From Bacteroidales bacterium (GTDB lineage Bacteria; Bacteroidota; Bacteroidia; Bacteroidales; UBA932): a stretch of 64,000 nucleotides of DNA. Of the stretch, positions 1 to 64,000 are shown piece after piece. The position numbers and the translations under genes were made by a program. The stretch covers positions 1 through 64,000 of the forward strand of contig JAFSOA010000017.1 in NCBI GenBank assembly GCA_017447265.1, in the 5' to 3' direction. Positions within the stretch are counted from its first letter, which is position 1. Every line of letters starts with the position of its first letter. The notes below the pieces were generated by a model that made no database searches, was not told the DNA's origin, and saw nothing but the letters and a program-made list of their open reading frames with translations.

Positions 1-768
1 ACCAAGAACACCCTGGCCAAACTCTATAACCCCGGGTTCGAGGCCGACAGGGCCCGGGCGGAATTCCTCACCGCACGGACGGTTTTCGAGATGGGCATCC
101 CTACCCCGGAGCCCTATCGGCTGGTAACCGACGGAGAACGCTTCGGGGCCGAATACGAGCTGGTGAAAGGGAAACGCTCCTTCACTCGCATCATCTCGGA
201 GGAACCCGGACGGCTTAAAGAGATTACCCTTGACTTCGCGGCCGAGGCCAGAAAATTGCACGCAACCCAGGCCGACACCACCCGTCTGCGCTCTTACAAA
301 CAGGTTGTATCGCAGTTCTACAGGGAAAAAGACCTGGTTCCGGAAGCCTTCAAGCAGCGTGCGTTCGCCTTTCTTGAAACGGTCCCGGAAGCGACCACCT
401 GCCTGCACGGAGACATCCAGATCGGGAACATCATCACCGACGGCCGGCGCACGCTTTGGATTGACGTGGGCGAGTTCAGTTACGGAACTCCCGAATGGGA
501 TATAAGCATCATGTATGTCATGGCCCAGCGAATGGATGCCCAGCGGGCAGAAACGCTGTTCCACCTGAAGCCTAAGCAAATCAAGGAGCACTGGAACATC
601 TTCCTTCCCGCCTATCTGGGTACGGCGGATCCGCAGGTCCTTGAGGCTTACACGCGGCGCATCGTCCCCTATTATGCCGTGAAAGTGCCTTATGTCTATG
701 ACATGGCATACCACACCGCACTCCCGGAAGCATCTTTCCAGTTCATTGGAAAGATGCTCGGGATGTAA
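1..768 (+). CDS. APH/choline-kinase-like phosphotransferase, 5' end outside window
   Basis: The reading frame is open from the first base, so the N-terminus lies outside the window; 255 codons are visible. The visible part is the C-lobe of an aminoglycoside-phosphotransferase/choline-kinase fold. It has the Brenner motif LHGDIQIGN (catalytic Asp and metal-binding Asn) followed by IDVGEFSYGTPEWD, which fits the DFG-like metal site. The wording of these motifs resembles the small paralogous kinase family TIGR02172 rather than true resistance enzymes. The substrate is unknown, so a resistance function should not be assumed. It converges on the minus-strand hydrolase array, with 7 bases between the two stop codons. 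Confidence 0.8.
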   Translation, partial: TKNTLAKLYNPGFEADRARAEFLTARTVFEMGIPTPEPYRLVTDGERFGAEYELVKGKRSFTRIISEEPGRLKEITLDFAAEARKLHATQADTTRLRSYKQVVSQFYREKDLVPEAFKQRAFAFLETVPEATTCLHGDIQIGNIITDGRRTLWIDVGEFSYGTPEWDISIMYVMAQRMDAQRAETLFHLKPKQIKEHWNIFLPAYLGTADPQVLEAYTRRIVPYYAVKVPYVYDMAYHTALPEASFQFIGKMLGM

Positions 769-775
769 TCACGTC

Positions 776-2425
776 TCAGTTCACCTTCTTTCCTTCAAAA
801 TAAACCTCTGCCGGAAGATTGTGGCTGAAGCCCTCGTGCGGTTCCGCAAGGAGGTCCTTTTCAAACACCAGGAAGTCGGCATCCTTGCCCGCGCTGATGG
901 AGCCCTTGGCGGCCTCCACGCCCAGCTGCCTGGCACCGTTGATGGTGTAGCCCAAGAGCATTTGCTCAACGGTCATTTTCTGGTCCTCAGGAGGGAGCAC
1001 TTCCCCTCTGGTAAAGGCGGGAGCATTGGTCTTTTCCGTGATATGGCGCGTCATGCCCACTTCCATGCCCAGATAGGGATTCCAGACTTCGAAACTGAAT
1101 ACCACGTTGTCGCTGGACCAGGTTACCAGAGCGCCGCTGTCCCATAACGTCTTGCAACGGAACAGCTTGCGGGCCCGTTCCTCGCCCAGCCAGGTACCCC
1201 ATACCCTGTAGTCTCCGGCATGCCACCAGGGCGTATAGTTGGCAATCACGCCCAGCTTGGCAAAACGGTCCAGGTCGGCGTCGTCCTGCACTTCCAGGTG
1301 GGCGCAGGTGACCTTCATGGTAAACTTGTCGCCGACTTCCTTTCTGGCCAGTTCCACGGCGTCCAGCGCCACGCGGGAGGCGGCGGAGCCTACGGTGTGC
1401 ATGTGAAGGTCCAGGCCTTCCGCGTTCAGTTTGAGCATCAGGGCGGCCAGGTCCTCCTTGTTGAAGGCGGTGGCACCCTTCTCGGGGACATCCACATAGG
1501 GCGTGAGCATCGCGGCGGTATGGATTTTCTGCGTGCCGTCCATGAAAATCTTCATGGTGTGGACCTTAAGGTGCTCCGTGTTGTATTCTTTCCGGAAGCG
1601 CTTGAGTTCCTTCAGGCCTTCCTCCGCCTGCCAGTTGGCGGCAATCACATAGCAGCCGTCCACATAGACGGGGAGTTTCCCTTGCTTGTCCATTTCCTTC
1701 AGGCGCTGGTACACCCGCTCGTGGAACTCGGGGAAGCCCGGAATACCGGCGTCAAAAACGGCCGATACACCGTGGCTCACGGAGAAATCAATCCACGCCT
1801 GGAGCGCGACGTCTATCTGCTCGTCGCTCAGGTCCATGGAACCGTCCAGGACGATACGAGTCTCCGCAGAGCCTTCAATGATATAGCCGGTCAACTTGCC
1901 GTCCTTGCGCTCATACACGCTGAGTCCGGGCACGGGGTCCGGCGTGTCGTCGGTGATGCCGTGGCGCTTGAGCACCCGGGAGTTCACCCACACGCTGTGG
2001 AATTCCGCTTCCTGTATCTGCATCTCGGCATCCGGGCAGATGGCGTCAAGGTCTTCCTTGGTGAGCGTCTCGCCATTCAGGCACTTTTTCTCCAGAATAA
2101 ACCGATAGCACTTCCGGCCGGGATGCTTGCCGATAAAGTCGGCCATAAAGTCAAGGGCCTCCTGCTTGCCGTTGCAGGAAAAGCGCTCGCTCTCTTCCGC
2201 GTAGGCGAATCCCACGGGGATGGTTACATGGACATGGCTGTCGATGACGCCGGGCATGATGAACTTGCCGCCCAGGTCCGTCACCTCGCCTTCGTAGGCC
2301 GGAAGACCTGCCTCATCGCCCACATAGACGAATTTTCCGTCTTTCACTACCAGGGCCGTGGCCTTGGGCTGGTTTTTGTCCGCCGTAAAGATTTTGGCGT
2401 TCTTGATGATTTTGTCTGCTTTCAT
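776..2425 (-). CDS. YtcJ-type metal-dependent amidohydrolase, paralogue 1
   Basis: This 549-residue cytoplasmic protein has no signal peptide. It belongs to the Amidohydro_3/YtcJ branch of the amidohydrolase superfamily. Visible metal-site motifs are HxH in DSHVHV (residues 64 and 66), KIFMDGT, LHMHTVGS, CAHLEV and the late Asp in SSDN. I place the start at 2425 because the two closest paralogues in the window begin with the same MKAD(K/I)IIKNAKIF; an in-frame ATG at 2446 is possible. It is very similar along its whole length to the genes at 5390-7051 and 10392-12047, so it arose by local duplication. It is last in a tightly packed minus-strand run, 39 bases after a carboxylesterase. Substrates of this family are poorly known (N-substituted amides, formamides, cyclic ureides), so none is assigned. 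Confidence 0.85.
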   Translation of the reverse strand: MKADKIIKNAKIFTADKNQPKATALVVKDGKFVYVGDEAGLPAYEGEVTDLGGKFIMPGVIDSHVHVTIPVGFAYAEESERFSCNGKQEALDFMADFIGKHPGRKCYRFILEKKCLNGETLTKEDLDAICPDAEMQIQEAEFHSVWVNSRVLKRHGITDDTPDPVPGLSVYERKDGKLTGYIIEGSAETRIVLDGSMDLSDEQIDVALQAWIDFSVSHGVSAVFDAGIPGFPEFHERVYQRLKEMDKQGKLPVYVDGCYVIAANWQAEEGLKELKRFRKEYNTEHLKVHTMKIFMDGTQKIHTAAMLTPYVDVPEKGATAFNKEDLAALMLKLNAEGLDLHMHTVGSAASRVALDAVELARKEVGDKFTMKVTCAHLEVQDDADLDRFAKLGVIANYTPWWHAGDYRVWGTWLGEERARKLFRCKTLWDSGALVTWSSDNVVFSFEVWNPYLGMEVGMTRHITEKTNAPAFTRGEVLPPEDQKMTVEQMLLGYTINGARQLGVEAAKGSISAGKDADFLVFEKDLLAEPHEGFSHNLPAEVYFEGKKVN

Positions 2426-2464
2426 GGCTATTGTTTTCCTTTTCATACCATCCTTTTTTATTAT

Positions 2465-4012
2465 TTAGCAGACCCGCTTGGACGACCCGTTCCCCAGGCG
2501 CTCCGCCCAGGACATCATCAGGTCTTCCCGTCTTCCGAAAATATCCTTCTGCATGCCGATAGCCTCGTCAAAGACCATCGTCCGGCGGTTCTCACCTGAG
2601 AACTTCTCCCACTTGTATTTGTCGGTGGAGGGATTGCCCGTCCGGGCGAAATTGGTCCACATCTGTTTGGCGACATGACGGAACTCGCAGTCTTCGGTCG
2701 AAACTATCTTTCCGCTACCCATCGGGTCCTCTATGCAAGTATCGAACAGGTACGGAATCTCACAAGCGTGGATTGCGCCAAGCTGGGGAGTCGTCACCGG
2801 CTTCTTGATGAAGTACATGTAGGTGTTGCCGCCGGCGGCCGCGTGCCGGATGGCCATATTGGTGTTGCCGGCGCGGAAGTTGATGTCGTTGCAGTATTGC
2901 TCCAGGCGGCTCCCTTCGCTTTCGGCAGCGAGCGTTCCCATGAACGCGTCGTACATGGCCTTCTCCTGCCCGTTAAGCAGCGCACGGTCCCGCTTGGCAA
3001 TCCACCTCAGCGTATTCAGGAAGCCTTCTTCTCCGCCCTCGGACGGAACGAAATACCTGATTTCATCCTGATTGGACCCAATCATCATGTCTATCTTGGC
3101 CCGCTTCCCGTCTCCCCACATCTTATACATCTCCGCCCGATCCTCGGGCAGCGTGACGCCGTCCAGCAGCGGGAAGTTGGCCGTTCCCAGAAGGCAGTTC
3201 TTGTCAATGAGCGCCGCTTTCAGATAGGCGTCCACAAGCTGCCCGGTGGTGAGCGCCATCAGCTCGTCCATAGTCTGGCAGCCCGTTACAGCCAGGAAGT
3301 TCTGCGTAACGTGGATGCCGTGCTCCATGGTGTCGCAGTAGGCGATGTTGGCGCTCTGGGCGATGATTCTTTTGAAGAGACCCTCGCTTCCTTCGATAAG
3401 CGGGAGGAAGGTGACACTGGCCGAGCCGGCCGACTCGCCGAAAATGGTCACGTTGCCGGGGTCTCCGCCGAAGCCGGCGATGTTTTTCTGTATCCATCGG
3501 AGGGCCTCAAGCTGGTCCAGCAGGCCCAGGTTGCCGGCCTCCTTGAAGTTCTCTCCGCCGGGGACCCGCTCGAAATTCATGAATCCCAGAAAGCCCAACC
3601 GGTAGTCGATGGACACGAACAGGATGTCAGGGCACTGTTTGGAGATGTTGGTCAGGTCGTAGAGGGGCGACGCCTGGGATTCGGCGCAGAACCCGCCGCC
3701 GTGAATCCACACCATGACCGGCTTTCTGCTGTCCGTGCAGCCGGTGTTGCAATAGATGTTCAGCACGAGGCAGTCCTCGCCGAACTCCGCCGTACCCATC
3801 GAGTCGTTCACGGGGCCGATGGGAACATGGCCGGGCTTTGTGGCATCGTACACGCCGTCATCGTCTGCGGCAGGAAGCGCCTTCTGCCAACGAAGTTTCC
3901 CCAGCGGCTGCGTAGCATAAGGGATGCTCTTCCAGATAATCAGTTCGTCGGTCTCTTTGCCCACGAAGGTACCGTTGTTGCACTTGACTGCTTTCTTGAT
4001 TTCTTGTCTCAT
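2465..4012 (-). CDS. Type-B carboxylesterase, paralogue 1
   Basis: The 515-residue alpha/beta hydrolase is of the carboxylesterase type B (PnbA/cholinesterase) family. It shows the N-terminal family signature (GTFVGKETDE, then IPYATQPLG), an oxyanion-hole HGGGF, the EDCLVLNIY motif and the nucleophile elbow FGESAGS near residue 193. A late His is in IHACEIPYLFD. No signal peptide is visible, so it should act in the cytoplasm on carboxylic esters. It is flanked by an amidohydrolase downstream and, upstream, by a GNAT remnant whose frame runs into its start. A second copy of the family lies at 7086-8717, also next to amidohydrolases, which suggests that the esterase and amidase work on the same compound class. 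The real substrate is unknown. Confidence 0.88.
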   Translation of the reverse strand: MRQEIKKAVKCNNGTFVGKETDELIIWKSIPYATQPLGKLRWQKALPAADDDGVYDATKPGHVPIGPVNDSMGTAEFGEDCLVLNIYCNTGCTDSRKPVMVWIHGGGFCAESQASPLYDLTNISKQCPDILFVSIDYRLGFLGFMNFERVPGGENFKEAGNLGLLDQLEALRWIQKNIAGFGGDPGNVTIFGESAGSASVTFLPLIEGSEGLFKRIIAQSANIAYCDTMEHGIHVTQNFLAVTGCQTMDELMALTTGQLVDAYLKAALIDKNCLLGTANFPLLDGVTLPEDRAEMYKMWGDGKRAKIDMMIGSNQDEIRYFVPSEGGEEGFLNTLRWIAKRDRALLNGQEKAMYDAFMGTLAAESEGSRLEQYCNDINFRAGNTNMAIRHAAAGGNTYMYFIKKPVTTPQLGAIHACEIPYLFDTCIEDPMGSGKIVSTEDCEFRHVAKQMWTNFARTGNPSTDKYKWEKFSGENRRTMVFDEAIGMQKDIFGRREDLMMSWAERLGNGSSKRVC

Positions 4013-4190
4013 AGCTGGTTATTTTGTGTGAGTCTATATATTTCGCTACATGGATGAACCCGCGTTTTTCGAAGAAACGATGGGCATTGCGGTTGTCTTT
4101 TCCGGATTCCAGATAAATTTCCCGAATTCCCTTTAAGCGCAGCCAGGAAATGGCCGTCTGGAGAACAGTTCCTTCGCCTACTGTTTTCAC
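4013..4190 (-). pseudogene. C-terminal fragment of a GNAT acetyltransferase
   Basis: About 59 codons encode the second half of a GNAT N-acetyltransferase. VGEGTVLQTAISWLRLKG corresponds to the acetyl-CoA motif A helix, followed by EIYLESGKDNRNAHRFFEKRGF (seen in two parts), the usual motif B. The N-terminal half is missing. The frame opens with a GTG that overlaps the stop of the upstream lipoprotein gene (GTGA) and runs without a natural stop into the carboxylesterase start. This looks like a deletion scar left when the surrounding genes were rearranged. A functional mini-protein is unlikely because the fold needs the missing strands. Confidence 0.65.
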
Positions 4191-5380
4191 GGTTTGTACA
4201 CAAACGGGCTTTCGATGACGGGGCCCTCTTTTCCGCCGATGGTGACTTTGCCGATGCGTTTATAATCGGTTCCGCCGCCGATGCAGTGTGTATCATCTCC
4301 CATGGAAGTCTTTTCGGCCGTTACCTTCGTCACTCCGTCCGTGATGGTGATATCACCGACGCTTGACTGCTCGCTGGTTCCAATCCCGGCAGAGCAGGAA
4401 CCGCCTTTGGTATATACCGTACCGCCGCTCATCAGGATGTTTCCGCACACGGCGTTGTCATTGCCGGAGCCGATGCCGGCGGCGAACGTATTGCCGTCAC
4501 TGGCGGCCGCCGCCGTAACCGTGCCGCCGCTGATGGTAATGTTTCCGCAGACGGAGGGGGCAAAGCTTGTTTCAAGTTTTTCGTCGCAGCCGGCGCCGCT
4601 GCCGATGCAGGCGGCATTTGTCCCTCCGTGGGCCGTGACCGTACCTCCGCTGATGGTAATGTTGCCGCATATTGACTCGTAGGATGAGCCGATGCCGGCA
4701 GCCAAATCCCCGGCTTCGGCCACCACGTTCCCTCCGCTGATGGTGATATCCCCGCATCGGGAACGCTTGCGCCCGGTGCCGATACCTGCGGCAGCGTCAC
4801 TGTTGTAAGGCACCGCCGTAACAAAGCCGCCGCTGATGGTGATGCTGCCGCACTCCGACAGGCCGCCAGCGCCGATTGCGGCGCTGTTCATACCGGAGAC
4901 AGCACGGATGGTACCCTCCAGGATTTCAATGTTTCCACAGTTTATTTGCTCATAATTCGCACCGCCTATTCCGGCCCCCCGTCCGCTACTGCCTGCTTCC
5001 AGTTTGCCGCTCCCTTTAATGCGGAGCGTCTTGCCTTCGGGCACAAAGATGCCGGGATAATTCTCATGGAAGCCCCTGACAATATTGGATGCCTCCAATA
5101 CGATGGTTGCGTCCCCTGTCGCCGTAATGCCGGCCCACTTGTAAGCCTCGTTGTTTTCTCCGTAAATCACTGCGTTTTTCAGCGTGACAACGGCCCCGTC
5201 GGCTATGGTAATCTTATAATTTCCTCCGAGGATTCCCGAAAGTGTTTCGCCGTCTTTTGCCTCATAATCGGCCGTAAGTCTGGCAAGGTCCACCACCTTG
5301 ACGGTGATTTCCTCGCTGCAGGACAGCGCCGAAAGCATGGCGAAAACGATGGCGGCAAAAGGATAGAGTATCTTTTTCAT
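4187..5380 (-). CDS. Repetitive beta-helix surface lipoprotein
   Basis: The 397-residue protein starts with a lipoprotein-type signal ending ...SALSC (Cys about residue 21), so it is probably exported and lipid-anchored. After a short linker the body consists of about eight degenerate repeats that alternate a Gly-rich turn (GAGIG, AAGIGTG, CIGSG) with a strand reading close to CGNITISGGTVTA. This pattern predicts a right-handed beta-helix or solenoid. Similar repeat proteins occur in gut Bacteroidota and are often annotated as carbohydrate-binding-domain proteins, but no ligand or enzyme motif is visible here. It lies 9 bases after an amidohydrolase gene, the only exported protein in this hydrolase run. 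Its stop overlaps the GNAT remnant. Confidence 0.75.
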   Translation of the reverse strand: MKKILYPFAAIVFAMLSALSCSEEITVKVVDLARLTADYEAKDGETLSGILGGNYKITIADGAVVTLKNAVIYGENNEAYKWAGITATGDATIVLEASNIVRGFHENYPGIFVPEGKTLRIKGSGKLEAGSSGRGAGIGGANYEQINCGNIEILEGTIRAVSGMNSAAIGAGGLSECGSITISGGFVTAVPYNSDAAAGIGTGRKRSRCGDITISGGNVVAEAGDLAAGIGSSYESICGNITISGGTVTAHGGTNAACIGSGAGCDEKLETSFAPSVCGNITISGGTVTAAAASDGNTFAAGIGSGNDNAVCGNILMSGGTVYTKGGSCSAGIGTSEQSSVGDITITDGVTKVTAEKTSMGDDTHCIGGGTDYKRIGKVTIGGKEGPVIESPFVYKP

Positions 5381-5389
5381 GACAAAACA

Positions 5390-7051
5390 TCATGTATCTG
5401 TTGTATTCATTTTATTCCCGCCAAAATATACATCTGCCGGAAGGTTGTGGCTAAAGCCCTCGTGTTCCTCCGAAAGCAGGTCTTTGTCAAAGACCAGGAA
5501 GTCGGCGTCCTTGCCGGCCTCGATGGAGCCCTTTTTGTTCTCGACGCCCAGTTGCCTGGCGCCGTTGATGGTATAGCCCAAAAGCATTTGCTCAATGCTC
5601 ATTTTCTGGTCCTCCGTAGGGAGCGCGACACCTCTGGTAAAGGCGGGGGCATAGGTCTTTTCCGTGATATGGCGCGTCATGCCTACTTCCATGCCCAGAT
5701 AGGGATTCCAGACCTCGAAACTGAAAACCACGTTGTCGCATGACCAGGTTACCAGGGCGCCGCTGTCCCACAGCGCCTTGCAGCGGAACAACTTGCGGGC
5801 CCGCTCCTCGCCCAGCCAGATGCCCCAAACCCTGTAGTCTCCGCAGTGCCACCAGGGCGTATAGTTCGCAATCACGCCCAACTTGGCGAAACGGTCCAGG
5901 TCTGCGTCGTCCTGCACTTCCAGGTGGGCGCAGGTGACCTTCATGGTAAACTTGTCGCCAACTTCTTTTCTGGCCAGTTCCACGGCGTCCAGCGCCACGC
6001 GGGAGGCGGCAGAGCCAACGGTGTGCATATGAAGGTCCAGGCCTTCCGCGTTGAGCTTGACCATCAGGGCGGCGAGGTCCTCCTTGTTGAAGGCGGTGGC
6101 GCCCTTCTCTGGGACGTCCACATAGGGCGTGAGCATCGCCGCAGTGTGGATCTTCTGGGTGCCGTCCATGAATATCTTCATGGTGTGGATCTTGAGGTGC
6201 TCCGTGTTGTATTCCTTCCGGAAACGCTTGAGCTCCTTCAGGCCTTCCTCCGCCTGCCAGTTGGCAGCGATCACATAGCAGCCGTCCACGTAAACGGGCA
6301 GTTTACCCTGAAGGTCCAATTCCCGCAGGCGCTGATACACCCGCTCGTGGAACTCGGGGAAGCCCGGAATACCTGCGTCAAAGACCGCCGATACACCGTG
6401 GGTCACGGAGAAATCGATCCACGCCTGGAGCGCGGTGTCAATCTGCTCGTCACTGAGGTCCATGGAACCGTCCAGGACGATGCGCACCTCCGCGGAGCCT
6501 TCAATGATATAGCCGGTCAACTTGCCGTCCTTGCGCTCATACACGCTGAGTCCGGGCACGGGATCGGGCGTGTCGTCGGTGATGCCGTGGCGCTTGAGCA
6601 CCCGGGAGTTCACCCACACGCTGTGGAATTCCGCTTCCTGAATCTGGAGTTCTGCATCCGGGCAGACGGCGTCGAGATCTTCCGTGGTGAGCGTCTCGCC
6701 ATTCAGGCACTTTTTCTCCAGGATGAACCGGTAGCACTTCTGGCCGGGATGCTTGCCGATAAAGTCGGCTATAAAGTCCAGGGCCTCCTGCTTGCCGTTG
6801 CAGGCAAAGCGTTCGCTCTCTGCCGCATAGGCGAATCCCACGGGCAAGGTGACATGCACATGGCTGTCAAAGATGCCGGGCATGATGAATTTTCCGCCCA
6901 GGTCCGTGACCACTCCTTCGTAGGCCGAAAGGCCGGCTTCGTCGCCTACATAGACGAATTTTCCGTCTTTTACCGCCAGTGCGGTCGCTTGCGGCTGGTT
7001 CTTGTCCGCCGTGAATATCTTGGCGTTTTTGATGATTATGTCCGCTTTCAT
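5390..7051 (-). CDS. YtcJ-type metal-dependent amidohydrolase, paralogue 2
   Basis: This 553-residue protein is almost a copy of the one at 776-2425. It shares the same DSHVHV, KIFMDGT, LHMHTVGS and CAHLEV motifs and long identical stretches. One visible change lies beside the late metal/active-site Asp: WSCDN here against WSSDN in the other two close copies. The start at 7051 is the MKAD start shared by the paralogues; the longer open frame upstream overlaps the carboxylesterase and is ignored. It follows that esterase by 34 bases. It is cytoplasmic by lack of a signal peptide. Amide or cyclic-amide hydrolysis is inferred from the family; the substrate is unknown. Confidence 0.86.
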   Translation of the reverse strand: MKADIIIKNAKIFTADKNQPQATALAVKDGKFVYVGDEAGLSAYEGVVTDLGGKFIMPGIFDSHVHVTLPVGFAYAAESERFACNGKQEALDFIADFIGKHPGQKCYRFILEKKCLNGETLTTEDLDAVCPDAELQIQEAEFHSVWVNSRVLKRHGITDDTPDPVPGLSVYERKDGKLTGYIIEGSAEVRIVLDGSMDLSDEQIDTALQAWIDFSVTHGVSAVFDAGIPGFPEFHERVYQRLRELDLQGKLPVYVDGCYVIAANWQAEEGLKELKRFRKEYNTEHLKIHTMKIFMDGTQKIHTAAMLTPYVDVPEKGATAFNKEDLAALMVKLNAEGLDLHMHTVGSAASRVALDAVELARKEVGDKFTMKVTCAHLEVQDDADLDRFAKLGVIANYTPWWHCGDYRVWGIWLGEERARKLFRCKALWDSGALVTWSCDNVVFSFEVWNPYLGMEVGMTRHITEKTYAPAFTRGVALPTEDQKMSIEQMLLGYTINGARQLGVENKKGSIEAGKDADFLVFDKDLLSEEHEGFSHNLPADVYFGGNKMNTTDT

Positions 7052-7085
7052 GGTTATTATCTTTTTTGTGTTACTTTGTTTGACG

Positions 7086-8717
7086 TTATTTGCGTGCGGC
7101 CATGATATCAAGAAGGTAGCCGGGTGTGAAGTACTTGTCCATGAACTGGTAGTAGCCCAGCAAGGGGAGCACGGCCTTGTACTGATCGGCCAGCAGGCCC
7201 TGTTCGATGGGCATGTCACCCGGCCCGGCAATGACCAGGACGTTCCGGTCGTCGGCCGAATATGCCTTCCAATCGACCTTGTCTGTGGACGGATTGCCGC
7301 AGCGTGCGAAATTGGTCCACATCTGCTGAATGGTCGTGAAGATCTCATCAGGGATGTTCGTGCCGTTGAAGGGGCTGCTCGTCCCGACACCGCGGAAGTC
7401 GAACACGAATATGAGCTCCACGGAATGTGCCGCGCCAACCTCCGCATTGCTGCCCGGATACGACCAGTAGTAGCAGTAGGTCTTGTTGAACGCACTCTGC
7501 GCGTCGAGCTGCTGGAGCATGGGGACCCTGAACATGAGCTCATTGATGAACTCCGTCTCGACAAGTCCCGGTTCCTGGGACCTGCAGACCCGCCAGAATT
7601 CCTCGTAATACTTCTTGTCCGCTTCCTTCAGGCAGCGGGCTGCGTCGCCCACGGCGCGCTGGGCAAACAGCTTTTGCTCTTCCATGTTCAGGCTCGGACC
7701 CTCGCCCATGAACAGCCGGGCTTCGTCGGCCGTGCTGCCTGCCATGATGGTTATGTGTTTTGCATAGCCTTTCCGGTACAGCTCGATGGGCGCCTCGGGG
7801 AGCACCTCGGTCCCGTAGTACGGACAGGACGTGAATTTGCCGACCGCGTTGACATACGCCTCCTGGAGCTTCTCTTCGCTCAGCGCCATGATCTCGTCCA
7901 TGGTCTTGCAACCGGTGTATTCGAGCAGTGCCTTGGTCTTTCCTTGCGCAGATTCGCATTCGACCGGGAAGGCCAGGGTGGTCGAGCCGCTCTGGGCGAT
8001 GATCTTCTGGAAATACCGGTTCGCCTCCTTCATGACCGGCAGGATGGAGACCGAGCCGCCGCCGGCGCTTTGCCCGAAGATGGTCACGTTGCCGGGGTCA
8101 CCGCCGAAAGCGGCGATGTTTTCGTGCACCCACCGGAGCGCCATCGCCTGGTCCAGCAGGCCGTTGCAGGGCGCCGTCTTGAAGTTTTCGCCGCCGGGCA
8201 CCGAGGAGAAGTCCATGAAACCGTACATGTTCAGGCGGTAGTTGATATTCACCATGATGATGTCACTGTGCCTCTGGACAAGATTGGCTCCGCTGTAGGA
8301 GATCTGCGAGCCTGAGCCGACAACGTACGCCCCGCCGTGGATCCAGACCATCACCGGCTTCTTCGCGGTCTTGTCGTCGGTGTTGACCCAGATGTTCAGG
8401 TAGAGGCAGTCCTCGGAGCACAGCTTCTGAATGCAATCCGGGTAGCCTGTTGAGCCGAAAGCACCCTTTCCGTAGTACCTGGCCTCGAAGACCCGGTCGC
8501 TCGCGTCCACGTACTCCGGTGCCTTGAAGCGGCGCCCGCCCACGGGCGGCTTCGCGTAGGGGATGCCCAGCCACGACGCCACCCCGTTAGTCTCGGTTCC
8601 GACGAAGGTGCCGTTCACGCACTTCACGGCGTGGGCCTTGTCGTAATCTCCCGTAATTTCGCTGTTCAAGCATTCATACGGCTCATAAATCATTAAATCC
8701 TTGAATTCTCTTTTCAT
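7086..8717 (-). CDS. Type-B carboxylesterase, paralogue 2
   Basis: The 543-residue carboxylesterase type B has the oxyanion motif HGGAY, the EDCLYLNIW motif and the nucleophile elbow FGQSAGGGS near residue 214. The C-terminal His is in GAAHSVELIF. Compared with the esterase at 2465-4012 it has about 28 extra N-terminal residues (MKREFKDLMIYEPYECL...) and a GQSAGG rather than GESAGS elbow. The two are therefore diverged paralogues, unlike the near-identical amidohydrolases. No signal peptide is seen. It lies 12 bases after the divergent amidohydrolase and 34 bases before paralogue 2, clearly one transcription unit. Confidence 0.87.
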   Translation of the reverse strand: MKREFKDLMIYEPYECLNSEITGDYDKAHAVKCVNGTFVGTETNGVASWLGIPYAKPPVGGRRFKAPEYVDASDRVFEARYYGKGAFGSTGYPDCIQKLCSEDCLYLNIWVNTDDKTAKKPVMVWIHGGAYVVGSGSQISYSGANLVQRHSDIIMVNINYRLNMYGFMDFSSVPGGENFKTAPCNGLLDQAMALRWVHENIAAFGGDPGNVTIFGQSAGGGSVSILPVMKEANRYFQKIIAQSGSTTLAFPVECESAQGKTKALLEYTGCKTMDEIMALSEEKLQEAYVNAVGKFTSCPYYGTEVLPEAPIELYRKGYAKHITIMAGSTADEARLFMGEGPSLNMEEQKLFAQRAVGDAARCLKEADKKYYEEFWRVCRSQEPGLVETEFINELMFRVPMLQQLDAQSAFNKTYCYYWSYPGSNAEVGAAHSVELIFVFDFRGVGTSSPFNGTNIPDEIFTTIQQMWTNFARCGNPSTDKVDWKAYSADDRNVLVIAGPGDMPIEQGLLADQYKAVLPLLGYYQFMDKYFTPGYLLDIMAARK

Positions 8718-8729
8718 ATCTGTTGGTTT

Positions 8730-10355
8730 TTATGCTTTGTACACCTGTTCGCCGTCCACGATGGTGGCAAGGCACCTTGCCTTCTCGATCTCTGCAAAGT
8801 CGTCGTGCATGAAGTCGCGGTCAAAAACAGTGAAGTTGGCGAGCTTGCCCAGGCTGATGGAGCCCATCCGGTCCTCTTCGTGCCACATATAGGCCACGTT
8901 GCTTGTCAGGGTCTGCAGCGCCTCATACCGGCTGATAGCCTGGTCGATATTTCTGATATACTCGTTCGGGTATGACGGCAGCTTCTTCAACACGCCCATG
9001 CAGAATGCCTGAGTTGCACTGAAAAACGGCGACACCGGGTAGTCGGAATGGTTGGCGACCACACCGCCGGCATCCATGATGGATTTGACCGGATAGGCGT
9101 TATTGGACTTCTCTTCGCCCACATAGGCAACCTCCTGCGGGAAGCCGGCGGGATGCTTGATGGCCCACATGATGCCGCATACGGCCATGACATTATATTC
9201 GCCCATTCTCTTCACATCCTCAGGCGAGACTTCCTGCAGATGTGCAAGGGCATTCCGCATATCGAAATTGCCCGCTTCGGTCTGCGCCTCGGCAAAAGCG
9301 TCAATCCACGCCCGGGTGGCGCCGTCGCCAACGGAATGAACGTGGACGTTCATACCATGCGCTGCCGCCGCCTTGACGAGCCGCACCATCTTGTCGTGAT
9401 TATCGAATCTTGTCACGCCCTTGTAGCCAGGTTTGTCCACATAGTCATCCAGCATCCACGCGGTGTGCCCCTCCACGACGCCGTCGGCAAAGACCTTGGC
9501 GCCGATTACCTTCACGTGCTTGCCGTTGTATTCCTTTGCCTCCTGCGCGATTCTGTCCATATCCGCTTCAGGGGTGTCGGTATTGTCATTGACGAAACTG
9601 CCGCAGAAGGAATACATCTTCAGCTTGCCCTCATCGTCCAGTTCCTTGTAGGCACGGGGGTCGTGCTGGGTCAGAAGCTGGTAACCGGCATCATATACGC
9701 CCGTATATCCGTTTGCAAACGCGTATTGCTGGAAGCCCAGCAGCTCTTTCTTCGCTTGCGCAAGTTCCGGCTGGACCCGCTTGACCAGATCGATGGCGGG
9801 CTTTTCTGCCAGCAGGCCGTTCGGCTTGCCGTTTTCGTCCACATGGATACATTCCGTTCCCCACTGTTTCACAGCGTCTTCGTTGATGTCGAATGCTTCC
9901 ATGGCTTTGGTATTGACCCACATCATGTGACCGCTGCTGCTCTGGTTGATCATGGGCTTGTCCGGGCATATCTGGTCCAACTGCTTGGCATTCAGCTGAT
10001 ACAGCAGATCATCCGACCAGCCCGAGCCCACGATGTGAGGCTTATCCTGGTTCTCTTCCACATACTTCTTCAGAATGGCCAGATAATCCTCCGGCGTCTT
10101 GCCTTCTGCCAGGTTGGCCCTGCCGAACATGATGTTACCGGCAAATCCCGGATGGCAATGCGCTTCCAGAAATCCTGGATAAATGGAATTGCTTCCATAG
10201 TCGAGGACCTGGGCCTGATCCCCCTTGAGTTTCATGGCCGCCTCTTTGCTTCCGACGTAAATGATTTTTCCATCGGCCACAGCAATAGCCTCTGCATAGG
10301 GTTTGAACGCATCCATTGTGATGACGTTCCCAATAATAATTTTTTCCGCTTTCAT
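8730..10355 (-). CDS. Divergent YtcJ-type amidohydrolase
   Basis: The 541-residue protein is of the Amidohydro_3/YtcJ family, with EAHCHP (metal His 66 and 68), VHVHSVGD, NALAHLQEV and NHSDYPVSP. It is clearly a different subfamily from the three close paralogues in this array: the N-terminus reads MKAEKIIIGNVITMD and the body is only distantly similar. It may act on a related but distinct substrate. It is cytoplasmic by sequence and lies between amidohydrolase paralogue 4 (36 bases upstream in the transcript) and a carboxylesterase (12 bases downstream). The family assignment is firm; the substrate is not. Confidence 0.86.
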   Translation of the reverse strand: MKAEKIIIGNVITMDAFKPYAEAIAVADGKIIYVGSKEAAMKLKGDQAQVLDYGSNSIYPGFLEAHCHPGFAGNIMFGRANLAEGKTPEDYLAILKKYVEENQDKPHIVGSGWSDDLLYQLNAKQLDQICPDKPMINQSSSGHMMWVNTKAMEAFDINEDAVKQWGTECIHVDENGKPNGLLAEKPAIDLVKRVQPELAQAKKELLGFQQYAFANGYTGVYDAGYQLLTQHDPRAYKELDDEGKLKMYSFCGSFVNDNTDTPEADMDRIAQEAKEYNGKHVKVIGAKVFADGVVEGHTAWMLDDYVDKPGYKGVTRFDNHDKMVRLVKAAAAHGMNVHVHSVGDGATRAWIDAFAEAQTEAGNFDMRNALAHLQEVSPEDVKRMGEYNVMAVCGIMWAIKHPAGFPQEVAYVGEEKSNNAYPVKSIMDAGGVVANHSDYPVSPFFSATQAFCMGVLKKLPSYPNEYIRNIDQAISRYEALQTLTSNVAYMWHEEDRMGSISLGKLANFTVFDRDFMHDDFAEIEKARCLATIVDGEQVYKA

Positions 10356-10391
10356 TATTTCATCTTCAAATTATAACCGTTCTATCCCACA

Positions 10392-12047
10392 TCAATTCAC
10401 CTTCTTACCCTTAAAATATACATATTGTGGCAGGTTGTAGCTGAAGCCTTCATGCTCCGCTGCGAGAAGGTCCTTGTCGAATACCAGGAAGTCGGCGTCC
10501 TTGCCGGCGGTGATGGAGCCCTTCCTGGCCTCGATACCCAGCTGTTTGGCGCCGTTGATGGTATAGCCGATGAGCATTTCCTCAATAGTCATCCTTTCGT
10601 TCTCGGGCGGGAATACGCTGGGAGCTACGTTGAACGGGTAGTTTCTGGTCTTTTCGGTAATCCAGCGGGTCATACCCACCTCCATGCCCAGGTAAGGGTT
10701 CCAGGTGGTGAAATCCATAAAGACGATATTGTCGCTGGACCAGGCCACCGTAGCGCCGCTGTCCCAAACCGTTTTGCAACGGAACTGCTTGCGGGCACGT
10801 TCCATACCCAGCCAGGAAGCCGCAATCGCAGGGTCTCCGGAGTGCCAGTGCGGGGTAAAGTTGGCAAATACGCCCAACTTGGCGAAACGTTCCAGATCAT
10901 CGTCGCACTCAATTTCAAGATGGGCGCAGGTGACCCGCACGTGGTAGCTGTCTCCCAGCTCTTTTCTGGCCATCTCCACACCGTCCAGTACGGTCCGGGA
11001 AGCTCGCTCGCCCACGGTGTGCAGATGCAGGTCCAGATTCGCCTCGTTGAGTTGCTTCAAAAGCTCCGCGATTCCCTTTGCCGAGAAGGCGGTAGCCCCC
11101 GTAGTATGGACATCTACATACGGCGTAACCATGGCGGCGGTATGGATCTTCTGGGTGCCGTCCATGAAAATCTTCATGGTATGCACCTTCAGGTGCTCTG
11201 TGTTGAACTCACGCTGGAAACGCTTTACTTCCTTGAGGCCTTCATCGGCATCCCGCTCCGCATTGACCACAAGGCTGCCGTCCACATAAACGGGCAGTTT
11301 TCCCTGCTTGTCCAGTTCGCACAGGCGCTTGTAAACCTTCGCATGGAACTTGGGGTCTCCCGGAAGACCGGCGTCGAATACCGCGCACACGCCGTGCTGG
11401 ACAGAGAAATCAATCCAACGCTGAAGCGCCGCATCAACCTGCTCATCGGTCAGCTCCATTCCGCTGTCGAGGATGATAGGCACTTCCGCCGCACCTTCAA
11501 TCATGTTCCCGGTCACATGTCCGTCTTTCCGCACATACATGGCGAGTCCCGGTATAGGGTCCAGACTGTTGTCATCGATGCCATGACGCGCAAGGATCTT
11601 CGAGTTCACCCAGATGCTATGGCCTTCCCCTTCCTGAATCATCAGTTCGGCGTCCGGGCAAATCGCATCGAGATCCTCCTTTACGATTTCCTCGCCGTTA
11701 AGGAACCTTTTTTCCATCAGGAAGCGGTAACGCTGCTCGCCCGGATTCTTTTTGATATAATCTGCCATGATGTCCAGCGCTTCCTGCTTGCCGTTCGGTT
11801 CAATCCGTTCTCCCATGGGGGCATACTCAAAACCCACAGGGATGGTCACATGCACATGGCTGTCGATGATGCCGGGCATGATGAACTTGCCGCCCAGGTC
11901 TGTCACTTCGCCCTCGTAGTCCGACAGGCCGGCTTCGTCGCCCACATAGACGAATTTACCGTCCTTTACCACCAGGGCCGTGGCCTTGGGATTGTTACAG
12001 TCTGCCGTGAAAATTTTTGCGTTCTTGATGATTTTATCTGCTTTCAT
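10392..12047 (-). CDS. YtcJ-type metal-dependent amidohydrolase, paralogue 4
   Basis: The 551-residue protein is the third member of the close paralogue group, more diverged than the other two but with the same framework: DSHVHV, KIFMDGT, LHLHTVGE, CAHLEI and SSDN. I chose the start at 12047 because it gives the shared MKADKIIKNAKIF N-terminus; the longer open frame runs into the upstream hydrolase gene. Differences from paralogues 1 and 2 cluster in substrate-facing parts, such as the loop around TTGATAFSAKG and the region before DSHVHV's next helix. This fits specialisation after duplication. It is 34 bases after the DUF3089 gene. Confidence 0.86.
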   Translation of the reverse strand: MKADKIIKNAKIFTADCNNPKATALVVKDGKFVYVGDEAGLSDYEGEVTDLGGKFIMPGIIDSHVHVTIPVGFEYAPMGERIEPNGKQEALDIMADYIKKNPGEQRYRFLMEKRFLNGEEIVKEDLDAICPDAELMIQEGEGHSIWVNSKILARHGIDDNSLDPIPGLAMYVRKDGHVTGNMIEGAAEVPIILDSGMELTDEQVDAALQRWIDFSVQHGVCAVFDAGLPGDPKFHAKVYKRLCELDKQGKLPVYVDGSLVVNAERDADEGLKEVKRFQREFNTEHLKVHTMKIFMDGTQKIHTAAMVTPYVDVHTTGATAFSAKGIAELLKQLNEANLDLHLHTVGERASRTVLDGVEMARKELGDSYHVRVTCAHLEIECDDDLERFAKLGVFANFTPHWHSGDPAIAASWLGMERARKQFRCKTVWDSGATVAWSSDNIVFMDFTTWNPYLGMEVGMTRWITEKTRNYPFNVAPSVFPPENERMTIEEMLIGYTINGAKQLGIEARKGSITAGKDADFLVFDKDLLAAEHEGFSYNLPQYVYFKGKKVN

Positions 12048-12081
12048 TGTTTTTTGGATTTTAGTTTTGGCGTAGTTTCCC

Positions 12082-13041
12082 CTATCGGTTTGCCTTATAA
12101 GCTGCGATGCGCTTGGCCACGTTGTCCTTGATGTTGTTGTAGAAGAGCGCATAGTCTTCGCCGTGCCGGCCGTCGGGGCCGAAGAATGCGGCGGCCACCG
12201 CCGCCTTTTCCTCCGTCATCGGCTCTCCCTTGGCATGCGTCACCACCACGCCGCGGTCCGGGAATACCTGCGCGTCTGCGCCAACGTCCCCCATCTTCAC
12301 TTCGCCGGTTTTCTCGTCCAGGTAAAGTAAACCCAGGTTCATGCTGGCCGGCGCGTAGGTGTCGTCCAACTTCCAGTTGAGCGGGTTGATGCTCATGGAG
12401 CCGGGCTGCAGCACGCAGGTATCGGCATTGACCTCCCTGTTTTTGGGCCCTTCCGTATTCCATGTGACAATGACGCCCGTATCGCACTCGCCGGTGGCAA
12501 ACTTCATGTGCGGATAGGCCTTGAATTCATCCTTGGTGAAAGCGTAGCCGATGGGATAGGCGGCCACCATGCGTTTGTAGTAATCGGGGTGCTCCGCGAA
12601 GTACTTTTTCAGCACCATCTTCACGATGGCCGATCCCTGGCTGTGGCCCGCTATGATGAACGGACGGCCGTTGTTGTAATGCTCGAAGTAGTAGTCCAGC
12701 GCGGCGACGATATCGCCATAAGGCATGCCGATGAGGGCCGCGTCAAAGACTCCGTCCCGCTTCCAGACCTCCCCGGCATGGCGCAGGCCCACCTGGCGGT
12801 AGAACGGCATGAATACATTGGTGGAATCCTCATAGGCGGTAGCGTGCAGAAGGTATTCGCCTTCAGCTCCTTCCAACATCTCCGCATTGTCCATGTCCGC
12901 GTAGTCGGGGGCGCCTTCCTCCATGCTGCCCATGATATACTCGGTTGCATAGACATAGAACGTGTCAACTTCCTTGGTTATGGGAGGCATCTTGCACCAG
13001 TTGGCTTTGTCGGAATAATCCAGCGGTAAATTCTTGCTCAT
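12082..13041 (-). CDS. DUF3089-type alpha/beta hydrolase
   Basis: The 319-residue protein resembles the DUF3089 family of alpha/beta hydrolases. An N-terminal VDTFYVYATEY segment is followed by a long variable region and a lipase-like nucleophile elbow AGHSQGS near residue 137. The late VVVTHAKGEP supplies a candidate His. No signal peptide is visible. It sits at the head of the esterase/amidase run and just after the MscS-Cache membrane genes (37 bases after the gene at 13083-13745), so it may link the two blocks on one transcript. Ester hydrolysis is inferred from the fold; the natural substrate of this family is unknown. Confidence 0.78.
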   Translation of the reverse strand: MSKNLPLDYSDKANWCKMPPITKEVDTFYVYATEYIMGSMEEGAPDYADMDNAEMLEGAEGEYLLHATAYEDSTNVFMPFYRQVGLRHAGEVWKRDGVFDAALIGMPYGDIVAALDYYFEHYNNGRPFIIAGHSQGSAIVKMVLKKYFAEHPDYYKRMVAAYPIGYAFTKDEFKAYPHMKFATGECDTGVIVTWNTEGPKNREVNADTCVLQPGSMSINPLNWKLDDTYAPASMNLGLLYLDEKTGEVKMGDVGADAQVFPDRGVVVTHAKGEPMTEEKAAVAAAFFGPDGRHGEDYALFYNNIKDNVAKRIAAYKANR

Positions 13042-13082
13042 CGTTATTCTGTTTTTTATGAAAGATTGGTTTGAGGGAATGA

Positions 13083-13745
13083 TTATCGCAGTGTTTCTTT
13101 TACGTCTTTTTCAATATCAGAATACAATTCATTGATTTCGTTGTTTGAGTAATCGGGCTTGACAAAACGATTGGTAAAGATCACTTTGATACTCGCCAGT
13201 CGTCCGGCTGTCCGCCGGTTGTGACGGAGATCATGTCCGGTCAGGAAGATATAGTCGCACAAAGTATCTCCCATAAACCAGAATAAGATAAAAAACAATT
13301 CGCGCGGGACTTCTTCCAATAATTGCGAGAGCCACAGCAACACGCCCGAGGCCAGCAGGCCGAAGAACATCCCGAGGAAGATCCTCGTATGACGTTTCTC
13401 TTCCCTTTCCACCAGGCCCAGGTTATAGGCAAAATACTCCTGTATGGTTTCCCTGATGATCTTTTTCTGCTCCTGTGACAGGAAATCCTCAATGATTTCC
13501 AGGACAAGCGGATACTCTGGAGGCAGTACCTCGTTACTCGTTTTGAGATAGTCCACGAAATCCGTATTCAGCGTCTCAAAAGTCTCGACGCTATAGTTTC
13601 GGATGACATCGTAATAGTCGGTGATGCGGCAAGGAATGGTTGCGATTCCACTGCTGAGATAATCCTTTTCTACCCGGGATTCCAGATGTCCTTCTCTGGA
13701 CTCAAATAGTTTTATGATCCTGCGTTTCATGCGTAGTTTCTTCAT
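13083..13745 (-). CDS. Small membrane protein of unknown function coupled to MscS-Cache channel
   Basis: The 220-residue protein starts at 13745, where its ATG overlaps the stop of the upstream channel gene (ATGA), so translation is probably coupled. The first 120 residues are polar and helix-rich. Two hydrophobic segments follow (IFLGMFFGLLASGVLLWL and ELFFILFWFMGDTLCDYIFL), then a basic cytoplasmic tail. I do not recognise a family. The helical N-terminus, the single membrane hairpin and the coupling to an ion channel suggest an accessory or gating subunit, but this is inference only. A longer in-frame extension upstream is antisense-style read-through inside the channel gene and is not used. 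Confidence 0.65.
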   Translation of the reverse strand: MKKLRMKRRIIKLFESREGHLESRVEKDYLSSGIATIPCRITDYYDVIRNYSVETFETLNTDFVDYLKTSNEVLPPEYPLVLEIIEDFLSQEQKKIIRETIQEYFAYNLGLVEREEKRHTRIFLGMFFGLLASGVLLWLSQLLEEVPRELFFILFWFMGDTLCDYIFLTGHDLRHNRRTAGRLASIKVIFTNRFVKPDYSNNEINELYSDIEKDVKETLR

Positions 13746-15949
13746 TGATTCGTGTCGTTTCCCGTACCCTGCCCGGCCTTGTTCCGGCTCATGTTGCACA
13801 CGGTGCCGATCTTGCTGTTGTTGAGGATGACAACATTTCCTTTTTCGTCGGTGATCTCCGTGGTGCGGATGCCCATGTCCGTGACATAACCCGTGACCCC
13901 GCCGGCACTCACATGGTCGCCCACATGGACCGAGCCCTCCAGCATCATGAAGAAGCCGGCGAGCAAATCGGCCGCCATGCTCTGGGCGCCCATGCCGACA
14001 GCGATGGAAATGACACCGGCCGAAGCCAGCAACATCGTGGTATTCACGCCGAACAAGCTCAATATGAAAAAGAAGAGGAAGAGACAGGCGACATAGGAAA
14101 TGAGGCTGTTCACCAGCCTGGCAATCGTCTTGGACTGGGGACTGAGCCGGCTTTCCATCCGATTGAGCCATGTCCGGACCAGGAAGACGAAGAAGAAGGT
14201 GGCAGCCAAGACAAACAGGGCCGCCCAAAGGGAGAACAGGTGCACGCCCTTGGACCATTGTCCGCTGAAAACATAGTCGAAAGAGGTCCACCAGCCGTTG
14301 GCGGAGGCAATCAGGACAAAGATCACGAACAAGGTCAGGAAAATGGAATAGCCATCGGAAAAGACCCGCATGGGGTTCCCCTCTCGGACTGAAGGCTGCA
14401 TCTTCCCCTCCGCTTCGCCCAGCGCCCGTGCGACCAGCACGCTTGCCGCCGGATAATACAGCAGCGCCAGGATGAGCAACACGGCCAGTACAAGCGGGAT
14501 CGAAATCTCCTGCACATAAGAATCCTCGCGCTCGGGCACCATGGACAGAAGTGTCATGCCATCGGCCGAATTCGCAGACAAGCAAACCTCCTCCCCCTTG
14601 TAAACGGCAAAGCCCTCAAAATGGCTGAGCGCTTCAAAATCCTCAAAGAAATCCTTTGCCTTCAAGCCGATCATGGCGGGGTCGGTGTGGGCGACAAAGC
14701 GACCGTCTTCGTCGTTGATGGCCGCGACGATACGGCCCTCCCGCACGGTCATCTTGTTCACCGTGTTTTCATAGCTCAAGCGCCCCAGCTCCGCATTCAG
14801 ATCATCGGCGCTGTAGACAGCCAGCAGGAATCCGTCCGGTTTTCCATCCTTGTCCGTCAGAAGGATCGCCACGCCCGACTGCATCTGGCCCGTATAGGGA
14901 TCTGCGGCGGGACCCACGACCGCATCGGGATAACCCATCAGCACGGGCCGGTACGCCTCGCTCAGGTTTTTGCCGACGGAAAAGCCCGTAAAGCTGTTGC
15001 TGGAGACGCGTTCCTGTCCATTTCTGTCAAAAAGCATCAGATACTCGGTTTTCGCGCTGCGGTTGAGTTCCTCCAGCCCCGCGTGCGTCTGGCGATCGGG
15101 GTGCTTCTCCAGATAGTCTGCCAGCATCTGTGCGCGTTCCCGGTATAGCGTTGTGAATGTGCTGCGGACCGTGGCCTCCTGCGCCTTGCGCCAATCAATC
15201 TCATGCTGGACGCTCAAACGCTGCGCCGTGGCGGTAAGGGATGCGTTCGACCGGCTCTCCAGCAGCAGGAGCAAGGCTGAAAAAACGACAGTGACCACCA
15301 GCATCACGACGAAGCCCGGCCAAGTCTCGCGGTACGCCTGCCCGCGTGAAAACGTGTCCGTACCGCTTTCGGCCCTTTTCCAGAAAAGGCGGCGGAAAGC
15401 GTAGATCTGGAACAGCAAGATTCCCAGGCCGATGAGGGTCGAAATGGCGATGGCGATGTATAGGCCGTTTCTGACGACATGGAGCAGCGGGACCGTCAGC
15501 AAGACATCTGTTTCTTCCTGTGGATAATGCCTCATCGCCGCCAGCCAGCGCTTGTCAAGCAGCCTGACGATCCGAAAACGGTCGGTACGCCGGTAGACTT
15601 CCGGCAATTCTTCTTTCAACTGTTCAAGCTGTCCGGGAGTAAAACCGTCCATTGGATAGACTTCCAGCTGATCACCGGTTTTAGCGAAGGCGGCGGCTTC
15701 TCTCCCGGCCAGCATGCGATCCAGGATCACGGGCCAGTCATCGATGACATGGCCGTCGACAATCCCCGGAATCTCCCCAAGATATTCATCCATCTGCTTC
15801 AGGCGGATATTCCCGCACAGCGTCAGGACAGAGAAAAACACCATGGCCGTGGTCAGCAGAAAGACAATCACGGAAACAACGACCAGCTTTTTCCCGCTCT
15901 TTCCCCCCAGAAGGGCTTTCATCTCTTCAAAAACATTCATTCGCTTCAT
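13742..15949 (-). CDS. MscS-family channel fused to an extracytoplasmic Cache-like sensor
   Basis: The 735-residue protein has TM1 at about 20-42, an extracytoplasmic stretch, two TM segments at about 160-180 and 213-232, then a roughly 240-residue extracytoplasmic region. That region looks like a Cache sensor: helix-rich start, LMLFDRNGQERVSS, then a second half with VREGRIVAAINDEDGR. It is followed by further TMs and an MscS pore helix (ASAGVISIAVGMGAQSMAADLLAG) with its beta-domain (VGDHVSAGGVTGYVTDMGIR, ending NNSKIGTVCNMS). The chain stops about 20 residues after the beta-domain, so the large cytoplasmic vestibule normal for MscS is missing. This suggests a ligand- rather than tension-gated channel. 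It starts 10 bases after the small membrane protein gene at 15960-16517. Confidence 0.8.
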   Translation of the reverse strand: MKRMNVFEEMKALLGGKSGKKLVVVSVIVFLLTTAMVFFSVLTLCGNIRLKQMDEYLGEIPGIVDGHVIDDWPVILDRMLAGREAAAFAKTGDQLEVYPMDGFTPGQLEQLKEELPEVYRRTDRFRIVRLLDKRWLAAMRHYPQEETDVLLTVPLLHVVRNGLYIAIAISTLIGLGILLFQIYAFRRLFWKRAESGTDTFSRGQAYRETWPGFVVMLVVTVVFSALLLLLESRSNASLTATAQRLSVQHEIDWRKAQEATVRSTFTTLYRERAQMLADYLEKHPDRQTHAGLEELNRSAKTEYLMLFDRNGQERVSSNSFTGFSVGKNLSEAYRPVLMGYPDAVVGPAADPYTGQMQSGVAILLTDKDGKPDGFLLAVYSADDLNAELGRLSYENTVNKMTVREGRIVAAINDEDGRFVAHTDPAMIGLKAKDFFEDFEALSHFEGFAVYKGEEVCLSANSADGMTLLSMVPEREDSYVQEISIPLVLAVLLILALLYYPAASVLVARALGEAEGKMQPSVREGNPMRVFSDGYSIFLTLFVIFVLIASANGWWTSFDYVFSGQWSKGVHLFSLWAALFVLAATFFFVFLVRTWLNRMESRLSPQSKTIARLVNSLISYVACLFLFFFILSLFGVNTTMLLASAGVISIAVGMGAQSMAADLLAGFFMMLEGSVHVGDHVSAGGVTGYVTDMGIRTTEITDEKGNVVILNNSKIGTVCNMSRNKAGQGTGNDTNQ

Positions 15950-15959
15950 AAGCAGTTTC

Positions 15960-16517
15960 TCAGTCTTTGGCCCCTTTCACGAAACAGGCCACCAGCCCGT
16001 AAGTGATGGTGGGACGTATCCATATTTCCGTAATCATGTACACGGTAAATTCATCGCCGGGTTCCAGAAGGATATCCAGCTGATAAAGTGCAGCTATGGC
16101 GAAGTCCACGATGAAAATCATCCACAACCTGTTCTTGGTGTAGTTCTCCCATTCCTTGCGGGCATAAAAGAAGGTAAGCATCAGGAGCAGCAGCACGGAA
16201 AGCGCAAGGCACGCCAAGCTAATCGGGTAATAGGCCAAGGGCGGCGGGAAAAGGATGTCACGAAGCAGAATCGTGATGCCGACACAGATGGAACACCAGT
16301 AATTGAACTGTTGTGCCGTGATGCGGTATTGGAAGATGTACATCCCCATCATGACGAGGCAGGCAATGTAAAACAGGTTGAGCACCAGCTCGGGCCAGGT
16401 ATCCTGCAGGCCGTAATGCCACACGCCGTAGAGCATGGTCCCTACGGACAATACAAGGGCCAGGATAGTGATGCCTACGTCGAAGATGGTCGATTTTTGC
16501 TTGAATCTGATATTCAT
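15960..16517 (-). CDS. Multi-pass membrane protein of unknown function
   Basis: The 185-residue protein is almost entirely hydrophobic, with five to six predicted membrane helices (for example ILALVLSVGTMLYGVW, LVLNLFYIACLVMMGMYIF, YPISLACLALSVLLLLMLTF). No catalytic or transport motif is visible and I do not recognise the family. Its start codon overlaps the stop of the upstream large MscS gene (ATGA), and the Cache-MscS gene follows 10 bases later. It therefore sits between two channels on one transcript. A channel-associated or assembly role is a reasonable guess from position only. Confidence 0.6.
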   Translation of the reverse strand: MNIRFKQKSTIFDVGITILALVLSVGTMLYGVWHYGLQDTWPELVLNLFYIACLVMMGMYIFQYRITAQQFNYWCSICVGITILLRDILFPPPLAYYPISLACLALSVLLLLMLTFFYARKEWENYTKNRLWMIFIVDFAIAALYQLDILLEPGDEFTVYMITEIWIRPTITYGLVACFVKGAKD

Positions 16518-19237
16518 CGTTCAGTTATTTTGGGGTCAATTATATGCAAATCGCGCTGCGGGAACGGGATGGTGATGTTGTTTTCAGCCAGGATCTTATA
16601 GATGATCTCTTTACAGTGGTACACGTATTCAAATTGCTCGGCCACCAGTACGTACTGCCAGACGGCCACGTTCACGGAACTTTCTCCGAAGTCGTCGAAG
16701 TGGATGTCAAAGCCATACTCGGGATCGACGATATCGCGGCCGTAGGAGTCCTTGGTCCTGAGCACCTGCAAGCCTTCTTCCAGCGCGGCCCTCACCTTTT
16801 GGAAATCCGTGCCATACGCCACGCCCACCTTGACAATGGTCAGCTCGTAGGAATTGTTGCGGGTAAGGTTGGTGAAGCTTTTTCCGAACAGCGAGGAGTT
16901 GAGGAAGGCAACCTGGGTGCCGTAAAGCGTCTCCACCATAGTGGTCTGGTAGCTGATATCCGTCACTTTGCCGCGGACGCCGTCGCAATCAATCCAGTCC
17001 CCTACCCGCAGACGGCCGCCCATCAGCTGGATACCGTAGATGAAGTTGTTCAGGATATCTTTCAGGGCCAGACCGATACCGGCCGACAAACCACCGGCGA
17101 TCAGTCCCAGCGAGTTGGTGGGGATATTCAGCGTTATGATGAAGATGTCGGCATACACAAACCAGATGATCACGCTGATGAGGCTGTTGCCCAAGGCCAG
17201 GTTGACTTCGTCGCTTCGCACGGTTTTCCGCTGGTATTTGCGAAGGAAACGCTGGTATTTGAAGGTCCGCCACAGGCTGTGGGCCGCCTTGCTCCCGTAG
17301 CGGAACACGGCGAACAGCCCCGACAGGAACAGGATGTTATACAGGGATACCCGGAATTCTCCCTGACGGAAGAAGGGCTCCTCAAAAATGGTGCGGTACA
17401 AGTCGTTGAATTCGAAAATGTGCAGGGCCCAGTAAATACAGGCGGGAACAGAAAACAGCACAAGGAGCGGAACCAGAACCTCCCGGATGAAATCGTAGAA
17501 CCAGGTTGCACGGAACAGCAACTGGTCGCCTGTCTGCCCGGTCACATAAGAGACCTTCGCCTTATAAGCCTCTAACCGCTTGTTCATCCGCTTCTCCTTG
17601 TACAGGAGCGTCAGGTCCCACACAGAAGCGATGGCCAGGACGAGCGCCAGCTGGAAATACCACCATACCAGAATGATAAGGGCCAGAAAAATGAAACCGA
17701 GCCTGCTGATGGCCAGCGCGGCGGCCGTGACGCAGAGAGAAACCCATCCGATCACCGCGTCGATCCGGTCCGCTTTATGGCTGCGCCGCAGATTGGCAAG
17801 CAGCTGCCACAGCGTCATCCCCAGGAGGAGCGGCGGGAAAAAGAAATTCAAAAAAGCATTGGGCACGAACAACACCCGGAAGCTGATCACGAACAGCGCC
17901 GTGAAAATGGTGGGCAGATAGATCCGGACACTGTTCTTTAGCTTGGCAGGCTCGAGCCGGATGAGCAGGGCCGTGGTGATGGCCATGAGCAGCCAGATGA
18001 AGGTGTGCATGATGCTGATTCCCTTGCGGACGATGTCGTCACTGGTCGTCTCGTAGCTGAGGACCAGGAACAGAACGCAGCCCAGCAGGAGCGCCAGATA
18101 ACGCCGCTGCTCCCGGGACACCCGTTCTCCGACGGACTTCACGAAACGGTAGAGGGGCAGCAGCAGGAGTGCCGCGAGGCCCCAGAGCACGAAGAACCCC
18201 ACGAAATAAAAGAGCATCCAGAACAACTTCGCCAGGTTGGCCAGCCGGCTGTCCCGGGTAGCGATTTCTTCCAGATTATCATAGTCGCCTTGTTCGCTGA
18301 CAATCAATTTCTCCACGGAGGAAAGGCTGAACTTCTCACCCATGGCTTTCCGCGCTTCCTTCCAGTACTCGCCGGGATTCTCCAGAATGGCCCGCCAGGG
18401 AGTCTGCCCTTCTACAAACACCTTATTCTCAATGATGTCATAGTATTCCAGCGCATACTCATACGACTCCTCCATGCGCAACCGGGCTTCCAGGTAGTGG
18501 GTGCTGTCGGCTATCACCTGCTCCCGCATCCGGGCATACAGTTTCAGCAGCTCGGAGGCATACAGGAGGCAGGAGTCGCGGTCCGCCTGCCCGGCTTCGC
18601 TCAGGATAAACGCCGGGACACATTCCTCTTCCGCTACGGTGTCCTGCGCCGCGTACCAGGCTATGACGGCCTCCACCTGCTCTTCCAATTCCTGCTGCAG
18701 GTCTTGTTCCTGCTGCAGGCCTTGCAGTTCCTGCTGCAGGAGGCCCTCGTTTTGCAGCAGGTGCACGTCCAGCGAGTCATTGTGGTACGCCAGGCTGTCC
18801 GGCACCACTTCCAGCTCCCTGAGTTCCGGCGGGAGGCGGCGGAGCGACTCGATCAGGCGCGCATAGCGGTTGATTTCTACGTCCAGGGTGGACACGATGC
18901 GGTCGTAGGGCGTGCGGTTTTTATTGAAATCGTTGTATTCCTGCGTCACCCTCTCCAGGGCATAGCTGATGTCGAAGGTATAGTCCTGCTTCTGGGAATA
19001 CAACATCAGGGACAAGTCGTTGCACTTCTTGACAATGTTCACCATTTCCCGATGGCGCACAGCGTACTTGCTTTCCATCCGTTCCCGCGTCTCGTCGATC
19101 CGCAGATAATCATGATACAATTCCCGGCGAAGGTTGGAAAGCGTCGCGTCCAGGCCCGGGCCCGTAAAGACAGCCAGGGCGGGCAACGCCAACGCAAGCA
19201 GTGCCACGAAGCTGATGAGGAGTTTGCGCTTTTTCAT
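16514..19237 (-). CDS. Large MscS-type mechanosensitive channel with long extracytoplasmic N-terminus
   Basis: The 907-residue protein starts at ATG 19237 with a signal-like segment (MKKRKLLISFVALLALALPALA); a TTG 15 bases earlier is less likely. Residues about 30-310 are a helical, coiled-coil-rich periplasmic region, including a Gln/Leu/Glu-rich stretch around LLQQELQGLQQEQDLQQELE. About ten membrane segments follow, then the MscS pore helix (GLIAGGLSAGIGLALKDILNNF) and a complete beta plus alpha/beta vestibule (GDWIDCDGVRGKVTDI ... VAYGTDFQKVRAALEEGL). The layout resembles MscK/YbiO-like large MscS proteins that release solutes on hypo-osmotic shock. It heads a four-gene membrane operon. 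Confidence 0.85.
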   Translation of the reverse strand: MKKRKLLISFVALLALALPALAVFTGPGLDATLSNLRRELYHDYLRIDETRERMESKYAVRHREMVNIVKKCNDLSLMLYSQKQDYTFDISYALERVTQEYNDFNKNRTPYDRIVSTLDVEINRYARLIESLRRLPPELRELEVVPDSLAYHNDSLDVHLLQNEGLLQQELQGLQQEQDLQQELEEQVEAVIAWYAAQDTVAEEECVPAFILSEAGQADRDSCLLYASELLKLYARMREQVIADSTHYLEARLRMEESYEYALEYYDIIENKVFVEGQTPWRAILENPGEYWKEARKAMGEKFSLSSVEKLIVSEQGDYDNLEEIATRDSRLANLAKLFWMLFYFVGFFVLWGLAALLLLPLYRFVKSVGERVSREQRRYLALLLGCVLFLVLSYETTSDDIVRKGISIMHTFIWLLMAITTALLIRLEPAKLKNSVRIYLPTIFTALFVISFRVLFVPNAFLNFFFPPLLLGMTLWQLLANLRRSHKADRIDAVIGWVSLCVTAAALAISRLGFIFLALIILVWWYFQLALVLAIASVWDLTLLYKEKRMNKRLEAYKAKVSYVTGQTGDQLLFRATWFYDFIREVLVPLLVLFSVPACIYWALHIFEFNDLYRTIFEEPFFRQGEFRVSLYNILFLSGLFAVFRYGSKAAHSLWRTFKYQRFLRKYQRKTVRSDEVNLALGNSLISVIIWFVYADIFIITLNIPTNSLGLIAGGLSAGIGLALKDILNNFIYGIQLMGGRLRVGDWIDCDGVRGKVTDISYQTTMVETLYGTQVAFLNSSLFGKSFTNLTRNNSYELTIVKVGVAYGTDFQKVRAALEEGLQVLRTKDSYGRDIVDPEYGFDIHFDDFGESSVNVAVWQYVLVAEQFEYVYHCKEIIYKILAENNITIPFPQRDLHIIDPKITER

Positions 19238-19366
19238 TTTCTGATTTAACAATTCAAGTTACGCGTTTTCCCGGAAAACCGCAATACCGACCAGGGTCCG
19301 GCCGGCAGGTTTTGCAGATTCCGAAACCTTTTTGCGAATTCTGAAAGTGCGGAAGGAAGGAAGAAA

Positions 19367-20458
19367 CTACTCCGCAGCACTGTGCATCCACGCCGTCACG
19401 GTCGTTCCCATGCTTTGCTTGAACGCAGCGCCGAAGGTGCTGTAGCTATGGAAACCGCTCTCGTAGGCCAACTGGCGGGCCGTGACCGTCCGCTGCTCGG
19501 TGACGGCGGCTTGATACAGACGGATGAAATGACGGATGCGCAAACCGTTGATGTAGGCGTTGTAGGTGAGGCCCTGCTGGGCGAAGTACTGGCTCAGATA
19601 GTAACGGTTCGTGCCGATGACCTGAGCCAGCTGGGCCAGGTTGAGGTCGTGCTGCAGATAAAGTCGCCTGTCTTCGCAATGCTTTTTCAGCTGGGGACCT
19701 ATGTTGGCTGGAATGACCGGCTGCGCGGAAGGCTTCTGCAGGTCGTCTGCCGGTTCTGCTACTGCCGGTTCACTCTCGGCCAGTTGCTGCAACGTTTCCG
19801 CGCGCCACAGGAGTATGCCCACTATCAGGATATTGTCTATCTGGAGAAGATACAGGTAAACACGCTCGGTCGTGGTACTGCTGTAGACAATGAAAAACAA
19901 CAGAAACACGGCCAGGATCAGGAGACTTTGCCAGATCTCCTTGTGCTCCAGGTCCGCGTAATTGTCCCGCAGCCAGCGTCCGTAGCGCCGGACGGCATGG
20001 AAGATATACAGCATGAACAGTGCATACAGGGACACGACATACACGCTCAGCGGAACAAAAAGGGCGTCGTCATTCCGGATGATACTCAGGACTGTCAGCA
20101 CGACGGCAGGGACCAGCGCCACAGCCACAGGCCAGACCGCCCTGTGCCGGTCCTGCAACATGGCCAGCAGGCTGCCTGCTATCGTGGGAATGAACAGCAG
20201 GATATCCAGGCCGCAGACCGTCACGTAAGCGGTCAGCGACGGATGACGGACGTATAGCAACCACATCAGATGGCTCAACGCGCAAGCAAGCAGGAAGGCC
20301 GCCGCCCAATGGCGCAGGCGGACAGGAGACGTCACCTCCGGTGCGAAAGCATTGCCCCGCCGCAGCAGCAGATAGACAGCCGCTGCTGCATTCAGCAAGG
20401 TTACGCCACCATAGAGGGTGACAAAGAATACGTCTTCCAGTATTGCCTGCTCGCTCAT
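19367..20458 (-). CDS. Membrane-bound AraC-family transcriptional regulator
   Basis: The 363-residue protein has about seven hydrophobic segments in residues 10-225, a polar linker, and a C-terminal AraC/XylS double helix-turn-helix (about 255-360: LNLAQLAQVIGTNRYYLSQ, then TARQLAYESGFHSYSTFGAA). The 7TM-plus-AraC layout occurs in Bacteroidota as a membrane-embedded regulator that senses through its membrane part. It lies 129 bases upstream of the MscS operon on the same strand and starts 2 bases after a secreted-protein gene ends. The downstream channel genes are its most likely targets, but no operator was identified. Confidence 0.85.
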   Translation of the reverse strand: MSEQAILEDVFFVTLYGGVTLLNAAAAVYLLLRRGNAFAPEVTSPVRLRHWAAAFLLACALSHLMWLLYVRHPSLTAYVTVCGLDILLFIPTIAGSLLAMLQDRHRAVWPVAVALVPAVVLTVLSIIRNDDALFVPLSVYVVSLYALFMLYIFHAVRRYGRWLRDNYADLEHKEIWQSLLILAVFLLFFIVYSSTTTERVYLYLLQIDNILIVGILLWRAETLQQLAESEPAVAEPADDLQKPSAQPVIPANIGPQLKKHCEDRRLYLQHDLNLAQLAQVIGTNRYYLSQYFAQQGLTYNAYINGLRIRHFIRLYQAAVTEQRTVTARQLAYESGFHSYSTFGAAFKQSMGTTVTAWMHSAAE

Positions 20459-20460
20459 GT

Positions 20461-21120
20461 TTATTGCTGCAGGTCTCTCTTATACTCCCGGATACGCTGC
20501 CTGAAGAGTTTCTTGTAGGAGGGCGCGTAGTCCGTAGGCGTGGATTTGGTGCTGCTCAGACGGTTGGCGTAGAGATTGATTTCCGCCTGGATGGCCGCCT
20601 TGTCGGACAGTTGCTTCCGGGCGAAGGAAGTGCCTGCGACCGGGTCCCAATGGCGCATCGCGTCTGCCATGATGTCGAGCGTCGGCCGGGTGAGGTAGAC
20701 GACGCCCGTCTGCCCGTTGTTGTGGATGCGCAGGACATTGCCCTGCCGCTTGCGCTTGGACGCCACCACCTTGACCTCGCTCCGGCTGTTGTAGTTCTGC
20801 AAGGTGTCCGTCGTGCCCTCCGGCTGGCCCAGCAGGTTCCGCAGCGTTTCAAGGGTCTGCAGGGCTTCCTCCACGCTCGATCCGAGGTGGAACTGGAAGC
20901 GGTTCGCATCGGCATGACTGGATGTCTGGGAATAGATGTAGTAGACCGACTCGCCCGCTGAAGGTCCGGGGGCGTTCTGGACGCTGATGTAATAGTTGTG
21001 GAATTTCGGGCTGGCCGTGGAGATTACCATCCGCCGCTCGAACTCCGTTGCGAAATCATACTGGGCGAAAAGCGGGAGGCAGGGCAAAAGGCTCCCAAGA
21101 ACAAATAACAATCGTTTCAT
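20461..21120 (-). CDS. Secreted protein of unknown function
   Basis: The 219-residue protein begins with a clear signal peptide (MKRLLFVLGSLLPCLPLFAQ, cleavage after FAQ or nearby). I chose ATG 21120; a TTG nine bases upstream gives only three more residues. The mature part is polar with no Cys pair, no enzyme motif and no family I recognise. A -7-like TAAATTTG box lies only 6 bases before the ATG (21127-21134), so the message may be close to leaderless. It ends 2 bases before the AraC-type regulator and is probably transcribed with it, which makes it a candidate periplasmic input or stress protein for that regulator (inference). Confidence 0.65.
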   Translation of the reverse strand: MKRLLFVLGSLLPCLPLFAQYDFATEFERRMVISTASPKFHNYYISVQNAPGPSAGESVYYIYSQTSSHADANRFQFHLGSSVEEALQTLETLRNLLGQPEGTTDTLQNYNSRSEVKVVASKRKRQGNVLRIHNNGQTGVVYLTRPTLDIMADAMRHWDPVAGTSFARKQLSDKAAIQAEINLYANRLSSTKSTPTDYAPSYKKLFRQRIREYKRDLQQ

Positions 21121-21126
21121 CGGGGA

Positions 21127-21134
21127 CAAATTTA
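21127..21134 (-). promoter_or_regulatory. TAnnTTTG -7 box (TAAATTTG)
   Basis: The minus strand reads TAAATTTG, matching the Bacteroidota -7 consensus TAnnTTTG. It sits 6 bases before the start of the secreted-protein gene at 21120, implying a very short or absent leader. No convincing -33 TTTG was found, so this is tentative. Confidence 0.35.
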
Positions 21135-21145
21135 ATAAAAAAAGC

Positions 21146-21724
21146 CTATCCCCGGATGACCTTGATCTCCCCGTGCAGGCCTACCTGGATGATCTGGGAG
21201 GGTTCGCCGGTGGCGCCTTCTTCCAGGTAAGGATCGGCCACCCAGTCGGCGGCGTCGATGATTTCCATCGGGATGTCTTCGTAGAAAGCCGGGGCGGGCC
21301 GGCCCGATATGTTGGCCGAGGTCGAGACAACGGGTTTGTGGAAGCGGCGGATCACCTCCACGCAGAAATCGTTCATCGGGATGCGGATGCCGGCCGTGCC
21401 GTCTTCCGCCACGACGTTGGGCGCCAGGCCCATGGCGTTCGGATAGATGATGGTCATCGGCTTGTCGTTGACTTCGAGCAGGTTGATGGCCACCTCGGGG
21501 ATGACCTTCACATATTTGCCCAGCATGTCGGCATTGGCTACCAGCGTGATGAGGCTTTTGCTGTCGGCGCGCTGCTTGATGGCATAGATGCGTGCCACGG
21601 CTGCCTCATTGGTCGCATCGCAGCCGAGGCCCCAGACCGTATCGGTCGGATAGAGGATGACGCCGCCGGCCTTGAGGGTTTCCACCGCCGCCTTGACTTC
21701 TTCGAGATCGATTTCTTTTTCCAT
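21146..21724 (-). CDS. Threonylcarbamoyl-AMP synthase (Sua5/YrdC/YwlC family)
   Basis: The 192-residue protein is a YrdC-domain enzyme with the nucleotide/threonine-binding motif YPTDTVWGLGCDA near the N-terminus, KQRADSKSL, and the late motif VVSTSANISGRPAP. It makes L-threonylcarbamoyl-AMP from threonine, bicarbonate and ATP, the first step of tRNA t6A37 synthesis in the cytoplasm. The single-domain length matches TsaC/YrdC-type enzymes rather than full Sua5. TsaE, which acts later in the same pathway, is encoded at 45195-45608. Upstream, a dispersed repeat separates it from the EEP-family gene. Confidence 0.92.
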   Translation of the reverse strand: MEKEIDLEEVKAAVETLKAGGVILYPTDTVWGLGCDATNEAAVARIYAIKQRADSKSLITLVANADMLGKYVKVIPEVAINLLEVNDKPMTIIYPNAMGLAPNVVAEDGTAGIRIPMNDFCVEVIRRFHKPVVSTSANISGRPAPAFYEDIPMEIIDAADWVADPYLEEGATGEPSQIIQVGLHGEIKVIRG

Positions 21725-21739
21725 ATGTTTGATCGTTTT

Positions 21740-21767
21740 AGATTCTTCGCTTCGCTCAGAATGACAG
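21740..21767. repeat. Dispersed 28-bp repeat, copy 1
   Basis: These 28 bases (beginning AGATTCTTCGCTTCG and ending CTCAGAATGACAG) recur exactly at 50527-50554. The core contains the imperfect direct repeat TTCG-CTTCG. A partial echo, TCAGAATGACAGGG, follows at 21775-21788 and supplies the last codons and stop of the EEP gene. It lies between two genes with no other feature. Confidence 0.75.
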
Positions 21768-21774
21768 GGAGATA

Positions 21775-22848
21775 TCAGAATGACAGGGATATGTTGGTTG
21801 TGACAGGATAGTGGTCGGACCAGGGGACGCGGAGCGTCTCGTGCCGCCAGGCCGTGAATTCCTGCGGAAACAGGATGTAGTCGACGCGCAACATCGGCCA
21901 GAGTACCGAATAGCTGCTGCCCATGCCGCGGCCCGCTTCCACGAAGCTGTCTTTCAGGTAGTGGGTCAGCTGGTGATAGGTATAGGAGACCGGCGAGTCG
22001 TTGAAGTCGCCGCAGAGGAAGGTCAGCCAGGGGCTTTGTGTCTCGCTCTCCAGCAGCGCCGACACCTGCTCGGAGCGGCGGCGCGTCGCTTCGCGCAGCC
22101 TGCCGTGGACTTGCACCACCTCGTCGGTAAAGGTCTCACGGTGCGAGAGGCGCTTGACCAGCGTCGTGAAGGAGATGCTGTAGCTCTCCAGGTGGCAGTT
22201 GTAGATGCGGAAGGTGCGGCCGTCCACGTCGATGTCCGACACCAGGCTCAGGTTGCGGCTCTGGGGGAAGGTAAGCGCGCGCTCTTCCACGATGGGATAT
22301 TTGCTGAGCGTGACGTTGCCGAACCAGCGCTTGCCCTTGAAGAGATGCCAGGCACGGTACGGATAGTCGGGCAGGAATCGGCTCAGCTCGTTCGTGTCCC
22401 TGATGGCGAATTCCTGCAGGCACACAATGTCGGCGTCCTGTTCGGCGAGCAGGCTCCGGATGGCCGGGACGGCTTCTTCCGGCGTGACTTTGCGGCTGCC
22501 GGCGTCATAGCGTCCCAGGTTGTAGGTGAGAATCTTGACGGAAGGCCCGTCGGGCGCTTCCTCCCCGCAGCTGAACTTCACGAAGCGTTCCGCCAGCAGC
22601 AAGGTGGGCAGCAAGGCCACGACCGTAATCAGCAGGGCGCGCGGATGCCGGAAGATGGCGATCAGCAGGAACAGGATGTTGAGCAGGAACAGCGGAATGA
22701 AGTAGAGGCCGAAAAACATCACCAGCGGATGCTTTGTCGGATGCACGTACGGAGCCAGGCAGGACAGCAGGAGCGCACTGGCCGCCACGGCGGCCAGCAG
22801 GGCGAAAACCACGCCCCCGAGGGTCCTTTTCCGCTGCTTTACCGCCAT
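21775..22848 (-). CDS. Membrane-anchored endonuclease/exonuclease/phosphatase-family protein
   Basis: The 357-residue protein has three N-terminal hydrophobic segments (residues about 10-90), then a DNase I-like EEP domain. The hallmark motifs are visible: LTYNLGRYD (metal Asn), CLQEFAI (metal Glu), CGDFNDSP, and the final SDHYPV (catalytic Asp-His). The family cleaves phosphodiester or phosphomonoester bonds; a membrane-tethered, outward-facing domain argues for lipid, phosphate-ester or extracellular DNA substrates rather than repair. It overlaps the rhomboid gene by 10 bases, and its last residues LSF-stop are encoded by a partial repeat. Confidence 0.82.
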   Translation of the reverse strand: MAVKQRKRTLGGVVFALLAAVAASALLLSCLAPYVHPTKHPLVMFFGLYFIPLFLLNILFLLIAIFRHPRALLITVVALLPTLLLAERFVKFSCGEEAPDGPSVKILTYNLGRYDAGSRKVTPEEAVPAIRSLLAEQDADIVCLQEFAIRDTNELSRFLPDYPYRAWHLFKGKRWFGNVTLSKYPIVEERALTFPQSRNLSLVSDIDVDGRTFRIYNCHLESYSISFTTLVKRLSHRETFTDEVVQVHGRLREATRRRSEQVSALLESETQSPWLTFLCGDFNDSPVSYTYHQLTHYLKDSFVEAGRGMGSSYSVLWPMLRVDYILFPQEFTAWRHETLRVPWSDHYPVTTNISLSF

Positions 22849-23447
22849 TCCGTGTACAATTGCCCTTTCTTCTTCCAGATGAGAATCAGGATCAGGCCGA
22901 AGAGCATGCCGCCCAGGTGGGCGAAGTGGGCCACGCCGTCGTGCGTGCCGAGGACGCCGGTCGCCAGCTCAATGGCAGCGAAAATCGCCACGAACCACTT
23001 GGCTTTCAACGAGACGGGCGGAAAGATCAGCGTCAGCGTGATGTTGGGATAGAGCATGCCGAAACCCAGCAGCAGGCCGTAGATGGCGCCGGAGGCACCG
23101 ACGGTCGGCACGTTGAGGGCGCCCGGCACAAAGTAATAGAGCACCAGCTCATGGCAGAGGGCGGCGCCCAGGCCGCAGACGAAATAGAACAGCAGGAACT
23201 TCTTCGGTCCCCACATCCGTTCGAGCGTCGGCCCGAACACGATCAGCGACCACATGTTGAAGAAGATGTGGCCGAATCCGCCGTGCATGAACATGTGGGT
23301 GACCAGCTGCCACCAGCGGAAGAAAGGCGATCCGAAGGGGAAAAGGGCGAACCACTCATACATCGGATTGCCGATCAACTCGGTTCCGAGGAAGACGATG
23401 ATATTGATGATCAGCAGATTCTTGACTGCGTTAGGAAGGTTTCTCAT
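22839..23447 (-). CDS. Rhomboid-family intramembrane serine protease
   Basis: The 202-residue protein has six membrane helices and the complete rhomboid signature: HMFMHGGFGHIFFNM (conserved His/Asn of TM2), GASGAIYG with the catalytic Ser at about 119, and AHLGGMLFG with the catalytic His at about 177. It cleaves membrane-spanning substrates within the bilayer. Its start overlaps the mutL stop (ATGA) and its end overlaps the EEP-family gene, so the three are one operon. Length is typical of bacterial GlpG-type six-helix rhomboids without extra domains. Confidence 0.92.
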   Translation of the reverse strand: MRNLPNAVKNLLIINIIVFLGTELIGNPMYEWFALFPFGSPFFRWWQLVTHMFMHGGFGHIFFNMWSLIVFGPTLERMWGPKKFLLFYFVCGLGAALCHELVLYYFVPGALNVPTVGASGAIYGLLLGFGMLYPNITLTLIFPPVSLKAKWFVAIFAAIELATGVLGTHDGVAHFAHLGGMLFGLILILIWKKKGQLYTEWR

Positions 23448-25201
23448 AACTTTTTCTCCAAATCTTCAAAGGTGAGGATGGCCAGGCATTTGCGGCCGTC
23501 GGGCGTCAGTTTGGGCTCACGGCAGGCAAACAACTGGTCCACCAATAATTGTGCCTGTTCGGGATGCAGGCTTCCCGGGTCGCTGGCGGCGGCCGAAGCG
23601 GCCATCCGTCTGGCCAGCAGCTGCTTCTCGTCCTCCAGCGAACTGTCGTCCTTCAGGGCGGCGATCAGGTCGTCGATGCCCTGCCTGACGCACGCTTCCC
23701 CGCTTCCGAAGCCTTCCGGCAAGGCGTTGACCACGATGGTGTTCGCACCGAAATCCTGGATATCGAAGCCCAGCGAGGCGGTCAGGTCAGGCTGTTCGAG
23801 GACAGCCAGATAGTCCTCCGCACTGAGGGCCACCGTCACAGGAAAGAGGGACTGCTGCCGCACGGGCTGCTGCTCCGCAATCTTCTCGAAGTAGCGCTCG
23901 TAGAAGATCCTTTCGCGGGCCCGGCGGATGTCGACCACCATCAGACCCGATTTGACCGGGGTCACGATATAGCGGCGCTGCAACACCAGCAGGTTGCTGG
24001 TCACCGCGGCCTGTTCTTCTTCGAAGAGCCGTCCGTAGCCGGGATCCGGGTCCAGCACCGGTACGTCCGCGGGCGGGGCGGGCACCTCGTCGAAGGGATT
24101 GAAAAGCGGCGAATAATCGATGTGCGGAGCGTGCCCGATACGCGGCGGCCGGCTGGCCGGCGAGAAGACCGGAATGTCGGGCGCGCCCTTCATGTCGAAG
24201 TCGATGCTCGGGGTGAAATCGTTCTTGCCCAGCGCCTCCCGGACCGCTGCCGTCAGGATTTCGAAGATCAGCCCTTCGTCTTCGAACTTGACCTCGGTCT
24301 TGGCGGGGTGGATATTGACGTCCACGCGTTCGGGCTCCGTTTCGAGAAAGAGGAAGTACGCCGGCGTACAGTCTTCGGGCACCAGCTTCTCATAGGGCTT
24401 GCAGACCGCCTTGTGGAAGAAAGGCGAGCGGAAATAGCGCCCGTTGACGAAGAAGAACTGGTTGCCGCTGCTCTTGCGGGCGTCCTCCGGATTGCCGATG
24501 AAGCCGCTGATGCGCACGAGTGAAGTGTCGACGCTGACCTCCACCAGCTCCCGCGCCAGGTTCATCCCGTAGATGTCGAGGATGCGTTTCTTGCGGGTGG
24601 TGGCGGGACGCAGGTTGTGGATCTCCTTTCCGTTGGAGAGCAGCTTGAAGGCCACTTCCGGCCGAATGAGGGCGATGCGCAGGAATTCCTGGATGATGGC
24701 CCGCAGCTCCGCATTGTCCGATTTGAGGAACTTGCGGCGGGCCGGGACATTGTAAAAGAGATTGCGGATGGCGAAGTTGCTGCCGGCCGGTGCGGCGACG
24801 GGCTGGCTCCTGGCGGGCTTCGACTCGGAGATCTCGACCTGGGTGCCGAGCTCGTCCCCGGGGCGGCGGGTACGGAGCGTCACTTCGGCCACGGCGGCGA
24901 TCGAGGCGAGCGCCTCGCCGCGGAAGCCGTAGGTCAGGATGCGTTGCAGATCCTCGGCTGTGGCAATCTTGCTGGTGGCGTGCCGCTCGAAGCAGAGCAC
25001 GGCTTCTTCCGGGCTCATGCCGCAGCCGTCGTCGATGACCTGGATCAGGGTCTTTCCGGCGTCGAGCACCGTCACGCTGACGCTGCGGGCGCCCGCGTCG
25101 ATGGCGTTCTCCACCAGCTCCTTGACGACCGAAGCAGGACGCGACACCACCTCACCGGCGGCGATCAGATTGGATAAGTTTTGCGGTAGGACCTGAAGCA
25201 T
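23444..25201 (-). CDS. mutL: DNA mismatch repair protein MutL
   Basis: The 585-residue GHKL ATPase shows motif I ENAIDAG, motif II DDGCGM and motif [13 protein letters not shown] in the first 110 residues, then the transducer domain to about 330. A variable linker and a C-terminal dimerisation domain end it. MutL links MutS mismatch recognition to strand removal. I do not see a clear DQHAxxER endonuclease motif; the equivalent region reads [19 protein letters not shown], with a replaced DQHA, so its nicking activity may be weak or absent. It abuts the upstream small-protein gene without a gap. Confidence 0.95.
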
Positions 25202-25570
25202 CTATTGCACCAAAAGCAGGACGAAGCCTTTCGACAGATAATAGGCGGCGGCCGCGAGCGCGATCATCGTCAGGGCCAGGATCAGTTTCCTGACCAGGCT
25301 CATCGGCGAGTTTTCCTTCTCCTTGGAAAGACGCTTCGACTCGTAGGTCTCGCGGAACGAACCCCGGATATGCATGCCGGGGATATAGCGCTTCTCCTCC
25401 TCGATCAGGCCTTCTTTCCGGGCCATCTCGTCGATCTTTTCGCCGGGCATCGTCTTGCCGTATTTCTTATACAGCGCTTCCAGGCGTTCCTTGCGTTCGT
25501 CATAGTAGCGCGGTTCGTAATGGAACACCCGGTGCTCGGGAATATGCCAGAATTTAAATCCAAAAGCCAT
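25202..25570 (-). CDS. Conserved small tail-anchored protein upstream of mutL
   Basis: The 122-residue protein begins [21 protein letters not shown], followed by a charged helical stretch ([18 protein letters not shown]) and a single C-terminal membrane helix ([21 protein letters not shown]). That topology fits a cytoplasmic, tail-anchored protein. Short proteins with this N-terminus are common in Bacteroidota next to housekeeping genes, but I know no established function. The start at 25570 is set by a TATCTTTG box 4 bases upstream. The stop abuts mutL, so the two are co-transcribed. Confidence 0.7.
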
Positions 25571-25574
25571 GGTA

Positions 25575-25582
25575 CAAAGATA
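25575..25582 (-). promoter_or_regulatory. -7 box TATCTTTG for the mutL operon
   Basis: The minus strand reads TATCTTTG, an exact TAnnTTTG match, 4 bases before the ATG of the small protein at 25570. It lies 9 bases from the opposing box of ispF, so this is a back-to-back promoter with a nearly leaderless transcript on this side. Confidence 0.65.
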
Positions 25583-25591
25583 ATGATTTTT

Positions 25592-25599
25592 TATCTTTG
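25592..25599 (+). promoter_or_regulatory. -7 box TATCTTTG for ispF
   Basis: The plus strand reads TATCTTTG, an exact match to the Bacteroidota -7 element, 22 bases before the ispF ATG at 25622. Together with the opposing box at 25575-25582 it forms a compact divergent promoter. Confidence 0.65.
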
Positions 25600-25621
25600 C
25601 GAAAACAACTGTAATTCTCCC

Positions 25622-26101
25622 ATGGATTTCCGGGTAGGCAATGGATATGACGTGCATCAGCTGGCCGAGGGCCTGCCGCTGGTGCTGGGCGGGGTGAAGA
25701 TTCCCCACACGAAAGGCTGTGTAGCCCATTCCGACGGCGACGTGCTCATCCACGCCATTTGCGACGCGCTGCTGGGCGCGCTGGCGCTGGGCGACATCGG
25801 GCAGCATTTCCCCGACACGTCCGACGATTTCAAAGGCATCGACAGCAAAATCCTGCTGGCACGCGTGGCGGACATGGTCCGGAGCGCCGGCTGGGAGATC
25901 GCCAATGTCGACGGCACGCTGATGGCCCAGAAACCGAAGATCGCACCCCATGTCCTGCCGATGCGCCGGACCCTGGCCGCCGTGCTCGGCCTGCCGCTCG
26001 ACGCCGTCTCTGTCAAAGCCACGACCACCGAGCGCCTGGGTTTTGTCGGGCGCGAAGAAGGCATCGCCGCACAGGCGACCTGCCTGCTGAAGCACGAATA
26101 A
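25622..26101 (+). CDS. ispF: 2-C-methyl-D-erythritol 2,4-cyclodiphosphate synthase
   Basis: The 159-residue protein has the IspF signature GYDVHQL (metal Asp and His at 10 and 12), the flexible loop [19 protein letters not shown] and the C-terminal [17 protein letters not shown]. It converts CDP-ME 2-phosphate to MEcPP in the cytoplasmic MEP route to isoprenoids. The start ATG at 25622 fits the family's usual N-terminus and the promoter just upstream; the open frame extends further back but would cross the promoter. It stands alone, with a hairpin terminator directly after the stop. Confidence 0.96.
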
Positions 26102-26133
26102 GCCCGCAACGGGCTGTCCGCTGCGGGCTTTCT
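26101..26133 (+). terminator. Hairpin terminator after ispF
   Basis: AGCCCGCA (26101-26108) pairs with TGCGGGCT (26122-26129) and is followed by TTCTCT. An 8-bp GC-rich stem right after the ispF stop, ahead of the convergent codB-like gene, fits an intrinsic, possibly two-way terminator. Confidence 0.65.
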
Positions 26134-26153
26134 CTCATCCCGGGGTTGCGGGA

Positions 26154-27404
26154 TTATTTCTTTTTCTGAACCGCCTGTCCGATCAGGAAGCAGATCGTCG
26201 CGACGATCATGCCGTTGATGGCGGGGAAGCCCCATTTCACCAGGTTGGCCACCACGGCGCCCAGCACCACACCCAGTACGGCGTACCAGTCGACCATCTT
26301 CTCCGGAACCGTATTGTTCTTGTAATCTTTGCGGTACATGAAGTAGTGGATGATCAGGATGATGCCCACCGGCGGCAGGGTGCAGTTGAGCACGTTGAGC
26401 CAGCCGCAGAAGTTCCAGTAGAGCCATACGGCAGCCAGCGTACCGATGATGCCCGAGATGATGACCATCGTTTTCTTGGAGAGACCGAAGATGTTCGACA
26501 GGCCCAGGCCGCCCGTATAGAGGGCGTTGTCGTTGGTCGTCCAGATGTTGAGGCCGAGCACCAGCACGGCGATGTAGAAGAGATTGAGGTTGAGCATCAC
26601 CTCGAAGATGTCGTTGCCACCGGCATAGATGCTGGAGACGGCACCGAAGAGGAACATCAGCGAGTTGCCGATGAAGAAGGCGAAGACGGTGGTCCAGAGG
26701 CCCACGCGGCTGCTCTTGGCAAAACGCGTGAAGTTGGGCGTCGCCGTGCCGCCGGAGACGAAGCTGCCGATGACCAGGCCCGCGCCGGCGATGATGCCGA
26801 GGTTCTTCGTACCGATCGAGAACTGCTCGATCAGGCCCATGTCACCGCGGCGGATGGCCAGCACCATGGCCAGCGTGCCGAGGATGGCGACGGCCGGGAC
26901 GGCGATATAGCTGATGATGGTCAGGCTCGTGATGCCGAAGTAGGCACTGGCGGTCATCAGCACACCGGCGATGATCACCAGGACATAACCCTGCCAGGGC
27001 ATGTAGTCGGGGGTCACGTCGAGGCCCATCAGTTCCTTGGCCACCGGGATGGCGAACATGGCCAGACCCACGCCGAACCAGCCGATCTGCGTGAAGCTGA
27101 TCATTGCGCTGGGCAGGTAGCTGCCTTTCGTGCCGAAGCTCCTGCGGGCGAGCATGTCGAGCGTAAGTCCGCTTTCAGCGCCGATGAATCCCAGCGATCC
27201 GGTATAGGCAGCCAGGAACAGGCCACCCAGCAGAAGAGCCCAGATGAAGCCCCACCAGTTGAGGCCGGCAGCCAATTGCTGTCCCACCCACATGCTGGCC
27301 GAGAAGAAGGTGAAGCCAAGCATCACCATGAACATACTCAGGTTCGATTTCCGTCCGGCGCGGTCCACCGCGCGATCGGTGTAGTCAACATCAATCTTTT
27401 TCAT
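26154..27404 (-). CDS. CodB-like cytosine/nucleobase permease (NCS1 family)
   Basis: The 416-residue protein has about 12 membrane helices and reads as a cytosine permease-type NCS1 transporter. The N-terminus carries SNLSMFMVMLGFTFFSASMWVGQQ and GFIGAESGLTLDMLARRSFG (each seen in parts), typical of CodB. It imports cytosine or a related nucleobase with protons. Its first codons overlap the stop of the phosphoribosyltransferase-like gene by 14 bases, which argues for coupled expression of import and salvage. No cytosine deaminase gene is visible nearby. Confidence 0.85.
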   Translation of the reverse strand: MKKIDVDYTDRAVDRAGRKSNLSMFMVMLGFTFFSASMWVGQQLAAGLNWWGFIWALLLGGLFLAAYTGSLGFIGAESGLTLDMLARRSFGTKGSYLPSAMISFTQIGWFGVGLAMFAIPVAKELMGLDVTPDYMPWQGYVLVIIAGVLMTASAYFGITSLTIISYIAVPAVAILGTLAMVLAIRRGDMGLIEQFSIGTKNLGIIAGAGLVIGSFVSGGTATPNFTRFAKSSRVGLWTTVFAFFIGNSLMFLFGAVSSIYAGGNDIFEVMLNLNLFYIAVLVLGLNIWTTNDNALYTGGLGLSNIFGLSKKTMVIISGIIGTLAAVWLYWNFCGWLNVLNCTLPPVGIILIIHYFMYRKDYKNNTVPEKMVDWYAVLGVVLGAVVANLVKWGFPAINGMIVATICFLIGQAVQKKK

Positions 27405-28473
27405 ATTGCTTTTTAAGGTTATTGATCGATTGGATGCGACGGGCGGCTACGGCGCGCAGATCGATGTCACGCTGCAGCAGTGCCTGCTCGTCGGCCCAGA
27501 GGGGGCCGAGGTCTTCCAGACCGCGGAGATGGGTGACGTCCAGCCACTCTTCAAATTCGATGGGACCGGCATAGCCAAGCTTCTCCTCGAGCAGCGCACG
27601 CATGTCGATGCGCGCAGCGCGCTCCTGGATGCCTTCCCAATATTCGAGCACTTCCGCAAAGTGCTCGGGCAGGTTGTAGCGGCGGGCGCCGCCGTCGTAG
27701 ATGATGCATTTCTCCAGCAGCGCGTCCGGGCGGTCGACGATGAAACGCCGGAATTCGGGAGAGACCACGCCGCCTTTCCAGCCGAAGTCGATGTCCGGAT
27801 GGTTGATACCGCTCACGCCTTTGTCTTCATAGACGGTAAAGGCGCCCTCGAAGAAAAAGCAGTCGATGCCTTCGAAGCCGGCAAAGATGGCGCTGAGTTT
27901 CGTAGAAAGCGCTTCCATCAGCGGGAAAGCGCGGGTACCGCCGATGGTGAAGAAGAGGAGGCGGCGGATGCTGCCGCCCTTCTGCAGGAACTTCTGCATC
28001 AGGTGTTCGAAGCAGTGGCGGAGCGTATCGCCGGTGGCCAGGATGTCACCGATGGCCAGCACGCGGTTTCGCGAGGGATAGATCTTGTCGTATTTGATCT
28101 CCAGTCCCTTGATCACGTGGTTCTCGGCAATGCGCTCGCAGGAAACGAAATGCATGTCGCGCACGCGGATCCCGCAGCGGAACGCTGCTTCTTCCAGCGG
28201 ATAGTTGAGGCCTCCGCGAAGGATGGTGAAGATATCGAGATCGCCGCCCAGGCCATTGGCTTGCAGATGGCGAAGAGCGGCGACAGTTTCCTCGAGAAGA
28301 GCGGAATAGCAAGGGAAGCCGACCATTTCAGGAGCGGAGAGCAGTTCGCGGCTTCCGGGTCCGCTCAGTAAATAATATCGATTGTGCAACTGGGATCCCC
28401 GCAGTTCGTATATGTTCGTGTCTCCCATCAGGCCTGCGCGATGCAAGCTTGTGCCATCTATCAGTGTGATCAT
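27391..28473 (-). CDS. Phosphoribosyltransferase-like protein paired with the CodB-like permease
   Basis: The 360-residue protein contains a type-I phosphoribosyltransferase core. The PRPP-binding loop is visible as RVLAIGDILATGDTLRH (acidic pair replaced by GD, followed by ATGDT) near residue 150, after a FTILRGGLN motif that fits the PPi loop. The C-terminal 150 residues are not part of the standard fold and are unassigned. I place the start at 28473 because a TACCTTTG box lies upstream; the longer frame would begin before that promoter. Overlap with the permease suggests nucleobase salvage. The exact base is unknown. Confidence 0.72.
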   Translation of the reverse strand: MITLIDGTSLHRAGLMGDTNIYELRGSQLHNRYYLLSGPGSRELLSAPEMVGFPCYSALLEETVAALRHLQANGLGGDLDIFTILRGGLNYPLEEAAFRCGIRVRDMHFVSCERIAENHVIKGLEIKYDKIYPSRNRVLAIGDILATGDTLRHCFEHLMQKFLQKGGSIRRLLFFTIGGTRAFPLMEALSTKLSAIFAGFEGIDCFFFEGAFTVYEDKGVSGINHPDIDFGWKGGVVSPEFRRFIVDRPDALLEKCIIYDGGARRYNLPEHFAEVLEYWEGIQERAARIDMRALLEEKLGYAGPIEFEEWLDVTHLRGLEDLGPLWADEQALLQRDIDLRAVAARRIQSINNLKKQYEKD

Positions 28474-28502
28474 TGAAATCCCGATTAGATTAAACCGGGA
28501 TG

Positions 28503-28510
28503 CAAAGGTA
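28503..28510 (-). promoter_or_regulatory. -7 box TACCTTTG for the phosphoribosyltransferase/permease operon
   Basis: The minus strand reads TACCTTTG, which fits TAnnTTTG, 29 bases before the ATG at 28473. It faces the TATCTTTG box of the M3 peptidase gene, 35 bases away. Confidence 0.55.
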
Positions 28511-28545
28511 TGCATTTTTTACCGGAAGCCAAGTTTTTTTTTAAT

Positions 28546-28553
28546 TATCTTTG
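28546..28553 (+). promoter_or_regulatory. -7 box TATCTTTG for the M3 peptidase gene
   Basis: TATCTTTG on the plus strand after a T-rich run, 46 bases before the ATG at 28600, forms the rightward half of a divergent promoter. Confidence 0.6.
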
Positions 28554-28599
28554 TACGGAAGTCAAGCTTGCAATGAACCTATCAAACAAACCCTCCTGT

Positions 28600-30696
28600 A
28601 TGAAAAAACTGATCCTGATCGCCGCGCTCGCACTGGCCGTATGGAGCCCCGCCGACGCGCAGAACCCCTTCCTGCAGAAACGCTACAAAACGCCGTATGA
28701 GATTCCTCCGTTCGAGGTCTTCACCATCGACAACTACCGCGAGGGCATGCTCAAGGGCATGGAGGCCGAGAAGGCCGAGATCCAGGCCATCGTGGACAAC
28801 CCGGAAGAACCCAGCTTCGACAACGTGATCGCCGCCCTCGACAAGAGCGGCAAACTGCTCGGCAAGGTCCGCTCCGTGTGGGGATCGCTCAACAGCGCCA
28901 GCTCCACGCCCGAGCTCCAGGCCTTCGCCCGCGAGATGAACCCGATCACCGCTGCCCACAGCAATGAGATGCGGATGAACAAGAAACTCTTCGAAAAGGT
29001 GAAGTATGTCTACGACCACCGCGAGAAATACCATCTCGACAAAGAACAGATGCGCCTCCTGCAGAAGACCTACGACGGCTATGTCAACGGCGGCGCCCTG
29101 CTCGACGACGCCAGGCGCGAAGAGATCGCCAAAATCAACCTCGAGCTCTCGACCCTGCAGCTGCAGTTCAGCCAGAACCTGCTGCACGACACCAACAACA
29201 CCTATGTGACAGTCGACAACGTCAAGGATCTCGAGGGCCTGCCGCAGGACAACATCAACCGAGCCGCCGCCCTGGCCGAACGCATCGGGCAGAAAGGCAA
29301 ATACAGCTTCAACATGCAGCGTCCCAGCTGCAACCCCGTGCTGCAGTACTGCAAGAACCGCAAGCTGCGCCAGCAGGTCTACGAGATGTACAACAACCGT
29401 TGCAACCACAACGACCAGTACGACAACAAGGCCATCGCCGCCCGCATCATCGAGCTGCGCCTGAAACGCGCCAACATCATGGGCTACACCGACTACGCCG
29501 CCATGTCGCTCAAGGACCGCATGGCCGAGAACGCCGCCAACGTCTACGCCCTGCTCGACCAGATCTGGGCGCCGGCCGTGAAGAAGGCCAACGAAGAACT
29601 CGCCGACATCAAGGCCATGATGAAGAAAGACAAGGTGAAGGGCGAGCCCCAGCCCTGGGACTACATGTACTACCTCGACAAGGCCAAGAAAGCCAAGTTC
29701 AACATCGACGAGGAGCAGGTGTCCGAGTATCTCGAGATCAACCAGGTGCAGCAGGGCATCTTCTATGTGGCCAACAAGCTCTATGGCTTGTCGTTCAACG
29801 AGCGCACCGAAGACTATCCGCAGTATGAGCCGACGGCCAAGTCGTGGGATGTCATCGACCGCGAGGGCAACGTCATCGCCATCTTCTACAGCGACTACTT
29901 CCCGCGCGACGGCAAGGGTGCCGGCGCCTGGTGCGGTGCTTTCCGCGGCCAGACCTACGACGGCGCACAGCGCGTCCAGCCCATCGTGACGAACGTCTGC
30001 AACATGACCCTGCCGTCCGGCGACAAGCCCGCGCTCCAGACCCTCGACAACGTGGAGACCATGTTCCATGAGTTCGGCCACGCACTGCACTCTTTCTTCC
30101 GCAACGTCCACTACAGCGGCGTCAGCGGCACCGAGCGCGACTTTGTGGAGTTGCCTTCCCAGATCAACGAGCACTGGGCCTTCGAACCGGAAGTGCTGCG
30201 CGTCTATGCGAAGCACTACAAGACGGGCGAAGTGATGCCGCAGGAGCTCATCGACAAGATTCAGGCGAGCGACAAGTACGGCCAGGGCTTCGCCACGGTC
30301 GAATACCTCGCCGCTTCCTATGTGGACATGGACCTGCATGTGCTGAAAGAAGTGCCCGCCAACCTGAACGTGATGGAATTCCAGGCGAAGAAACTGGCGG
30401 AGCGCGGCATCCCCAGGCAGATCCTCCCCCGCTACAGCGTGACGAATTTCAGCCACTCGATCGGCGGCGGCTACAGCGCCGGCTACTACAGCTATATCTG
30501 GGCCGAGGTGCTCGACTGCGACGCTTTTCAGGCCTTCAAGGAGACGGGCGACATCTTCAACCAGGAGGTGGCGCAGCGCTTCCGTCAGTATGTGCTGACC
30601 CCGGGCGGCATTGACAAGGGCATGGTGATGTACCAGAACTTCCGCGGTCGTCAGCCCAGCGTCGACGGCCTGCTGGAGAATCGCGGGTTGAAATAG
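28600..30696 (+). CDS. M3-family peptidyl-dipeptidase (Dcp-like), exported
   Basis: The 698-residue protein starts with a signal peptide (MKKLILIAALALAVWSPADAQ). It has the thimet-oligopeptidase fold of family M3 with the zinc motif FHEFGHALHSFF near residue 490 and the third ligand Glu about 26 residues later (around FVELPSQINEHW). It should trim dipeptides from the C-termini of short peptides in the periplasm. An in-frame ATG at 28573 is possible, but 28600 gives a standard signal peptide. The stop is one base from the convergent rsmE stop. Confidence 0.92.
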   Translation: MKKLILIAALALAVWSPADAQNPFLQKRYKTPYEIPPFEVFTIDNYREGMLKGMEAEKAEIQAIVDNPEEPSFDNVIAALDKSGKLLGKVRSVWGSLNSASSTPELQAFAREMNPITAAHSNEMRMNKKLFEKVKYVYDHREKYHLDKEQMRLLQKTYDGYVNGGALLDDARREEIAKINLELSTLQLQFSQNLLHDTNNTYVTVDNVKDLEGLPQDNINRAAALAERIGQKGKYSFNMQRPSCNPVLQYCKNRKLRQQVYEMYNNRCNHNDQYDNKAIAARIIELRLKRANIMGYTDYAAMSLKDRMAENAANVYALLDQIWAPAVKKANEELADIKAMMKKDKVKGEPQPWDYMYYLDKAKKAKFNIDEEQVSEYLEINQVQQGIFYVANKLYGLSFNERTEDYPQYEPTAKSWDVIDREGNVIAIFYSDYFPRDGKGAGAWCGAFRGQTYDGAQRVQPIVTNVCNMTLPSGDKPALQTLDNVETMFHEFGHALHSFFRNVHYSGVSGTERDFVELPSQINEHWAFEPEVLRVYAKHYKTGEVMPQELIDKIQASDKYGQGFATVEYLAASYVDMDLHVLKEVPANLNVMEFQAKKLAERGIPRQILPRYSVTNFSHSIGGGYSAGYYSYIWAEVLDCDAFQAFKETGDIFNQEVAQRFRQYVLTPGGIDKGMVMYQNFRGRQPSVDGLLENRGLK

Positions 30697-30697
30697 C

Positions 30698-31510
30698 TTA
30701 CTTGCTGAACGTCAGATAGACCGCCGCTGTCGCTACGATGGCGGCGGTTTCTATGCGGAGGCGGGAGTCGCCGAGGGAGACGGGCTGCCAGCCGCGCTCC
30801 AGGGCGAGGGCCACTTCGGCACGGGAGAAATCCCCTTCCGGACCAATCAGGATCGTAATGGCCGGCTTGCCTTGCGGGTGTGCGTTGGCCTGGTGGAGCG
30901 TTGGGCGTTCCGCGTGGCGAGTGCCCGACAGCCACGCGGGTTCCCAACGCGCCTCAGCATCACCCGCAAGGCAAGCCGCAAGGGCCGTTTTGATGTCGAC
31001 CTTGCCGGTGGCTTCGTCGCAATAGCAGATGAGTTTCAGGCCTTCGTGCTCCTGCCGGAGGAACTCCGTGACGGTCGTGGCTTCGTCGAGCTGCGGGATA
31101 GCGCCCTTGTGCGACTGCTTGGCGGCGCTGACGAGCAGGCGCTCGATGCGCTTGGGCTTGAAGACCTTTCGCTCGGAGTAGTCGCCGAAAACAGGCGAGA
31201 TCACGTCGACGCCGATCTCCGTGGCCTTTTCGGCGAACCATTCGAAACGGTCGGTGTTCTTGGGCGGGCAGACCGCCATGCGCAGCCAGTAATCGTGGCT
31301 GCCGTAGTTCTCGACCCATTCGTCCACGTCGAAGAGGACGGCGCGGGGGTCGTCGTCCACGATCGTGCAGCGGTAGAGCATGCCGCGGCCGTCCACGACA
31401 TGGATGGTATCGCCGCGCCGATGGCGCAGCACCCGCACGCAGTGGCCCGACTCGTCAGCGTCGAGCGTCCGGCCGCCGTCTGCTATGTTTTTAGAATAGA
31501 AGAGTTCCAT
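30698..31510 (-). CDS. rsmE: 16S rRNA m3U1498 methyltransferase with in-frame insertion
   Basis: The 270-residue protein is a SPOUT-class methyltransferase of the RsmE family. It has an N-terminal PUA-like part (ESGHCVRVLRHRRGD), the middle VCPPKNTDRFEWFAEKATEIG and C-terminal knot motifs ILIGPEGDFSRAE and SLGDSRLRIETAA. It methylates U1498 of 16S rRNA with SAM. Family members are usually about 235-250 residues. The surplus here maps to the stretch DAEARWEPAWLSGTRHAE and following, which is encoded exactly by a large nested palindrome (30864-30977). The ATG at 31510 is 7 bases after a TATCTTTG box. Confidence 0.9.
   Translation of the reverse strand: MELFYSKNIADGGRTLDADESGHCVRVLRHRRGDTIHVVDGRGMLYRCTIVDDDPRAVLFDVDEWVENYGSHDYWLRMAVCPPKNTDRFEWFAEKATEIGVDVISPVFGDYSERKVFKPKRIERLLVSAAKQSHKGAIPQLDEATTVTEFLRQEHEGLKLICYCDEATGKVDIKTALAACLAGDAEARWEPAWLSGTRHAERPTLHQANAHPQGKPAITILIGPEGDFSRAEVALALERGWQPVSLGDSRLRIETAAIVATAAVYLTFSK
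30864..30977. repeat. Nested palindromic element inside rsmE
   Basis: GGCTTGCCTTGCGGGTG (30864-30880) is a perfect inverted repeat of 30961-30977. Inside it, GCGTTGGG (30898-30905) pairs with 30943-30950 and CCGCGTGG (30910-30917) pairs with 30932-30939. The 114-bp unit (38 codons) keeps the rsmE frame open and lies between conserved blocks of the protein. It looks like a mobile palindromic repeat that inserted in frame. Confidence 0.75.
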
Positions 31511-31517
31511 CGGAAGA

Positions 31518-31525
31518 CAAAGATA
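31518..31525 (-). promoter_or_regulatory. -7 box TATCTTTG for rsmE
   Basis: The minus strand reads TATCTTTG, 7 bases before the rsmE ATG at 31510, implying a very short leader. It is the left half of a divergent pair with 31540-31547. Confidence 0.65.
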
Positions 31526-31539
31526 CGGTTTTTTTATCT

Positions 31540-31547
31540 TATCTTTG
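31540..31547 (+). promoter_or_regulatory. -7 box TATCTTTG for the NagX-like gene
   Basis: The plus strand reads TATCTTTG only 6 bases before the ATG at 31554. Transcription should start at or next to the start codon, so the message is probably leaderless. This also excludes the TTG start at 31545. Confidence 0.65.
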
Positions 31548-31553
31548 TGGAAT

Positions 31554-32726
31554 ATGGAACAAACGAAAACCCAACGATATGTCGCCCTCGATGTCCTGCG
31601 GGGGATGACCGTGGCCGGGATGATCCTGGTCAACAATCCGGGCAGCTGGGCGCACATCTTCCCGCCCCTCCGGCACGCGCCGTGGACCGGCTGCACGCCG
31701 ACCGACCTCGTGTTTCCCTTTTTCCTGTTCTGCGTCGGCGTGGCCATGGCCTTCTCGTTCGCCAAATACGGCGACGCCCTCAACAGGCAGAGCGCCTGGA
31801 AACTGGTCAGGCGCGGCATCCTCATCTTCCTGGTAGGCACGGGCCTGAACCTCTTCCCCTTTTACCCCACCTCCCCGCATGACGCGTCCTGGACCTTCGG
31901 CCAGAACTGGGTGTACTGGATCCAGCACTACCGCGTGTTCGGCGTGCTGCAGCGCATCGCCATGTGCTACGTGCTGGGCGGTTTCCTGGCGCTGCTACTC
32001 AAGACACCCCGGAAGATCCTCTGGGGCATCGCCGGCGTGACCTGCCTCCACTGGCTCATTCTCTACGTGTTTGGCACGGAGCCGGGCTGGGCTACGCTGG
32101 AAGGGAATATCTCGGGCAAGATCGACATCGCGCTCGTGGGTGAGAACCACGTATACCACGGCTACGGCATCGCCTTCGACCCGGAAGGCCTGCTCGGCGC
32201 GCTTTCCGGCGCCGGCACCGTGCTGCTGGGTTATTTCATCGGGCAGATGATCCGCCATACGGAAAACAAGACCGAGGCGGTGGCCAGGCTCTACACGACC
32301 GCCGCGATCTGCCTGGCGCTGGGCTGCGTCTGGAGCATCTGGCTGCCCGTCTGCAAGGCGCTCTGGACCGGTTCCTACGTGCTCTATGCCGGCGGTTGGG
32401 CCATCTTTTGCCTGGCCTTCTTCATCTGGTTCATCGATGTCAAAGGCAAGGAGAAAGCGTTCGTCCCCTTCAAGGCCATGGGCATGAACCCGCTCTTCGC
32501 TTTCGTGATGGCGGGCCTGACCGTGAAGGTCCTGGGCCGCATGATCCACTGGACGACGCCCGACGGCAAGACGACCAACTGCCTGAACTGGTTCTACCGG
32601 AACTGCTGCGTGAGCATCTTCGGCGACAACGAATACGCGTCGCTGATGTTCGCCCTCTGCTATGTCGCCCTCTTCGTGGGCATGGCGATGTGGCTCTACC
32701 GCAAGAAAATCATCATCAAACTGTAA
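31554..32726 (+). CDS. NagX-like membrane protein (DUF5009 / heparan-glucosaminide acetyltransferase-like)
   Basis: The 390-residue protein has about ten membrane helices and the N-terminal signature RYVALDVLRGMTVAGMILVN followed by FDLVFPFFLF-type spacing (TPTDLVFPFFLF). That places it in the acyltransferase_3-related DUF5009/NagX family. Relatives include the human lysosomal glucosamine N-acetyltransferase HGSNAT and bacterial NagX, found with GlcNAc genes. It may acetylate or transport amino sugars across the inner membrane. Start 31554 is fixed by the promoter just upstream. A metallophosphoesterase gene follows after 5 bases. Confidence 0.82.
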   Translation: MEQTKTQRYVALDVLRGMTVAGMILVNNPGSWAHIFPPLRHAPWTGCTPTDLVFPFFLFCVGVAMAFSFAKYGDALNRQSAWKLVRRGILIFLVGTGLNLFPFYPTSPHDASWTFGQNWVYWIQHYRVFGVLQRIAMCYVLGGFLALLLKTPRKILWGIAGVTCLHWLILYVFGTEPGWATLEGNISGKIDIALVGENHVYHGYGIAFDPEGLLGALSGAGTVLLGYFIGQMIRHTENKTEAVARLYTTAAICLALGCVWSIWLPVCKALWTGSYVLYAGGWAIFCLAFFIWFIDVKGKEKAFVPFKAMGMNPLFAFVMAGLTVKVLGRMIHWTTPDGKTTNCLNWFYRNCCVSIFGDNEYASLMFALCYVALFVGMAMWLYRKKIIIKL

Positions 32727-32731
32727 ATCGC

Positions 32732-33232
32732 ATGGCCTACATCGGACTGATCTCCGACACCCACGGTTACTTCGACAAGAAGCTGGAAGACTTCCTGGCC
32801 CCGGTCGACGTGATCTGGCACGCCGGGGATTTCGGCAACGAAGCCACCCTTTCGGAGATTGCCACCTTCAAGCCGCTGGTGGGCGTGTTCGGCAACTGCG
32901 ACGGCTACGACGTGCGCGATTTCACCAAGGTGATGCGCTTCTTCGAGCAGGACGGGATGAGCGTGCTGATGACCCACATCGGCGGCTATCCCGGGCGCTA
33001 CGACTACCGCGCCCTGCGCCTGATCGAGGCCTACCGGCCCAAAATCTTCGTCTGCGGGCACTCCCACATCCTCAAGGTGGTCTACGACAAACACTACGAC
33101 ATGATGGTGCTCAACCCCGGCGCCGCCGGCCTGCAGGGCTTCCACCTGGTCCGCACCGCCCTCCGCTTCCGCATCGAAGACGGCCGGCTCAAAGACATGG
33201 AAGTCGGCGAATGGCCCCGCAACACACTGTAA
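32732..33232 (+). CDS. YfcE/MJ0936-type metallophosphoesterase
   Basis: The 166-residue single-domain phosphoesterase has all calcineurin-like metal motifs: GLISDTHGYFD, WHAGDFGN, GVFGNCDG, THIGGYPGRYD and CGHSHILKV. Small YfcE-type enzymes hydrolyse phosphodiesters such as bis-pNPP with Mn in vitro; physiological substrates are mostly unknown. It lies 5 bases after the NagX-like gene and 21 bases before the dipeptidyl peptidase, so it may share their transcript. Confidence 0.9.
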   Translation: MAYIGLISDTHGYFDKKLEDFLAPVDVIWHAGDFGNEATLSEIATFKPLVGVFGNCDGYDVRDFTKVMRFFEQDGMSVLMTHIGGYPGRYDYRALRLIEAYRPKIFVCGHSHILKVVYDKHYDMMVLNPGAAGLQGFHLVRTALRFRIEDGRLKDMEVGEWPRNTL

Positions 33233-33253
33233 ATCAATTAACTTACTGATCAT

Positions 33254-35713
33254 ATGAAAAAAGTGCTTTTCCTCTGCTTCGCCGCACTGCTGTGCTGCGT
33301 CGCCGCATCAGCCCAGGAGCCGAACTATGCCCTGGCAGACCAGTTCTCCGCCAAGAAGGTGAACGCCATGGTGTTCAGCACATCCATCCGTCCCAACTGG
33401 TTCAAGAATTCCGACAAGTTCTGGTACTCCTGGAAGGATTCCCAGGGAACGAAGTATTACATCGTCGACCCGGTCGCCAGGACCCGTACCGAGGCCTTCG
33501 ACATGGAGCGCCTGGCGATGGAAGTCTCGGCCATCGTCAAGGACCCGTTCGACGCCCAGCACCTTCCGCTCCGCAAGCTCGAGCTGAAGGACGACAGCAA
33601 GTTCACGTTCGAGGTGCAGAGCACCGAGATGGTCGAAAAGAAGGAGAAGAAGAAAGCGGATGCCGACACGGCAAAGGCAAAGCCCAAGGGCAAGCCCCAG
33701 AAAGAAAAGAAAGTCTATCGCTTCGAATACATCCTCGCCACCGGCCAGCTGGTCGACGTGACGGAGAACGAAGAGGAGAAAGACTATCCGCGCTGGGCCT
33801 GCATCTCGCCCGACGGCACGAAGGCCGTGTATTCCAAGGGCTACGACCTCTACTGGATGACGATGGACGACGTGAAGAAGCTGATGGAGGACGACAAGGA
33901 CTCCACCGTAGTGGACCACCGCCTCACGTTCGACGGCACGAAGGAGTTCTACTGGGGCGGCAGCAACTACCGGGGCGCCGAGATGAAAGACACGACCGAG
34001 CGCCGCGCCAACTACGTGAACTGGTCGCCCGACTCGAAGCACTTCGCTGTCGAAAAATACGACATGAGCCAGGTCAAGGAACTCTGGGTCATCAACTCCG
34101 TGGCCCAGCCGCGTCCGACCCTGCAGACCTACAAATACCAGATGCCCGGCGAGCCCGGCCCCGTCAATCATCTTTACATCTTCAATATGGCCGACGAGAG
34201 CTTCCGCCAGATCAACATCAGCGCCTACAAGGACCAGGACACCGAGCTCCTCAGCCGCACCGACAGGAACGCCTACCGCTATGACGACTGGCGCAAGAGC
34301 GTCTGGATGGGCGACAACGACGGCTTCTACATGATGCGCCGCAGCCGCGACCTCAAGCGTGCCGACCTGCTCCGCGTCAACGTGGCGGAAGACAGCGCCC
34401 GCGTCGTCGTCCACGAAACCCTCAACACCTATGTGGAGGTCCGCAACCCCCGCTTCATCAACAACGGCAAGGAAGTCATCTGGTGGAGCGAACGCAACGG
34501 CTGGGCCCATCTTTATCTCTATGGTGCCGATGGTACGCTGAAGCGCCAGATCACCAACGGCGCCTTCCACGTGGAGAACGTCCTCGCCGTCGACGAGGCC
34601 GCCCGGGTCGTCTACTTCCTGGCGATGGGCGTCGACAAGGACGAGAATCCCTACAACGGCCACGTCTACCGCATCGGCCTGGACGGCAGCGGCATGAAGC
34701 GCCTCGACGTGCCTGACTACAATGCCTACTCCAACAGCTTCAGCGACGACGCGAAGTTCTTCGTGAGCAACTACTCCCGCGTGGACGCCACGCCGGAAGT
34801 GGCACTCTTCGACGCCACGGGCCGCCAGGTGATGCACCTGCACCAGGCCGACTTGTCGCAGTTGCTGGCCGCAGGCTACCAGTTCCCCACCCCGTTCAAG
34901 GTGAAAGCCGCCGACGGCGTGACCGATCTCTACGGTTACATGTACAAGCCGTATGACTTTGATTCCACGAAAGTCTATCCGATCATCGACTACGTATATC
35001 CGGGTCCGCAGGTGGAAGGCAACAACGAGGCATGGTCGAAAGGTTTCACCCGCACCGACCGCCTCGCGCAGATCGGCTTCATCGTGATCACGGTGGGGCA
35101 GCGCGGCGGCCACCCGAACCGCTCGAAGTGGTATCACAACTTCGGTTACGGCAACATGCGCGACTATCCGCTCGAAGACCATAAGTACGCCGTCCAGCAG
35201 CTGGCGTCCCGCTACAAGTTCATCGACATCAACCGCGTGGGCATGCACGGCCACAGCGGCGGCGGCTTCATGTCGACCGCAGCCATCCTCAAGTACCCTG
35301 ATTTCTACAAGGCAGCCGTCTCCTGCGCCGGCAACCACGACAACAGCATCTACAACCGCTGGTGGAGCGAGCAGCACCACGGCGTCCTCGAGGAGGTCTC
35401 GGCCTCCGGTGACACGACGTTCAAGTACAGCGTCGCCAAGAACCAGGACATCGCCGGCAACCTCAAGGGGCACCTGCTGCTCGTCACGGGCGACATCGAC
35501 GACAACGTCAGCCCGAGCAACACCATCCGCGTGGTCAACGCCCTGATCCGGGCCAACAAACGCTTCGAGATGCTCGTCCTTCCCGGCCAGCGGCACGGTT
35601 TTGGCGACATGAACGAGTACTTCTTCTGGCGCATGGCCGACTGGTACAGCGAATGGCTCCTGGGTACTTCGCACCGCGACCAGGTGGATATCCGGGAGTT
35701 GAACAATGATTAA
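33254..35713 (+). CDS. S9-family dipeptidyl peptidase (DPP IV-like), exported
   Basis: The 819-residue protein has a signal peptide (MKKVLFLCFAALLCCVAASAQ). A beta-propeller domain to about residue 560 includes a Lys-rich insert near 130-155, and a C-terminal alpha/beta hydrolase domain follows. The nucleophile lies in GMHGHSGGGFMS, with the catalytic Asp in GDIDDNVSP and the His in GQRHGFGD. Such enzymes release N-terminal dipeptides, often X-Pro, from peptides in the periplasm or at the surface. Its stop overlaps the start of the first serpin gene by 8 bases, so protease and protease inhibitor are translated together. Confidence 0.92.
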   Translation: MKKVLFLCFAALLCCVAASAQEPNYALADQFSAKKVNAMVFSTSIRPNWFKNSDKFWYSWKDSQGTKYYIVDPVARTRTEAFDMERLAMEVSAIVKDPFDAQHLPLRKLELKDDSKFTFEVQSTEMVEKKEKKKADADTAKAKPKGKPQKEKKVYRFEYILATGQLVDVTENEEEKDYPRWACISPDGTKAVYSKGYDLYWMTMDDVKKLMEDDKDSTVVDHRLTFDGTKEFYWGGSNYRGAEMKDTTERRANYVNWSPDSKHFAVEKYDMSQVKELWVINSVAQPRPTLQTYKYQMPGEPGPVNHLYIFNMADESFRQINISAYKDQDTELLSRTDRNAYRYDDWRKSVWMGDNDGFYMMRRSRDLKRADLLRVNVAEDSARVVVHETLNTYVEVRNPRFINNGKEVIWWSERNGWAHLYLYGADGTLKRQITNGAFHVENVLAVDEAARVVYFLAMGVDKDENPYNGHVYRIGLDGSGMKRLDVPDYNAYSNSFSDDAKFFVSNYSRVDATPEVALFDATGRQVMHLHQADLSQLLAAGYQFPTPFKVKAADGVTDLYGYMYKPYDFDSTKVYPIIDYVYPGPQVEGNNEAWSKGFTRTDRLAQIGFIVITVGQRGGHPNRSKWYHNFGYGNMRDYPLEDHKYAVQQLASRYKFIDINRVGMHGHSGGGFMSTAAILKYPDFYKAAVSCAGNHDNSIYNRWWSEQHHGVLEEVSASGDTTFKYSVAKNQDIAGNLKGHLLLVTGDIDDNVSPSNTIRVVNALIRANKRFEMLVLPGQRHGFGDMNEYFFWRMADWYSEWLLGTSHRDQVDIRELNND

Positions 35714-36914
35714 AACGATGAAAAAGATTGCTTTGTTTGCTATGCTGGCCGCCGGTTGCGTGTCCGCACAGACGCTCGAGCTGACGCCCGCGCAGAAAGA
35801 AATGGCCGCTGCCGGCCATGATTTCTCCTTCAAGTTCCTCCAGCAGATCGACCGGAACGAGGATAAGGACTGGTTCGTCTCGCCGGTCAGCCTGCAGATG
35901 TTGCTCAATGTCATCCTCAACGGCGCCCGGAACGCGACAGCCGGCGAGATCGCGCATACGCTCGGCTTTGAGGCGTCGGACATGCAGGCCCTGAACGATT
36001 TCAACCGCCTGCTGCTCGACCGGTTTCCGAAGCTCGACCCCGCCACGAAACTGGTCATCGGCAACGCTGTGTTCGTCAACCAGATCTATCCCATCGAGAA
36101 AAAATACAGGAGCCAGGTCGAGAAATATTATGGCGCCGAAGTGAAGAATCTGGACTTCAAGAACGAGAATGCGACGCTCCGTGCCATCAACGGCTGGTGT
36201 AGCAAACAAACCAACGGACTGATTCCCAGTGTCCTGAACGAAGTCAATCCCGACATGTTCGCGTATCTGCTCAATGCGCTCTACTTCAAAGGGACCTGGA
36301 TGTATCCTTTCAAGAAGTCGGAGTCGGAGGAACGTCCGTTTCATCTAGACTCGGGCGAGGAAAAGAAGGTGTGGATGATGGAGAAAGAGCGGAAATTCGA
36401 GTACGGGGAAAATGATCTCTGCCAGCGGATCCGGCTTCCTTACGGTGAGGGTGCCTATTCGATGTACGTACTGCTGCCGAAAGAAGGCCATACGGTCACG
36501 GAAGTCCTCGCTTCGCTCGACCAGGAAGCCTGGGAAGAGCTTCGCAGCCACATGTATGCCGACACGAAGGTCAACCTCTGGCTGCCGCGCTTCGAGGCGA
36601 AGTACCACATCAAGCTCAATGACATCCTCAAGGACATGGGCATGCCGGGGTCTTTCGCCCCGGGTGCCGATTTCAAGGCCATGTCGCTGAACGCCGACTA
36701 CCTGGACTTCGTGCAGCAGGACGCCATCATCAAGGTCGATGAGGAAGGCTCTGAGGCCGCGGCCGTCACCTCGGCCGGCATGATGGGCGCCACTGCCATT
36801 CCTGAGCCGCCGAAGATCATCAACTTCCACTGCGACCACCCGTTCCTCTACATGATCGTCGAGCGCTCGTCCGGTTCGATTCTCTTTGCCGGAGCATTTA
36901 CGGGCAAAGAATGA
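35706..36914 (+). CDS. Serpin-family serine protease inhibitor 1
   Basis: The 402-residue protein is a full-length serpin with an export signal; MLAAGCVSAQ could serve as a lipobox or as a signal peptidase I site. The core motifs NALYFKGTW and DHPFLYMIVERSSGSILFAG (in parts) are intact. The reactive-loop hinge EEGSEAAAVTSAG has small residues at P15-P9, as required for inhibitory serpins. By spacing, P1-P1' falls around GATA, which suggests an elastase-like target. An alternative start is ATG 35718. It overlaps the dipeptidyl peptidase gene and is followed by a second serpin 62 bases later. Confidence 0.92.
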   Translation: MIKTMKKIALFAMLAAGCVSAQTLELTPAQKEMAAAGHDFSFKFLQQIDRNEDKDWFVSPVSLQMLLNVILNGARNATAGEIAHTLGFEASDMQALNDFNRLLLDRFPKLDPATKLVIGNAVFVNQIYPIEKKYRSQVEKYYGAEVKNLDFKNENATLRAINGWCSKQTNGLIPSVLNEVNPDMFAYLLNALYFKGTWMYPFKKSESEERPFHLDSGEEKKVWMMEKERKFEYGENDLCQRIRLPYGEGAYSMYVLLPKEGHTVTEVLASLDQEAWEELRSHMYADTKVNLWLPRFEAKYHIKLNDILKDMGMPGSFAPGADFKAMSLNADYLDFVQQDAIIKVDEEGSEAAAVTSAGMMGATAIPEPPKIINFHCDHPFLYMIVERSSGSILFAGAFTGKE

Positions 36915-36976
36915 TCATGACCGCGCAAGGTTTCCGGGTATCCGGCATTTAGGAGAATAGACAAATACAAGAAACC

Positions 36977-38233
36977 ATGAAAAGACCTTTTTGGAAAAGC
37001 ACAGCGGTCGTGATTTCCCTGTTCTTGCTGTTCTCCTGCAACGGATTGGAGCAGGAAGGCGGGAAAGACGATGGAAACAACCCCTACTCGCCCATCGCCC
37101 TGACCACGAAGCAGACGGAATTCGTGACGGCCGGAAACAGCTTCGCCGGCCGCTTCATCGACAAGATCGACGAAAATGCCCTGAAGCAAAAGCAAAACGA
37201 ATGGATCGTTTCGCCGCTGAGCCTGCAGCTTGCCCTCGGCATGCTGCTCAACGGTGCGCAGGGCGAGACGGCCGCCGAGATCTGCCGGACCCTGGGCTAC
37301 GGCGAAGGCGAAACCGCCGAGATCAACGCCTGGGCCAAACTGATGCTCGAGCAGCTGCCGAAGCTCGACAAGAAGACGGACCTGGCCCTGGCCGACGCGA
37401 TCTTCTACAACAAGACCATGACGCTGAAAACGCCGTACAAGGATGCCGTCGGCACCAGCTACAAAGCCACGCTTGAAGCGCTGGACTTCACCAAGACGAA
37501 GGCCTCGGCCGACGTCATCAACAAGTGGTGCGACAAGCAGACGAAGGGACTGATTCCCCATGTGCTCAACGAGGTGGACCCTTCCTATCTGGCTTATCTG
37601 GTCAACGCCCTTTACTTCAAGAGCCAGTGGCAGAAGAAATTCCCCAAGAGCGCCTCAGGCAACGAGACCTTCTACCAGGAAGACGGCAGCAAGGGCAAGG
37701 TCAAGATGATGAAGCAGGACGGCCAAAAATTCCAGTACGGCGAGACGGAAATCTGGCAGGCCATCCGGCTTCCCTACGGTAACGGAAACTTCGCCATGAC
37801 CGTCGTGCTGCCCAAGGAAGGCCACACCGTGCGCGAGATCAGCGCCGCCATGGGCAAGGGAGTATCGGTGTACACCGTCTGGGATGTCGAGGCAGACCTT
37901 TGGATCCCGCGTTTCGAGACCCAATACCACATCGGGCTCAATGACATCCTCAAGGACCTGGGCATGCCGCAGTCCTTCACCCCAAAGGCAGATTTCAAGG
38001 CCATGAGCGACTATGCCAGCTTCGTGGGCTTTGTCCAGCAGGACGCCGTGATCAAGGTCGACGAGGAAGGCACGGAAGCGGCGGCCGTGACCGTCATTGG
38101 CATGCTTACCGCTGCAGCGCCCATTGCGCCGCCCCAGAAAGTGGTTTTCCATGCGGACCATCCGTTCCTCTACCTGATCACCGAATCGAGCACCGGAACC
38201 ATCTTGTTTGCCGGCAAGTATTCCGGGAAATAA
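36977..38233 (+). CDS. Serpin-family serine protease inhibitor 2, lipoprotein
   Basis: The 418-residue serpin has a clear lipoprotein signal (ISLFLLFSC) followed by NGLEQEGGKDD, an acidic stretch like Bacteroidota surface-export signals. The family core (NALYFKSQW, ADHPFLYLITES) is complete. The hinge DEEGTEAAAVTVIG is consensus, so it should be inhibitory; P1-P1' is near LTAA, again small residues. It is a paralogue of the preceding serpin but differs in loop and anchoring. The likely role is shielding surface proteins from host or competitor proteases, by analogy with bacterial serpins such as miropin. The sigma factor gene starts 5 bases after its stop. Confidence 0.92.
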   Translation: MKRPFWKSTAVVISLFLLFSCNGLEQEGGKDDGNNPYSPIALTTKQTEFVTAGNSFAGRFIDKIDENALKQKQNEWIVSPLSLQLALGMLLNGAQGETAAEICRTLGYGEGETAEINAWAKLMLEQLPKLDKKTDLALADAIFYNKTMTLKTPYKDAVGTSYKATLEALDFTKTKASADVINKWCDKQTKGLIPHVLNEVDPSYLAYLVNALYFKSQWQKKFPKSASGNETFYQEDGSKGKVKMMKQDGQKFQYGETEIWQAIRLPYGNGNFAMTVVLPKEGHTVREISAAMGKGVSVYTVWDVEADLWIPRFETQYHIGLNDILKDLGMPQSFTPKADFKAMSDYASFVGFVQQDAVIKVDEEGTEAAAVTVIGMLTAAAPIAPPQKVVFHADHPFLYLITESSTGTILFAGKYSGK

Positions 38234-38237
38234 GCAG

Positions 38238-38801
38238 ATGATTCCCGCTTCTGCAGAGAAGGAAAGAGAGTTGATTGAAGCGCTTCGCGGAGGCATGACT
38301 TCCGCGAAGCGGGCTTTCTACGAGCAGTTTCACCGCTATCTGGCTGCCGTATGCGCCCGCTATGTCAGCAACAACGACGATGTCAAAGACCTGCTGCAGG
38401 AAGTGTTTATCAAGATCTACACCCGCTTCGACAGTTTCGCCTACCGGGGCACCGGATCGCTCCAGGCCTGGAGCCGTCGGATCGCGGTCAACGAGGCGCT
38501 CCAGTATCTCCGCGCCAGCAAGAAACGGCAGGAGGTTCCGCTGGAGAGTTTTGGCGACCTGCCCGAGCCGGACGATACGCCCGACCTGTCCGGAATTCCG
38601 CAAAGTGCCCTGCTGGACATGGTCCGGCGACTCCCGGAGCGCTACCGGACCGTTTTCAATCTGTATATATTCGAAGAGATGAGCCACAAGGAAATCGGCG
38701 CGCTGCTCGGCATCGGGGAGAGTACATCAGCCTCCAACCTGCACCGTGCCAAAGGCTTGCTCACGAAATGGATTCATGAATACCAAGACCATGAAAGATA
38801 A
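38238..38801 (+). CDS. ECF-type RNA polymerase sigma factor 1
   Basis: The 187-residue sigma-70 family protein has region 2 (about 30-95: DVKDLLQEVFIKIYTRFDSF, GTGSLQAWSRRIAVNEAL) and region 4 (about 130-185: LPERYRTVFNLYIFEEMSH, KEIGALLGIGESTSASNLHRAK). There is no extra domain. The start at 38238 follows the serpin stop by 5 bases. Its 3' end overlaps the start of the next gene by 11 bases, the usual sigma/anti-sigma arrangement. A perfect 10-bp inverted repeat lies in codons 15-24 (38282-38310). Confidence 0.92.
   Translation: MIPASAEKERELIEALRGGMTSAKRAFYEQFHRYLAAVCARYVSNNDDVKDLLQEVFIKIYTRFDSFAYRGTGSLQAWSRRIAVNEALQYLRASKKRQEVPLESFGDLPEPDDTPDLSGIPQSALLDMVRRLPERYRTVFNLYIFEEMSHKEIGALLGIGESTSASNLHRAKGLLTKWIHEYQDHER
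38282..38310 (+). repeat. Inverted repeat early in the ECF sigma gene
   Basis: GCTTCGCGGA (38282-38291) and TCCGCGAAGC (38301-38310) form a perfect 10-bp stem with a 9-base loop. The stem begins 44 bases after the start codon. It could slow early translation or be incidental to codon choice. Confidence 0.4.
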
Positions 38802-39954
38802 CTGGACCCAAGCTTTTCAGGAAAAGCTCGGTGACTACGAGCTCGAGCTGCCCGATCCAGCCGCTGCCGGCCGGAAAACCGGGCGCATCCTGCCGCTACT
38901 GTTTGCGGGCGCTGCCGCAGCCGTCCTTCTGCTGCTGGTGCTGCTCCGCACGCCCGGACCGAGCCGGACGGAGCCGATCTCCCGCCTGGTCGCGGAAGCC
39001 CGACCCGTCCTAGACGCTCCCGCATTATCCCCCCTCGCGCCCGTCACCTTGCTGCCCGAACGCCGGCACCGGGTCGCCGCCGGCCAGCCGGAAGCCATGC
39101 AGCCGACCGACATCCAGCCGGAAGCCATGCAGCCAGAAGCCGCGCAGCCGGCCGACACCCAGCCGGAAGCCGTGCAGCCGACCACGCAGCCGGAGGCCCC
39201 GCCGGAACCTGTCATCGCCTACGGAGAGGAAGGAGAAGCGATGCCCGAAGAACCGGCTTCCCGGCGCCGCACCCGCCTCTCGGGCCGCGTGCATGTGGAT
39301 CCGTCCTTCCTGCAGTCCCGGGGCGCGACGCAGGAACCGCTCTCGCAGATCAAGGATGCGTATTACTTCGGAAACGGGACTGTACAGGATGCGGAGCCAT
39401 GGCCCGCTATGGGCCTTCCCGGCGAAAATAATGACCAGATGGCCCTTGCCCCGGGGAAGGGGGAGGTACGTTGCGACCTGCCCGTCAAGGCCGGCATCGC
39501 CCTTCAGCTGGACGGGCCGGGGCGCTTTGCTTTCGGCACGGGCCTCGACTACGCCTTTCACCGCAGCCGGATCCGCTTTACAGGCGGTCCTGAATGGGAA
39601 TACCGGATGCACTACATCGGCCTTCCGGTCCGGGGCCTTTTCACCCTGATCGACGCGAAACGGCTGAACTGGTATGCAGCCGCCGGCGGTGAGGTGGAAT
39701 GGATGGTCGCCGGCCGCCTCTACAAGCGGAACGGCCGGCAACAGGACGTCTCCGAAACAATCGACCGGCATCCCTTCCTGTTCTCGCTGAGCGCCGCGAC
39801 GGGCCTCGAACTCAAGCTCAGCGAGCATATCGGCCTCTACGCGGAGCCCGGCATCGCCTGGCATCCCAAACAGAAAGGGGATCTGCCCGATTACTACCGG
39901 GAGCATCCCCTCTCGTTCGATTTGCGCGTCGGCGTGAGCTTCGATCTGAGATAG
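38791..39954 (+). CDS. Dual-membrane-spanning anti-sigma-like protein with outer-membrane beta-barrel 1
   Basis: The 387-residue protein starts at 38791, overlapping the sigma gene. Residues 1-32 are a short charged cytoplasmic segment and 33-52 a membrane helix. About 53-225 is a Pro/Ala/Glu/Gln-rich linker with QPEAMQPTDIQPEA-like repeats. About 227-387 looks like an eight-strand OMP_b-brl outer-membrane barrel (alternating hydrophobic strands, ending GVSFDLR). Inner-membrane helix, periplasm-spanning disordered linker and outer-membrane barrel in one chain match the Dma (dual membrane-spanning anti-sigma) proteins known from Bacteroides thetaiotaomicron, which control partner ECF factors and vesiculation. 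The same pair recurs at 55131-56898. Confidence 0.78.
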   Translation: MKDNWTQAFQEKLGDYELELPDPAAAGRKTGRILPLLFAGAAAAVLLLLVLLRTPGPSRTEPISRLVAEARPVLDAPALSPLAPVTLLPERRHRVAAGQPEAMQPTDIQPEAMQPEAAQPADTQPEAVQPTTQPEAPPEPVIAYGEEGEAMPEEPASRRRTRLSGRVHVDPSFLQSRGATQEPLSQIKDAYYFGNGTVQDAEPWPAMGLPGENNDQMALAPGKGEVRCDLPVKAGIALQLDGPGRFAFGTGLDYAFHRSRIRFTGGPEWEYRMHYIGLPVRGLFTLIDAKRLNWYAAAGGEVEWMVAGRLYKRNGRQQDVSETIDRHPFLFSLSAATGLELKLSEHIGLYAEPGIAWHPKQKGDLPDYYREHPLSFDLRVGVSFDLR

Positions 39955-39955
39955 C

Positions 39956-39971
39956 AGCGCCATCAGGCGCT
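39956..39971. terminator. Short hairpin between convergent genes
   Basis: AGCGCC-ATCA-GGCGCT is a perfect 6-bp stem-loop between the stop codons of the Dma-like gene and the SIS-domain gene. There is no T tract on either strand, so termination is likely but weakly supported. Confidence 0.4.
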
Positions 39972-39985
39972 AAGAGCCCCGTAAC

Positions 39986-40759
39986 TCATACCCCGGCGAC
40001 GCGGCGGCGATACTCTTTGATGCAGGCGTCGAGGCGCTCGTGGGCCGTGGTGTCGCCGGGTACGTTGTGCGACGGGTGGATGTAGAGCTTGACGCCGCGC
40101 TGCTCCAGGATCTCGGCGACGGTGCCGAGGGTCATCCAGACCGTGGTCACGAAGGCGACGGTCGATAGCGGTCCGATCTTGTCGAATTCCTTCTCCATCT
40201 TCACGGAAGCGTCCTGCAGCGGGCAGCAGGAGTCCACCACGTAGTCAGCCAGCTGGAAGAGGTTCTTGCCGCAGGAGTGGCGCGGCACCTTGTCGCCCGT
40301 CTCGCCGGCGGAACCGTACACGATGACCTTCATGCCCAGGCGCTTCGCCTCGAGGGCCACGTCGATGTTGACGGCGTTGATGCCGGTGTGCGAGAAGAGC
40401 CAGATGCAGTCGCGGCGGTCGAAGTTCCAGCTGCTCATGATGGTCTTGCCGTAACCTTCCGTGCGTTCCAGGAAGAGGAACTGGTTGATGCCCATCTCAC
40501 CCACGATGTGGGTGAAGAAGGTGAGCGGAATCTCGCAGAGCGGATGGAAGCCGACGAAGCCGCCGATGCGGGGGTACATTTCCTCGATGGGAAGGTTGGC
40601 GTGGCCGCAGCCGAAGGTATGCACCCAGCGGCCGGCTTCGATGGTGTCGGCCATCACTTCGGCCACCTTGCGGATGTTTTCCAGCTGCGTGGCTTCAATC
40701 TTGTCCATCACGACGAAAGCGTTGCGCTTCCATTCTTTGGCATAGTTCTGTGTAATCAT
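39986..40759 (-). CDS. SIS-domain sugar-phosphate protein
   Basis: The 257-residue protein has a single SIS fold: the sugar-phosphate site reads HTFGCGHANLPIEEMYPRIGG near residue 48, and a second half has CIWLFSHTGINAVNID. It resembles the UPF0309/sugar-isomerase-domain group more than classical GlmS or MurQ. It ends an operon with NamZ, GH18, a ROK kinase and an MFS permease, so a MurNAc-6-P or GlcNAc-6-P isomerase/etherase-like step is a sensible hypothesis. It lacks the MurQ GAGTSGRLG-type motif, so it should not be called MurQ. It follows the permease gene by 9 bases. Confidence 0.75.
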   Translation of the reverse strand: MITQNYAKEWKRNAFVVMDKIEATQLENIRKVAEVMADTIEAGRWVHTFGCGHANLPIEEMYPRIGGFVGFHPLCEIPLTFFTHIVGEMGINQFLFLERTEGYGKTIMSSWNFDRRDCIWLFSHTGINAVNIDVALEAKRLGMKVIVYGSAGETGDKVPRHSCGKNLFQLADYVVDSCCPLQDASVKMEKEFDKIGPLSTVAFVTTVWMTLGTVAEILEQRGVKLYIHPSHNVPGDTTAHERLDACIKEYRRRVAGV

Positions 40760-40768
40760 GGCTATTTC

Positions 40769-41917
40769 TTATTTTTTGTTGACTTGTTGGATGGCGATGG
40801 GGACGATGACCATCATCGCCACGATGGCGGTGAAAAGGAGCGCAGGCAGCGTGGCGTAGCGGCCCAGCGTGAAGGCGTTGCCGGTCAGGCGGTTGAAGGT
40901 GAACTGTCCCAGCAGCCCGATGAAAATGGCGATCGACATGGCCGTCCCCGAATTGTTGCGGAACGCTCCGCCGATGTAGTTCAGGACCACCGGATAGGTG
41001 GCGCCCACGCCGAAACCGATGAGCCCCATCGAGACATAAGCCCCGGCGGCCCCGTTGCAGAGCGTGAAGATCACCACGCCCGCGAGCGCCACGCTCAGAT
41101 AGAGGTAGAGCGTGCCCAGCGCCTTGAGGCGGCGGGTGATCGCCCCCAGCGGGAAGCGCCCCGCCATCATGCCGAGGGTAAAGACCGTCATGGCCAGGGT
41201 CGCCGTCCGGGTATCCATCGGCGTGGTCCGGCTGAAAAATTCCACGGTGAAACTGCCGCTGCAGCCTTCAAAACCGCTTTCGAAGAACAGCACCACCGCG
41301 AAGAGCAGCAGCGCCGGATATTTCAGCAGGCCCAGCGACTGGTTCAGCGAGACATTCTCCGAAGGCTTGGCAGCCGGGAAAGCGATGCAGCCATAGAACA
41401 CGATGAAGATCGTCATGACGGCGGAAATCGCGTTCAGGGGGATGTTGTAGTTGGGGATGAAATAGTTGAGCAGGGTCCAGAGCAGCGCGCCGATGCAATA
41501 GAAGGCACCCAGCACGCCGAGACGTCCGCCCCGCCTGTCATCGTCATACATGTCGGAGACCACGGCATTGGTCAGGCCGTTCAGGATGCCGCCGCCCAGG
41601 CCGAGGAAGAACATGGAAGCGTGCAGCAGCGGCAGTTGCAGGAAACGGGCCAGCCCCTGCAGGCCGGCCAGCGCCAGCACCGAAGCCGTGATCAGCAGGC
41701 CCTTGTAGCCGAACTTGTCGACCACCGGCCCGAAGACCACCGTGCCCAGGATGATGCCGATCGACAGGGTGGAAGGCAGGGTGTTCGCACCATCCCCCAC
41801 CATGGCGCCCAACTTGCCAAGGATCGGGCCCAGCGAGAGCATCGCCACCCCGAAAAAGGCCATCCCTGCACAGGCAGCGGCAAAGACAGCCGTGGTGTTG
41901 TATTGTTTGACAGCCAT
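40769..41917 (-). CDS. MFS sugar permease in the amino-sugar operon
   Basis: The 382-residue protein has about 12 membrane helices and typical major-facilitator loops (VFGPVVDKFGYKGLL after TM2 and FGVGATYPVVLNYIG late). The Gly-rich FLGLGGGILNG segment resembles the FucP/sugar:proton symporter branch. It lies 3 bases after the ROK kinase gene and 9 bases before the SIS gene, which fits import of a cell-wall amino sugar such as MurNAc or GlcNAc. The substrate cannot be read from sequence. Confidence 0.82.
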   Translation of the reverse strand: MAVKQYNTTAVFAAACAGMAFFGVAMLSLGPILGKLGAMVGDGANTLPSTLSIGIILGTVVFGPVVDKFGYKGLLITASVLALAGLQGLARFLQLPLLHASMFFLGLGGGILNGLTNAVVSDMYDDDRRGGRLGVLGAFYCIGALLWTLLNYFIPNYNIPLNAISAVMTIFIVFYGCIAFPAAKPSENVSLNQSLGLLKYPALLLFAVVLFFESGFEGCSGSFTVEFFSRTTPMDTRTATLAMTVFTLGMMAGRFPLGAITRRLKALGTLYLYLSVALAGVVIFTLCNGAAGAYVSMGLIGFGVGATYPVVLNYIGGAFRNNSGTAMSIAIFIGLLGQFTFNRLTGNAFTLGRYATLPALLFTAIVAMMVIVPIAIQQVNKK

Positions 41918-41920
41918 ACA

Positions 41921-42832
41921 CTAATGGTTCATTTCCCAAAGACAGAGATAGGCAGCGCCCAGCAGGGCGGCATCACCCTCCAGGGCCGAAGGGCAGAACT
42001 TCACGTCGCGCATTGAGATGGGCTGTCCCCATTTGCGCGCTTCGCCGTAAATGCGGTCGATGAAGCGGACGGCCGGGCCGAAGAGCCCGCCGCCGAAGAT
42101 GACTTTCTGGGGGTTGAAAAGGCTTACCAGATTGGCGGCGCCCATGCCCCAGAACTGGATGGCCTTGTCGAGGATCTGCGTCGACACGGGATCTTTGCCA
42201 TATTGGGCGAAGACATCGTAGCTGGTCATGCGCTCGTCCCCATACAACTTCTTGGCCTGCAGCCCGATGCCGTTTCCGGACGCATAGTATTCGAAGCAGC
42301 CCATGGGAATGAATTCGTCTTTGAAAGGCGTCTCCAGCGCCATCCAGCCCGTCGCGCCCACGATGTCGTTCGCGCCATGGATGATGTGCCCGTCGAGCAG
42401 GATGCCGGCGCCGATGCCCGTGCCGACAGCCAGGTAGATGGCATCGGCACAACCCTGCGCCGCGCCTTTCCACACCTCGCCCAGAATATAGCAGGTGCGG
42501 TCGCTGGCCATCGAGATCTTGATGGAAGGGTCGCCCAGGACAGCCTGCAAGTCGTTCTTCAGGGGGTAATTGTCCCATCCCGGGATGTTGGGCGCCCAGA
42601 CGGTTTCGCGCTTGGAGTAGACGATGCCCGGCACGCAGATGCCCACGGCTTCCACGGGCAGGTCGGGCCGTTGTGCCCGCAGCGAGACGATCATCTCGGC
42701 CACGATCACGCCGACGGCCGAGCCGGTGGCGCCTTCGAGCAGCCGGTACGCTTTCTTGAGCAGTTTTCCCTTATCGGAAAACAGGGCGGCGGATACCTTC
42801 GTTCCGCCCAGGTCCACACCGATGACAGCCAT
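41921..42832 (-). CDS. ROK-family sugar kinase with degenerate zinc motif
   Basis: The 303-residue protein is of the ROK family with the phosphate-binding N-terminus IGVDLGGTKVSAALF and the second phosphate loop AVGTGIGAGILLDG. The catalytic Asp appears as SDR in MASDRTCYILGE. The structural zinc site common in ROK kinases is eroded: GEIGH reads GATGW and the CxCGxxGC knot is reduced to PMGCFE. The enzyme may thus be a separate subfamily. Position in the operon suggests phosphorylation of GlcNAc, MurNAc or a related sugar after import. It lies 10 bases after the GH18 gene. Confidence 0.85.
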   Translation of the reverse strand: MAVIGVDLGGTKVSAALFSDKGKLLKKAYRLLEGATGSAVGVIVAEMIVSLRAQRPDLPVEAVGICVPGIVYSKRETVWAPNIPGWDNYPLKNDLQAVLGDPSIKISMASDRTCYILGEVWKGAAQGCADAIYLAVGTGIGAGILLDGHIIHGANDIVGATGWMALETPFKDEFIPMGCFEYYASGNGIGLQAKKLYGDERMTSYDVFAQYGKDPVSTQILDKAIQFWGMGAANLVSLFNPQKVIFGGGLFGPAVRFIDRIYGEARKWGQPISMRDVKFCPSALEGDAALLGAAYLCLWEMNH

Positions 42833-42842
42833 ATCGTTGGTT

Positions 42843-44003
42843 TTATTGGGTCATGACGGCATTCCAGACCGCATGGCGGAGCGTGCCGCGGGCGTCGTCC
42901 TGGTCGTATTCCCAGAACATCAGGCCGCGCATGCCCTGCTTGCGGACCCACTCGCCCTTGGCCGCGATGCTGCGGGGGTTGTCGTAGCCGCAGAAGAACT
43001 CTCCGCTCATGGTCTCCACATAGGGGCAACTGGCCTGCTCGTCCCATTTGTTGCGGCGGTACTGGTACGGATCCATCTCCAGAATCTTCCGGTAGGTGAT
43101 GGCGGTCGGCGACTTGCTCCAGGAATGGCGGCCGTAGAAGGGTATGCCCAGCACCAGCTTGCCGGGGGCCACGCCGGCACTCAGATACGCCTGGACGGCA
43201 CGATAACAGTCCTTGTAGGCCCGGGAATCGTTGAGGGCCGAATGATGGTGCGGCGCCTCGTCCAGGTCGTAGGTCATGATGTTGACATAGTCGACATACG
43301 GGTCCATGCCCTTGATGTCGATATAGCGCCAGCCCCCCGTGACGGCGACCTTGTCGGTGCAGTAGCCCGCATAGGAGATGGTATACTTATCCCCGAACGT
43401 CTCCCGCAGTTGCTTGACCAGCAGGACATAATTGTCCACGTCGCAGGAAACATCGCAGGCTGCGCCGCTCCACGACAGGCCGGGGTATTCCCAGTCGAGG
43501 TCCACGCCGTCCAGGTTGTATTTGTTCAGGAAGGCCATGCAGTCTTCCGCAAAGGCCTTGCGGCCGCTCTCGCTCTTGCAGAGCGCGGAGAAGCTGCCGC
43601 CCTGCTTGTTGTCGGAATTGGCCACGCCATGCGTAAAGCTCAGGCAGATCTTCAGATTCGGGTAATTCTTCTTGATGGATGCAATGCTTTCGAAGCGGGA
43701 CATCGAGCCCTGCGGCTTGAATCCCTGGTAGACGCCGTCCACCATGTACAGCTCGGCGAAGGCGTAATTGATGTGGGTGATCGAGACGGCTTCGGGCATC
43801 TGGGAACCGTAATAAGTCACATACGCGGTGACCTGGCGCCCGTCGTCGATGCGTTCATGAAGCAGGACCGCCGGCTCGTTGATGGGCGGATCCACTTCCC
43901 GCTCCGGCTCGGGCTCAGGTTCGGGCTCGATGGTATGGCAGGCCACCGGTCCGAAGGCCAGCAGCAAAACTGTCGCGAAGGCCAGAAAGCGCTTATTCAT
44001 CAT
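42843..44003 (-). CDS. GH18 glycoside hydrolase, lipoprotein
   Basis: The 386-residue protein has a lipoprotein signal (LLLAFGPVAC, then HTIEPEPEPEPERE) with an acidic-proline spacer. A TIM-barrel GH18 domain carries the DxxDxDxE motif as DGVDLDWEYPG near residue 170; the final Glu is the acid/base. GH18 enzymes cut beta-1,4 bonds next to GlcNAc by substrate-assisted catalysis. In this operon, cell-wall glycan or chitin-like fragments are the probable substrates. Its start overlaps the end of the namZ-like gene by 11 bases. Confidence 0.9.
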   Translation of the reverse strand: MMNKRFLAFATVLLLAFGPVACHTIEPEPEPEPEREVDPPINEPAVLLHERIDDGRQVTAYVTYYGSQMPEAVSITHINYAFAELYMVDGVYQGFKPQGSMSRFESIASIKKNYPNLKICLSFTHGVANSDNKQGGSFSALCKSESGRKAFAEDCMAFLNKYNLDGVDLDWEYPGLSWSGAACDVSCDVDNYVLLVKQLRETFGDKYTISYAGYCTDKVAVTGGWRYIDIKGMDPYVDYVNIMTYDLDEAPHHHSALNDSRAYKDCYRAVQAYLSAGVAPGKLVLGIPFYGRHSWSKSPTAITYRKILEMDPYQYRRNKWDEQASCPYVETMSGEFFCGYDNPRSIAAKGEWVRKQGMRGLMFWEYDQDDARGTLRHAVWNAVMTQ

Positions 44004-45189
44004 ACAAAAGATACGGTTTGCGCTGTTCCTTGAAGAAAATGATGTCGTTGGCCCACATGGCCCGGATTTCGTCGGAAGTCGCTCCTTCCATGATCATGCG
44101 GCGCACGTAGTCACGGCCGATGAGGAGCTCGAAGAACGAACGGAAAAAGTGGTTGCCCAGGTGCAGGTTGTTGTAGGCATCGATGACATAGTCGAGGTTG
44201 ATGCCGGCCGCGAGGACTTCGTCATCGGAAGGACGCTCGCGGAGATCCACGCCGTAGCAGAACTGGTCGATCTGCGGCGGCTCCTTGGCGCCGTCCATGC
44301 TGCGGGGCGTGAACGAGTATTTGTAGCCCTTCATGTTGGGATGGCCGTACATCTGGAAGGGGAAGTCGGTGCCGCGGCCCAGGCTCACCGGCGTGGCCTC
44401 GAAATAGCACAGCGAGGGATAGAGGTAGATCGAGCGCATGTTCGGCAGGTTCGGAGACGGCTTGATGGGCAGCACATAGCGCGACTGGTGGGTGTAGTTC
44501 CGGCATTTGACGACGGTCAGGTCGCATTTCACATGCTCGGGAAGCCAGCCCTCGCCGTTGATCATCAGCGCCAGCTCTCCCAGCGTCATGCCGTGGCAGA
44601 CCGGGATGGGATACCAGCCCACGCCGGACTTGTATTTCATGTCGAGGATCGGGCCGTCCACCACGAAGCCGATGGGATTGGGCCTGTCGAGCACGATCAT
44701 CTTCTTGTCGTGCTTGGCGCAGACATACATCATCTTGCCCATCGTCACGTTGTAGGTGTAGAAACGGACGCCGACATCCTGCAGGTCGAAGATCAGCACG
44801 TCGAACTCGGAGATGGCCTCGTCCGAAGGATAACCGCCCTTGCCGTCGTACAGGGAACTGATCGGCACGCCGGTCGGGCCGTCGACGGAGTTGCCCACCA
44901 GCTCGCCGGCATCGGCCGTGCCGCGAAAACCGTGTTCGGGCGAAAAAATCGAAACCACGTTGACATTGAGCGCGAGCAGGGTGTCGAGCACATGGCAGGT
45001 TTCGCTGACCATGCCGCTCTGATTGGAGAGAATGGCCACCCTTTTGCCTTCCAGCAGGGGAAGATAGGCTTCCAGGTCCATGGCGCCGGGTTTGATGTCA
45101 GGCGTGGGTGGATAGACCTTCAGCGTGGGCTGCGAGGCGCAGGAGGCCAGGGAGAGCACGAAGGCCATCAGCAGGAGAATGCGTTTCAT
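43993..45189 (-). CDS. Exo-beta-N-acetylmuramidase NamZ-like protein (DUF1343)
   Basis: The 398-residue lipoprotein (signal ending MAFVLSLASC) covers the full DUF1343 family. Features include RVAILSNQSGMV, IFSPEHGFRGTADAGE and the block DVLIFDLQDVGVRFYTY, plus RPNPIGF and TPVSLGRGTDFPFQ further on. The family includes Bacillus NamZ (GH171), which removes MurNAc from the non-reducing ends of peptidoglycan fragments. It lies 5 bases after tsaE and overlaps the GH18 gene, which supports a role in recycling or scavenging cell-wall sugars in the periplasm or at the surface. Confidence 0.9.
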   Translation of the reverse strand: MKRILLLMAFVLSLASCASQPTLKVYPPTPDIKPGAMDLEAYLPLLEGKRVAILSNQSGMVSETCHVLDTLLALNVNVVSIFSPEHGFRGTADAGELVGNSVDGPTGVPISSLYDGKGGYPSDEAISEFDVLIFDLQDVGVRFYTYNVTMGKMMYVCAKHDKKMIVLDRPNPIGFVVDGPILDMKYKSGVGWYPIPVCHGMTLGELALMINGEGWLPEHVKCDLTVVKCRNYTHQSRYVLPIKPSPNLPNMRSIYLYPSLCYFEATPVSLGRGTDFPFQMYGHPNMKGYKYSFTPRSMDGAKEPPQIDQFCYGVDLRERPSDDEVLAAGINLDYVIDAYNNLHLGNHFFRSFFELLIGRDYVRRMIMEGATSDEIRAMWANDIIFFKEQRKPYLLYDE

Positions 45190-45194
45190 ATCGG

Positions 45195-45608
45195 TCAGAA
45201 TAACAAGGTTCGGGTTTGGGCGTCTTCCACCTGGATCTGCACCTTGAGCGTGTCTTCAGGCAGCAGCTCTTCGATCATCTCGGGCCACTCGATCAGGCAG
45301 CGGTCTCCGGAATCGAAATACTCGTAGAGGCCTATGTCGAGCGCCTCGGAGAGACGGTTGATGCGGTAGAAATCAAAATGATAGACCGGCTCGCCGCGGC
45401 GGTCCCGGTATTCGTTGACGATGGTGAACGTCGGGCTGTTGACCACGTCGCGTACGCCGAGGGCTTCGCAGACCGCCGTGATGAAGGTCGTCTTGCCGGC
45501 TCCCATCGCGCCGTAGAAAGCCACGATGCGCGCCTCGCCGATGTGCGCCAGGAACGCTTCCGCCGCCCGGGGCAGGTCCGCTGTGCCGTTGATGATGATT
45601 TCGGTCAT
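45195..45608 (-). CDS. tsaE: tRNA t6A biosynthesis ATPase TsaE
   Basis: The 137-residue ATPase has a Walker A GAMGAGKTTFI near residue 38, the SPTFTIVNEY motif, and YHFDFYRIN with the Walker B-like aspartates. TsaE is the ATPase of the TsaB-TsaD-TsaE complex that installs t6A on tRNA. It is the first gene of the namZ-GH18-ROK-MFS-SIS operon, a housekeeping gene heading a catabolic unit. Its ATG lies 7 bases after a TATCTTTG box, so the message is nearly leaderless. Confidence 0.94.
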   Translation of the reverse strand: MTEIIINGTADLPRAAEAFLAHIGEARIVAFYGAMGAGKTTFITAVCEALGVRDVVNSPTFTIVNEYRDRRGEPVYHFDFYRINRLSEALDIGLYEYFDSGDRCLIEWPEMIEELLPEDTLKVQIQVEDAQTRTLLF

Positions 45609-45623
45609 ATCTTTGCAAAGATA
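45608..45623. promoter_or_regulatory. Palindromic double -7 box between tsaE and feoB-like gene
   Basis: TATCTTTGCAAAGATA is a perfect 16-bp palindrome made of two back-to-back TATCTTTG boxes. The minus box (45616-45623) drives tsaE with an ATG 7 bases on; the plus box (45608-45615) points to the FeoB-like gene but overlaps the tsaE start codon by one base. Confidence 0.6.
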
Positions 45624-45647
45624 ATAATTATCACTATTTGTTGGTAT

Positions 45648-45677
45648 TGCCTCTTCCGTAAAAATCGGTCATCTTTG
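45648..45677 (+). promoter_or_regulatory. Candidate promoter of the FeoB-like gene
   Basis: A TTG at about 45647-45649 is followed after about 20 bases by CATCTTTG (45670-45677), one mismatch from TAnnTTTG, ending 4 bases before the ATG at 45682. Spacing fits the Bacteroidota -33/-7 arrangement. Confidence 0.45.
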
Positions 45678-45681
45678 CTGC

Positions 45682-47673
45682 ATGAATTGTAATTTCAATT
45701 GTAGCGAATGTGAACTGGCTGCGAAGGGAAACAAACGCATCCTGGTCGATGTCATCGGCCACGAGCCGGAAGGCGGGATGCTGTCCTTTTCGGGCCGGCA
45801 CCATTTGACAGTCGAGTTCGGTGAATATCTCATCTGTTTCGTCAATCACTGCGGAGAGGATGTCCATATCGGCAGGAAGATTATCTCCACGAAACCTGCC
45901 GTCGTGTTGGACGTTATCGATTCCATGTCGCTGCAAAACAGCCTCAGGCTCACTTCCAGGCTAATCGATATGGATTACCGGGCCGTGCTCGCCTTTTCCG
46001 CTTACGACCGCCTGCTGGCTACCGGGCATTCCCTGGATTACGAGACCCTCGGCGAGATGATGGGCTTTGCGTCAACGGTCCTGGACGCGTCCGAGGAAAG
46101 TTTCAGCAGGCTGCTTTCCCTGATCGTCGAGACCTATCGCCAGCCGGTCAAGAAACACGTCCACGTGCCCTATGGCCAGGATGTGGACAAGGCCATCGAA
46201 AAGATTACCGCCCTGATCTCCCGTTCGCCCGGGCTGTCGAACCGTTACCACGACCGCTATCTGGCCGTCCGCCTGCTGGAAGATCCCGAATACATTTCCC
46301 CGCTTCTGGAAGGTTCTCCGATGGCATCCCGGATTGTAGAAGCCGCCCGCGCGGAATCCCGGGCCCTTACCCGACAACTCGAAGAAAGTCCGGAAACCCT
46401 GATCCGGAAAGCGCGCCACGGTTATATCCACGGCGCACTCGTCGAAACCCTCCACCACAGTTCAGACCATTCGGACCATACCCTTCTTCAAAAGATAGAC
46501 GCCGTCCTGACCAACCGCGTGATCGGCCTTCCGCTGCTGCTCGTGGTGCTTTTCCTGGTCTTCGAAGCCACCTTTGCCCTCGGCGCCTGGCCGCAGCAGT
46601 GGATCGAAGACGGCGTGGAGATCCTGTGCGCCTGGCTGGCGGGCGTGCTGCCGTCCGGCTGGCTGACCAGCCTGCTGGTCGACGGCGTCGTGCAAGGTTG
46701 CGGAGCCGTCATTTCCTTCCTCCCGAACATCTTCATCCTCTTTGTGCTGCTTTCCCTGCTGGAAGACACCGGCTATATGGCCAGGGCTGCCTTCCTGATG
46801 GACAAGATCATGCACAGGATCGGCCTTCACGGCAGGTCGTTCGTGCCGATGCTGCTCGGTTTCGGATGCAACGTGCCGGCCATCATGGCCGCCAAGTCCA
46901 TAGACAATCCGAAAGACAGGACGCTGACGATGCTGATGATCCCGTTCATGTCATGTTCTGCCAGAATTCCGGTGTACCTGCTGTTTGTCGGCGCCTTTTT
47001 CGCCCACAGCAAGGCCCTGGTGATGATGGGCATTTACCTGGCCGGCGTGCTGCTGTCCATCCTCTTCGCCATCATGATGAAGCGGACGAAGTGGTTCCGG
47101 AAGGAAGCCGACGATTACGTGTCGGAGCTTCCGGCATTCCGCAAGCCCACGCTCAGAAGTACATGGAGCCATGTCTGGGAAAGGACTTCGGACTATCTTC
47201 ACAAGATCACGACGGTCATCCTCGCGGCATCGGTCATCATCTGGGCGCTGGAGTTTTTCCCGAGGGAAAGGACGATGGACGGGAAATACAAAGAAGAATC
47301 CTACCTGTGTGACATCGGCAAGGGGTTGGAACCCGTGATGAAGCCGCTGGGGTTCGACTGGAAACTGAACGTCTGCCTCCTTACGGGACTCCCGGCCAAG
47401 GAAGCCATTGTCAGCACGATGGGTATTCTCTACCATACGGAAGACGACGAGTCTCTCACCCGTGCGATGACCGAAGGCGAGGGCATGAACCAGGCGGTGG
47501 CCCTTGCCTTCCTCCTGTTCGTACTGCTGTACTTCCCCTGTGTCGCCACGATTACGACGCTCCGGAAAGAAACGGGGTGGAAATGGGCGGCTTTCACGGT
47601 AGTCCATTCGCTTGTTCTGGCCTGGCTGGTTGCTTTTCTGGCCTTCCGCGTCGGCAGTTTGTTCATCGGATAA
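45682..47673 (+). CDS. FeoB-type metal transporter with degenerate GTPase domain
   Basis: The 663-residue protein has the complete FeoB membrane domain from about residue 270: Gate motifs LLGFGCNVPAIMAAKSI and PFMSCSARIPVYLLF with their pore cysteines, GLPAKEAIVSTMGILY, and YFPCVATITTLRKETGW. The N-terminal 190 residues align with a FeoB G domain from VVLDVIDSMSLQNSLRLT onward. The P-loop, switch and DxxG parts are gone, and the base-specificity NxxD reads SAYD. In place of GNPNxGKT the sequence has VIGHEPEGGML. The N-terminus carries Cys 3, 7 and 10 (MNCNFNCSEC). It may move Fe(II) or Mn(II) without normal GTP control. No feoA is adjacent. Confidence 0.85.
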   Translation: MNCNFNCSECELAAKGNKRILVDVIGHEPEGGMLSFSGRHHLTVEFGEYLICFVNHCGEDVHIGRKIISTKPAVVLDVIDSMSLQNSLRLTSRLIDMDYRAVLAFSAYDRLLATGHSLDYETLGEMMGFASTVLDASEESFSRLLSLIVETYRQPVKKHVHVPYGQDVDKAIEKITALISRSPGLSNRYHDRYLAVRLLEDPEYISPLLEGSPMASRIVEAARAESRALTRQLEESPETLIRKARHGYIHGALVETLHHSSDHSDHTLLQKIDAVLTNRVIGLPLLLVVLFLVFEATFALGAWPQQWIEDGVEILCAWLAGVLPSGWLTSLLVDGVVQGCGAVISFLPNIFILFVLLSLLEDTGYMARAAFLMDKIMHRIGLHGRSFVPMLLGFGCNVPAIMAAKSIDNPKDRTLTMLMIPFMSCSARIPVYLLFVGAFFAHSKALVMMGIYLAGVLLSILFAIMMKRTKWFRKEADDYVSELPAFRKPTLRSTWSHVWERTSDYLHKITTVILAASVIIWALEFFPRERTMDGKYKEESYLCDIGKGLEPVMKPLGFDWKLNVCLLTGLPAKEAIVSTMGILYHTEDDESLTRAMTEGEGMNQAVALAFLLFVLLYFPCVATITTLRKETGWKWAAFTVVHSLVLAWLVAFLAFRVGSLFIG

Positions 47674-47695
47674 TTGCTTTCGCCGCCGCCAAATA

Positions 47696-47746
47696 GCCGC
47701 AAGCTAATCGGCCTCACAAGCTCTGTAGGGCCGATTGTTTTGCGGC
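47696..47746. terminator. Long imperfect hairpin downstream of the FeoB-like gene
   Basis: GCCGCAA (47696-47702) and AATCGGCC (47706-47713) pair with GGCCGATT (47729-47736) and TTGCGGC (47740-47746), with a 3-by-3 internal loop. It begins 22 bases after the stop of the FeoB-like gene and probably ends transcription, though there is no clear T run. Confidence 0.55.
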
Positions 47747-47764
47747 AAGCCCCGAAATCGGCCC

Positions 47765-47820
47765 CTGCCGCAAGCCGAAGCGCATCTAAAGCATCTCCAA
47801 GGCAGTTGAGCTTGCGGCAG
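47765..47820. repeat. 11-bp inverted repeat sharing the GCCGCAA unit
   Basis: CTGCCGCAAGC (47765-47775) is the perfect inverted repeat of GCTTGCGGCAG (47810-47820). It shares its GCCGCAA core with the hairpin at 47696-47746, so the unit occurs four times in 125 bases in alternating orientation. Confidence 0.6.
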
Positions 47821-48130
47821 GTTGGCGAAATATAAATGATCGCTCTCTTTCGGGCATCCCTGAAACAAATTTGGGCTCTTTTTGCTACGGGCTCTCACAG
47901 AATATAGAATCTTCTATTCCTTCACCGGCCTAATGGACAAGCATGCACAACGAGGCTGATTCATAGCAAAAAACAAATCAGCCCAATCATATATCCCCTC
48001 AAAGTCCATAGAGAACGCACTGTATTGGCAAGAATTAAACCAACAAGGTTCTGCTGTCCAATAATCACCGGACAGGGGCATTCTATCGTGCAAATCACCA
48101 ACAAAATAGCCACTTTCATAGGGGGTAAAT

Positions 48131-48146
48131 AAAATTTCTGGTTGGA
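48131..48146. repeat. 16-bp short repeat, copy A
   Basis: AAAATTTCTGGTTGGA occurs here and again at 48491-48506; a variant with two changes (AAAACTTTTGGTTGGA) is at 48231-48246. Copies B and C also share a preceding TGGTC. All three lie in decayed sequence and coincide with joins between fragments. Confidence 0.55.
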
Positions 48147-48181
48147 TTTCTCTCTGAAGAGATAGATATCTTTCTTCGGTG

Positions 48182-48220
48182 AAAGGGAGGATGTGGTTGG
48201 AAAAGCCGCACCCTCCCTTT
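48182..48220. repeat. Strong 15-bp stem-loop
   Basis: AAAGGGAGG pairs with CCTCCCTTT and the stem continues through TGTGG/CCGCA with one mismatch and one G-U pair, leaving a 9-base loop (TTGGAAAAG). It lies within the FISUMP-like fragment and has no T tract. Confidence 0.5.
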
Positions 48221-48248
48221 GCTGTTGGTCAAAACTTTTGGTTGGATA

Positions 48249-48279
48249 TTGACGATGTGAGAATGAATACATATCTTTG
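48249..48279 (+). promoter_or_regulatory. Orphan Bacteroidota-type promoter
   Basis: TTG (48249-48251), 20 bases, then TATCTTTG (48272-48279) is a textbook -33/-7 pair on the plus strand. No convincing gene follows; the 200 bases downstream contain a short hairpin and no family-like ORF. It may drive a small RNA or be a leftover of a lost gene. Confidence 0.45.
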
Positions 48280-48490
48280 CCATACCGGAGTCCACCGTGG
48301 TGCTTCCGGAGCTTGTTGTGACACGCGGACCAAAGGACTTTGATAACAGGCCAAGGGCAGGATGTTCGGGCGATACGCCCTGCCTTAAAGACAGTTGCCC
48401 CGAGAGCCGTCTACCTGGCCAGGTGGCGGCTTTTCTCGTTTCGCGCCCGCGCCTTCAAGGCGACTTCGCCGCCAAAGAACGGGGCTGGTC

Positions 48491-48506
48491 AAAATTTCTG
48501 GTTGGA
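48491..48506. repeat. 16-bp short repeat, copy B
   Basis: This is an exact second copy of AAAATTTCTGGTTGGA. With its flank (TGGTC before it) it matches the variant at 48227-48246 over about 20 bases. Confidence 0.55.
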
Positions 48507-48559
48507 AAGTCCGGCTCACCCGCAAAGTTCCGGGTATGACTACCCAAAGATTTGACAGA

Positions 48560-48791
48560 CTCTGTACATGAAGAAGGGCAGATCTGACACTCATCTGCTG
48601 TAAGCCATCTGCGGCGGCGGATGTGCAAGGTCAGTTTTTTGTCCCGGTATACAAGATGTCCTTCTTGCTTTCCCGGCTGTCGAGGGACTTGCTCTCCGCC
48701 CATACTAACTCAAAGAAGTCAGAATGCCCTTCGGCAAGAAGAATCCCAGGAAATACTGGTAAAGTTGGAGTTGAGAGACGGTTTTGTCCAT
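48560..48791 (-). mobile_element. Remnant of an ISAon1-type transposase N-terminal ORF
   Basis: From ATG 48791 the minus strand reads MDKTVSQLQLYQYFLGFF then LPKGIL before a stop at 48705. A shift of frame restores FFELVWAESKSLDSRESK, and another frame gives YRDKKLTLHIRRRRWLTAD. This order (short helical start, L-P-G-x-L, E-x-V, then a basic RRRRW) is that of the small N-terminal protein of ISAon1-family insertion sequences in Bacteroidota. At least two frameshifts and loss of everything after RRRRW show it is dead. The family call rests on pattern memory only. Confidence 0.5.
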
Positions 48792-48812
48792 AGTGTTTGC
48801 GGAAGGTTTACG

Positions 48813-48842
48813 TAAAACAAAAGCGGCCTTGAGGACCGCTCT
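48813..48842 (-). terminator. Intrinsic terminator downstream of the surface lipoprotein gene
   Basis: On the minus strand AGCGGTCC-TCAA-GGCCGCT is followed by TTTGTTTT, a standard stem plus T tract. It lies 120 bases beyond the stop of the gene at 48964-50331. Confidence 0.6.
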
Positions 48843-48859
48843 TGTTGCTTTTATTGGTT

Positions 48860-48901
48860 GGAGGGCGGCATCCCCTCGCCGTGGCGAGAGGGCCGCCCTC
48901 C
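48860..48901. repeat. Perfect 10-bp inverted repeat with inner stem
   Basis: GGAGGGCGGC (48860-48869) pairs with GCCGCCCTCC (48892-48901); CTCGCC/GGCGAG forms an inner stem. A further small hairpin AGCCGC-TTGC-GCGGCT lies at 48916-48931. Together with the terminator at 48813-48842 they make a run of three hairpins after the lipoprotein gene. Confidence 0.55.
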
Positions 48902-48963
48902 TTGGTGGTATCCGTAGCCGCTTGCGCGGCTAAAATAGATAAATTGGTAAATGGATAAATAGG

Positions 48964-50331
48964 TTAAAAAGCGAGAACAGCGCGAACCAGCATACCGCTG
49001 GTGTAGGTCTTGGACTCGTTGCTGAAATTGGCGTAACCACTCATGAATTCCACATCGTAGGCTTGAGTATTATCGCTAACGTAATCCGTCGACGACCAGT
49101 AATACATCCACTCTTGCAAGCTGTTACCACCAGCGGTAGATAATGCCGTTTGCAGGTTGTTATTCCAATAAGAATCTCCATCATACGTCAGCATATTCTT
49201 CCACTCATCCAGGCTGGGCAGTTTCCATGTACCACCAGTGAAGGCGGGCGTTTTTGCTTCGCATGTGGTTTTTGCCGTACTCCAGTTCATACTGCCACTT
49301 TCGTCGGCCAGTGCAATGGCCAGGCCGTGGTTCTCGCCATCTACGTAGGCAATCATGGCCACTTTAGTCACGCCGGTGGGCAGGGAGGCACCTGCAGCAT
49401 AATTCTTGCCGTCGCTGCCGATGACCTGTCCTGCGGCGGGGCTAGTGAGACTGAGCGTGGGAGCTGGTTTCGCCATCGTCAGCTCAGTGGCATAGTACTT
49501 GCCGGCGGCGAGTTTGTAGCCCGTCTTCGTGGCGGTGTAGGTGTCGGAGCCTACCGTGGCGGTGAAGGTGACGTCGTATGTATTAAGATTTGTCATCCAA
49601 GTGTTTAATAGCGGCTCTGTTGGGTGACCATCAGTCTTTACAACAACAATCTTTTCCGCCGCTTCAATCTGTCGGGGAACAGCAAAGTATAGCACACCGT
49701 TGCCGTTTGCGGTATAGGTGGCTGCTGTCGGGCTGGCAGTGAAAATATCGACACCATCGACAGTCATCTTCAGGCTCGTGGCATTGAGGGCATTGGCGCT
49801 ACCGTCTTTCAGCGTCAGCTTCAGGACAGCTGTCGTCGTGTTGAACGTAGCCGTTCCGCCCGAGATGGTGATGTTTCCTGCTTCAACCGACGCAACTGTT
49901 ACGTTGGCAAAAGCCTGGTCGTTGGCTGCTGCACTCTCCAGCGTGCCGTCCTGAGTGCCAGAAGTAGCATGATAATGTAAAGCCAGCTGGTTGTTAACTT
50001 CGATGGTTCCCGTGAGCGTACCTGAGAAAGTACACGTCTGTCCGTTGGCACTGACGTTCGAGGCCGTCAGTGTTCCGCCGAGGGGGGTCCCGGAAGTCAC
50101 ATTTATAACCGTCAGTTCATCGCCAGCCTCCCATTTGGCCACGAGCTTGGTGCCTTCGAGTTCCAGAGCTTTGGTTTGAGTACCGTCATTCATGCCGGCC
50201 TGGATGGTGAGGGTATATACTTGGGGAGCCTGCTCTGCCGTTGCAATGTCTTCTTTGTTGCAGGCTACGAAGGCTGCCGATGTCATGAGCACGGCGGCCA
50301 GGGTGCGGATGTATGCAAATGTCTTTTTCAT
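48964..50331 (-). CDS. Fimbrillin-like surface lipoprotein with C-terminal FISUMP/DUF1566-like domain
   Basis: The 455-residue protein has a lipoprotein signal (AAVLMTSAAFVAC, then NKEDIATAEQ). A fimbrillin-like N-terminal part follows (QTKALELEGTKLVAKWEAGD, TVINVTSGTPLGGTLTASN). The C-terminal domain runs from about 320 (WSTAKTTCEAKTPAFTGG, LPSLDEWKNML, YYWSSTDYVSDNTQAYDVEF, VRAVLAF), matching DUF1566/FISUMP-like modules. It is probably surface exposed; no enzyme motif is seen. Start 50331 has an unusually good Shine-Dalgarno for this phylum, AAAGGAGGAGACAGATT. A 46-residue ORF precedes it on the same strand, 19 bases upstream. Confidence 0.8.
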   Translation of the reverse strand: MKKTFAYIRTLAAVLMTSAAFVACNKEDIATAEQAPQVYTLTIQAGMNDGTQTKALELEGTKLVAKWEAGDELTVINVTSGTPLGGTLTASNVSANGQTCTFSGTLTGTIEVNNQLALHYHATSGTQDGTLESAAANDQAFANVTVASVEAGNITISGGTATFNTTTAVLKLTLKDGSANALNATSLKMTVDGVDIFTASPTAATYTANGNGVLYFAVPRQIEAAEKIVVVKTDGHPTEPLLNTWMTNLNTYDVTFTATVGSDTYTATKTGYKLAAGKYYATELTMAKPAPTLSLTSPAAGQVIGSDGKNYAAGASLPTGVTKVAMIAYVDGENHGLAIALADESGSMNWSTAKTTCEAKTPAFTGGTWKLPSLDEWKNMLTYDGDSYWNNNLQTALSTAGGNSLQEWMYYWSSTDYVSDNTQAYDVEFMSGYANFSNESKTYTSGMLVRAVLAF

Positions 50332-50350
50332 AATCTGTCTCCTCCTTTCA

Positions 50351-50491
50351 TTAAATTGCCCAAGGGTCGATGGGTTCGCCATAAACATCATTACGTTCTC
50401 CGGTAAAGCTGCCGCAGATAACGCCTTCGGTTTTTACCTCGAAGGTCTTGACCTCCGGTGAGAGGTACAGTTCTTTTTTGTTTGGTTTCAT
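50351..50491 (-). CDS. 46-residue ORF upstream of the surface lipoprotein
   Basis: ATG 50491 opens a short frame starting MKPNKKELYLSPEVKTFEV, continuing through KTEGVICGSFTGERND and ending EPIDPWAI at TAA 50351-50353. Short proteins of the form M-K-K-x-Y-x-x-P-x-x-x-x-x-x-V-K-x-E-G-x-(I/L)-C/A with an acidic C-terminus are common in Bacteroidota just upstream of cell-surface genes. The function is unknown to me; one Cys sits in the middle. It ends 19 bases before the lipoprotein gene, so the two are co-transcribed. Confidence 0.7.
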   Translation of the reverse strand: MKPNKKELYLSPEVKTFEVKTEGVICGSFTGERNDVYGEPIDPWAI

Positions 50492-50526
50492 GATTATATG
50501 AATTATAGATTTATAGATTCTTCGAT

Positions 50527-50554
50527 AGATTCTTCGCTTCGCTCAGAATGACAG
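50527..50554. repeat. Dispersed 28-bp repeat, copy 2
   Basis: These bases are identical to 21740-21767. Here the repeat lies in the leader/promoter region of the surface-lipoprotein operon, preceded by a shorter echo, GATTCTTCGATAG. Confidence 0.75.
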
Positions 50555-50580
50555 TTCGTTCATGCAGGCACGCGAAAAGC

Positions 50581-50605
50581 CGCGGAACTCCTTGCGGAGT
50601 CCGCG
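50581..50605. terminator. Stem-loop with short T run on the minus strand
   Basis: CGCGGAACTCC-TTGC-GGAGTCCGCG forms a 10-bp stem with one bulged A. On the minus strand it is followed by GCTTTTCGCG. It could end transcription from the XRE remnant side or attenuate the lipoprotein operon. Confidence 0.45.
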
Positions 50606-50644
50606 ATAAAATACTGATATATTATTGATTACAAGATGGTTATA

Positions 50645-50654
50645 CCCCCCCCCC
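50645..50654. repeat. C10 homopolymer tract
   Basis: Ten consecutive C bases (G10 on the minus strand) lie between the XRE remnant and the lipoprotein operon. Tracts of this length slip during replication and can cause phase variation; assembly or sequencing error in length is also possible. Confidence 0.7.
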
Positions 50655-50705
50655 GATTGTGAGGAGAGCATTAGAAGCGAAGAAATATGACAAGGATATA
50701 GTCAT

Positions 50706-50846
50706 TTATTCTGTAACCTTTATCAGGGGTTCGCCAAGGGCGGTGGAAATCTCGGCAATGGATTTTAGCGTGAGATTGGGAAAACCCGAAGTCCACCGCG
50801 ATATGGCCGCCATCTTCTCATTGAACCATTCCTGCCTGTTTCTCAT
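50706..50846 (-). pseudogene. C-terminal fragment of an XRE-family helix-turn-helix regulator
   Basis: The minus strand encodes MRNRQEWFNEKMAAISRWT followed by SGFPNLTLKSIAEISTALGE and PLIKVTE-stop. A-I-S-R-W-x-S-G-x-x-N-x-T-L-K-x-(I/L)-A-x-I-x-x-A-L-G is the recognition-helix half of XRE regulators, typical of HigA/antitoxin-type proteins in Bacteroidota. The first helices are missing; the frame stays open upstream for some 15 codons without homology. No toxin partner is visible beside it. Confidence 0.6.
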
Positions 50847-50886
50847 TTCAAAAACGTGATGTCTTCTATACCTGATAGGTCTTTTT

Positions 50887-51243
50887 TTAGTCAGACTGTA
50901 AAGATAGCGAAAATAGAGTTACCGCACAAGTTAATTGATTGCATGCCCACGGAATTTTGCGTGTGACCCTCTGAACATCACTGTTATCCTGCTGTGCCTG
51001 CTGGCACAAAATACGGATTCGATCTGTACGCTCCCAATCGATACGTTCCCAATCAGAGGTATTGGATAATCGGTTTTTTCCGGCATCCTCGCCACTGTAA
51101 TTCGTTTTAGTCTCAACTGTTCCAGCCAGTTTCGTACTCGCTGAAAAAACCACTTCATGCTTTATCAGAAAAATATCTTCCAGTTGATCGCATGATGCCA
51201 GACACAAGATTGCCAATGCCAGGGCAGCAACATGTTTTCCCAT
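50887..51243 (-). pseudogene. Truncated fimbrillin-like lipoprotein
   Basis: The 118-codon frame starts with a lipoprotein signal (LAILCLASC, then DQLEDIFLI) and a fimbrillin-like start: HEVVFSASTKLAGTVETKT, NYSGED, then RIDWERTDRIRILCQQA, which matches the ETKT-x-Y-S-G ... R-I-x-W-x-x-x-D-x-I-R-I pattern. Family members are about 300 residues or longer; this one stops after RVTRKIPWACNQL with no domain end. It is most likely a decayed copy. Confidence 0.6.
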
Positions 51244-51270
51244 ATTACGTATTTTTTGTGTGAATAATAT

Positions 51271-51813
51271 CTATATCAAATAATTATCGACCATGATAAC
51301 CCTTCTCAGGCTCGCCTTCGTAGTACCAGCCGTAATCGTTCTTACTCCCATTGTTCCTAAATAGCGGATCCATTCTACTTCGGGGTTCACTTCGTACTCG
51401 ACATTGGCTTTCACTTCGACGGCAAGCGTATGTTTCTCGTTTGACAGTTCGTAGCAGGGCGTGGTCACGAACAACCCTGAAGCATTTGACTGAGACACAG
51501 AAACAACAGTCACTTTTTCCTCACAAGTAAAAGTAATTGTGCAATTTCACCCATCGTAATCAGGGTTGGCATCGCATCGGATGTTGATCTTGCTGCCGGA
51601 AACGTCTTCACCGGAAGCTGGTGAGACACTGCACCAGGATTGATCTGAACTGGCCGTCCAGGGTTTGTTGGCGGTCAAAGCAATCGTCGAAGTACCTCCT
51701 GCATCGGGAAATGCAAGCGATGTCTGGTCCACGATCAGAAGGGTTTCTTTTTCACACGAAAGAAAGGCGAATGCCGCCGTAATCAGGAGAACAAAAGGAA
51801 AGAGCCGCTTCAT
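51271..51813 (-). pseudogene. BACON-domain lipoprotein interrupted by an in-frame TGA
   Basis: From ATG 51813 a lipoprotein signal (ITAAFAFLSC, then EKETLLIVDQ) is followed by a BACON domain: TSLAFPDAGGTSTIALTA, NKPWTASSDQSWCSVSPASG, KINIRCDANPDYDG. There is then a TGA at 51547-51549. The same frame continues at once with NCTITFTCEEKVTVVSVSQ, the normal end of a BACON domain, then a second one (TLAVEVKANVEYEV, EVEWIRYLG), before ending abruptly at 51271. A single CGA-to-TGA change explains the break. Only a short first fragment would be made. Confidence 0.7.
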
Positions 51814-51859
51814 GGCTGGTTGCTGGTTTGTTCTGCCGGGGCCCGCCGAACTGGGTAAA

Positions 51860-52085
51860 TAAAAAGAAAGTGTGGGCCATCTTATCTTCCCCGGTGAACT
51901 GGGCTCTGGACTGCCTCAAGGTCGGGGTCGATGAAGATCGCTCACACTTTGCTATGGCGTGACCCGAAGGTCGACGGATAGCCAGTGCGAGCGTCTCGCC
52001 GATACCGCACCTTGATTCGAATGGTCCAGATTCAGTTCAAGCGGTACAAGCTAAACGCTTTCTATGTTTGTCCTACAGGACTTTA
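51860..52085 (-). ncRNA. Candidate structured small RNA
   Basis: The minus strand has a TATCTTTG box at 52086-52093, then about 220 bases without coding signal. It ends in a large stem: AAAGTGTG (minus-strand reading of 51943-51950) pairs with CACACTTT (51867-51874), extended by GATCTT/AAGATGG pairing, and is followed by CTTTTTATT. The apical part carries GACCTTGAGGCAGTCC, which recurs with similar flanks at 53275-53291. Promoter, lack of ORF, strong fold and T-rich end suggest a real transcript, perhaps of the 6S/Bacteroidales-1 kind. The family is not confirmed. Confidence 0.45.
51907..51923. repeat. 17-bp hairpin-core repeat, copy 1
   Basis: TGGACTGCCTCAAGGTC is found here and exactly at 53275-53291. 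Both copies are preceded by CCC..TGAAC and followed by GGG, so the conserved unit is a small stem-loop (GAC/GTC and CCT/AGG pairs). The two copies flank the ORF6N gene. Confidence 0.65.
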
Positions 52086-52093
52086 CAAAGATA
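52086..52093 (-). promoter_or_regulatory. -7 box TATCTTTG for the RNA candidate
   Basis: This is an exact TATCTTTG on the minus strand with no protein gene within 270 bases downstream; the only structure it can serve is the hairpin RNA candidate or the leader of the broken BACON gene. Confidence 0.45.
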
Positions 52094-52237
52094 ATGATAA
52101 TTTTTTTATTTTCTTGTATAAGATTTTGCTTTGTTGCCGGAATGGTCCGGAAATATCTGCTTATCTTGTCGACAAAAATGAGAGAGATGTATGAACGTGA
52201 TTCGAACGACCGTTGTATCCATTCAAAAAGATGACTT

Positions 52238-53185
52238 ATGCCTATGTCAAAGAAACAAACGATAAAGGTGTCTGACGAACAGGTTGCGAAAAGAAACCAG
52301 TTGAGTGCCGTACCAATAGAAAGGAGAATTTATATGGTCCGGGGCATTCAGATTATGATTGACCTCGACCTTGCTTCCTTGTATGGCGTTGAAAACCGTT
52401 CATTAAGGCAGACTGTCAGGAGAAATATTGACAGTTTTCCTGAAGATTTCATGCTCAGGCTCACAAACGATGAGGCAAACGCCCTGATAGCCAAAGGGGT
52501 GTCACAATCTGTGATACCCCCTGGATATAATACTGGCGGAGCGGAAATGTTTGCCTTCACCGAACAGGGGGTCGCCATGTTGGCCTCCGTACTCAAGAGT
52601 GCGAAGGCCAGAAAGATCAGTATTGAAATAATGCGTGCATTTGTCGCCATGCGCCAGTTCTTAATGTCTAACGCCCAGGTCTTTCAACGGCTTGACAGGC
52701 TTGAAATACGGCAATTGGAAACAGATAATAAGATTGAGCAAGTTTTTGCCATGATGGATGAAGGATGCGAGGATAATAAACAATGCATCTTTTATGAAGG
52801 CCAAGTTTATGATGCCTATGACTTCGTCTGTAATCTTATTAAGGGCGCAACGGAACGCATTGTCCTTGTAGACAACTATTTGGATCATTCAGTTCTGACG
52901 ATGTTGGACAAACGGGAACCCGGAGTTGATGCGACAATCTTTACGCAGAAAGCAGACGACCAGTTCAAACTGGATATTGCCAAACACGACGTTCAGTATC
53001 CTCCTATCCCGATTTGGATCTTCAAGATGTCTCATGACAGATTCTTGATTGTTGACAATCGGGTTTACCACATTGGGGCCTCCATCAAAGACCTTGGCAA
53101 GAAATGGTTTGCAGTGTCTCTTATGGAAGCCCAAGATGCTAACGCTATCATTACCCGGCTTCAAGAAGATGCATTACCTATGTAA
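52238..53185 (+). CDS. ORF6N-domain protein with C-terminal PLD-like domain
   Basis: The 315-residue protein has an N-terminal ORF6N DNA-binding domain (about 25-115: RIYMVRGIQIMIDLDLASLY, RSLRQTVRRNIDSFPEDFML, TEQGVAMLASVLKS, IEIMRAFVAMRQF), then a short coiled coil. The C-terminal region (about 180-315) has HDRFLIVDNRVYHIG and ASIKDLGKKWFAVS, a PLD-like HxR/D arrangement. Proteins of this layout are frequent in Bacteroidota accessory DNA and some relate to phage KilA-N/ORF6N regulators. Base composition is AT-richer than the neighbours. The molecular role is unknown; DNA binding is likely. Confidence 0.85.
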   Translation: MPMSKKQTIKVSDEQVAKRNQLSAVPIERRIYMVRGIQIMIDLDLASLYGVENRSLRQTVRRNIDSFPEDFMLRLTNDEANALIAKGVSQSVIPPGYNTGGAEMFAFTEQGVAMLASVLKSAKARKISIEIMRAFVAMRQFLMSNAQVFQRLDRLEIRQLETDNKIEQVFAMMDEGCEDNKQCIFYEGQVYDAYDFVCNLIKGATERIVLVDNYLDHSVLTMLDKREPGVDATIFTQKADDQFKLDIAKHDVQYPPIPIWIFKMSHDRFLIVDNRVYHIGASIKDLGKKWFAVSLMEAQDANAIITRLQEDALPM

Positions 53186-53274
53186 TGACGGAATTTTGAG
53201 TGTCTCAAAGATTCGTGTTTTTCAAAGTATCCCATAGAGAAATAATTCAGCTGCAAATCCCTGAACGACAAGAA

Positions 53275-53291
53275 TGGACTGCCTCAAGGTC
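53275..53291. repeat. 17-bp hairpin-core repeat, copy 2
   Basis: This is an exact copy of TGGACTGCCTCAAGGTC at 51907-51923. Flanking TGAAC and GGGG are also shared, so a longer structured motif has been copied or retained. Confidence 0.65.
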
Positions 53292-53298
53292 AGGGGAG

Positions 53299-53321
53299 GT
53301 GCCGGTCTTAATGGCCGGCAC
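53299..53321. terminator. Hairpin downstream of the ORF6N gene
   Basis: GTGCCGG (53299-53305) and CCGGCAC (53315-53321) form a 7-bp GC-rich stem with a 9-base loop, followed by TATTATGTTTT. It may end the ORF6N transcript. Confidence 0.45.
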
Positions 53322-53437
53322 TATTATGTTTTCGGTGACGGGTGTTCCCGGATGGCCATTATTGTAAGGGTATCCTGCGGGGTTCCTTCGCGCACACGTC
53401 GGCACTGACAATCAACCCGTAATTCTGAAAAACGCCA

Positions 53438-54994
53438 TCAGTCGATTAGCTTCCGCCGGTCGAGGAAACGGAAACCGGCGGCTTCGAGCAGGTGAGCGGG
53501 CAGGATCTCCGGCTCGCCGGCAAGGTCTGCGATGGTGCGGGCTACTTTCAGGATACGCGTATAGGCCCGGGCCGACAGGCCCATGCGGTCGAGAATCCGC
53601 TCAAGGGTGCGGCGGCAGTCCCCGCTGAGCCGGCAGTATTGCTCGACCTGGCGGGCCCCCATGGCTGCATTGGTATAGATGTCGGTGCCGGCGAAGCGGG
53701 CGGCCTGCACGTCCCTGGCCCGGGCGACCCGCGCAGCGATCTCGGCACTGCTCTCCTCCGGCGGCAGCGGCTGACTGCCGGCCGACAGGCCCAGCAGTTC
53801 CACGGCGGAGAGGCTCTTGACCCAGATCTGCAGGTCGATACGATCCATCATTGGCCCGGAGATGCGCGAGAGATAGCCCTCCACGGCACCCCGGGTGCAG
53901 GAGCAACGGCCCGTTTCATCTCCATAGTAGCCGCAGGGACAGGGGTTCATGGAGGCAACCAGCATGAAATGCGCCGGATAGTCCACCTTGTACCGGGCCC
54001 GGGAAATGGTCACCCGCCCGTCTTCGAGCGGCTGGCGCAGGGCATCGAGCAGGCTGCGGCTGAACTGCGCAATCTCATCGCAATAGAGCACTCCGTTGTG
54101 GGCCAGGCTGATTTCGCCGGGAGCGGCGTTCTGGCCGCCGCCGATCAGGGAAACCAGGCTGGCGCTGTGATGCGGGGCGCGGAACGGACGTTCCTGCATC
54201 AGGCCCTCGCTGACACGGGCGCCACGGCCCGCCACGGAGTAGATTTTGCCCGTTTCGATGGCTTCTTCCCGGGTCATCGGCGGCAGGATGGACGGCAGGC
54301 AGGATGCCATGAGGCTCTTGCCGCTTCCCGGCGAGCCGACCAGGATGATGTTGTGGCTCCCGGCGGCAGCGATTTCCAGGCCCCGCTTGGCCAGCGCCTG
54401 CCCCCGCACCTGGCGGAAATCATTGCCGGAGGGACGGAAGGGTGTCGCACCCGCCCGCTTGCACACCCGGAGATGGTCGCATTGCTCGCGCCGCGTCAGC
54501 ACTTCGATGGCCTCGGCCAGCGAAGAGACGCCATACACGGCCAGGCCGTCCACTTCCGCGGCTTCACAGGCCGAACCGGCCGGGAAGATACAGCCGCCGA
54601 AACCTTCTTCCCGCGCTTTCAGCGCCACGGGAAGCACCCCGTTCACGGCCCGGATCCGGCCGTCCAGGGCCAGTTCGCCCATGATCAGGAATTTGTCGCC
54701 GTCGACCAGCGACACCTGCCCGGAAGCGGCCAGCACGCCCAGGGCGATGGCCAGGTCGTAGGCCGAGCCTTCCTTCCGTATGTCGGCCGGAGCCAGGTTG
54801 ACGACAAGTTTCCGCCCCGGAATGCGGAAGCCATAGGAAGTCAGCGCCGTGATCACACGCAAAAGGCTCTCCCGCACGGCGCTGTCGGGCAGCCCTACCA
54901 GATGGATGCCGATACCGACGGACAGGTCGACTTCCACCGTCACTACGACCGCCTCCACACCGATGCAAGTCGCACAATAACTCTTGTTCAACAT
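53438..54994 (-). CDS. YifB/ComM-family magnesium-chelatase-like AAA ATPase
   Basis: The 518-residue protein has the N-terminal Lon-substrate-binding-like domain (VEVDLSVGIGIHLVGLPDSA, RKLVVNLAPADIRKEGSAYD), then an AAA module with Walker A VGSPGSGKSLMASCL near residue 215. Walker B is near LYCDEIAQF, and the Mg-chelatase C-terminal domain has SARAYTRILKVARTIADL. ComM in Vibrio and Acinetobacter is a branch-migration helicase used in natural transformation; the role in Bacteroidota is less certain. Start 54994 lies 27 bases after a TATCTTTG box. Confidence 0.93.
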   Translation of the reverse strand: MLNKSYCATCIGVEAVVVTVEVDLSVGIGIHLVGLPDSAVRESLLRVITALTSYGFRIPGRKLVVNLAPADIRKEGSAYDLAIALGVLAASGQVSLVDGDKFLIMGELALDGRIRAVNGVLPVALKAREEGFGGCIFPAGSACEAAEVDGLAVYGVSSLAEAIEVLTRREQCDHLRVCKRAGATPFRPSGNDFRQVRGQALAKRGLEIAAAGSHNIILVGSPGSGKSLMASCLPSILPPMTREEAIETGKIYSVAGRGARVSEGLMQERPFRAPHHSASLVSLIGGGQNAAPGEISLAHNGVLYCDEIAQFSRSLLDALRQPLEDGRVTISRARYKVDYPAHFMLVASMNPCPCGYYGDETGRCSCTRGAVEGYLSRISGPMMDRIDLQIWVKSLSAVELLGLSAGSQPLPPEESSAEIAARVARARDVQAARFAGTDIYTNAAMGARQVEQYCRLSGDCRRTLERILDRMGLSARAYTRILKVARTIADLAGEPEILPAHLLEAAGFRFLDRRKLID

Positions 54995-55021
54995 CGTTCG
55001 TCCTATCTAAAGGTTGTTCCG

Positions 55022-55029
55022 CAAAGATA
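55022..55029 (-). promoter_or_regulatory. -7 box TATCTTTG for yifB/comM
   Basis: The minus strand reads TATCTTTG, 27 bases before the ATG at 54994. No convincing -33 TTTG at the right distance was found. Confidence 0.5.
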
Positions 55030-55047
55030 AGGCGCCCGGCATGCAAT

Positions 55048-55080
55048 AAAAAAAACGGTTGAAAGATTAACCGTTTTTTT
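55048..55080. terminator. Bidirectional intrinsic terminator
   Basis: AAAAACGGTT (55051-55060) pairs with AACCGTTTTT (55069-55078), with A and T runs on both outer sides. On the minus strand it ends the ECF/Dma-like operon ahead of the yifB promoter. Confidence 0.8.
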
Positions 55081-55130
55081 GATTTTCCCGAAAAAGCCGG
55101 GAAAGTTAAATCTCCAGAAGACGCTGATTG

Positions 55131-56354
55131 TCAGATCCTGAAGCGGAAACCAAGCTCGAAATTCGCCTGCAGCGGCTGCTGCGTCCGGATGCTCAGCGGC
55201 TGTCGATTGTCAAAGAAATAGATCAGGCTCGGATCGAAGTAGACACCCATGTGCGGGATGAACCAGTATTCGATGCCGACGCCGGCCTTGGCCGACCATT
55301 GCAGACCCTTCACTTTCTCCGATGCGACGTTGCTGCCGAACACATAGCGCTGGGCGACGCATTTCTCGGCTGCACCTGCCACGGAGGCATACACACCGAG
55401 GTGCGGCGTCTGGACGAAATGCCACGACAGCGCGAGGGGAACACCCACATAGTGCAACTGATTGTACGCACCCTCATACAGCACTTTCTTGTAGAGGATG
55501 TCGAACTGCGACACCAGATAGGAGTAGTTCACACCCGTCGCGATCGAGAGGCGGTCGGTGAGCGGGAAAGCCACCTGCACGCCGAACGTCAGCGGAGCGT
55601 AGAATTTCGGCGCATTGGACGCGGAGATCGGCTCGATGTCCGAGACGGCCTGGCCCTTCCCGGTCTGGGAAGAAGCGTGCGAGGCGCTCGGAATGTAGAA
55701 CAGGTCACCGTCGGATGCAGCCGTGGTCAGATTGGATAATATGGAGATTTGTGATGTGTGTGTGCGGGAACGGGAAGATCGGGACGACTCTTCGCGGGTC
55801 CAGTAGTCGGCCGGAAGGTCGTCTTCGGTGAGCAAGTGCTTTGTTTCATCGGCCCTGGGCTCTTCTGCGGGCGTGGCGGCGGGCTCCTGCGTGACAGGCT
55901 CCTGGACGGCAGGTTTCTCCACCGGCGGTACGACCGCAACGGGCGCCTCGCCGGCAGGCCCGGCCGTGGCAGGGGCCTGCGGCGCGGCAGGCTTGGTTAC
56001 ACGGGCTGCCGCCACGGCCTGGCGCGGCAGGGCGGCAATCTGCTCCTCGATGGGGGCGATGTCAGGTACGGGAACTTCGGCAGGCGCCACGACGGGAGCC
56101 CCGGCGGGCTCGACGGTGCCGGCGATCCGGGCCGGAGCTTCGACCTGACCGTCGTTCCGGGGACCCCGGAAGACGAGCAGCGCAAGGGCCAGCACCGCGG
56201 CCGCGGCGGCGGCAGCCACCGTGAACCGACGGAACACGACCTTGCGACGGCGACGCGCGAGCCCCTGGCTGATGCCTTCCCAGACATCAGGCGCCGGTTC
56301 GGTCACCCCTTCAAGGCGATCGCGCAGCCGCTGGTCAAAATCATCTCTTACCAT
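55131..56354 (-). CDS. Dual-membrane-spanning anti-sigma-like protein with outer-membrane beta-barrel 2
   Basis: The 407-residue protein has a charged cytoplasmic start (MVRDDFDQRLRDRLEGV, then PDVWEGISQGLARRRRK), a membrane helix at about 43-62 (FTVAAAAAAAVLALALLVF) and a long Pro/Ala/Val/Glu linker to about 245 that lacks secondary structure. The C-terminal domain of about 157 residues (251-407) looks like an eight-strand outer-membrane barrel (FGVQVAFPLTDRLSIATGV ... NFELGFRFRI). The architecture matches Dma-type anti-sigma proteins and the gene at 38791-39954, although the linkers are unrelated in sequence. It overlaps its sigma factor gene by 14 bases. Confidence 0.8.
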   Translation of the reverse strand: MVRDDFDQRLRDRLEGVTEPAPDVWEGISQGLARRRRKVVFRRFTVAAAAAAAVLALALLVFRGPRNDGQVEAPARIAGTVEPAGAPVVAPAEVPVPDIAPIEEQIAALPRQAVAAARVTKPAAPQAPATAGPAGEAPVAVVPPVEKPAVQEPVTQEPAATPAEEPRADETKHLLTEDDLPADYWTREESSRSSRSRTHTSQISILSNLTTAASDGDLFYIPSASHASSQTGKGQAVSDIEPISASNAPKFYAPLTFGVQVAFPLTDRLSIATGVNYSYLVSQFDILYKKVLYEGAYNQLHYVGVPLALSWHFVQTPHLGVYASVAGAAEKCVAQRYVFGSNVASEKVKGLQWSAKAGVGIEYWFIPHMGVYFDPSLIYFFDNRQPLSIRTQQPLQANFELGFRFRI

Positions 56355-56898
56355 GATATAACTCTTTTATCTTTTCTTGCAACAGGCTTCGGGCACGGCT
56401 CAGCTGGGAGCGTGAGGACTGCTCGGTGATGCCGAGCAAGGCGCCCACTTCCGCGTGCGAGTAGCCTTCCATCACGAACAAGTTGAAGACGCTCCGCAGT
56501 CCGGCAGGCAGTCCCGCGACCAGGTCGAGGATCTCCCGCGAACTGATCTGCTCCAAAACGCCATGCTCCAGCACGCCGCCCGCTTCCGGCACTTCGTCGA
56601 TGTCTTCGGTCCGCCGCAGCACGTCCGTCCTGCGGATGTGCATCAGCGAGGCATTGACGAAAATCTTCCGCATCCATCCCTCGAAGGAGCCTTCACCCTT
56701 GTAGGTGCCAATCTTGTCAAATACTGTGAGGAAACCCTCCTGCAGTACGTCTTTTGCATCCTCCCGGCCCAGGTACCGCACACACACCGGATACATCACC
56801 GAAGCGTATCGATCGTACAACACCCGCTGGGCATTCTTGTCTCCATGCGTGCAGCTGGAAATCAGTTCTGCTTCAGTATATGTGGACGTCTCACGCAT
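56341..56898 (-). CDS. ECF-type RNA polymerase sigma factor 2
   Basis: The 185-residue sigma-70 family protein has region 2 (DAKDVLQEGFLTVFDKIGTY, KGEGSFEGWMRKIFVNASL) and region 4 (LPAGLRSVFNLFVMEGYSH, AEVGALLGITEQSSRSQLSR). It is the same size and type as the factor at 38238-38801 and shares the overlap with a downstream dual-membrane anti-sigma-like gene. It is divergent from the TPR/EnvC operon across 120 bases. Its regulon may include that operon or its own; no target promoter motif could be defined from two copies. Confidence 0.92.
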   Translation of the reverse strand: MRETSTYTEAELISSCTHGDKNAQRVLYDRYASVMYPVCVRYLGREDAKDVLQEGFLTVFDKIGTYKGEGSFEGWMRKIFVNASLMHIRRTDVLRRTEDIDEVPEAGGVLEHGVLEQISSREILDLVAGLPAGLRSVFNLFVMEGYSHAEVGALLGITEQSSRSQLSRARSLLQEKIKELYHGKR

Positions 56899-56990
56899 CG
56901 CTGCTCATTATAGATGCAGAAAGGGGCTTGAATGTTGCGTCTTCCCGCGCAAAAAAATTTTGGTTTGTTTTTTGTTAGGGTTTTTACCAC

Positions 56991-56998
56991 TATTTTTG
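56991..56998 (+). promoter_or_regulatory. -7 box TATTTTTG for the TPR/EnvC operon
   Basis: TATTTTTG fits TAnnTTTG and lies 20 bases before the ATG at 57019. Upstream TTTG sequences lie 16 and 23 bases before it, not at the ideal distance. Confidence 0.5.
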
Positions 56999-57018
56999 TA
57001 ACGAATTTAGAAAAAAAG

Positions 57019-58665
57019 ATGGAGAGTCCAAGATTTTTGCGCAAGATTGTCCTAGCGGCCGCACTCCTCTGCATGGCTTTCGGCCTGCAGGCGCAGTCCG
57101 CCAAATATATCGAAGCCCTGAAAAACTACCAGCAGGGAGAAACCGCCGAGGCCCTGCGCCTCTTCCAGGAAGAATTCCAGGAAAACCCGTCCAACGACGC
57201 AGCCTGCTACTATATCGCGGCCATCTGTTCCAACGACCCGGACCGGAGGCACGAGACGGAGAACTGGCTCAAGCGCGCCATCGAGCTGTCGCCCGACAAC
57301 TTCTGGTACCGCTACAACCTGGCCCTCTGCTACCTGCACACCGAGCGCCCGGAACTGGCCGTCCCGATGCTCGAGCAGCTGACGGCCGAGTTTCCGAAAA
57401 AAACCGAGTTGTATTTCGACCTGATCAACGTCTACCTGACGGACAACGAGATTGAAAAAGCCCTGTCCACCCTCGACAAGATCGACGCCATCCGGGGCCG
57501 GAGCGAGATCGTGGGCCTGACCCGTACGGAGCTGCTGCTCAAGAAGCCCGACGCCAACCCCGACAGCGTCTACCAGTCGCTGGCCGACTACTATGCGGAG
57601 TGCCGCACGCCGCGGCTGGCCAGTGTCCTGGGCGACTATTTCGCCAGCACGTACCGGGATTCCCTGGCCCTGAGCTACTATGACGAAGCCCTGGCGATCG
57701 AGCCCGACTATACGCCGGCCTGGTTCGGCAAAGCCGGTGTCTACCAGATGCTCCGGCAATACGGCAATTTCTTCTCGAGCATCTCGCACGTGATGCGCGA
57801 TCCCTATGTGCAGCCCGAAGCCAAGGCCGCCCAGGTGGAGCAGATGACCGCCAACCCGCAGTTCGTGCGGACTTTCTCGGAGGAATTCGACCAGATGATG
57901 CTCGACCTGCGCACCGCGCATCCCACCGACAGCACCATCAACGCCCTGATCGGCGGCTTCTGGTACCGGACGGGCCGTCCGGAACTCGCCATCGAGATCA
58001 TGCGGCAGAACATGGAGCAGCATCCGGAAAGTTTCGACGCCGCCATGCAGTACCTCTTCCTGCTCTACTACCAGCAGGCATGGCCGGCCCTCTCCGACAA
58101 CGCCACGGTGGCCATCCAGCGCTTCCCCGAAAGCCCCGACCTGCTTCAGCTGCGGGCCATCGCCCTGTCGCAGATGAAAGAATATACGGAAGCGCTCCAG
58201 GACTACGAGGCCATCCTGCGTATGCATCCGAAAGACACGACGGTGATGAAGGTCACCTACTCTTCGATGGGCGACCTGTACCACCAGATGGGTGACGCCA
58301 AGAATTCCTACAAGCATTACGATAAGGCGCTCAAGATCGATCCCGACTACAATCCCGTGCTCAACAACTACGCCTACTACCTCTCCCTGGAAGGGAAGAA
58401 CCTGAAGAAGGCCAAGGAGATGAGCCGCAAGACCATCACCGCCGAGCCGGACAATCCCACCTATCTTGACACCTATGCCTGGATCCTGCACCTGCTGGGG
58501 CAGGACATCGAGGCCAAGGCCATCTTCAAGCACGCCATGCTCTACGGCGGCAAGGAGAGCCGCACCATCCTCGAGCACTACGCCGTCGTCCTGGAGGCCC
58601 TGGGCGAAAAGGATCTGGCCAATATCTACTACAAGCAGGCGGCGGCCATGGCCGCTGACGAATAA
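57019..58665 (+). CDS. Exported tetratricopeptide-repeat protein
   Basis: The 548-residue protein has a signal peptide (KIVLAAALLCMAFGLQAQS) and then TPR units almost to the C-terminus, for example GETAEALRLFQEEFQENPSN, DSLALSYYDEALAIEPDYTP and DAKNSYKHYDKALKIDPDYN. TPR arrays form scaffolds for protein complexes. It is 9 bases before the envC-like gene and is probably periplasmic, so a role in cell-wall or envelope assembly is plausible. The first ATG of the open frame lies before the promoter, so 57019 is the start. Confidence 0.88.
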   Translation: MESPRFLRKIVLAAALLCMAFGLQAQSAKYIEALKNYQQGETAEALRLFQEEFQENPSNDAACYYIAAICSNDPDRRHETENWLKRAIELSPDNFWYRYNLALCYLHTERPELAVPMLEQLTAEFPKKTELYFDLINVYLTDNEIEKALSTLDKIDAIRGRSEIVGLTRTELLLKKPDANPDSVYQSLADYYAECRTPRLASVLGDYFASTYRDSLALSYYDEALAIEPDYTPAWFGKAGVYQMLRQYGNFFSSISHVMRDPYVQPEAKAAQVEQMTANPQFVRTFSEEFDQMMLDLRTAHPTDSTINALIGGFWYRTGRPELAIEIMRQNMEQHPESFDAAMQYLFLLYYQQAWPALSDNATVAIQRFPESPDLLQLRAIALSQMKEYTEALQDYEAILRMHPKDTTVMKVTYSSMGDLYHQMGDAKNSYKHYDKALKIDPDYNPVLNNYAYYLSLEGKNLKKAKEMSRKTITAEPDNPTYLDTYAWILHLLGQDIEAKAIFKHAMLYGGKESRTILEHYAVVLEALGEKDLANIYYKQAAAMAADE

Positions 58666-58674
58666 CGAACGACC

Positions 58675-59844
58675 ATGAAACGCTGGCTCTTCTTCCTCCT
58701 GATGCTGCTTGCCGCGACCGCTGCCTTCGGACAGCAGGACGTGTCGAAGCAGAAGGAGCGCAAACGCCAGATCGAAGAGGAGATCAGCTTCATCGACCGC
58801 CAGCTCAAAAGCATCACCACCCAGCAGAAAGCCACCACCGAACAACTTTCCCTCATCCGCCGTCGCGTCACCAACCGCAAGTCCATCCTCAACGACCTCG
58901 ACAAGCGGATCGCCGTGATCGACGACGCCATGACGCAGAAGCAGCGGGAGATCAACCGGCTGCAGAAAGAGCTCGACACGCTCGAGATCTACTACAGCAA
59001 ACTGATCTACAATACCTATAAGAACCGCGACTCGCGCGTGTGGTTCCTCTATATCCTCTCGAGCGAAAATATCGGGCAGGGCTACCGCCGCTTCGCCTTC
59101 CTCAAGAGCCTGGCCGGCGAAGTCAGCAACCAGGCCGACAAGATGCGCGCCAAGCAGGCCGAACTGGAGGAGGAGCGGGCCCGGCTGGCCGAAATGCGCG
59201 CAGAGGCCAAGGCCACGCGGGCGGAACGCGAAGAGGAATACCGCAAGCTGATGGCCGAGGAAAAGAAGTCCAAAGACGACATGAAGCGCCTGGCCAAGAG
59301 CGAGAAGCAGTACCGCTCCGAACTGTCGGCCAAGAAGAAGGAGGTGGACCGCCTCAACCGGGAGATCCAGAAACTGCTCAAGAGCGCCGTGGCCCAGCAG
59401 CAGAAAGACAAGACCCGGATCGACACGGCCCTGTCCGGCGAGTTCGCCAAGAACCGGGGCAAACTGCCCTGGCCGTTGAAACAGGGCGTCATCGTGGAGC
59501 GCTTCGGCGTCCACAACCATCCAGTCTACACCAACCTGAAGTTGCCCGACAACCCCGGCATCACCTTCTCCACCACCAAGGGGGCCGATGTCTACAGCGT
59601 CTTCGCGGGCGAAGTTCGCAAGATCATCGTCATGCCGGGTTACAACCAGTGCGTCCTGGTGCAGCACGGCGAGTATTTCACCCTGTACTGCAAACTCGGC
59701 AAAGTGAGCGTCAAGAGCGGGCAGAAGATCGAGACCGGCACCAAGCTGGGTACGCTCGAGGCGGACGGCAACGCCTCCACCCTGCACTTCCAGCTCTGGA
59801 AGGGAACGGACAAACAGGATCCCGAAAAGTGGCTGGTGAAATGA
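58675..59844 (+). CDS. EnvC-like murein hydrolase activator (degenerate M23 domain)
   Basis: The 389-residue protein has a signal peptide (LLMLLAATAAFGQ), then about 230 residues of coiled coil (KQKERKRQIEEEISFIDRQL onward, second block AEEKKSKDDMKRLAKSEKQY). The LytM/M23 domain covers about 275-389. The first zinc motif HxxxD is replaced (NPGITFSTTKGADV), while HGEYFTLYCKL and LHFQLWKG remain, so it should not cleave peptidoglycan itself. Like EnvC, it probably activates amidases at the septum. It shares an operon with the TPR protein. Confidence 0.88.
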   Translation: MKRWLFFLLMLLAATAAFGQQDVSKQKERKRQIEEEISFIDRQLKSITTQQKATTEQLSLIRRRVTNRKSILNDLDKRIAVIDDAMTQKQREINRLQKELDTLEIYYSKLIYNTYKNRDSRVWFLYILSSENIGQGYRRFAFLKSLAGEVSNQADKMRAKQAELEEERARLAEMRAEAKATRAEREEEYRKLMAEEKKSKDDMKRLAKSEKQYRSELSAKKKEVDRLNREIQKLLKSAVAQQQKDKTRIDTALSGEFAKNRGKLPWPLKQGVIVERFGVHNHPVYTNLKLPDNPGITFSTTKGADVYSVFAGEVRKIIVMPGYNQCVLVQHGEYFTLYCKLGKVSVKSGQKIETGTKLGTLEADGNASTLHFQLWKGTDKQDPEKWLVK

Positions 59845-59875
59845 GAGGCCGGGGCGGGTCCGGCTTGACGGGCGA

Positions 59876-61009
59876 TTACTTCAACGCCACCGGGCTGTCG
59901 TAGATGGGACCGGCGTAAATCTTCAGGAACAGTTCGCGGAGCTTGTCGGCGTCGAGCGACGGATACGCAGCGATGTCGTGCTCCATCTTGTCGATGAACC
60001 GCTCCTTCAGCGCCGGCTCGTAGCAGCCCGAAAAGCGTTTCGTGCCGTTGAGCAGGTCGTAGGCCACATAGTTGGTGTCCCACAGCCGGTATTCCCGCCA
60101 TACCTGCGCATCGATCTGCGTGGCGATTGCGGCGATGTCTTCCCGCTTGAGCGGATCGCTGAAGCCCGTTATGTCGATCGGGGTGCCGAAAGCCAGGTGC
60201 ACGCGGCCTTTCTGCTGGGTGAGGCCCGTGATAATGCTCTGCAGGTCCTCCCCCTTCGCCTTGACGTACGGCTTCCCGTCAAGCGTGCGGTAGTGCTCCA
60301 CGGCCTTGAGGATGTCGCAGGGCTCCCATTCGTACGAGATGGACAGTGGCGTAATGTGCAGGGCTTCCACCTGCGCTTTGCTGTCGCCGTTCATCAGCAG
60401 CATCCGCACCAGGCCCGGCTCGGTGCGGTCGCGGCCGTCCTTCGTGCGGCCGTTGCGCTGGGCGATCCAGAGCGAATCGCCGTGGGAGACCACATAGTTG
60501 ATGTAGGCCGACAGGTGCATCGAGGAACGCAGGAAACTGCGGATATTGCTGGTTTTACGGTCAGTGCGGAACATCTTGTTCGACATCCCGAAGTCGACCA
60601 CGAACTGCGGCTCCATCAGGTTGCTGCCGAAGGTGATGTGGCAGGTCGGCTTGTTGTATTGGTCGAGTACGATCTGGTGCAGGTAGGCATCCATCACGAT
60701 GTCGCGGTGATTGGAAACGTAGAGTGTGCCGTAGGAAGCATCGATGTGCTCGGCGCCGGAAGAGGTGAAGCTGGTCATGGTCTTGGCCACCAGGGCGCTG
60801 CAGAGGGGCACCATCATCTCATGCTGGAATTGTTCGATGGTGCGGATCTTCCGCAGTTTCGCCCGGAAAGCATTCACGTCCATGTCCTCGTCCAGAAAAC
60901 GAAGGGCAGGCGTCAGGATGGGGTCGGAGGCCATACGCTCCATGGCGGCGGGGATTTCCGAATCGTAATAGGGACGTATATCGTCGAACTCAGGCGGCAG
61001 TTGAATCAT
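59876..61009 (-). CDS. PlsC-like acyltransferase
   Basis: The 377-residue protein contains the glycerolipid acyltransferase motif I as SNHRDIVMDAYL (H-x4-D) near residue 105, and later FRTDRKTSNIRSFLR and IAQRNGRTKDGRDRTEPGLV, which fit motifs II-III. It transfers acyl chains from ACP or CoA at the inner membrane. Start 61009 follows a TATCTTTG box; a longer frame begins before the promoter. It is divergent from two ketosynthases, and in Bacteroidota flexirubin/aryl-polyene clusters such acyltransferases attach the polyene to a lipid-like head group. Confidence 0.82.
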   Translation of the reverse strand: MIQLPPEFDDIRPYYDSEIPAAMERMASDPILTPALRFLDEDMDVNAFRAKLRKIRTIEQFQHEMMVPLCSALVAKTMTSFTSSGAEHIDASYGTLYVSNHRDIVMDAYLHQIVLDQYNKPTCHITFGSNLMEPQFVVDFGMSNKMFRTDRKTSNIRSFLRSSMHLSAYINYVVSHGDSLWIAQRNGRTKDGRDRTEPGLVRMLLMNGDSKAQVEALHITPLSISYEWEPCDILKAVEHYRTLDGKPYVKAKGEDLQSIITGLTQQKGRVHLAFGTPIDITGFSDPLKREDIAAIATQIDAQVWREYRLWDTNYVAYDLLNGTKRFSGCYEPALKERFIDKMEHDIAAYPSLDADKLRELFLKIYAGPIYDSPVALK

Positions 61010-61034
61010 GTTCTCAGCGGGCTTCTTTAAAATG

Positions 61035-61042
61035 CAAAGATA
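61035..61042 (-). promoter_or_regulatory. -7 box TATCTTTG for the acyltransferase gene
   Basis: The minus strand reads TATCTTTG, 25 bases before the ATG at 61009. Confidence 0.6.
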
Positions 61043-61084
61043 ACAAATCGAAGGGGGAAACATTTAATATTTCCTTAAAAAAGT

Positions 61085-61092
61085 TAATTTTG
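61085..61092 (+). promoter_or_regulatory. -7 box TAATTTTG for the ketosynthase operon
   Basis: TAATTTTG fits TAnnTTTG and lies 18 bases before the ATG at 61111; it opposes the acyltransferase promoter 42 bases away. Confidence 0.5.
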
Positions 61093-61110
61093 TATTCTTT
61101 TTGAGCCATC

Positions 61111-62808
61111 ATGACAAAGATACTTTCAACCAATATCACTTCCCCGCTCGGCCTGACGACCGAAGAAAACTATGCGGCTGTCAGGCGCGGCGAAACGGGC
61201 CTGAAACTTGTTGACGGCTGCCTGGGCGTCCCGGGGCGTTTCTGCGTCGGCATGTTCTCCGAGGCGCAGAGAGCCGCCCTCCTGCTGGACGGATTCAGTT
61301 GGTTCGAGTCGCTGGTCCTTCATTCCGTGAAGGATGCACTGGACCGCAGTTCGGCCGACCCTTCTTCCCCGCGGACGATACTCATCCTGGGCACCTCCAC
61401 AGCCGGTATCGATGAACTGGGAGACGTTCCCGAGCGGGACAGGAACTATCTTGCCCCCGGCGTCGCCGCCCAAAAAATCGCGGCGCACCTGGGCTTTGTC
61501 AACGATCCCATTACGGTCAGCAACGCCTGCATTTCCGGCGCTACGGCCCAGATGCTGGCAGACAGGCTGATCGCTGCCGGCTATTACGACACGGCACTTG
61601 TCTGCGGCGTAGATATCCTCTCCGCCTTTGTCCTGGCCGGCTTCGATTCATTCAAAGCCCTGTCACCGACCATATGCCGGCCTTTTGACATTGAACGGCT
61701 GGGCCTCAACATCGGAGAGTGCGCCGCTACGGTCGTGCTGACGAAAGACCTTTCTTCAGACCCCGACGCCTGGCATATTATCGACGGATGCCTCAACAAC
61801 GACGCCTACCACGTCAGCGCCCCCGTCCCGAGCGGTGACGGCGTATGCCGCGCCATCCAAAAGATCCTGACCCCGGAGTTGAAAGCCGGCCTGGCCTGCG
61901 TCGCGGCGCACGGCACGGCGACCATGTTCAACGACCAGATGGAATCCAAGGCCATCGAGAACGCCGGACTGGGCGAGCTGCTCACCAGCGCCCTCAAGCC
62001 GCACTATGGCCACACCTTCGGCGCTTCCGGGATTGTAGAGTCCATCATCACGATGTGCGCTCTGGACGAAGGCCTGATCCTTCCCGTCCCTGGCTTCGAA
62101 GAGCTGGGCGTCAGCGGAAAGATGCACCCGTGCAGCCAGTTGGAAAAAACGGACAAAAAGTCTTTCATCAAGCTGCAGTCCGGGTTCGGCGGTTGCAACG
62201 GCGCGATGATCTATGCCAGGGCTCAGGCGCACGCCGCCCGACCGGCCAAAGCCGGTTACGATGTGGTGAAGCGCCTTCGCATCACGGCGGAAGGCCTGTG
62301 GGTGGACGATCAGGCGGTAGCGCTGGAAGGTCGCGGCCCCGCCCTCGTCACGGAGATTTTCAAAAAATACCTCGCCGACGGTTCCCGTTTCTTCAAGATG
62401 GACCTCTACAGCCGGCTTGCCTATGCCGGTACGAGTCTGCTGGCGAAAGACGCCCTGGAAGGGTATGATCCGGAAGACGTGGCTTTGTTCGTCTTTACGC
62501 AGCAGGGTTCCCTCCTGGCCGACCGGAAGCATCTTTCTACGTTCTCCAATCCCGACGAGTTCTTCCCCAGCCCGGCGGTTTTCATCAATACGCTTCCCAA
62601 CGTGGTGCTGGGAGAAATCGCCGTCAAGAACAACATCAAGGGCGAAACCACCCTGGTGCTGCTCCCCGATCGTGATGAAGCGGCCATCCAGCGGATCATG
62701 GAAGCGTCCCTGGCTGCAACCAGGCCTGCCGTGGTACTCTGCGGCTGGGTGGACTGCGGCGCGGAAGACAATTTTGTGGCGGATCTTAAAATGCTGAAAA
62801 TCAAATGA
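61111..62808 (+). CDS. Divergent beta-ketoacyl synthase with extra C-terminal half-domain
   Basis: The 565-residue protein has a FabF-like ketosynthase core in residues 1-370 with the Cys-His-His triad visible: SNACISGATAQ (Cys about 142), CVAAHGTATMFND and HYGHTFGASGIVES. A further ~190 residues follow, including LFVFTQQGSLLADRKHLSTF and FINTLPNVVLGEIAVKNNIK, which look like a second, catalytically reduced thiolase-type half. The double architecture is unlike primary FabF/FabB (about 410 residues) and is seen in specialised synthases of aryl-polyene or flexirubin type. Its stop overlaps the next ketosynthase start (ATGA). Confidence 0.8.
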   Translation: MTKILSTNITSPLGLTTEENYAAVRRGETGLKLVDGCLGVPGRFCVGMFSEAQRAALLLDGFSWFESLVLHSVKDALDRSSADPSSPRTILILGTSTAGIDELGDVPERDRNYLAPGVAAQKIAAHLGFVNDPITVSNACISGATAQMLADRLIAAGYYDTALVCGVDILSAFVLAGFDSFKALSPTICRPFDIERLGLNIGECAATVVLTKDLSSDPDAWHIIDGCLNNDAYHVSAPVPSGDGVCRAIQKILTPELKAGLACVAAHGTATMFNDQMESKAIENAGLGELLTSALKPHYGHTFGASGIVESIITMCALDEGLILPVPGFEELGVSGKMHPCSQLEKTDKKSFIKLQSGFGGCNGAMIYARAQAHAARPAKAGYDVVKRLRITAEGLWVDDQAVALEGRGPALVTEIFKKYLADGSRFFKMDLYSRLAYAGTSLLAKDALEGYDPEDVALFVFTQQGSLLADRKHLSTFSNPDEFFPSPAVFINTLPNVVLGEIAVKNNIKGETTLVLLPDRDEAAIQRIMEASLAATRPAVVLCGWVDCGAEDNFVADLKMLKIK

Positions 62809-64000
62809 ACGGAGTCATATCAATCAGCGGCATGGGCATTATCTGTGCCATCGGCAACAACCAGCAGGAGGTTCTCGACGCACTGAAAAAGAAAAAGTCG
62901 GGCATCGGGAAGATGAAGTATCTCCCGTCGGTTCATACCGACATTCCGGTCGGAGAGATCAAACTGTCGACCGAAGAGATGAAGCAGATGCTGGGCATCT
63001 CCGGTGACGAGCCGGTCAGCCGGACCTCCGTCATGGGCGCGATCGCCGTCCGGGAAGCCCTGCAGCAGGCCGGGATCGAAGACGTATCCGGCAAAAGGGT
63101 GGCGCTGATCTCGGGAACCACCGTGGGCGTGATGGACGTGACGGAGCAGCTCTTCGAGAAAACGGGAACCGATCCCGAACTGCTTGGCATGCCCCACAGC
63201 CATGAATGCGGCCGGAGCACCGAGGAGATCGCGCTGTATGCAGGTCTGCAGGGTGCCCGTTGCTGCACCATCTGCACGGCTTGCTCCTCTGCCCTGAATG
63301 CCATCATGATCGGTTCTGAGATGTTGAAGAACGACGAGGTCGACCTGGTGGTCGCCGGCGGTTCGGAGCCCCTGAGCAAGCTTCATCTGAACGGATTCAA
63401 TACGCTGATGATCCTGGACCGGGAGCGCTGCCGACCCTTCGACGAGACGCGCGCCGGCCTCAACCTGGGAGAAGGTGCCGCGTTCGTGGTCCTTCAGAAA
63501 GATGTGCCCGGCGGCCTGGCCTTCATCCGCGGCTACGCAAACCGCTGCGACGCCTTTCACCAGACGGCGACATCCAAGAACGGAGAAGGAGCCTTCCAGG
63601 CCATGACCGAAGCGCTTCGGATGGCCGGACTGCAGCCGGAAGACATCCAGTACATCAATGCGCACGGCACCGGCACGCCCGACAACGACGCCTCCGAGAG
63701 CGCCGCGTTCAAACGGGTGTTCGGCGCGAAACTGCCGGACATGTCCAGTACCAAGTCCTATACGGGACACACCACCTCCGCCGCCGGCTCCGTTGAGACG
63801 GTCATCTGTCTCCTGGCCATGGAGAATGACTTCGTGCCCGCCTCGCTGGGGTGGAAGCATCCCATGCCGGACGGCGTCATCCCCTCCCCGGGGCGCTCGG
63901 GTGTCAAGCTGGACCACGTCATGTGCAACTCCTTCGGTTTCGGGGGAAACGATTCCTCTTTGATCCTCAGCAAGGACAAAGCCCCGGCGGAAGAACAGCC
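62805..64000 (+). CDS. Beta-ketoacyl synthase, 3' end outside window
   Basis: The frame opens at ATG 62805, overlapping the previous stop, and runs to the window end (398 codons visible). It is a FabF-type condensing enzyme with TACSSALNAIM (catalytic Cys), NAHGTGTPDND and YTGHTTSAAGSVET (both His), and the late NSFGFGGNDSSLIL loop. Nearly all of a FabF-length protein (about 400-415 residues) is present. With the preceding unusual synthase it may form a KS-CLF-like pair that extends a polyene chain. The downstream genes are outside the window. Confidence 0.9.
   Translation, partial: MNGVISISGMGIICAIGNNQQEVLDALKKKKSGIGKMKYLPSVHTDIPVGEIKLSTEEMKQMLGISGDEPVSRTSVMGAIAVREALQQAGIEDVSGKRVALISGTTVGVMDVTEQLFEKTGTDPELLGMPHSHECGRSTEEIALYAGLQGARCCTICTACSSALNAIMIGSEMLKNDEVDLVVAGGSEPLSKLHLNGFNTLMILDRERCRPFDETRAGLNLGEGAAFVVLQKDVPGGLAFIRGYANRCDAFHQTATSKNGEGAFQAMTEALRMAGLQPEDIQYINAHGTGTPDNDASESAAFKRVFGAKLPDMSSTKSYTGHTTSAAGSVETVICLLAMENDFVPASLGWKHPMPDGVIPSPGRSGVKLDHVMCNSFGFGGNDSSLILSKDKAPAEEQ

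Follow-up and report, generated by a model that had tools for sequence, protein, structure and literature searches.

Whether the GTPase of FeoB powers iron uptake or merely gates it is an old puzzle. In the accessible parts of the papers concerned, NFeoB activity is stated to be essential (PMC10353542), and the G domain is described as needed, yet as hydrolysing GTP too slowly to power active transport, which constitutes a conundrum (PMC4847171). For the FeoAB fusion of Bacteroides fragilis, in which GTP hydrolysis is exceedingly slow, it has been argued, again in the accessible text, that the protein is a GTP-gated channel (PMC8980893). From a protein that already hydrolyses GTP so slowly, loss of the gate would be a short step. 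The window analyzed here, a 64,000-nucleotide stretch of Bacteroidales DNA, raises the question of whether that step has been taken. The original prediction, made from the sequence alone, was that one of its genes encodes a FeoB whose membrane domain is kept and whose GTPase active site is lost. Based on the analyses described below, we consider, with a probability of roughly 0.7, that such GTPase-free FeoBs are metal importers that work without nucleotide, and that the GTPase is a gate and not a motor. No report of a FeoB without GTPase was found in the literature as searched by title and start of abstract, a search that took in few subscription papers and no bioRxiv preprints, nor was such a case found in the accessible part of a paper on Feo evolution (PMC8749426).

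The window gene and what is left of its G domain

The gene runs from ATG to stop at positions 45682–47673 of the forward strand (as do all of its features below), as judged from the open reading frame and profile matches, and encodes 663 amino acids. By descent it is a FeoB, and its membrane domain is intact. When checked against FeoB families, as had been proposed, the protein scored 411.7 bits with TIGR00437 (cut-off, 315.65), and Pfam placed FeoB_Cyto, the cytosolic helical domain (46171–46452), FeoB_C (47023–47184), and Gate, in two stretches, above their cut-offs. Gate 1 (46708–46998; Pfam and alignment) contains Cys396 and Cys425, and Gate 2 (47203–47580; alignment) contains Cys620, so that Pfam, TIGR00437, and alignment agree on the two Gates and conserved pore cysteines originally noted. 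Gate-type membrane segments are common to this protein and to Gate-domain proteins of the PRK10519 type, but its score with the latter model is just 17.4 bits, against a cut-off of 111.

The FeoB_N match, on the other hand, covers profile positions 62–144 of 156 only. Motif search and alignment revealed neither a GxxxxGK[ST] P-loop nor a DxPG (DxxG) motif in the window protein, the switches are gone, and SAYD stands at the place of the guanine motif NxxD, all as first described. The further claim, that nucleotide binding had eroded within a retained fold, is correct for one half of the domain. Residues ~71–135 (45892–46086), which include SAYD and a clade-specific His116, align well with NFeoB, including, in the proposed comparison with NFeoB structures (by sequence), the solved NFeoB 3k53. 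The claim fails for the first half, residues 21–70 (45742–45891), where the P-loop, switches, and DxxG belong: it is shortened, eroded, and barely recognizable as a G domain, and from beta-1 to the VVLDVID segment the window protein falls ~26 residues short of L016, a canonical relative, by manual count on the alignment. Preceding it is an N-terminal tail of 20 residues (45682–45741), with the expected cysteines at positions 3, 7, and 10 (CxxxCxxC).

Since the records are mostly metagenome-assembled genomes, an assembly error that removed the P-loop, or a pseudogene, had to be considered. However, 20 relatives' loci, nearly all of them metagenome-assembled genomes from different animals, align with the window protein from residue 1 or 2 at 51–91% identity (best segment). 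Because these relatives carry the same N-terminus and the same loss, misassembly is excluded. A pseudogene is likewise at odds with the intact frames and with the substitutions, which are purifying in the membrane part and the G remnant, and we give an artifact or pseudogene a negligible chance. Values of dN/dS estimated from ten close relatives are 0.07 (membrane part), 0.08 (G remnant, residues 71–135), 0.11 (residues 136–265), 0.21 (residues 21–70; 95%, 0.13–0.31), and 0.29 (residues 1–20; 95%, 0.11–0.63); for the stub forms described below, the ratio is undefined, owing to saturation. The view that an intact frame of 663 codons reflects a selected protein is thereby upheld.

The same constraint bears on the idea that transport itself has been lost, leaving a metal sensor, a scaffold, or a gene in slow decay. 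That the missing part is described as essential, and that shortening happened repeatedly, would fit such a loss. Yet it is the membrane domain that is under the strongest constraint, frames are intact across the clade, and the pore residues are kept: Cys396, Cys425, and Cys620 are invariant in a 52-row alignment and occur in 36/36 clade A, 13/13 G-less, and 57/57 canonical rows. We therefore regard a loss of transport as very unlikely.

Clade A and other GTPase-free lineages

Relatives were taken from a scan of species genomes (the best 80 of 175 related places), to which the window protein and two more proteins were added. On the membrane domain alone, 36 rows including the window form one clade (clade A; support 100), so that homologues with the same loss do exist as a clade, the point on which the original prediction had asked for a check; L014 and L047 are identical across the membrane domain used for the tree. 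All members have intact reading frames, and they constitute a graded series that begins with a relic P-loop and ends with the G domain absent. L074 and the later-found L183 keep the P-loop and have lost the switches and DxxG, the P-loop is broken in L062 and L063, window-type members have none, a group of ~500 amino acids (L066, L067, L069–L071, and L075) has only a G-domain stub, and L081 (378 amino acids) has no G domain at all. DxPG occurs in 0/36 members, as opposed to 80/80 canonical proteins; the canonical set was chosen by its P-loop, so that its 80/80 P-loops are true by definition, which is not the case for the DxPG count. With a P-loop at the right place only in L074 and L183 of clade A, an intact GKT in all homologues, the observation named in advance as contrary, was not what we saw. 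When the alignment was read by eye, GSGLSGKT in L058 proved to be a chance match off the motif column, and three matches to the NxxD pattern in clade A were likewise chance, being out of line with the motif. His116 is present in 35/35 clade A remnants, and in the 80 canonical proteins the residue at this position is usually Asp (43) or Ala (18); this, together with a dN/dS of 0.08, suggests that the G remnant does something.

Further lineages have membrane domains only. Clade B comprises 15 rows in the loop comparison (below), of 396–487 amino acids as called, and clade C consists of tail-less proteins of 409–410 amino acids, found in three genomes that belong to a different family; GTPase-free FeoBs also occur singly, as L137 and L182. 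Approximately unbiased (AU) tests, run on a chosen subset of 58 rows with the groups known beforehand, rejected A, B, and C as a single clade (p = 0.0007) and B and C as a single clade (p = 0.024). With a common clade of all three rejected, the trees indicate that the GTPase was lost independently at least two times. A and B come together in three trees (support 92–98) and apart in the tree of the 36-row clade and in a 132-row tree; in trees without long branches, a single origin of the two appears favored. L182 may join A and B (p = 0.50), and is not firmly separated from C (p = 0.058). In an order sample of 295 genomes, at least eight (G000, G010, G030, G186, G267, G315, G316, and G334) carry a GTPase-free FeoB confirmed by reading. 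Rows were left out as truncated at contig ends or fragmented (L138, L117, L136, L184, L185, and L191), as very divergent (L142 and L192), or as duplicates or re-fetches (L149, L150, L163, L172, L193, L194, L189, L014, L078, L082, and L090); most of L097–L122, a surplus outgroup, was removed before counting, the 132-row tree was also made without L139–L141, L105, and L094, and G378 (311 amino acids) lies outside the set of proteins read.

It had been suggested that the Cys-rich start might serve as a new gate, which as a general explanation does not hold. CxxxCxxC lies within the first 60 residues in 19/36 clade A members, and just past residue 60 in L065; shorter clade A forms are without it. 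Clade B proteins mostly have a His-rich N-terminal tail of at least 23 residues instead, although the gene models of L128 and L130 include almost no tail.

Gene neighborhoods were also compared. The window FeoB gene is separated by a 73-base gap (45609–45681; open reading frame list and upstream alignment) from a diverging gene at 45195–45608 of the reverse strand, which, from reading its sequence, we take to be tsaE, and the gene's own neighbors gave no iron hint. Clade B genes (L123–L130 and L132–L135) occupy one conserved chromosomal place, with the same gene family upstream in 12/12 loci and a second shared family downstream in 11/12; from their sequences, these are presumably dxs and tuf, respectively. 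Some clade A members do have neighbors related to iron: a Fur-family gene lies upstream of L069, L070, L071, L075, and L081 (for L069 alone, by Pfam), and L064, L066, L067, and L081 are followed by a gene of the TonB-receptor family (Pfam on three of the four). Inspection by eye of ten upstream regions revealed no clear Fur box. Between the Fur-family gene and the stub FeoB of L069 sits a putative neutral zinc metallopeptidase (PF04298; L069:4997–5695), and the same gene order is repeated in L070, L071, and L075.

Genomes without a second FeoB GTPase

The original prediction also proposed to check whether a normal FeoB is encoded elsewhere. None was found in the window's own genome (78.7% complete), and the same was true of 24 others. 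A search with the G domain of a canonical Bacteroidales FeoB detected no second FeoB-type G domain in 25 genomes that have only GTPase-free FeoBs (19 of them ≥90% complete). The best match outside the FeoB gene had an E-value of 3.7e-11, and with the same query three canonical genomes gave 1e-41 to about 1e-67 and two genomes with split FeoBs gave 1e-40 and 1e-38; matches in the 24 genomes besides the window's were judged by score and open reading frame length only. That the window's genome encodes a free-standing FeoB G domain was also dismissed, as six of the matches are Der, MnmE, Obg, YchF, EngB, and HflX (NCBIfam), and one further weak match (C4, 20.6 bits) lies under the cut-off. FeoA, fused or separate, was found in 0/25 of these genomes, the window's (78.7% complete) included, and in 7/7 canonical-only genomes. 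Given that FeoA is fused to FeoB in canonical genomes, its absence and the loss of the GTPase may be one event.

These results bear on whether an unrecognized NTPase or other partner in trans gates or powers the membrane domain in place of the FeoB G domain. The conserved G remnant with its invariant His116 could be a docking surface, and split FeoBs with a separate G-domain gene do occur in the phylum. Against such a partner, a FeoB-type G domain is absent from 25/25 genomes, no partner gene common to clade A neighborhoods was found, and in the stub and membrane-only forms the remnant is shortened or wholly missing. With the evidence from the loop described below added, we judge this explanation quite unlikely.

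A genus sample of 25 genomes, all ≥85% complete except the window's own, has a FeoB membrane domain in 25/25, at exactly one place in 23. The forms differ, as if one substitutes for another: four are of window type, six are clade B by length and kinship (one cut by a contig end), fourteen are open reading frames of 779–848 amino acids (G015, G034, and G052 among them were read), and one, G106, is in pieces; G103 combines a clade B gene with a divergent FeoB that has a P-loop. Exclusion between forms is not strict, since L050 and G029 carry a GTPase-free FeoB alongside a canonical one, and the two forms may have different jobs in L050, G029, and G103, where GTPase-free and P-loop FeoBs are paired. 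In L050, a reindeer-associated genome, the window-type FeoB (L050:5998–7986) and the canonical FeoA–FeoB (L050:9850–11961) are <2 kb apart. The latter is followed by a hemerythrin-domain protein (L050:11991–12674), relatives of which adjoin FeoB in L070, L075, and L131.

Such coexistence is what one might expect if these transporters had switched cargo, say to Mn2+ or a different ion, and had shed the GTPase along with the switch; Mn2+ FeoBs are mentioned in the accessible part of PMC8749426. Nevertheless, clade A retains the three pore cysteines and 83/97 canonical-conserved membrane positions, and in many such genomes it is the only FeoB and Nramp is absent (Nramp was found in 0/18 genus genomes searched). 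A change of cargo is thus unlikely in our opinion. ZIP genes are present in 10/16 genomes searched, some of each FeoB form, and could also import metal there.

The PFVMELPPYR loop and a proposed nucleotide-free importer

Among 111 membrane positions conserved in ≥90% of the 80 canonical proteins, ten make up the loop PFVMELPPYR, which in the window protein reads DYVSELPAFR (residues 478–487; 47113–47142; alignment). Clade A has lost 5/10 loop positions versus 6/101 elsewhere (Fisher 7e-4), and clade B 7/10 versus 17/101 (Fisher 8e-4); since these two clades (B then including L137) led to the choice of the loop, both p-values are after the fact. L137 has lost 6/10 versus 16/101 (Fisher 0.004). 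Clade C (7/10 versus 10/101; Fisher 5e-5) and L182 (6/10 versus 18/101; Fisher 0.007) were found after the loop had been picked, as were the split forms. In clade B, stretch 357–371 is altered nearly as strongly as the loop. A divergent canonical group (L139–L141) has lost 1/10 loop positions versus 26/101 elsewhere, and the divergent P-loop FeoBs L142 and L192 have lost 7/10 and 4/10 versus 57/101 and 52/101, respectively, which is neither an excess nor a special retention.

Split FeoBs provide a further comparison. A search of the phylum gave, among the matches listed, at least 16 FeoB-like membrane proteins of ~475 amino acids. In the eight that were read (L195–L202, Bacteroidota), a separate and complete G-domain gene (254–293 amino acids) lies directly upstream in 8/8, and the loop is retained as F(S/N)LELPPYRPP in 8/8. 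As split FeoBs keep the loop and GTPase-free lineages lose it, the loop appears to go with the G domain, whether the latter is fused or encoded apart. Most simply, the loop would receive the signal of the G domain and would thus be the coupling element between G domain and pore. Its loss here, in the face of its retention in split FeoBs, also speaks against a partner in trans. The loop region (Core CFeoB) has been discussed as a putative metal-binding site, in the accessible text of PMC11920956; a necessary role of that kind is disfavored, given that the loop is lost where the pore is kept.

We return to the reading that these proteins import metal without nucleotide. The membrane domain would carry a divalent metal, most likely Fe2+, inward with no nucleotide cycle, and uptake would follow the metal gradient and the membrane potential. 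Starting from an ancestral FeoA–FeoB fusion, the G domain may have lost its switches and DxxG first and its P-loop afterwards; in sister lineages it was reduced to a stub or to nothing, with FeoA gone too. The membrane part has lost the conserved loop, which presumably lets the G domain open the pore, but has kept its pore residues unchanged, and control may have shifted to gene expression or to the new tails, which look metal-binding. The fuller proposal, to which we give even odds, is that the membrane domain alone is a complete gradient-driven importer, that the GTPase is a removable gate acting via PFVMELPPYR which Bacteroidales dropped at least twice, and that in some lineages Cys- or His-rich tails are present instead, sensing or taking over metal.

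Some gut bacteria keep the membrane half of FeoB under strong selection without a GTP switch that has been described as essential, and natural GTPase-free FeoBs, occurring in genomes in which a search gave no other FeoB, make the question of power versus gate directly testable. The loop comparison offers a specific candidate for the coupling element, and the shortest forms, at ~380–410 amino acids, a small membrane protein for structural studies; when solved structures were searched by sequence, none proved to be related to the membrane domain.

How, then, does the window type compare with known systems? With canonical FeoB and the FeoA–FeoB fusions of Bacteroidales it shares both Gates, FeoB_C, the helical domain, and the pore cysteines; it differs in being without P-loop, switches, DxxG, NxxD, and FeoA, and in its altered PFVMELPPYR. 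Split FeoBs resemble it as membrane proteins with no fused G domain, but they have the upstream G-domain gene and the loop, and the window type has neither: no separate G-domain gene was found beside the window FeoB or in the search of its whole genome. Finally, pseudo-GTPases such as those of septins and p190RhoGAP, as far as the accessible literature describes them, similarly retain a GTPase-like domain that has lost nucleotide binding. In the window case, however, the lost GTPase is the part that controls a transporter, and sister lineages have dispensed with the domain entirely.
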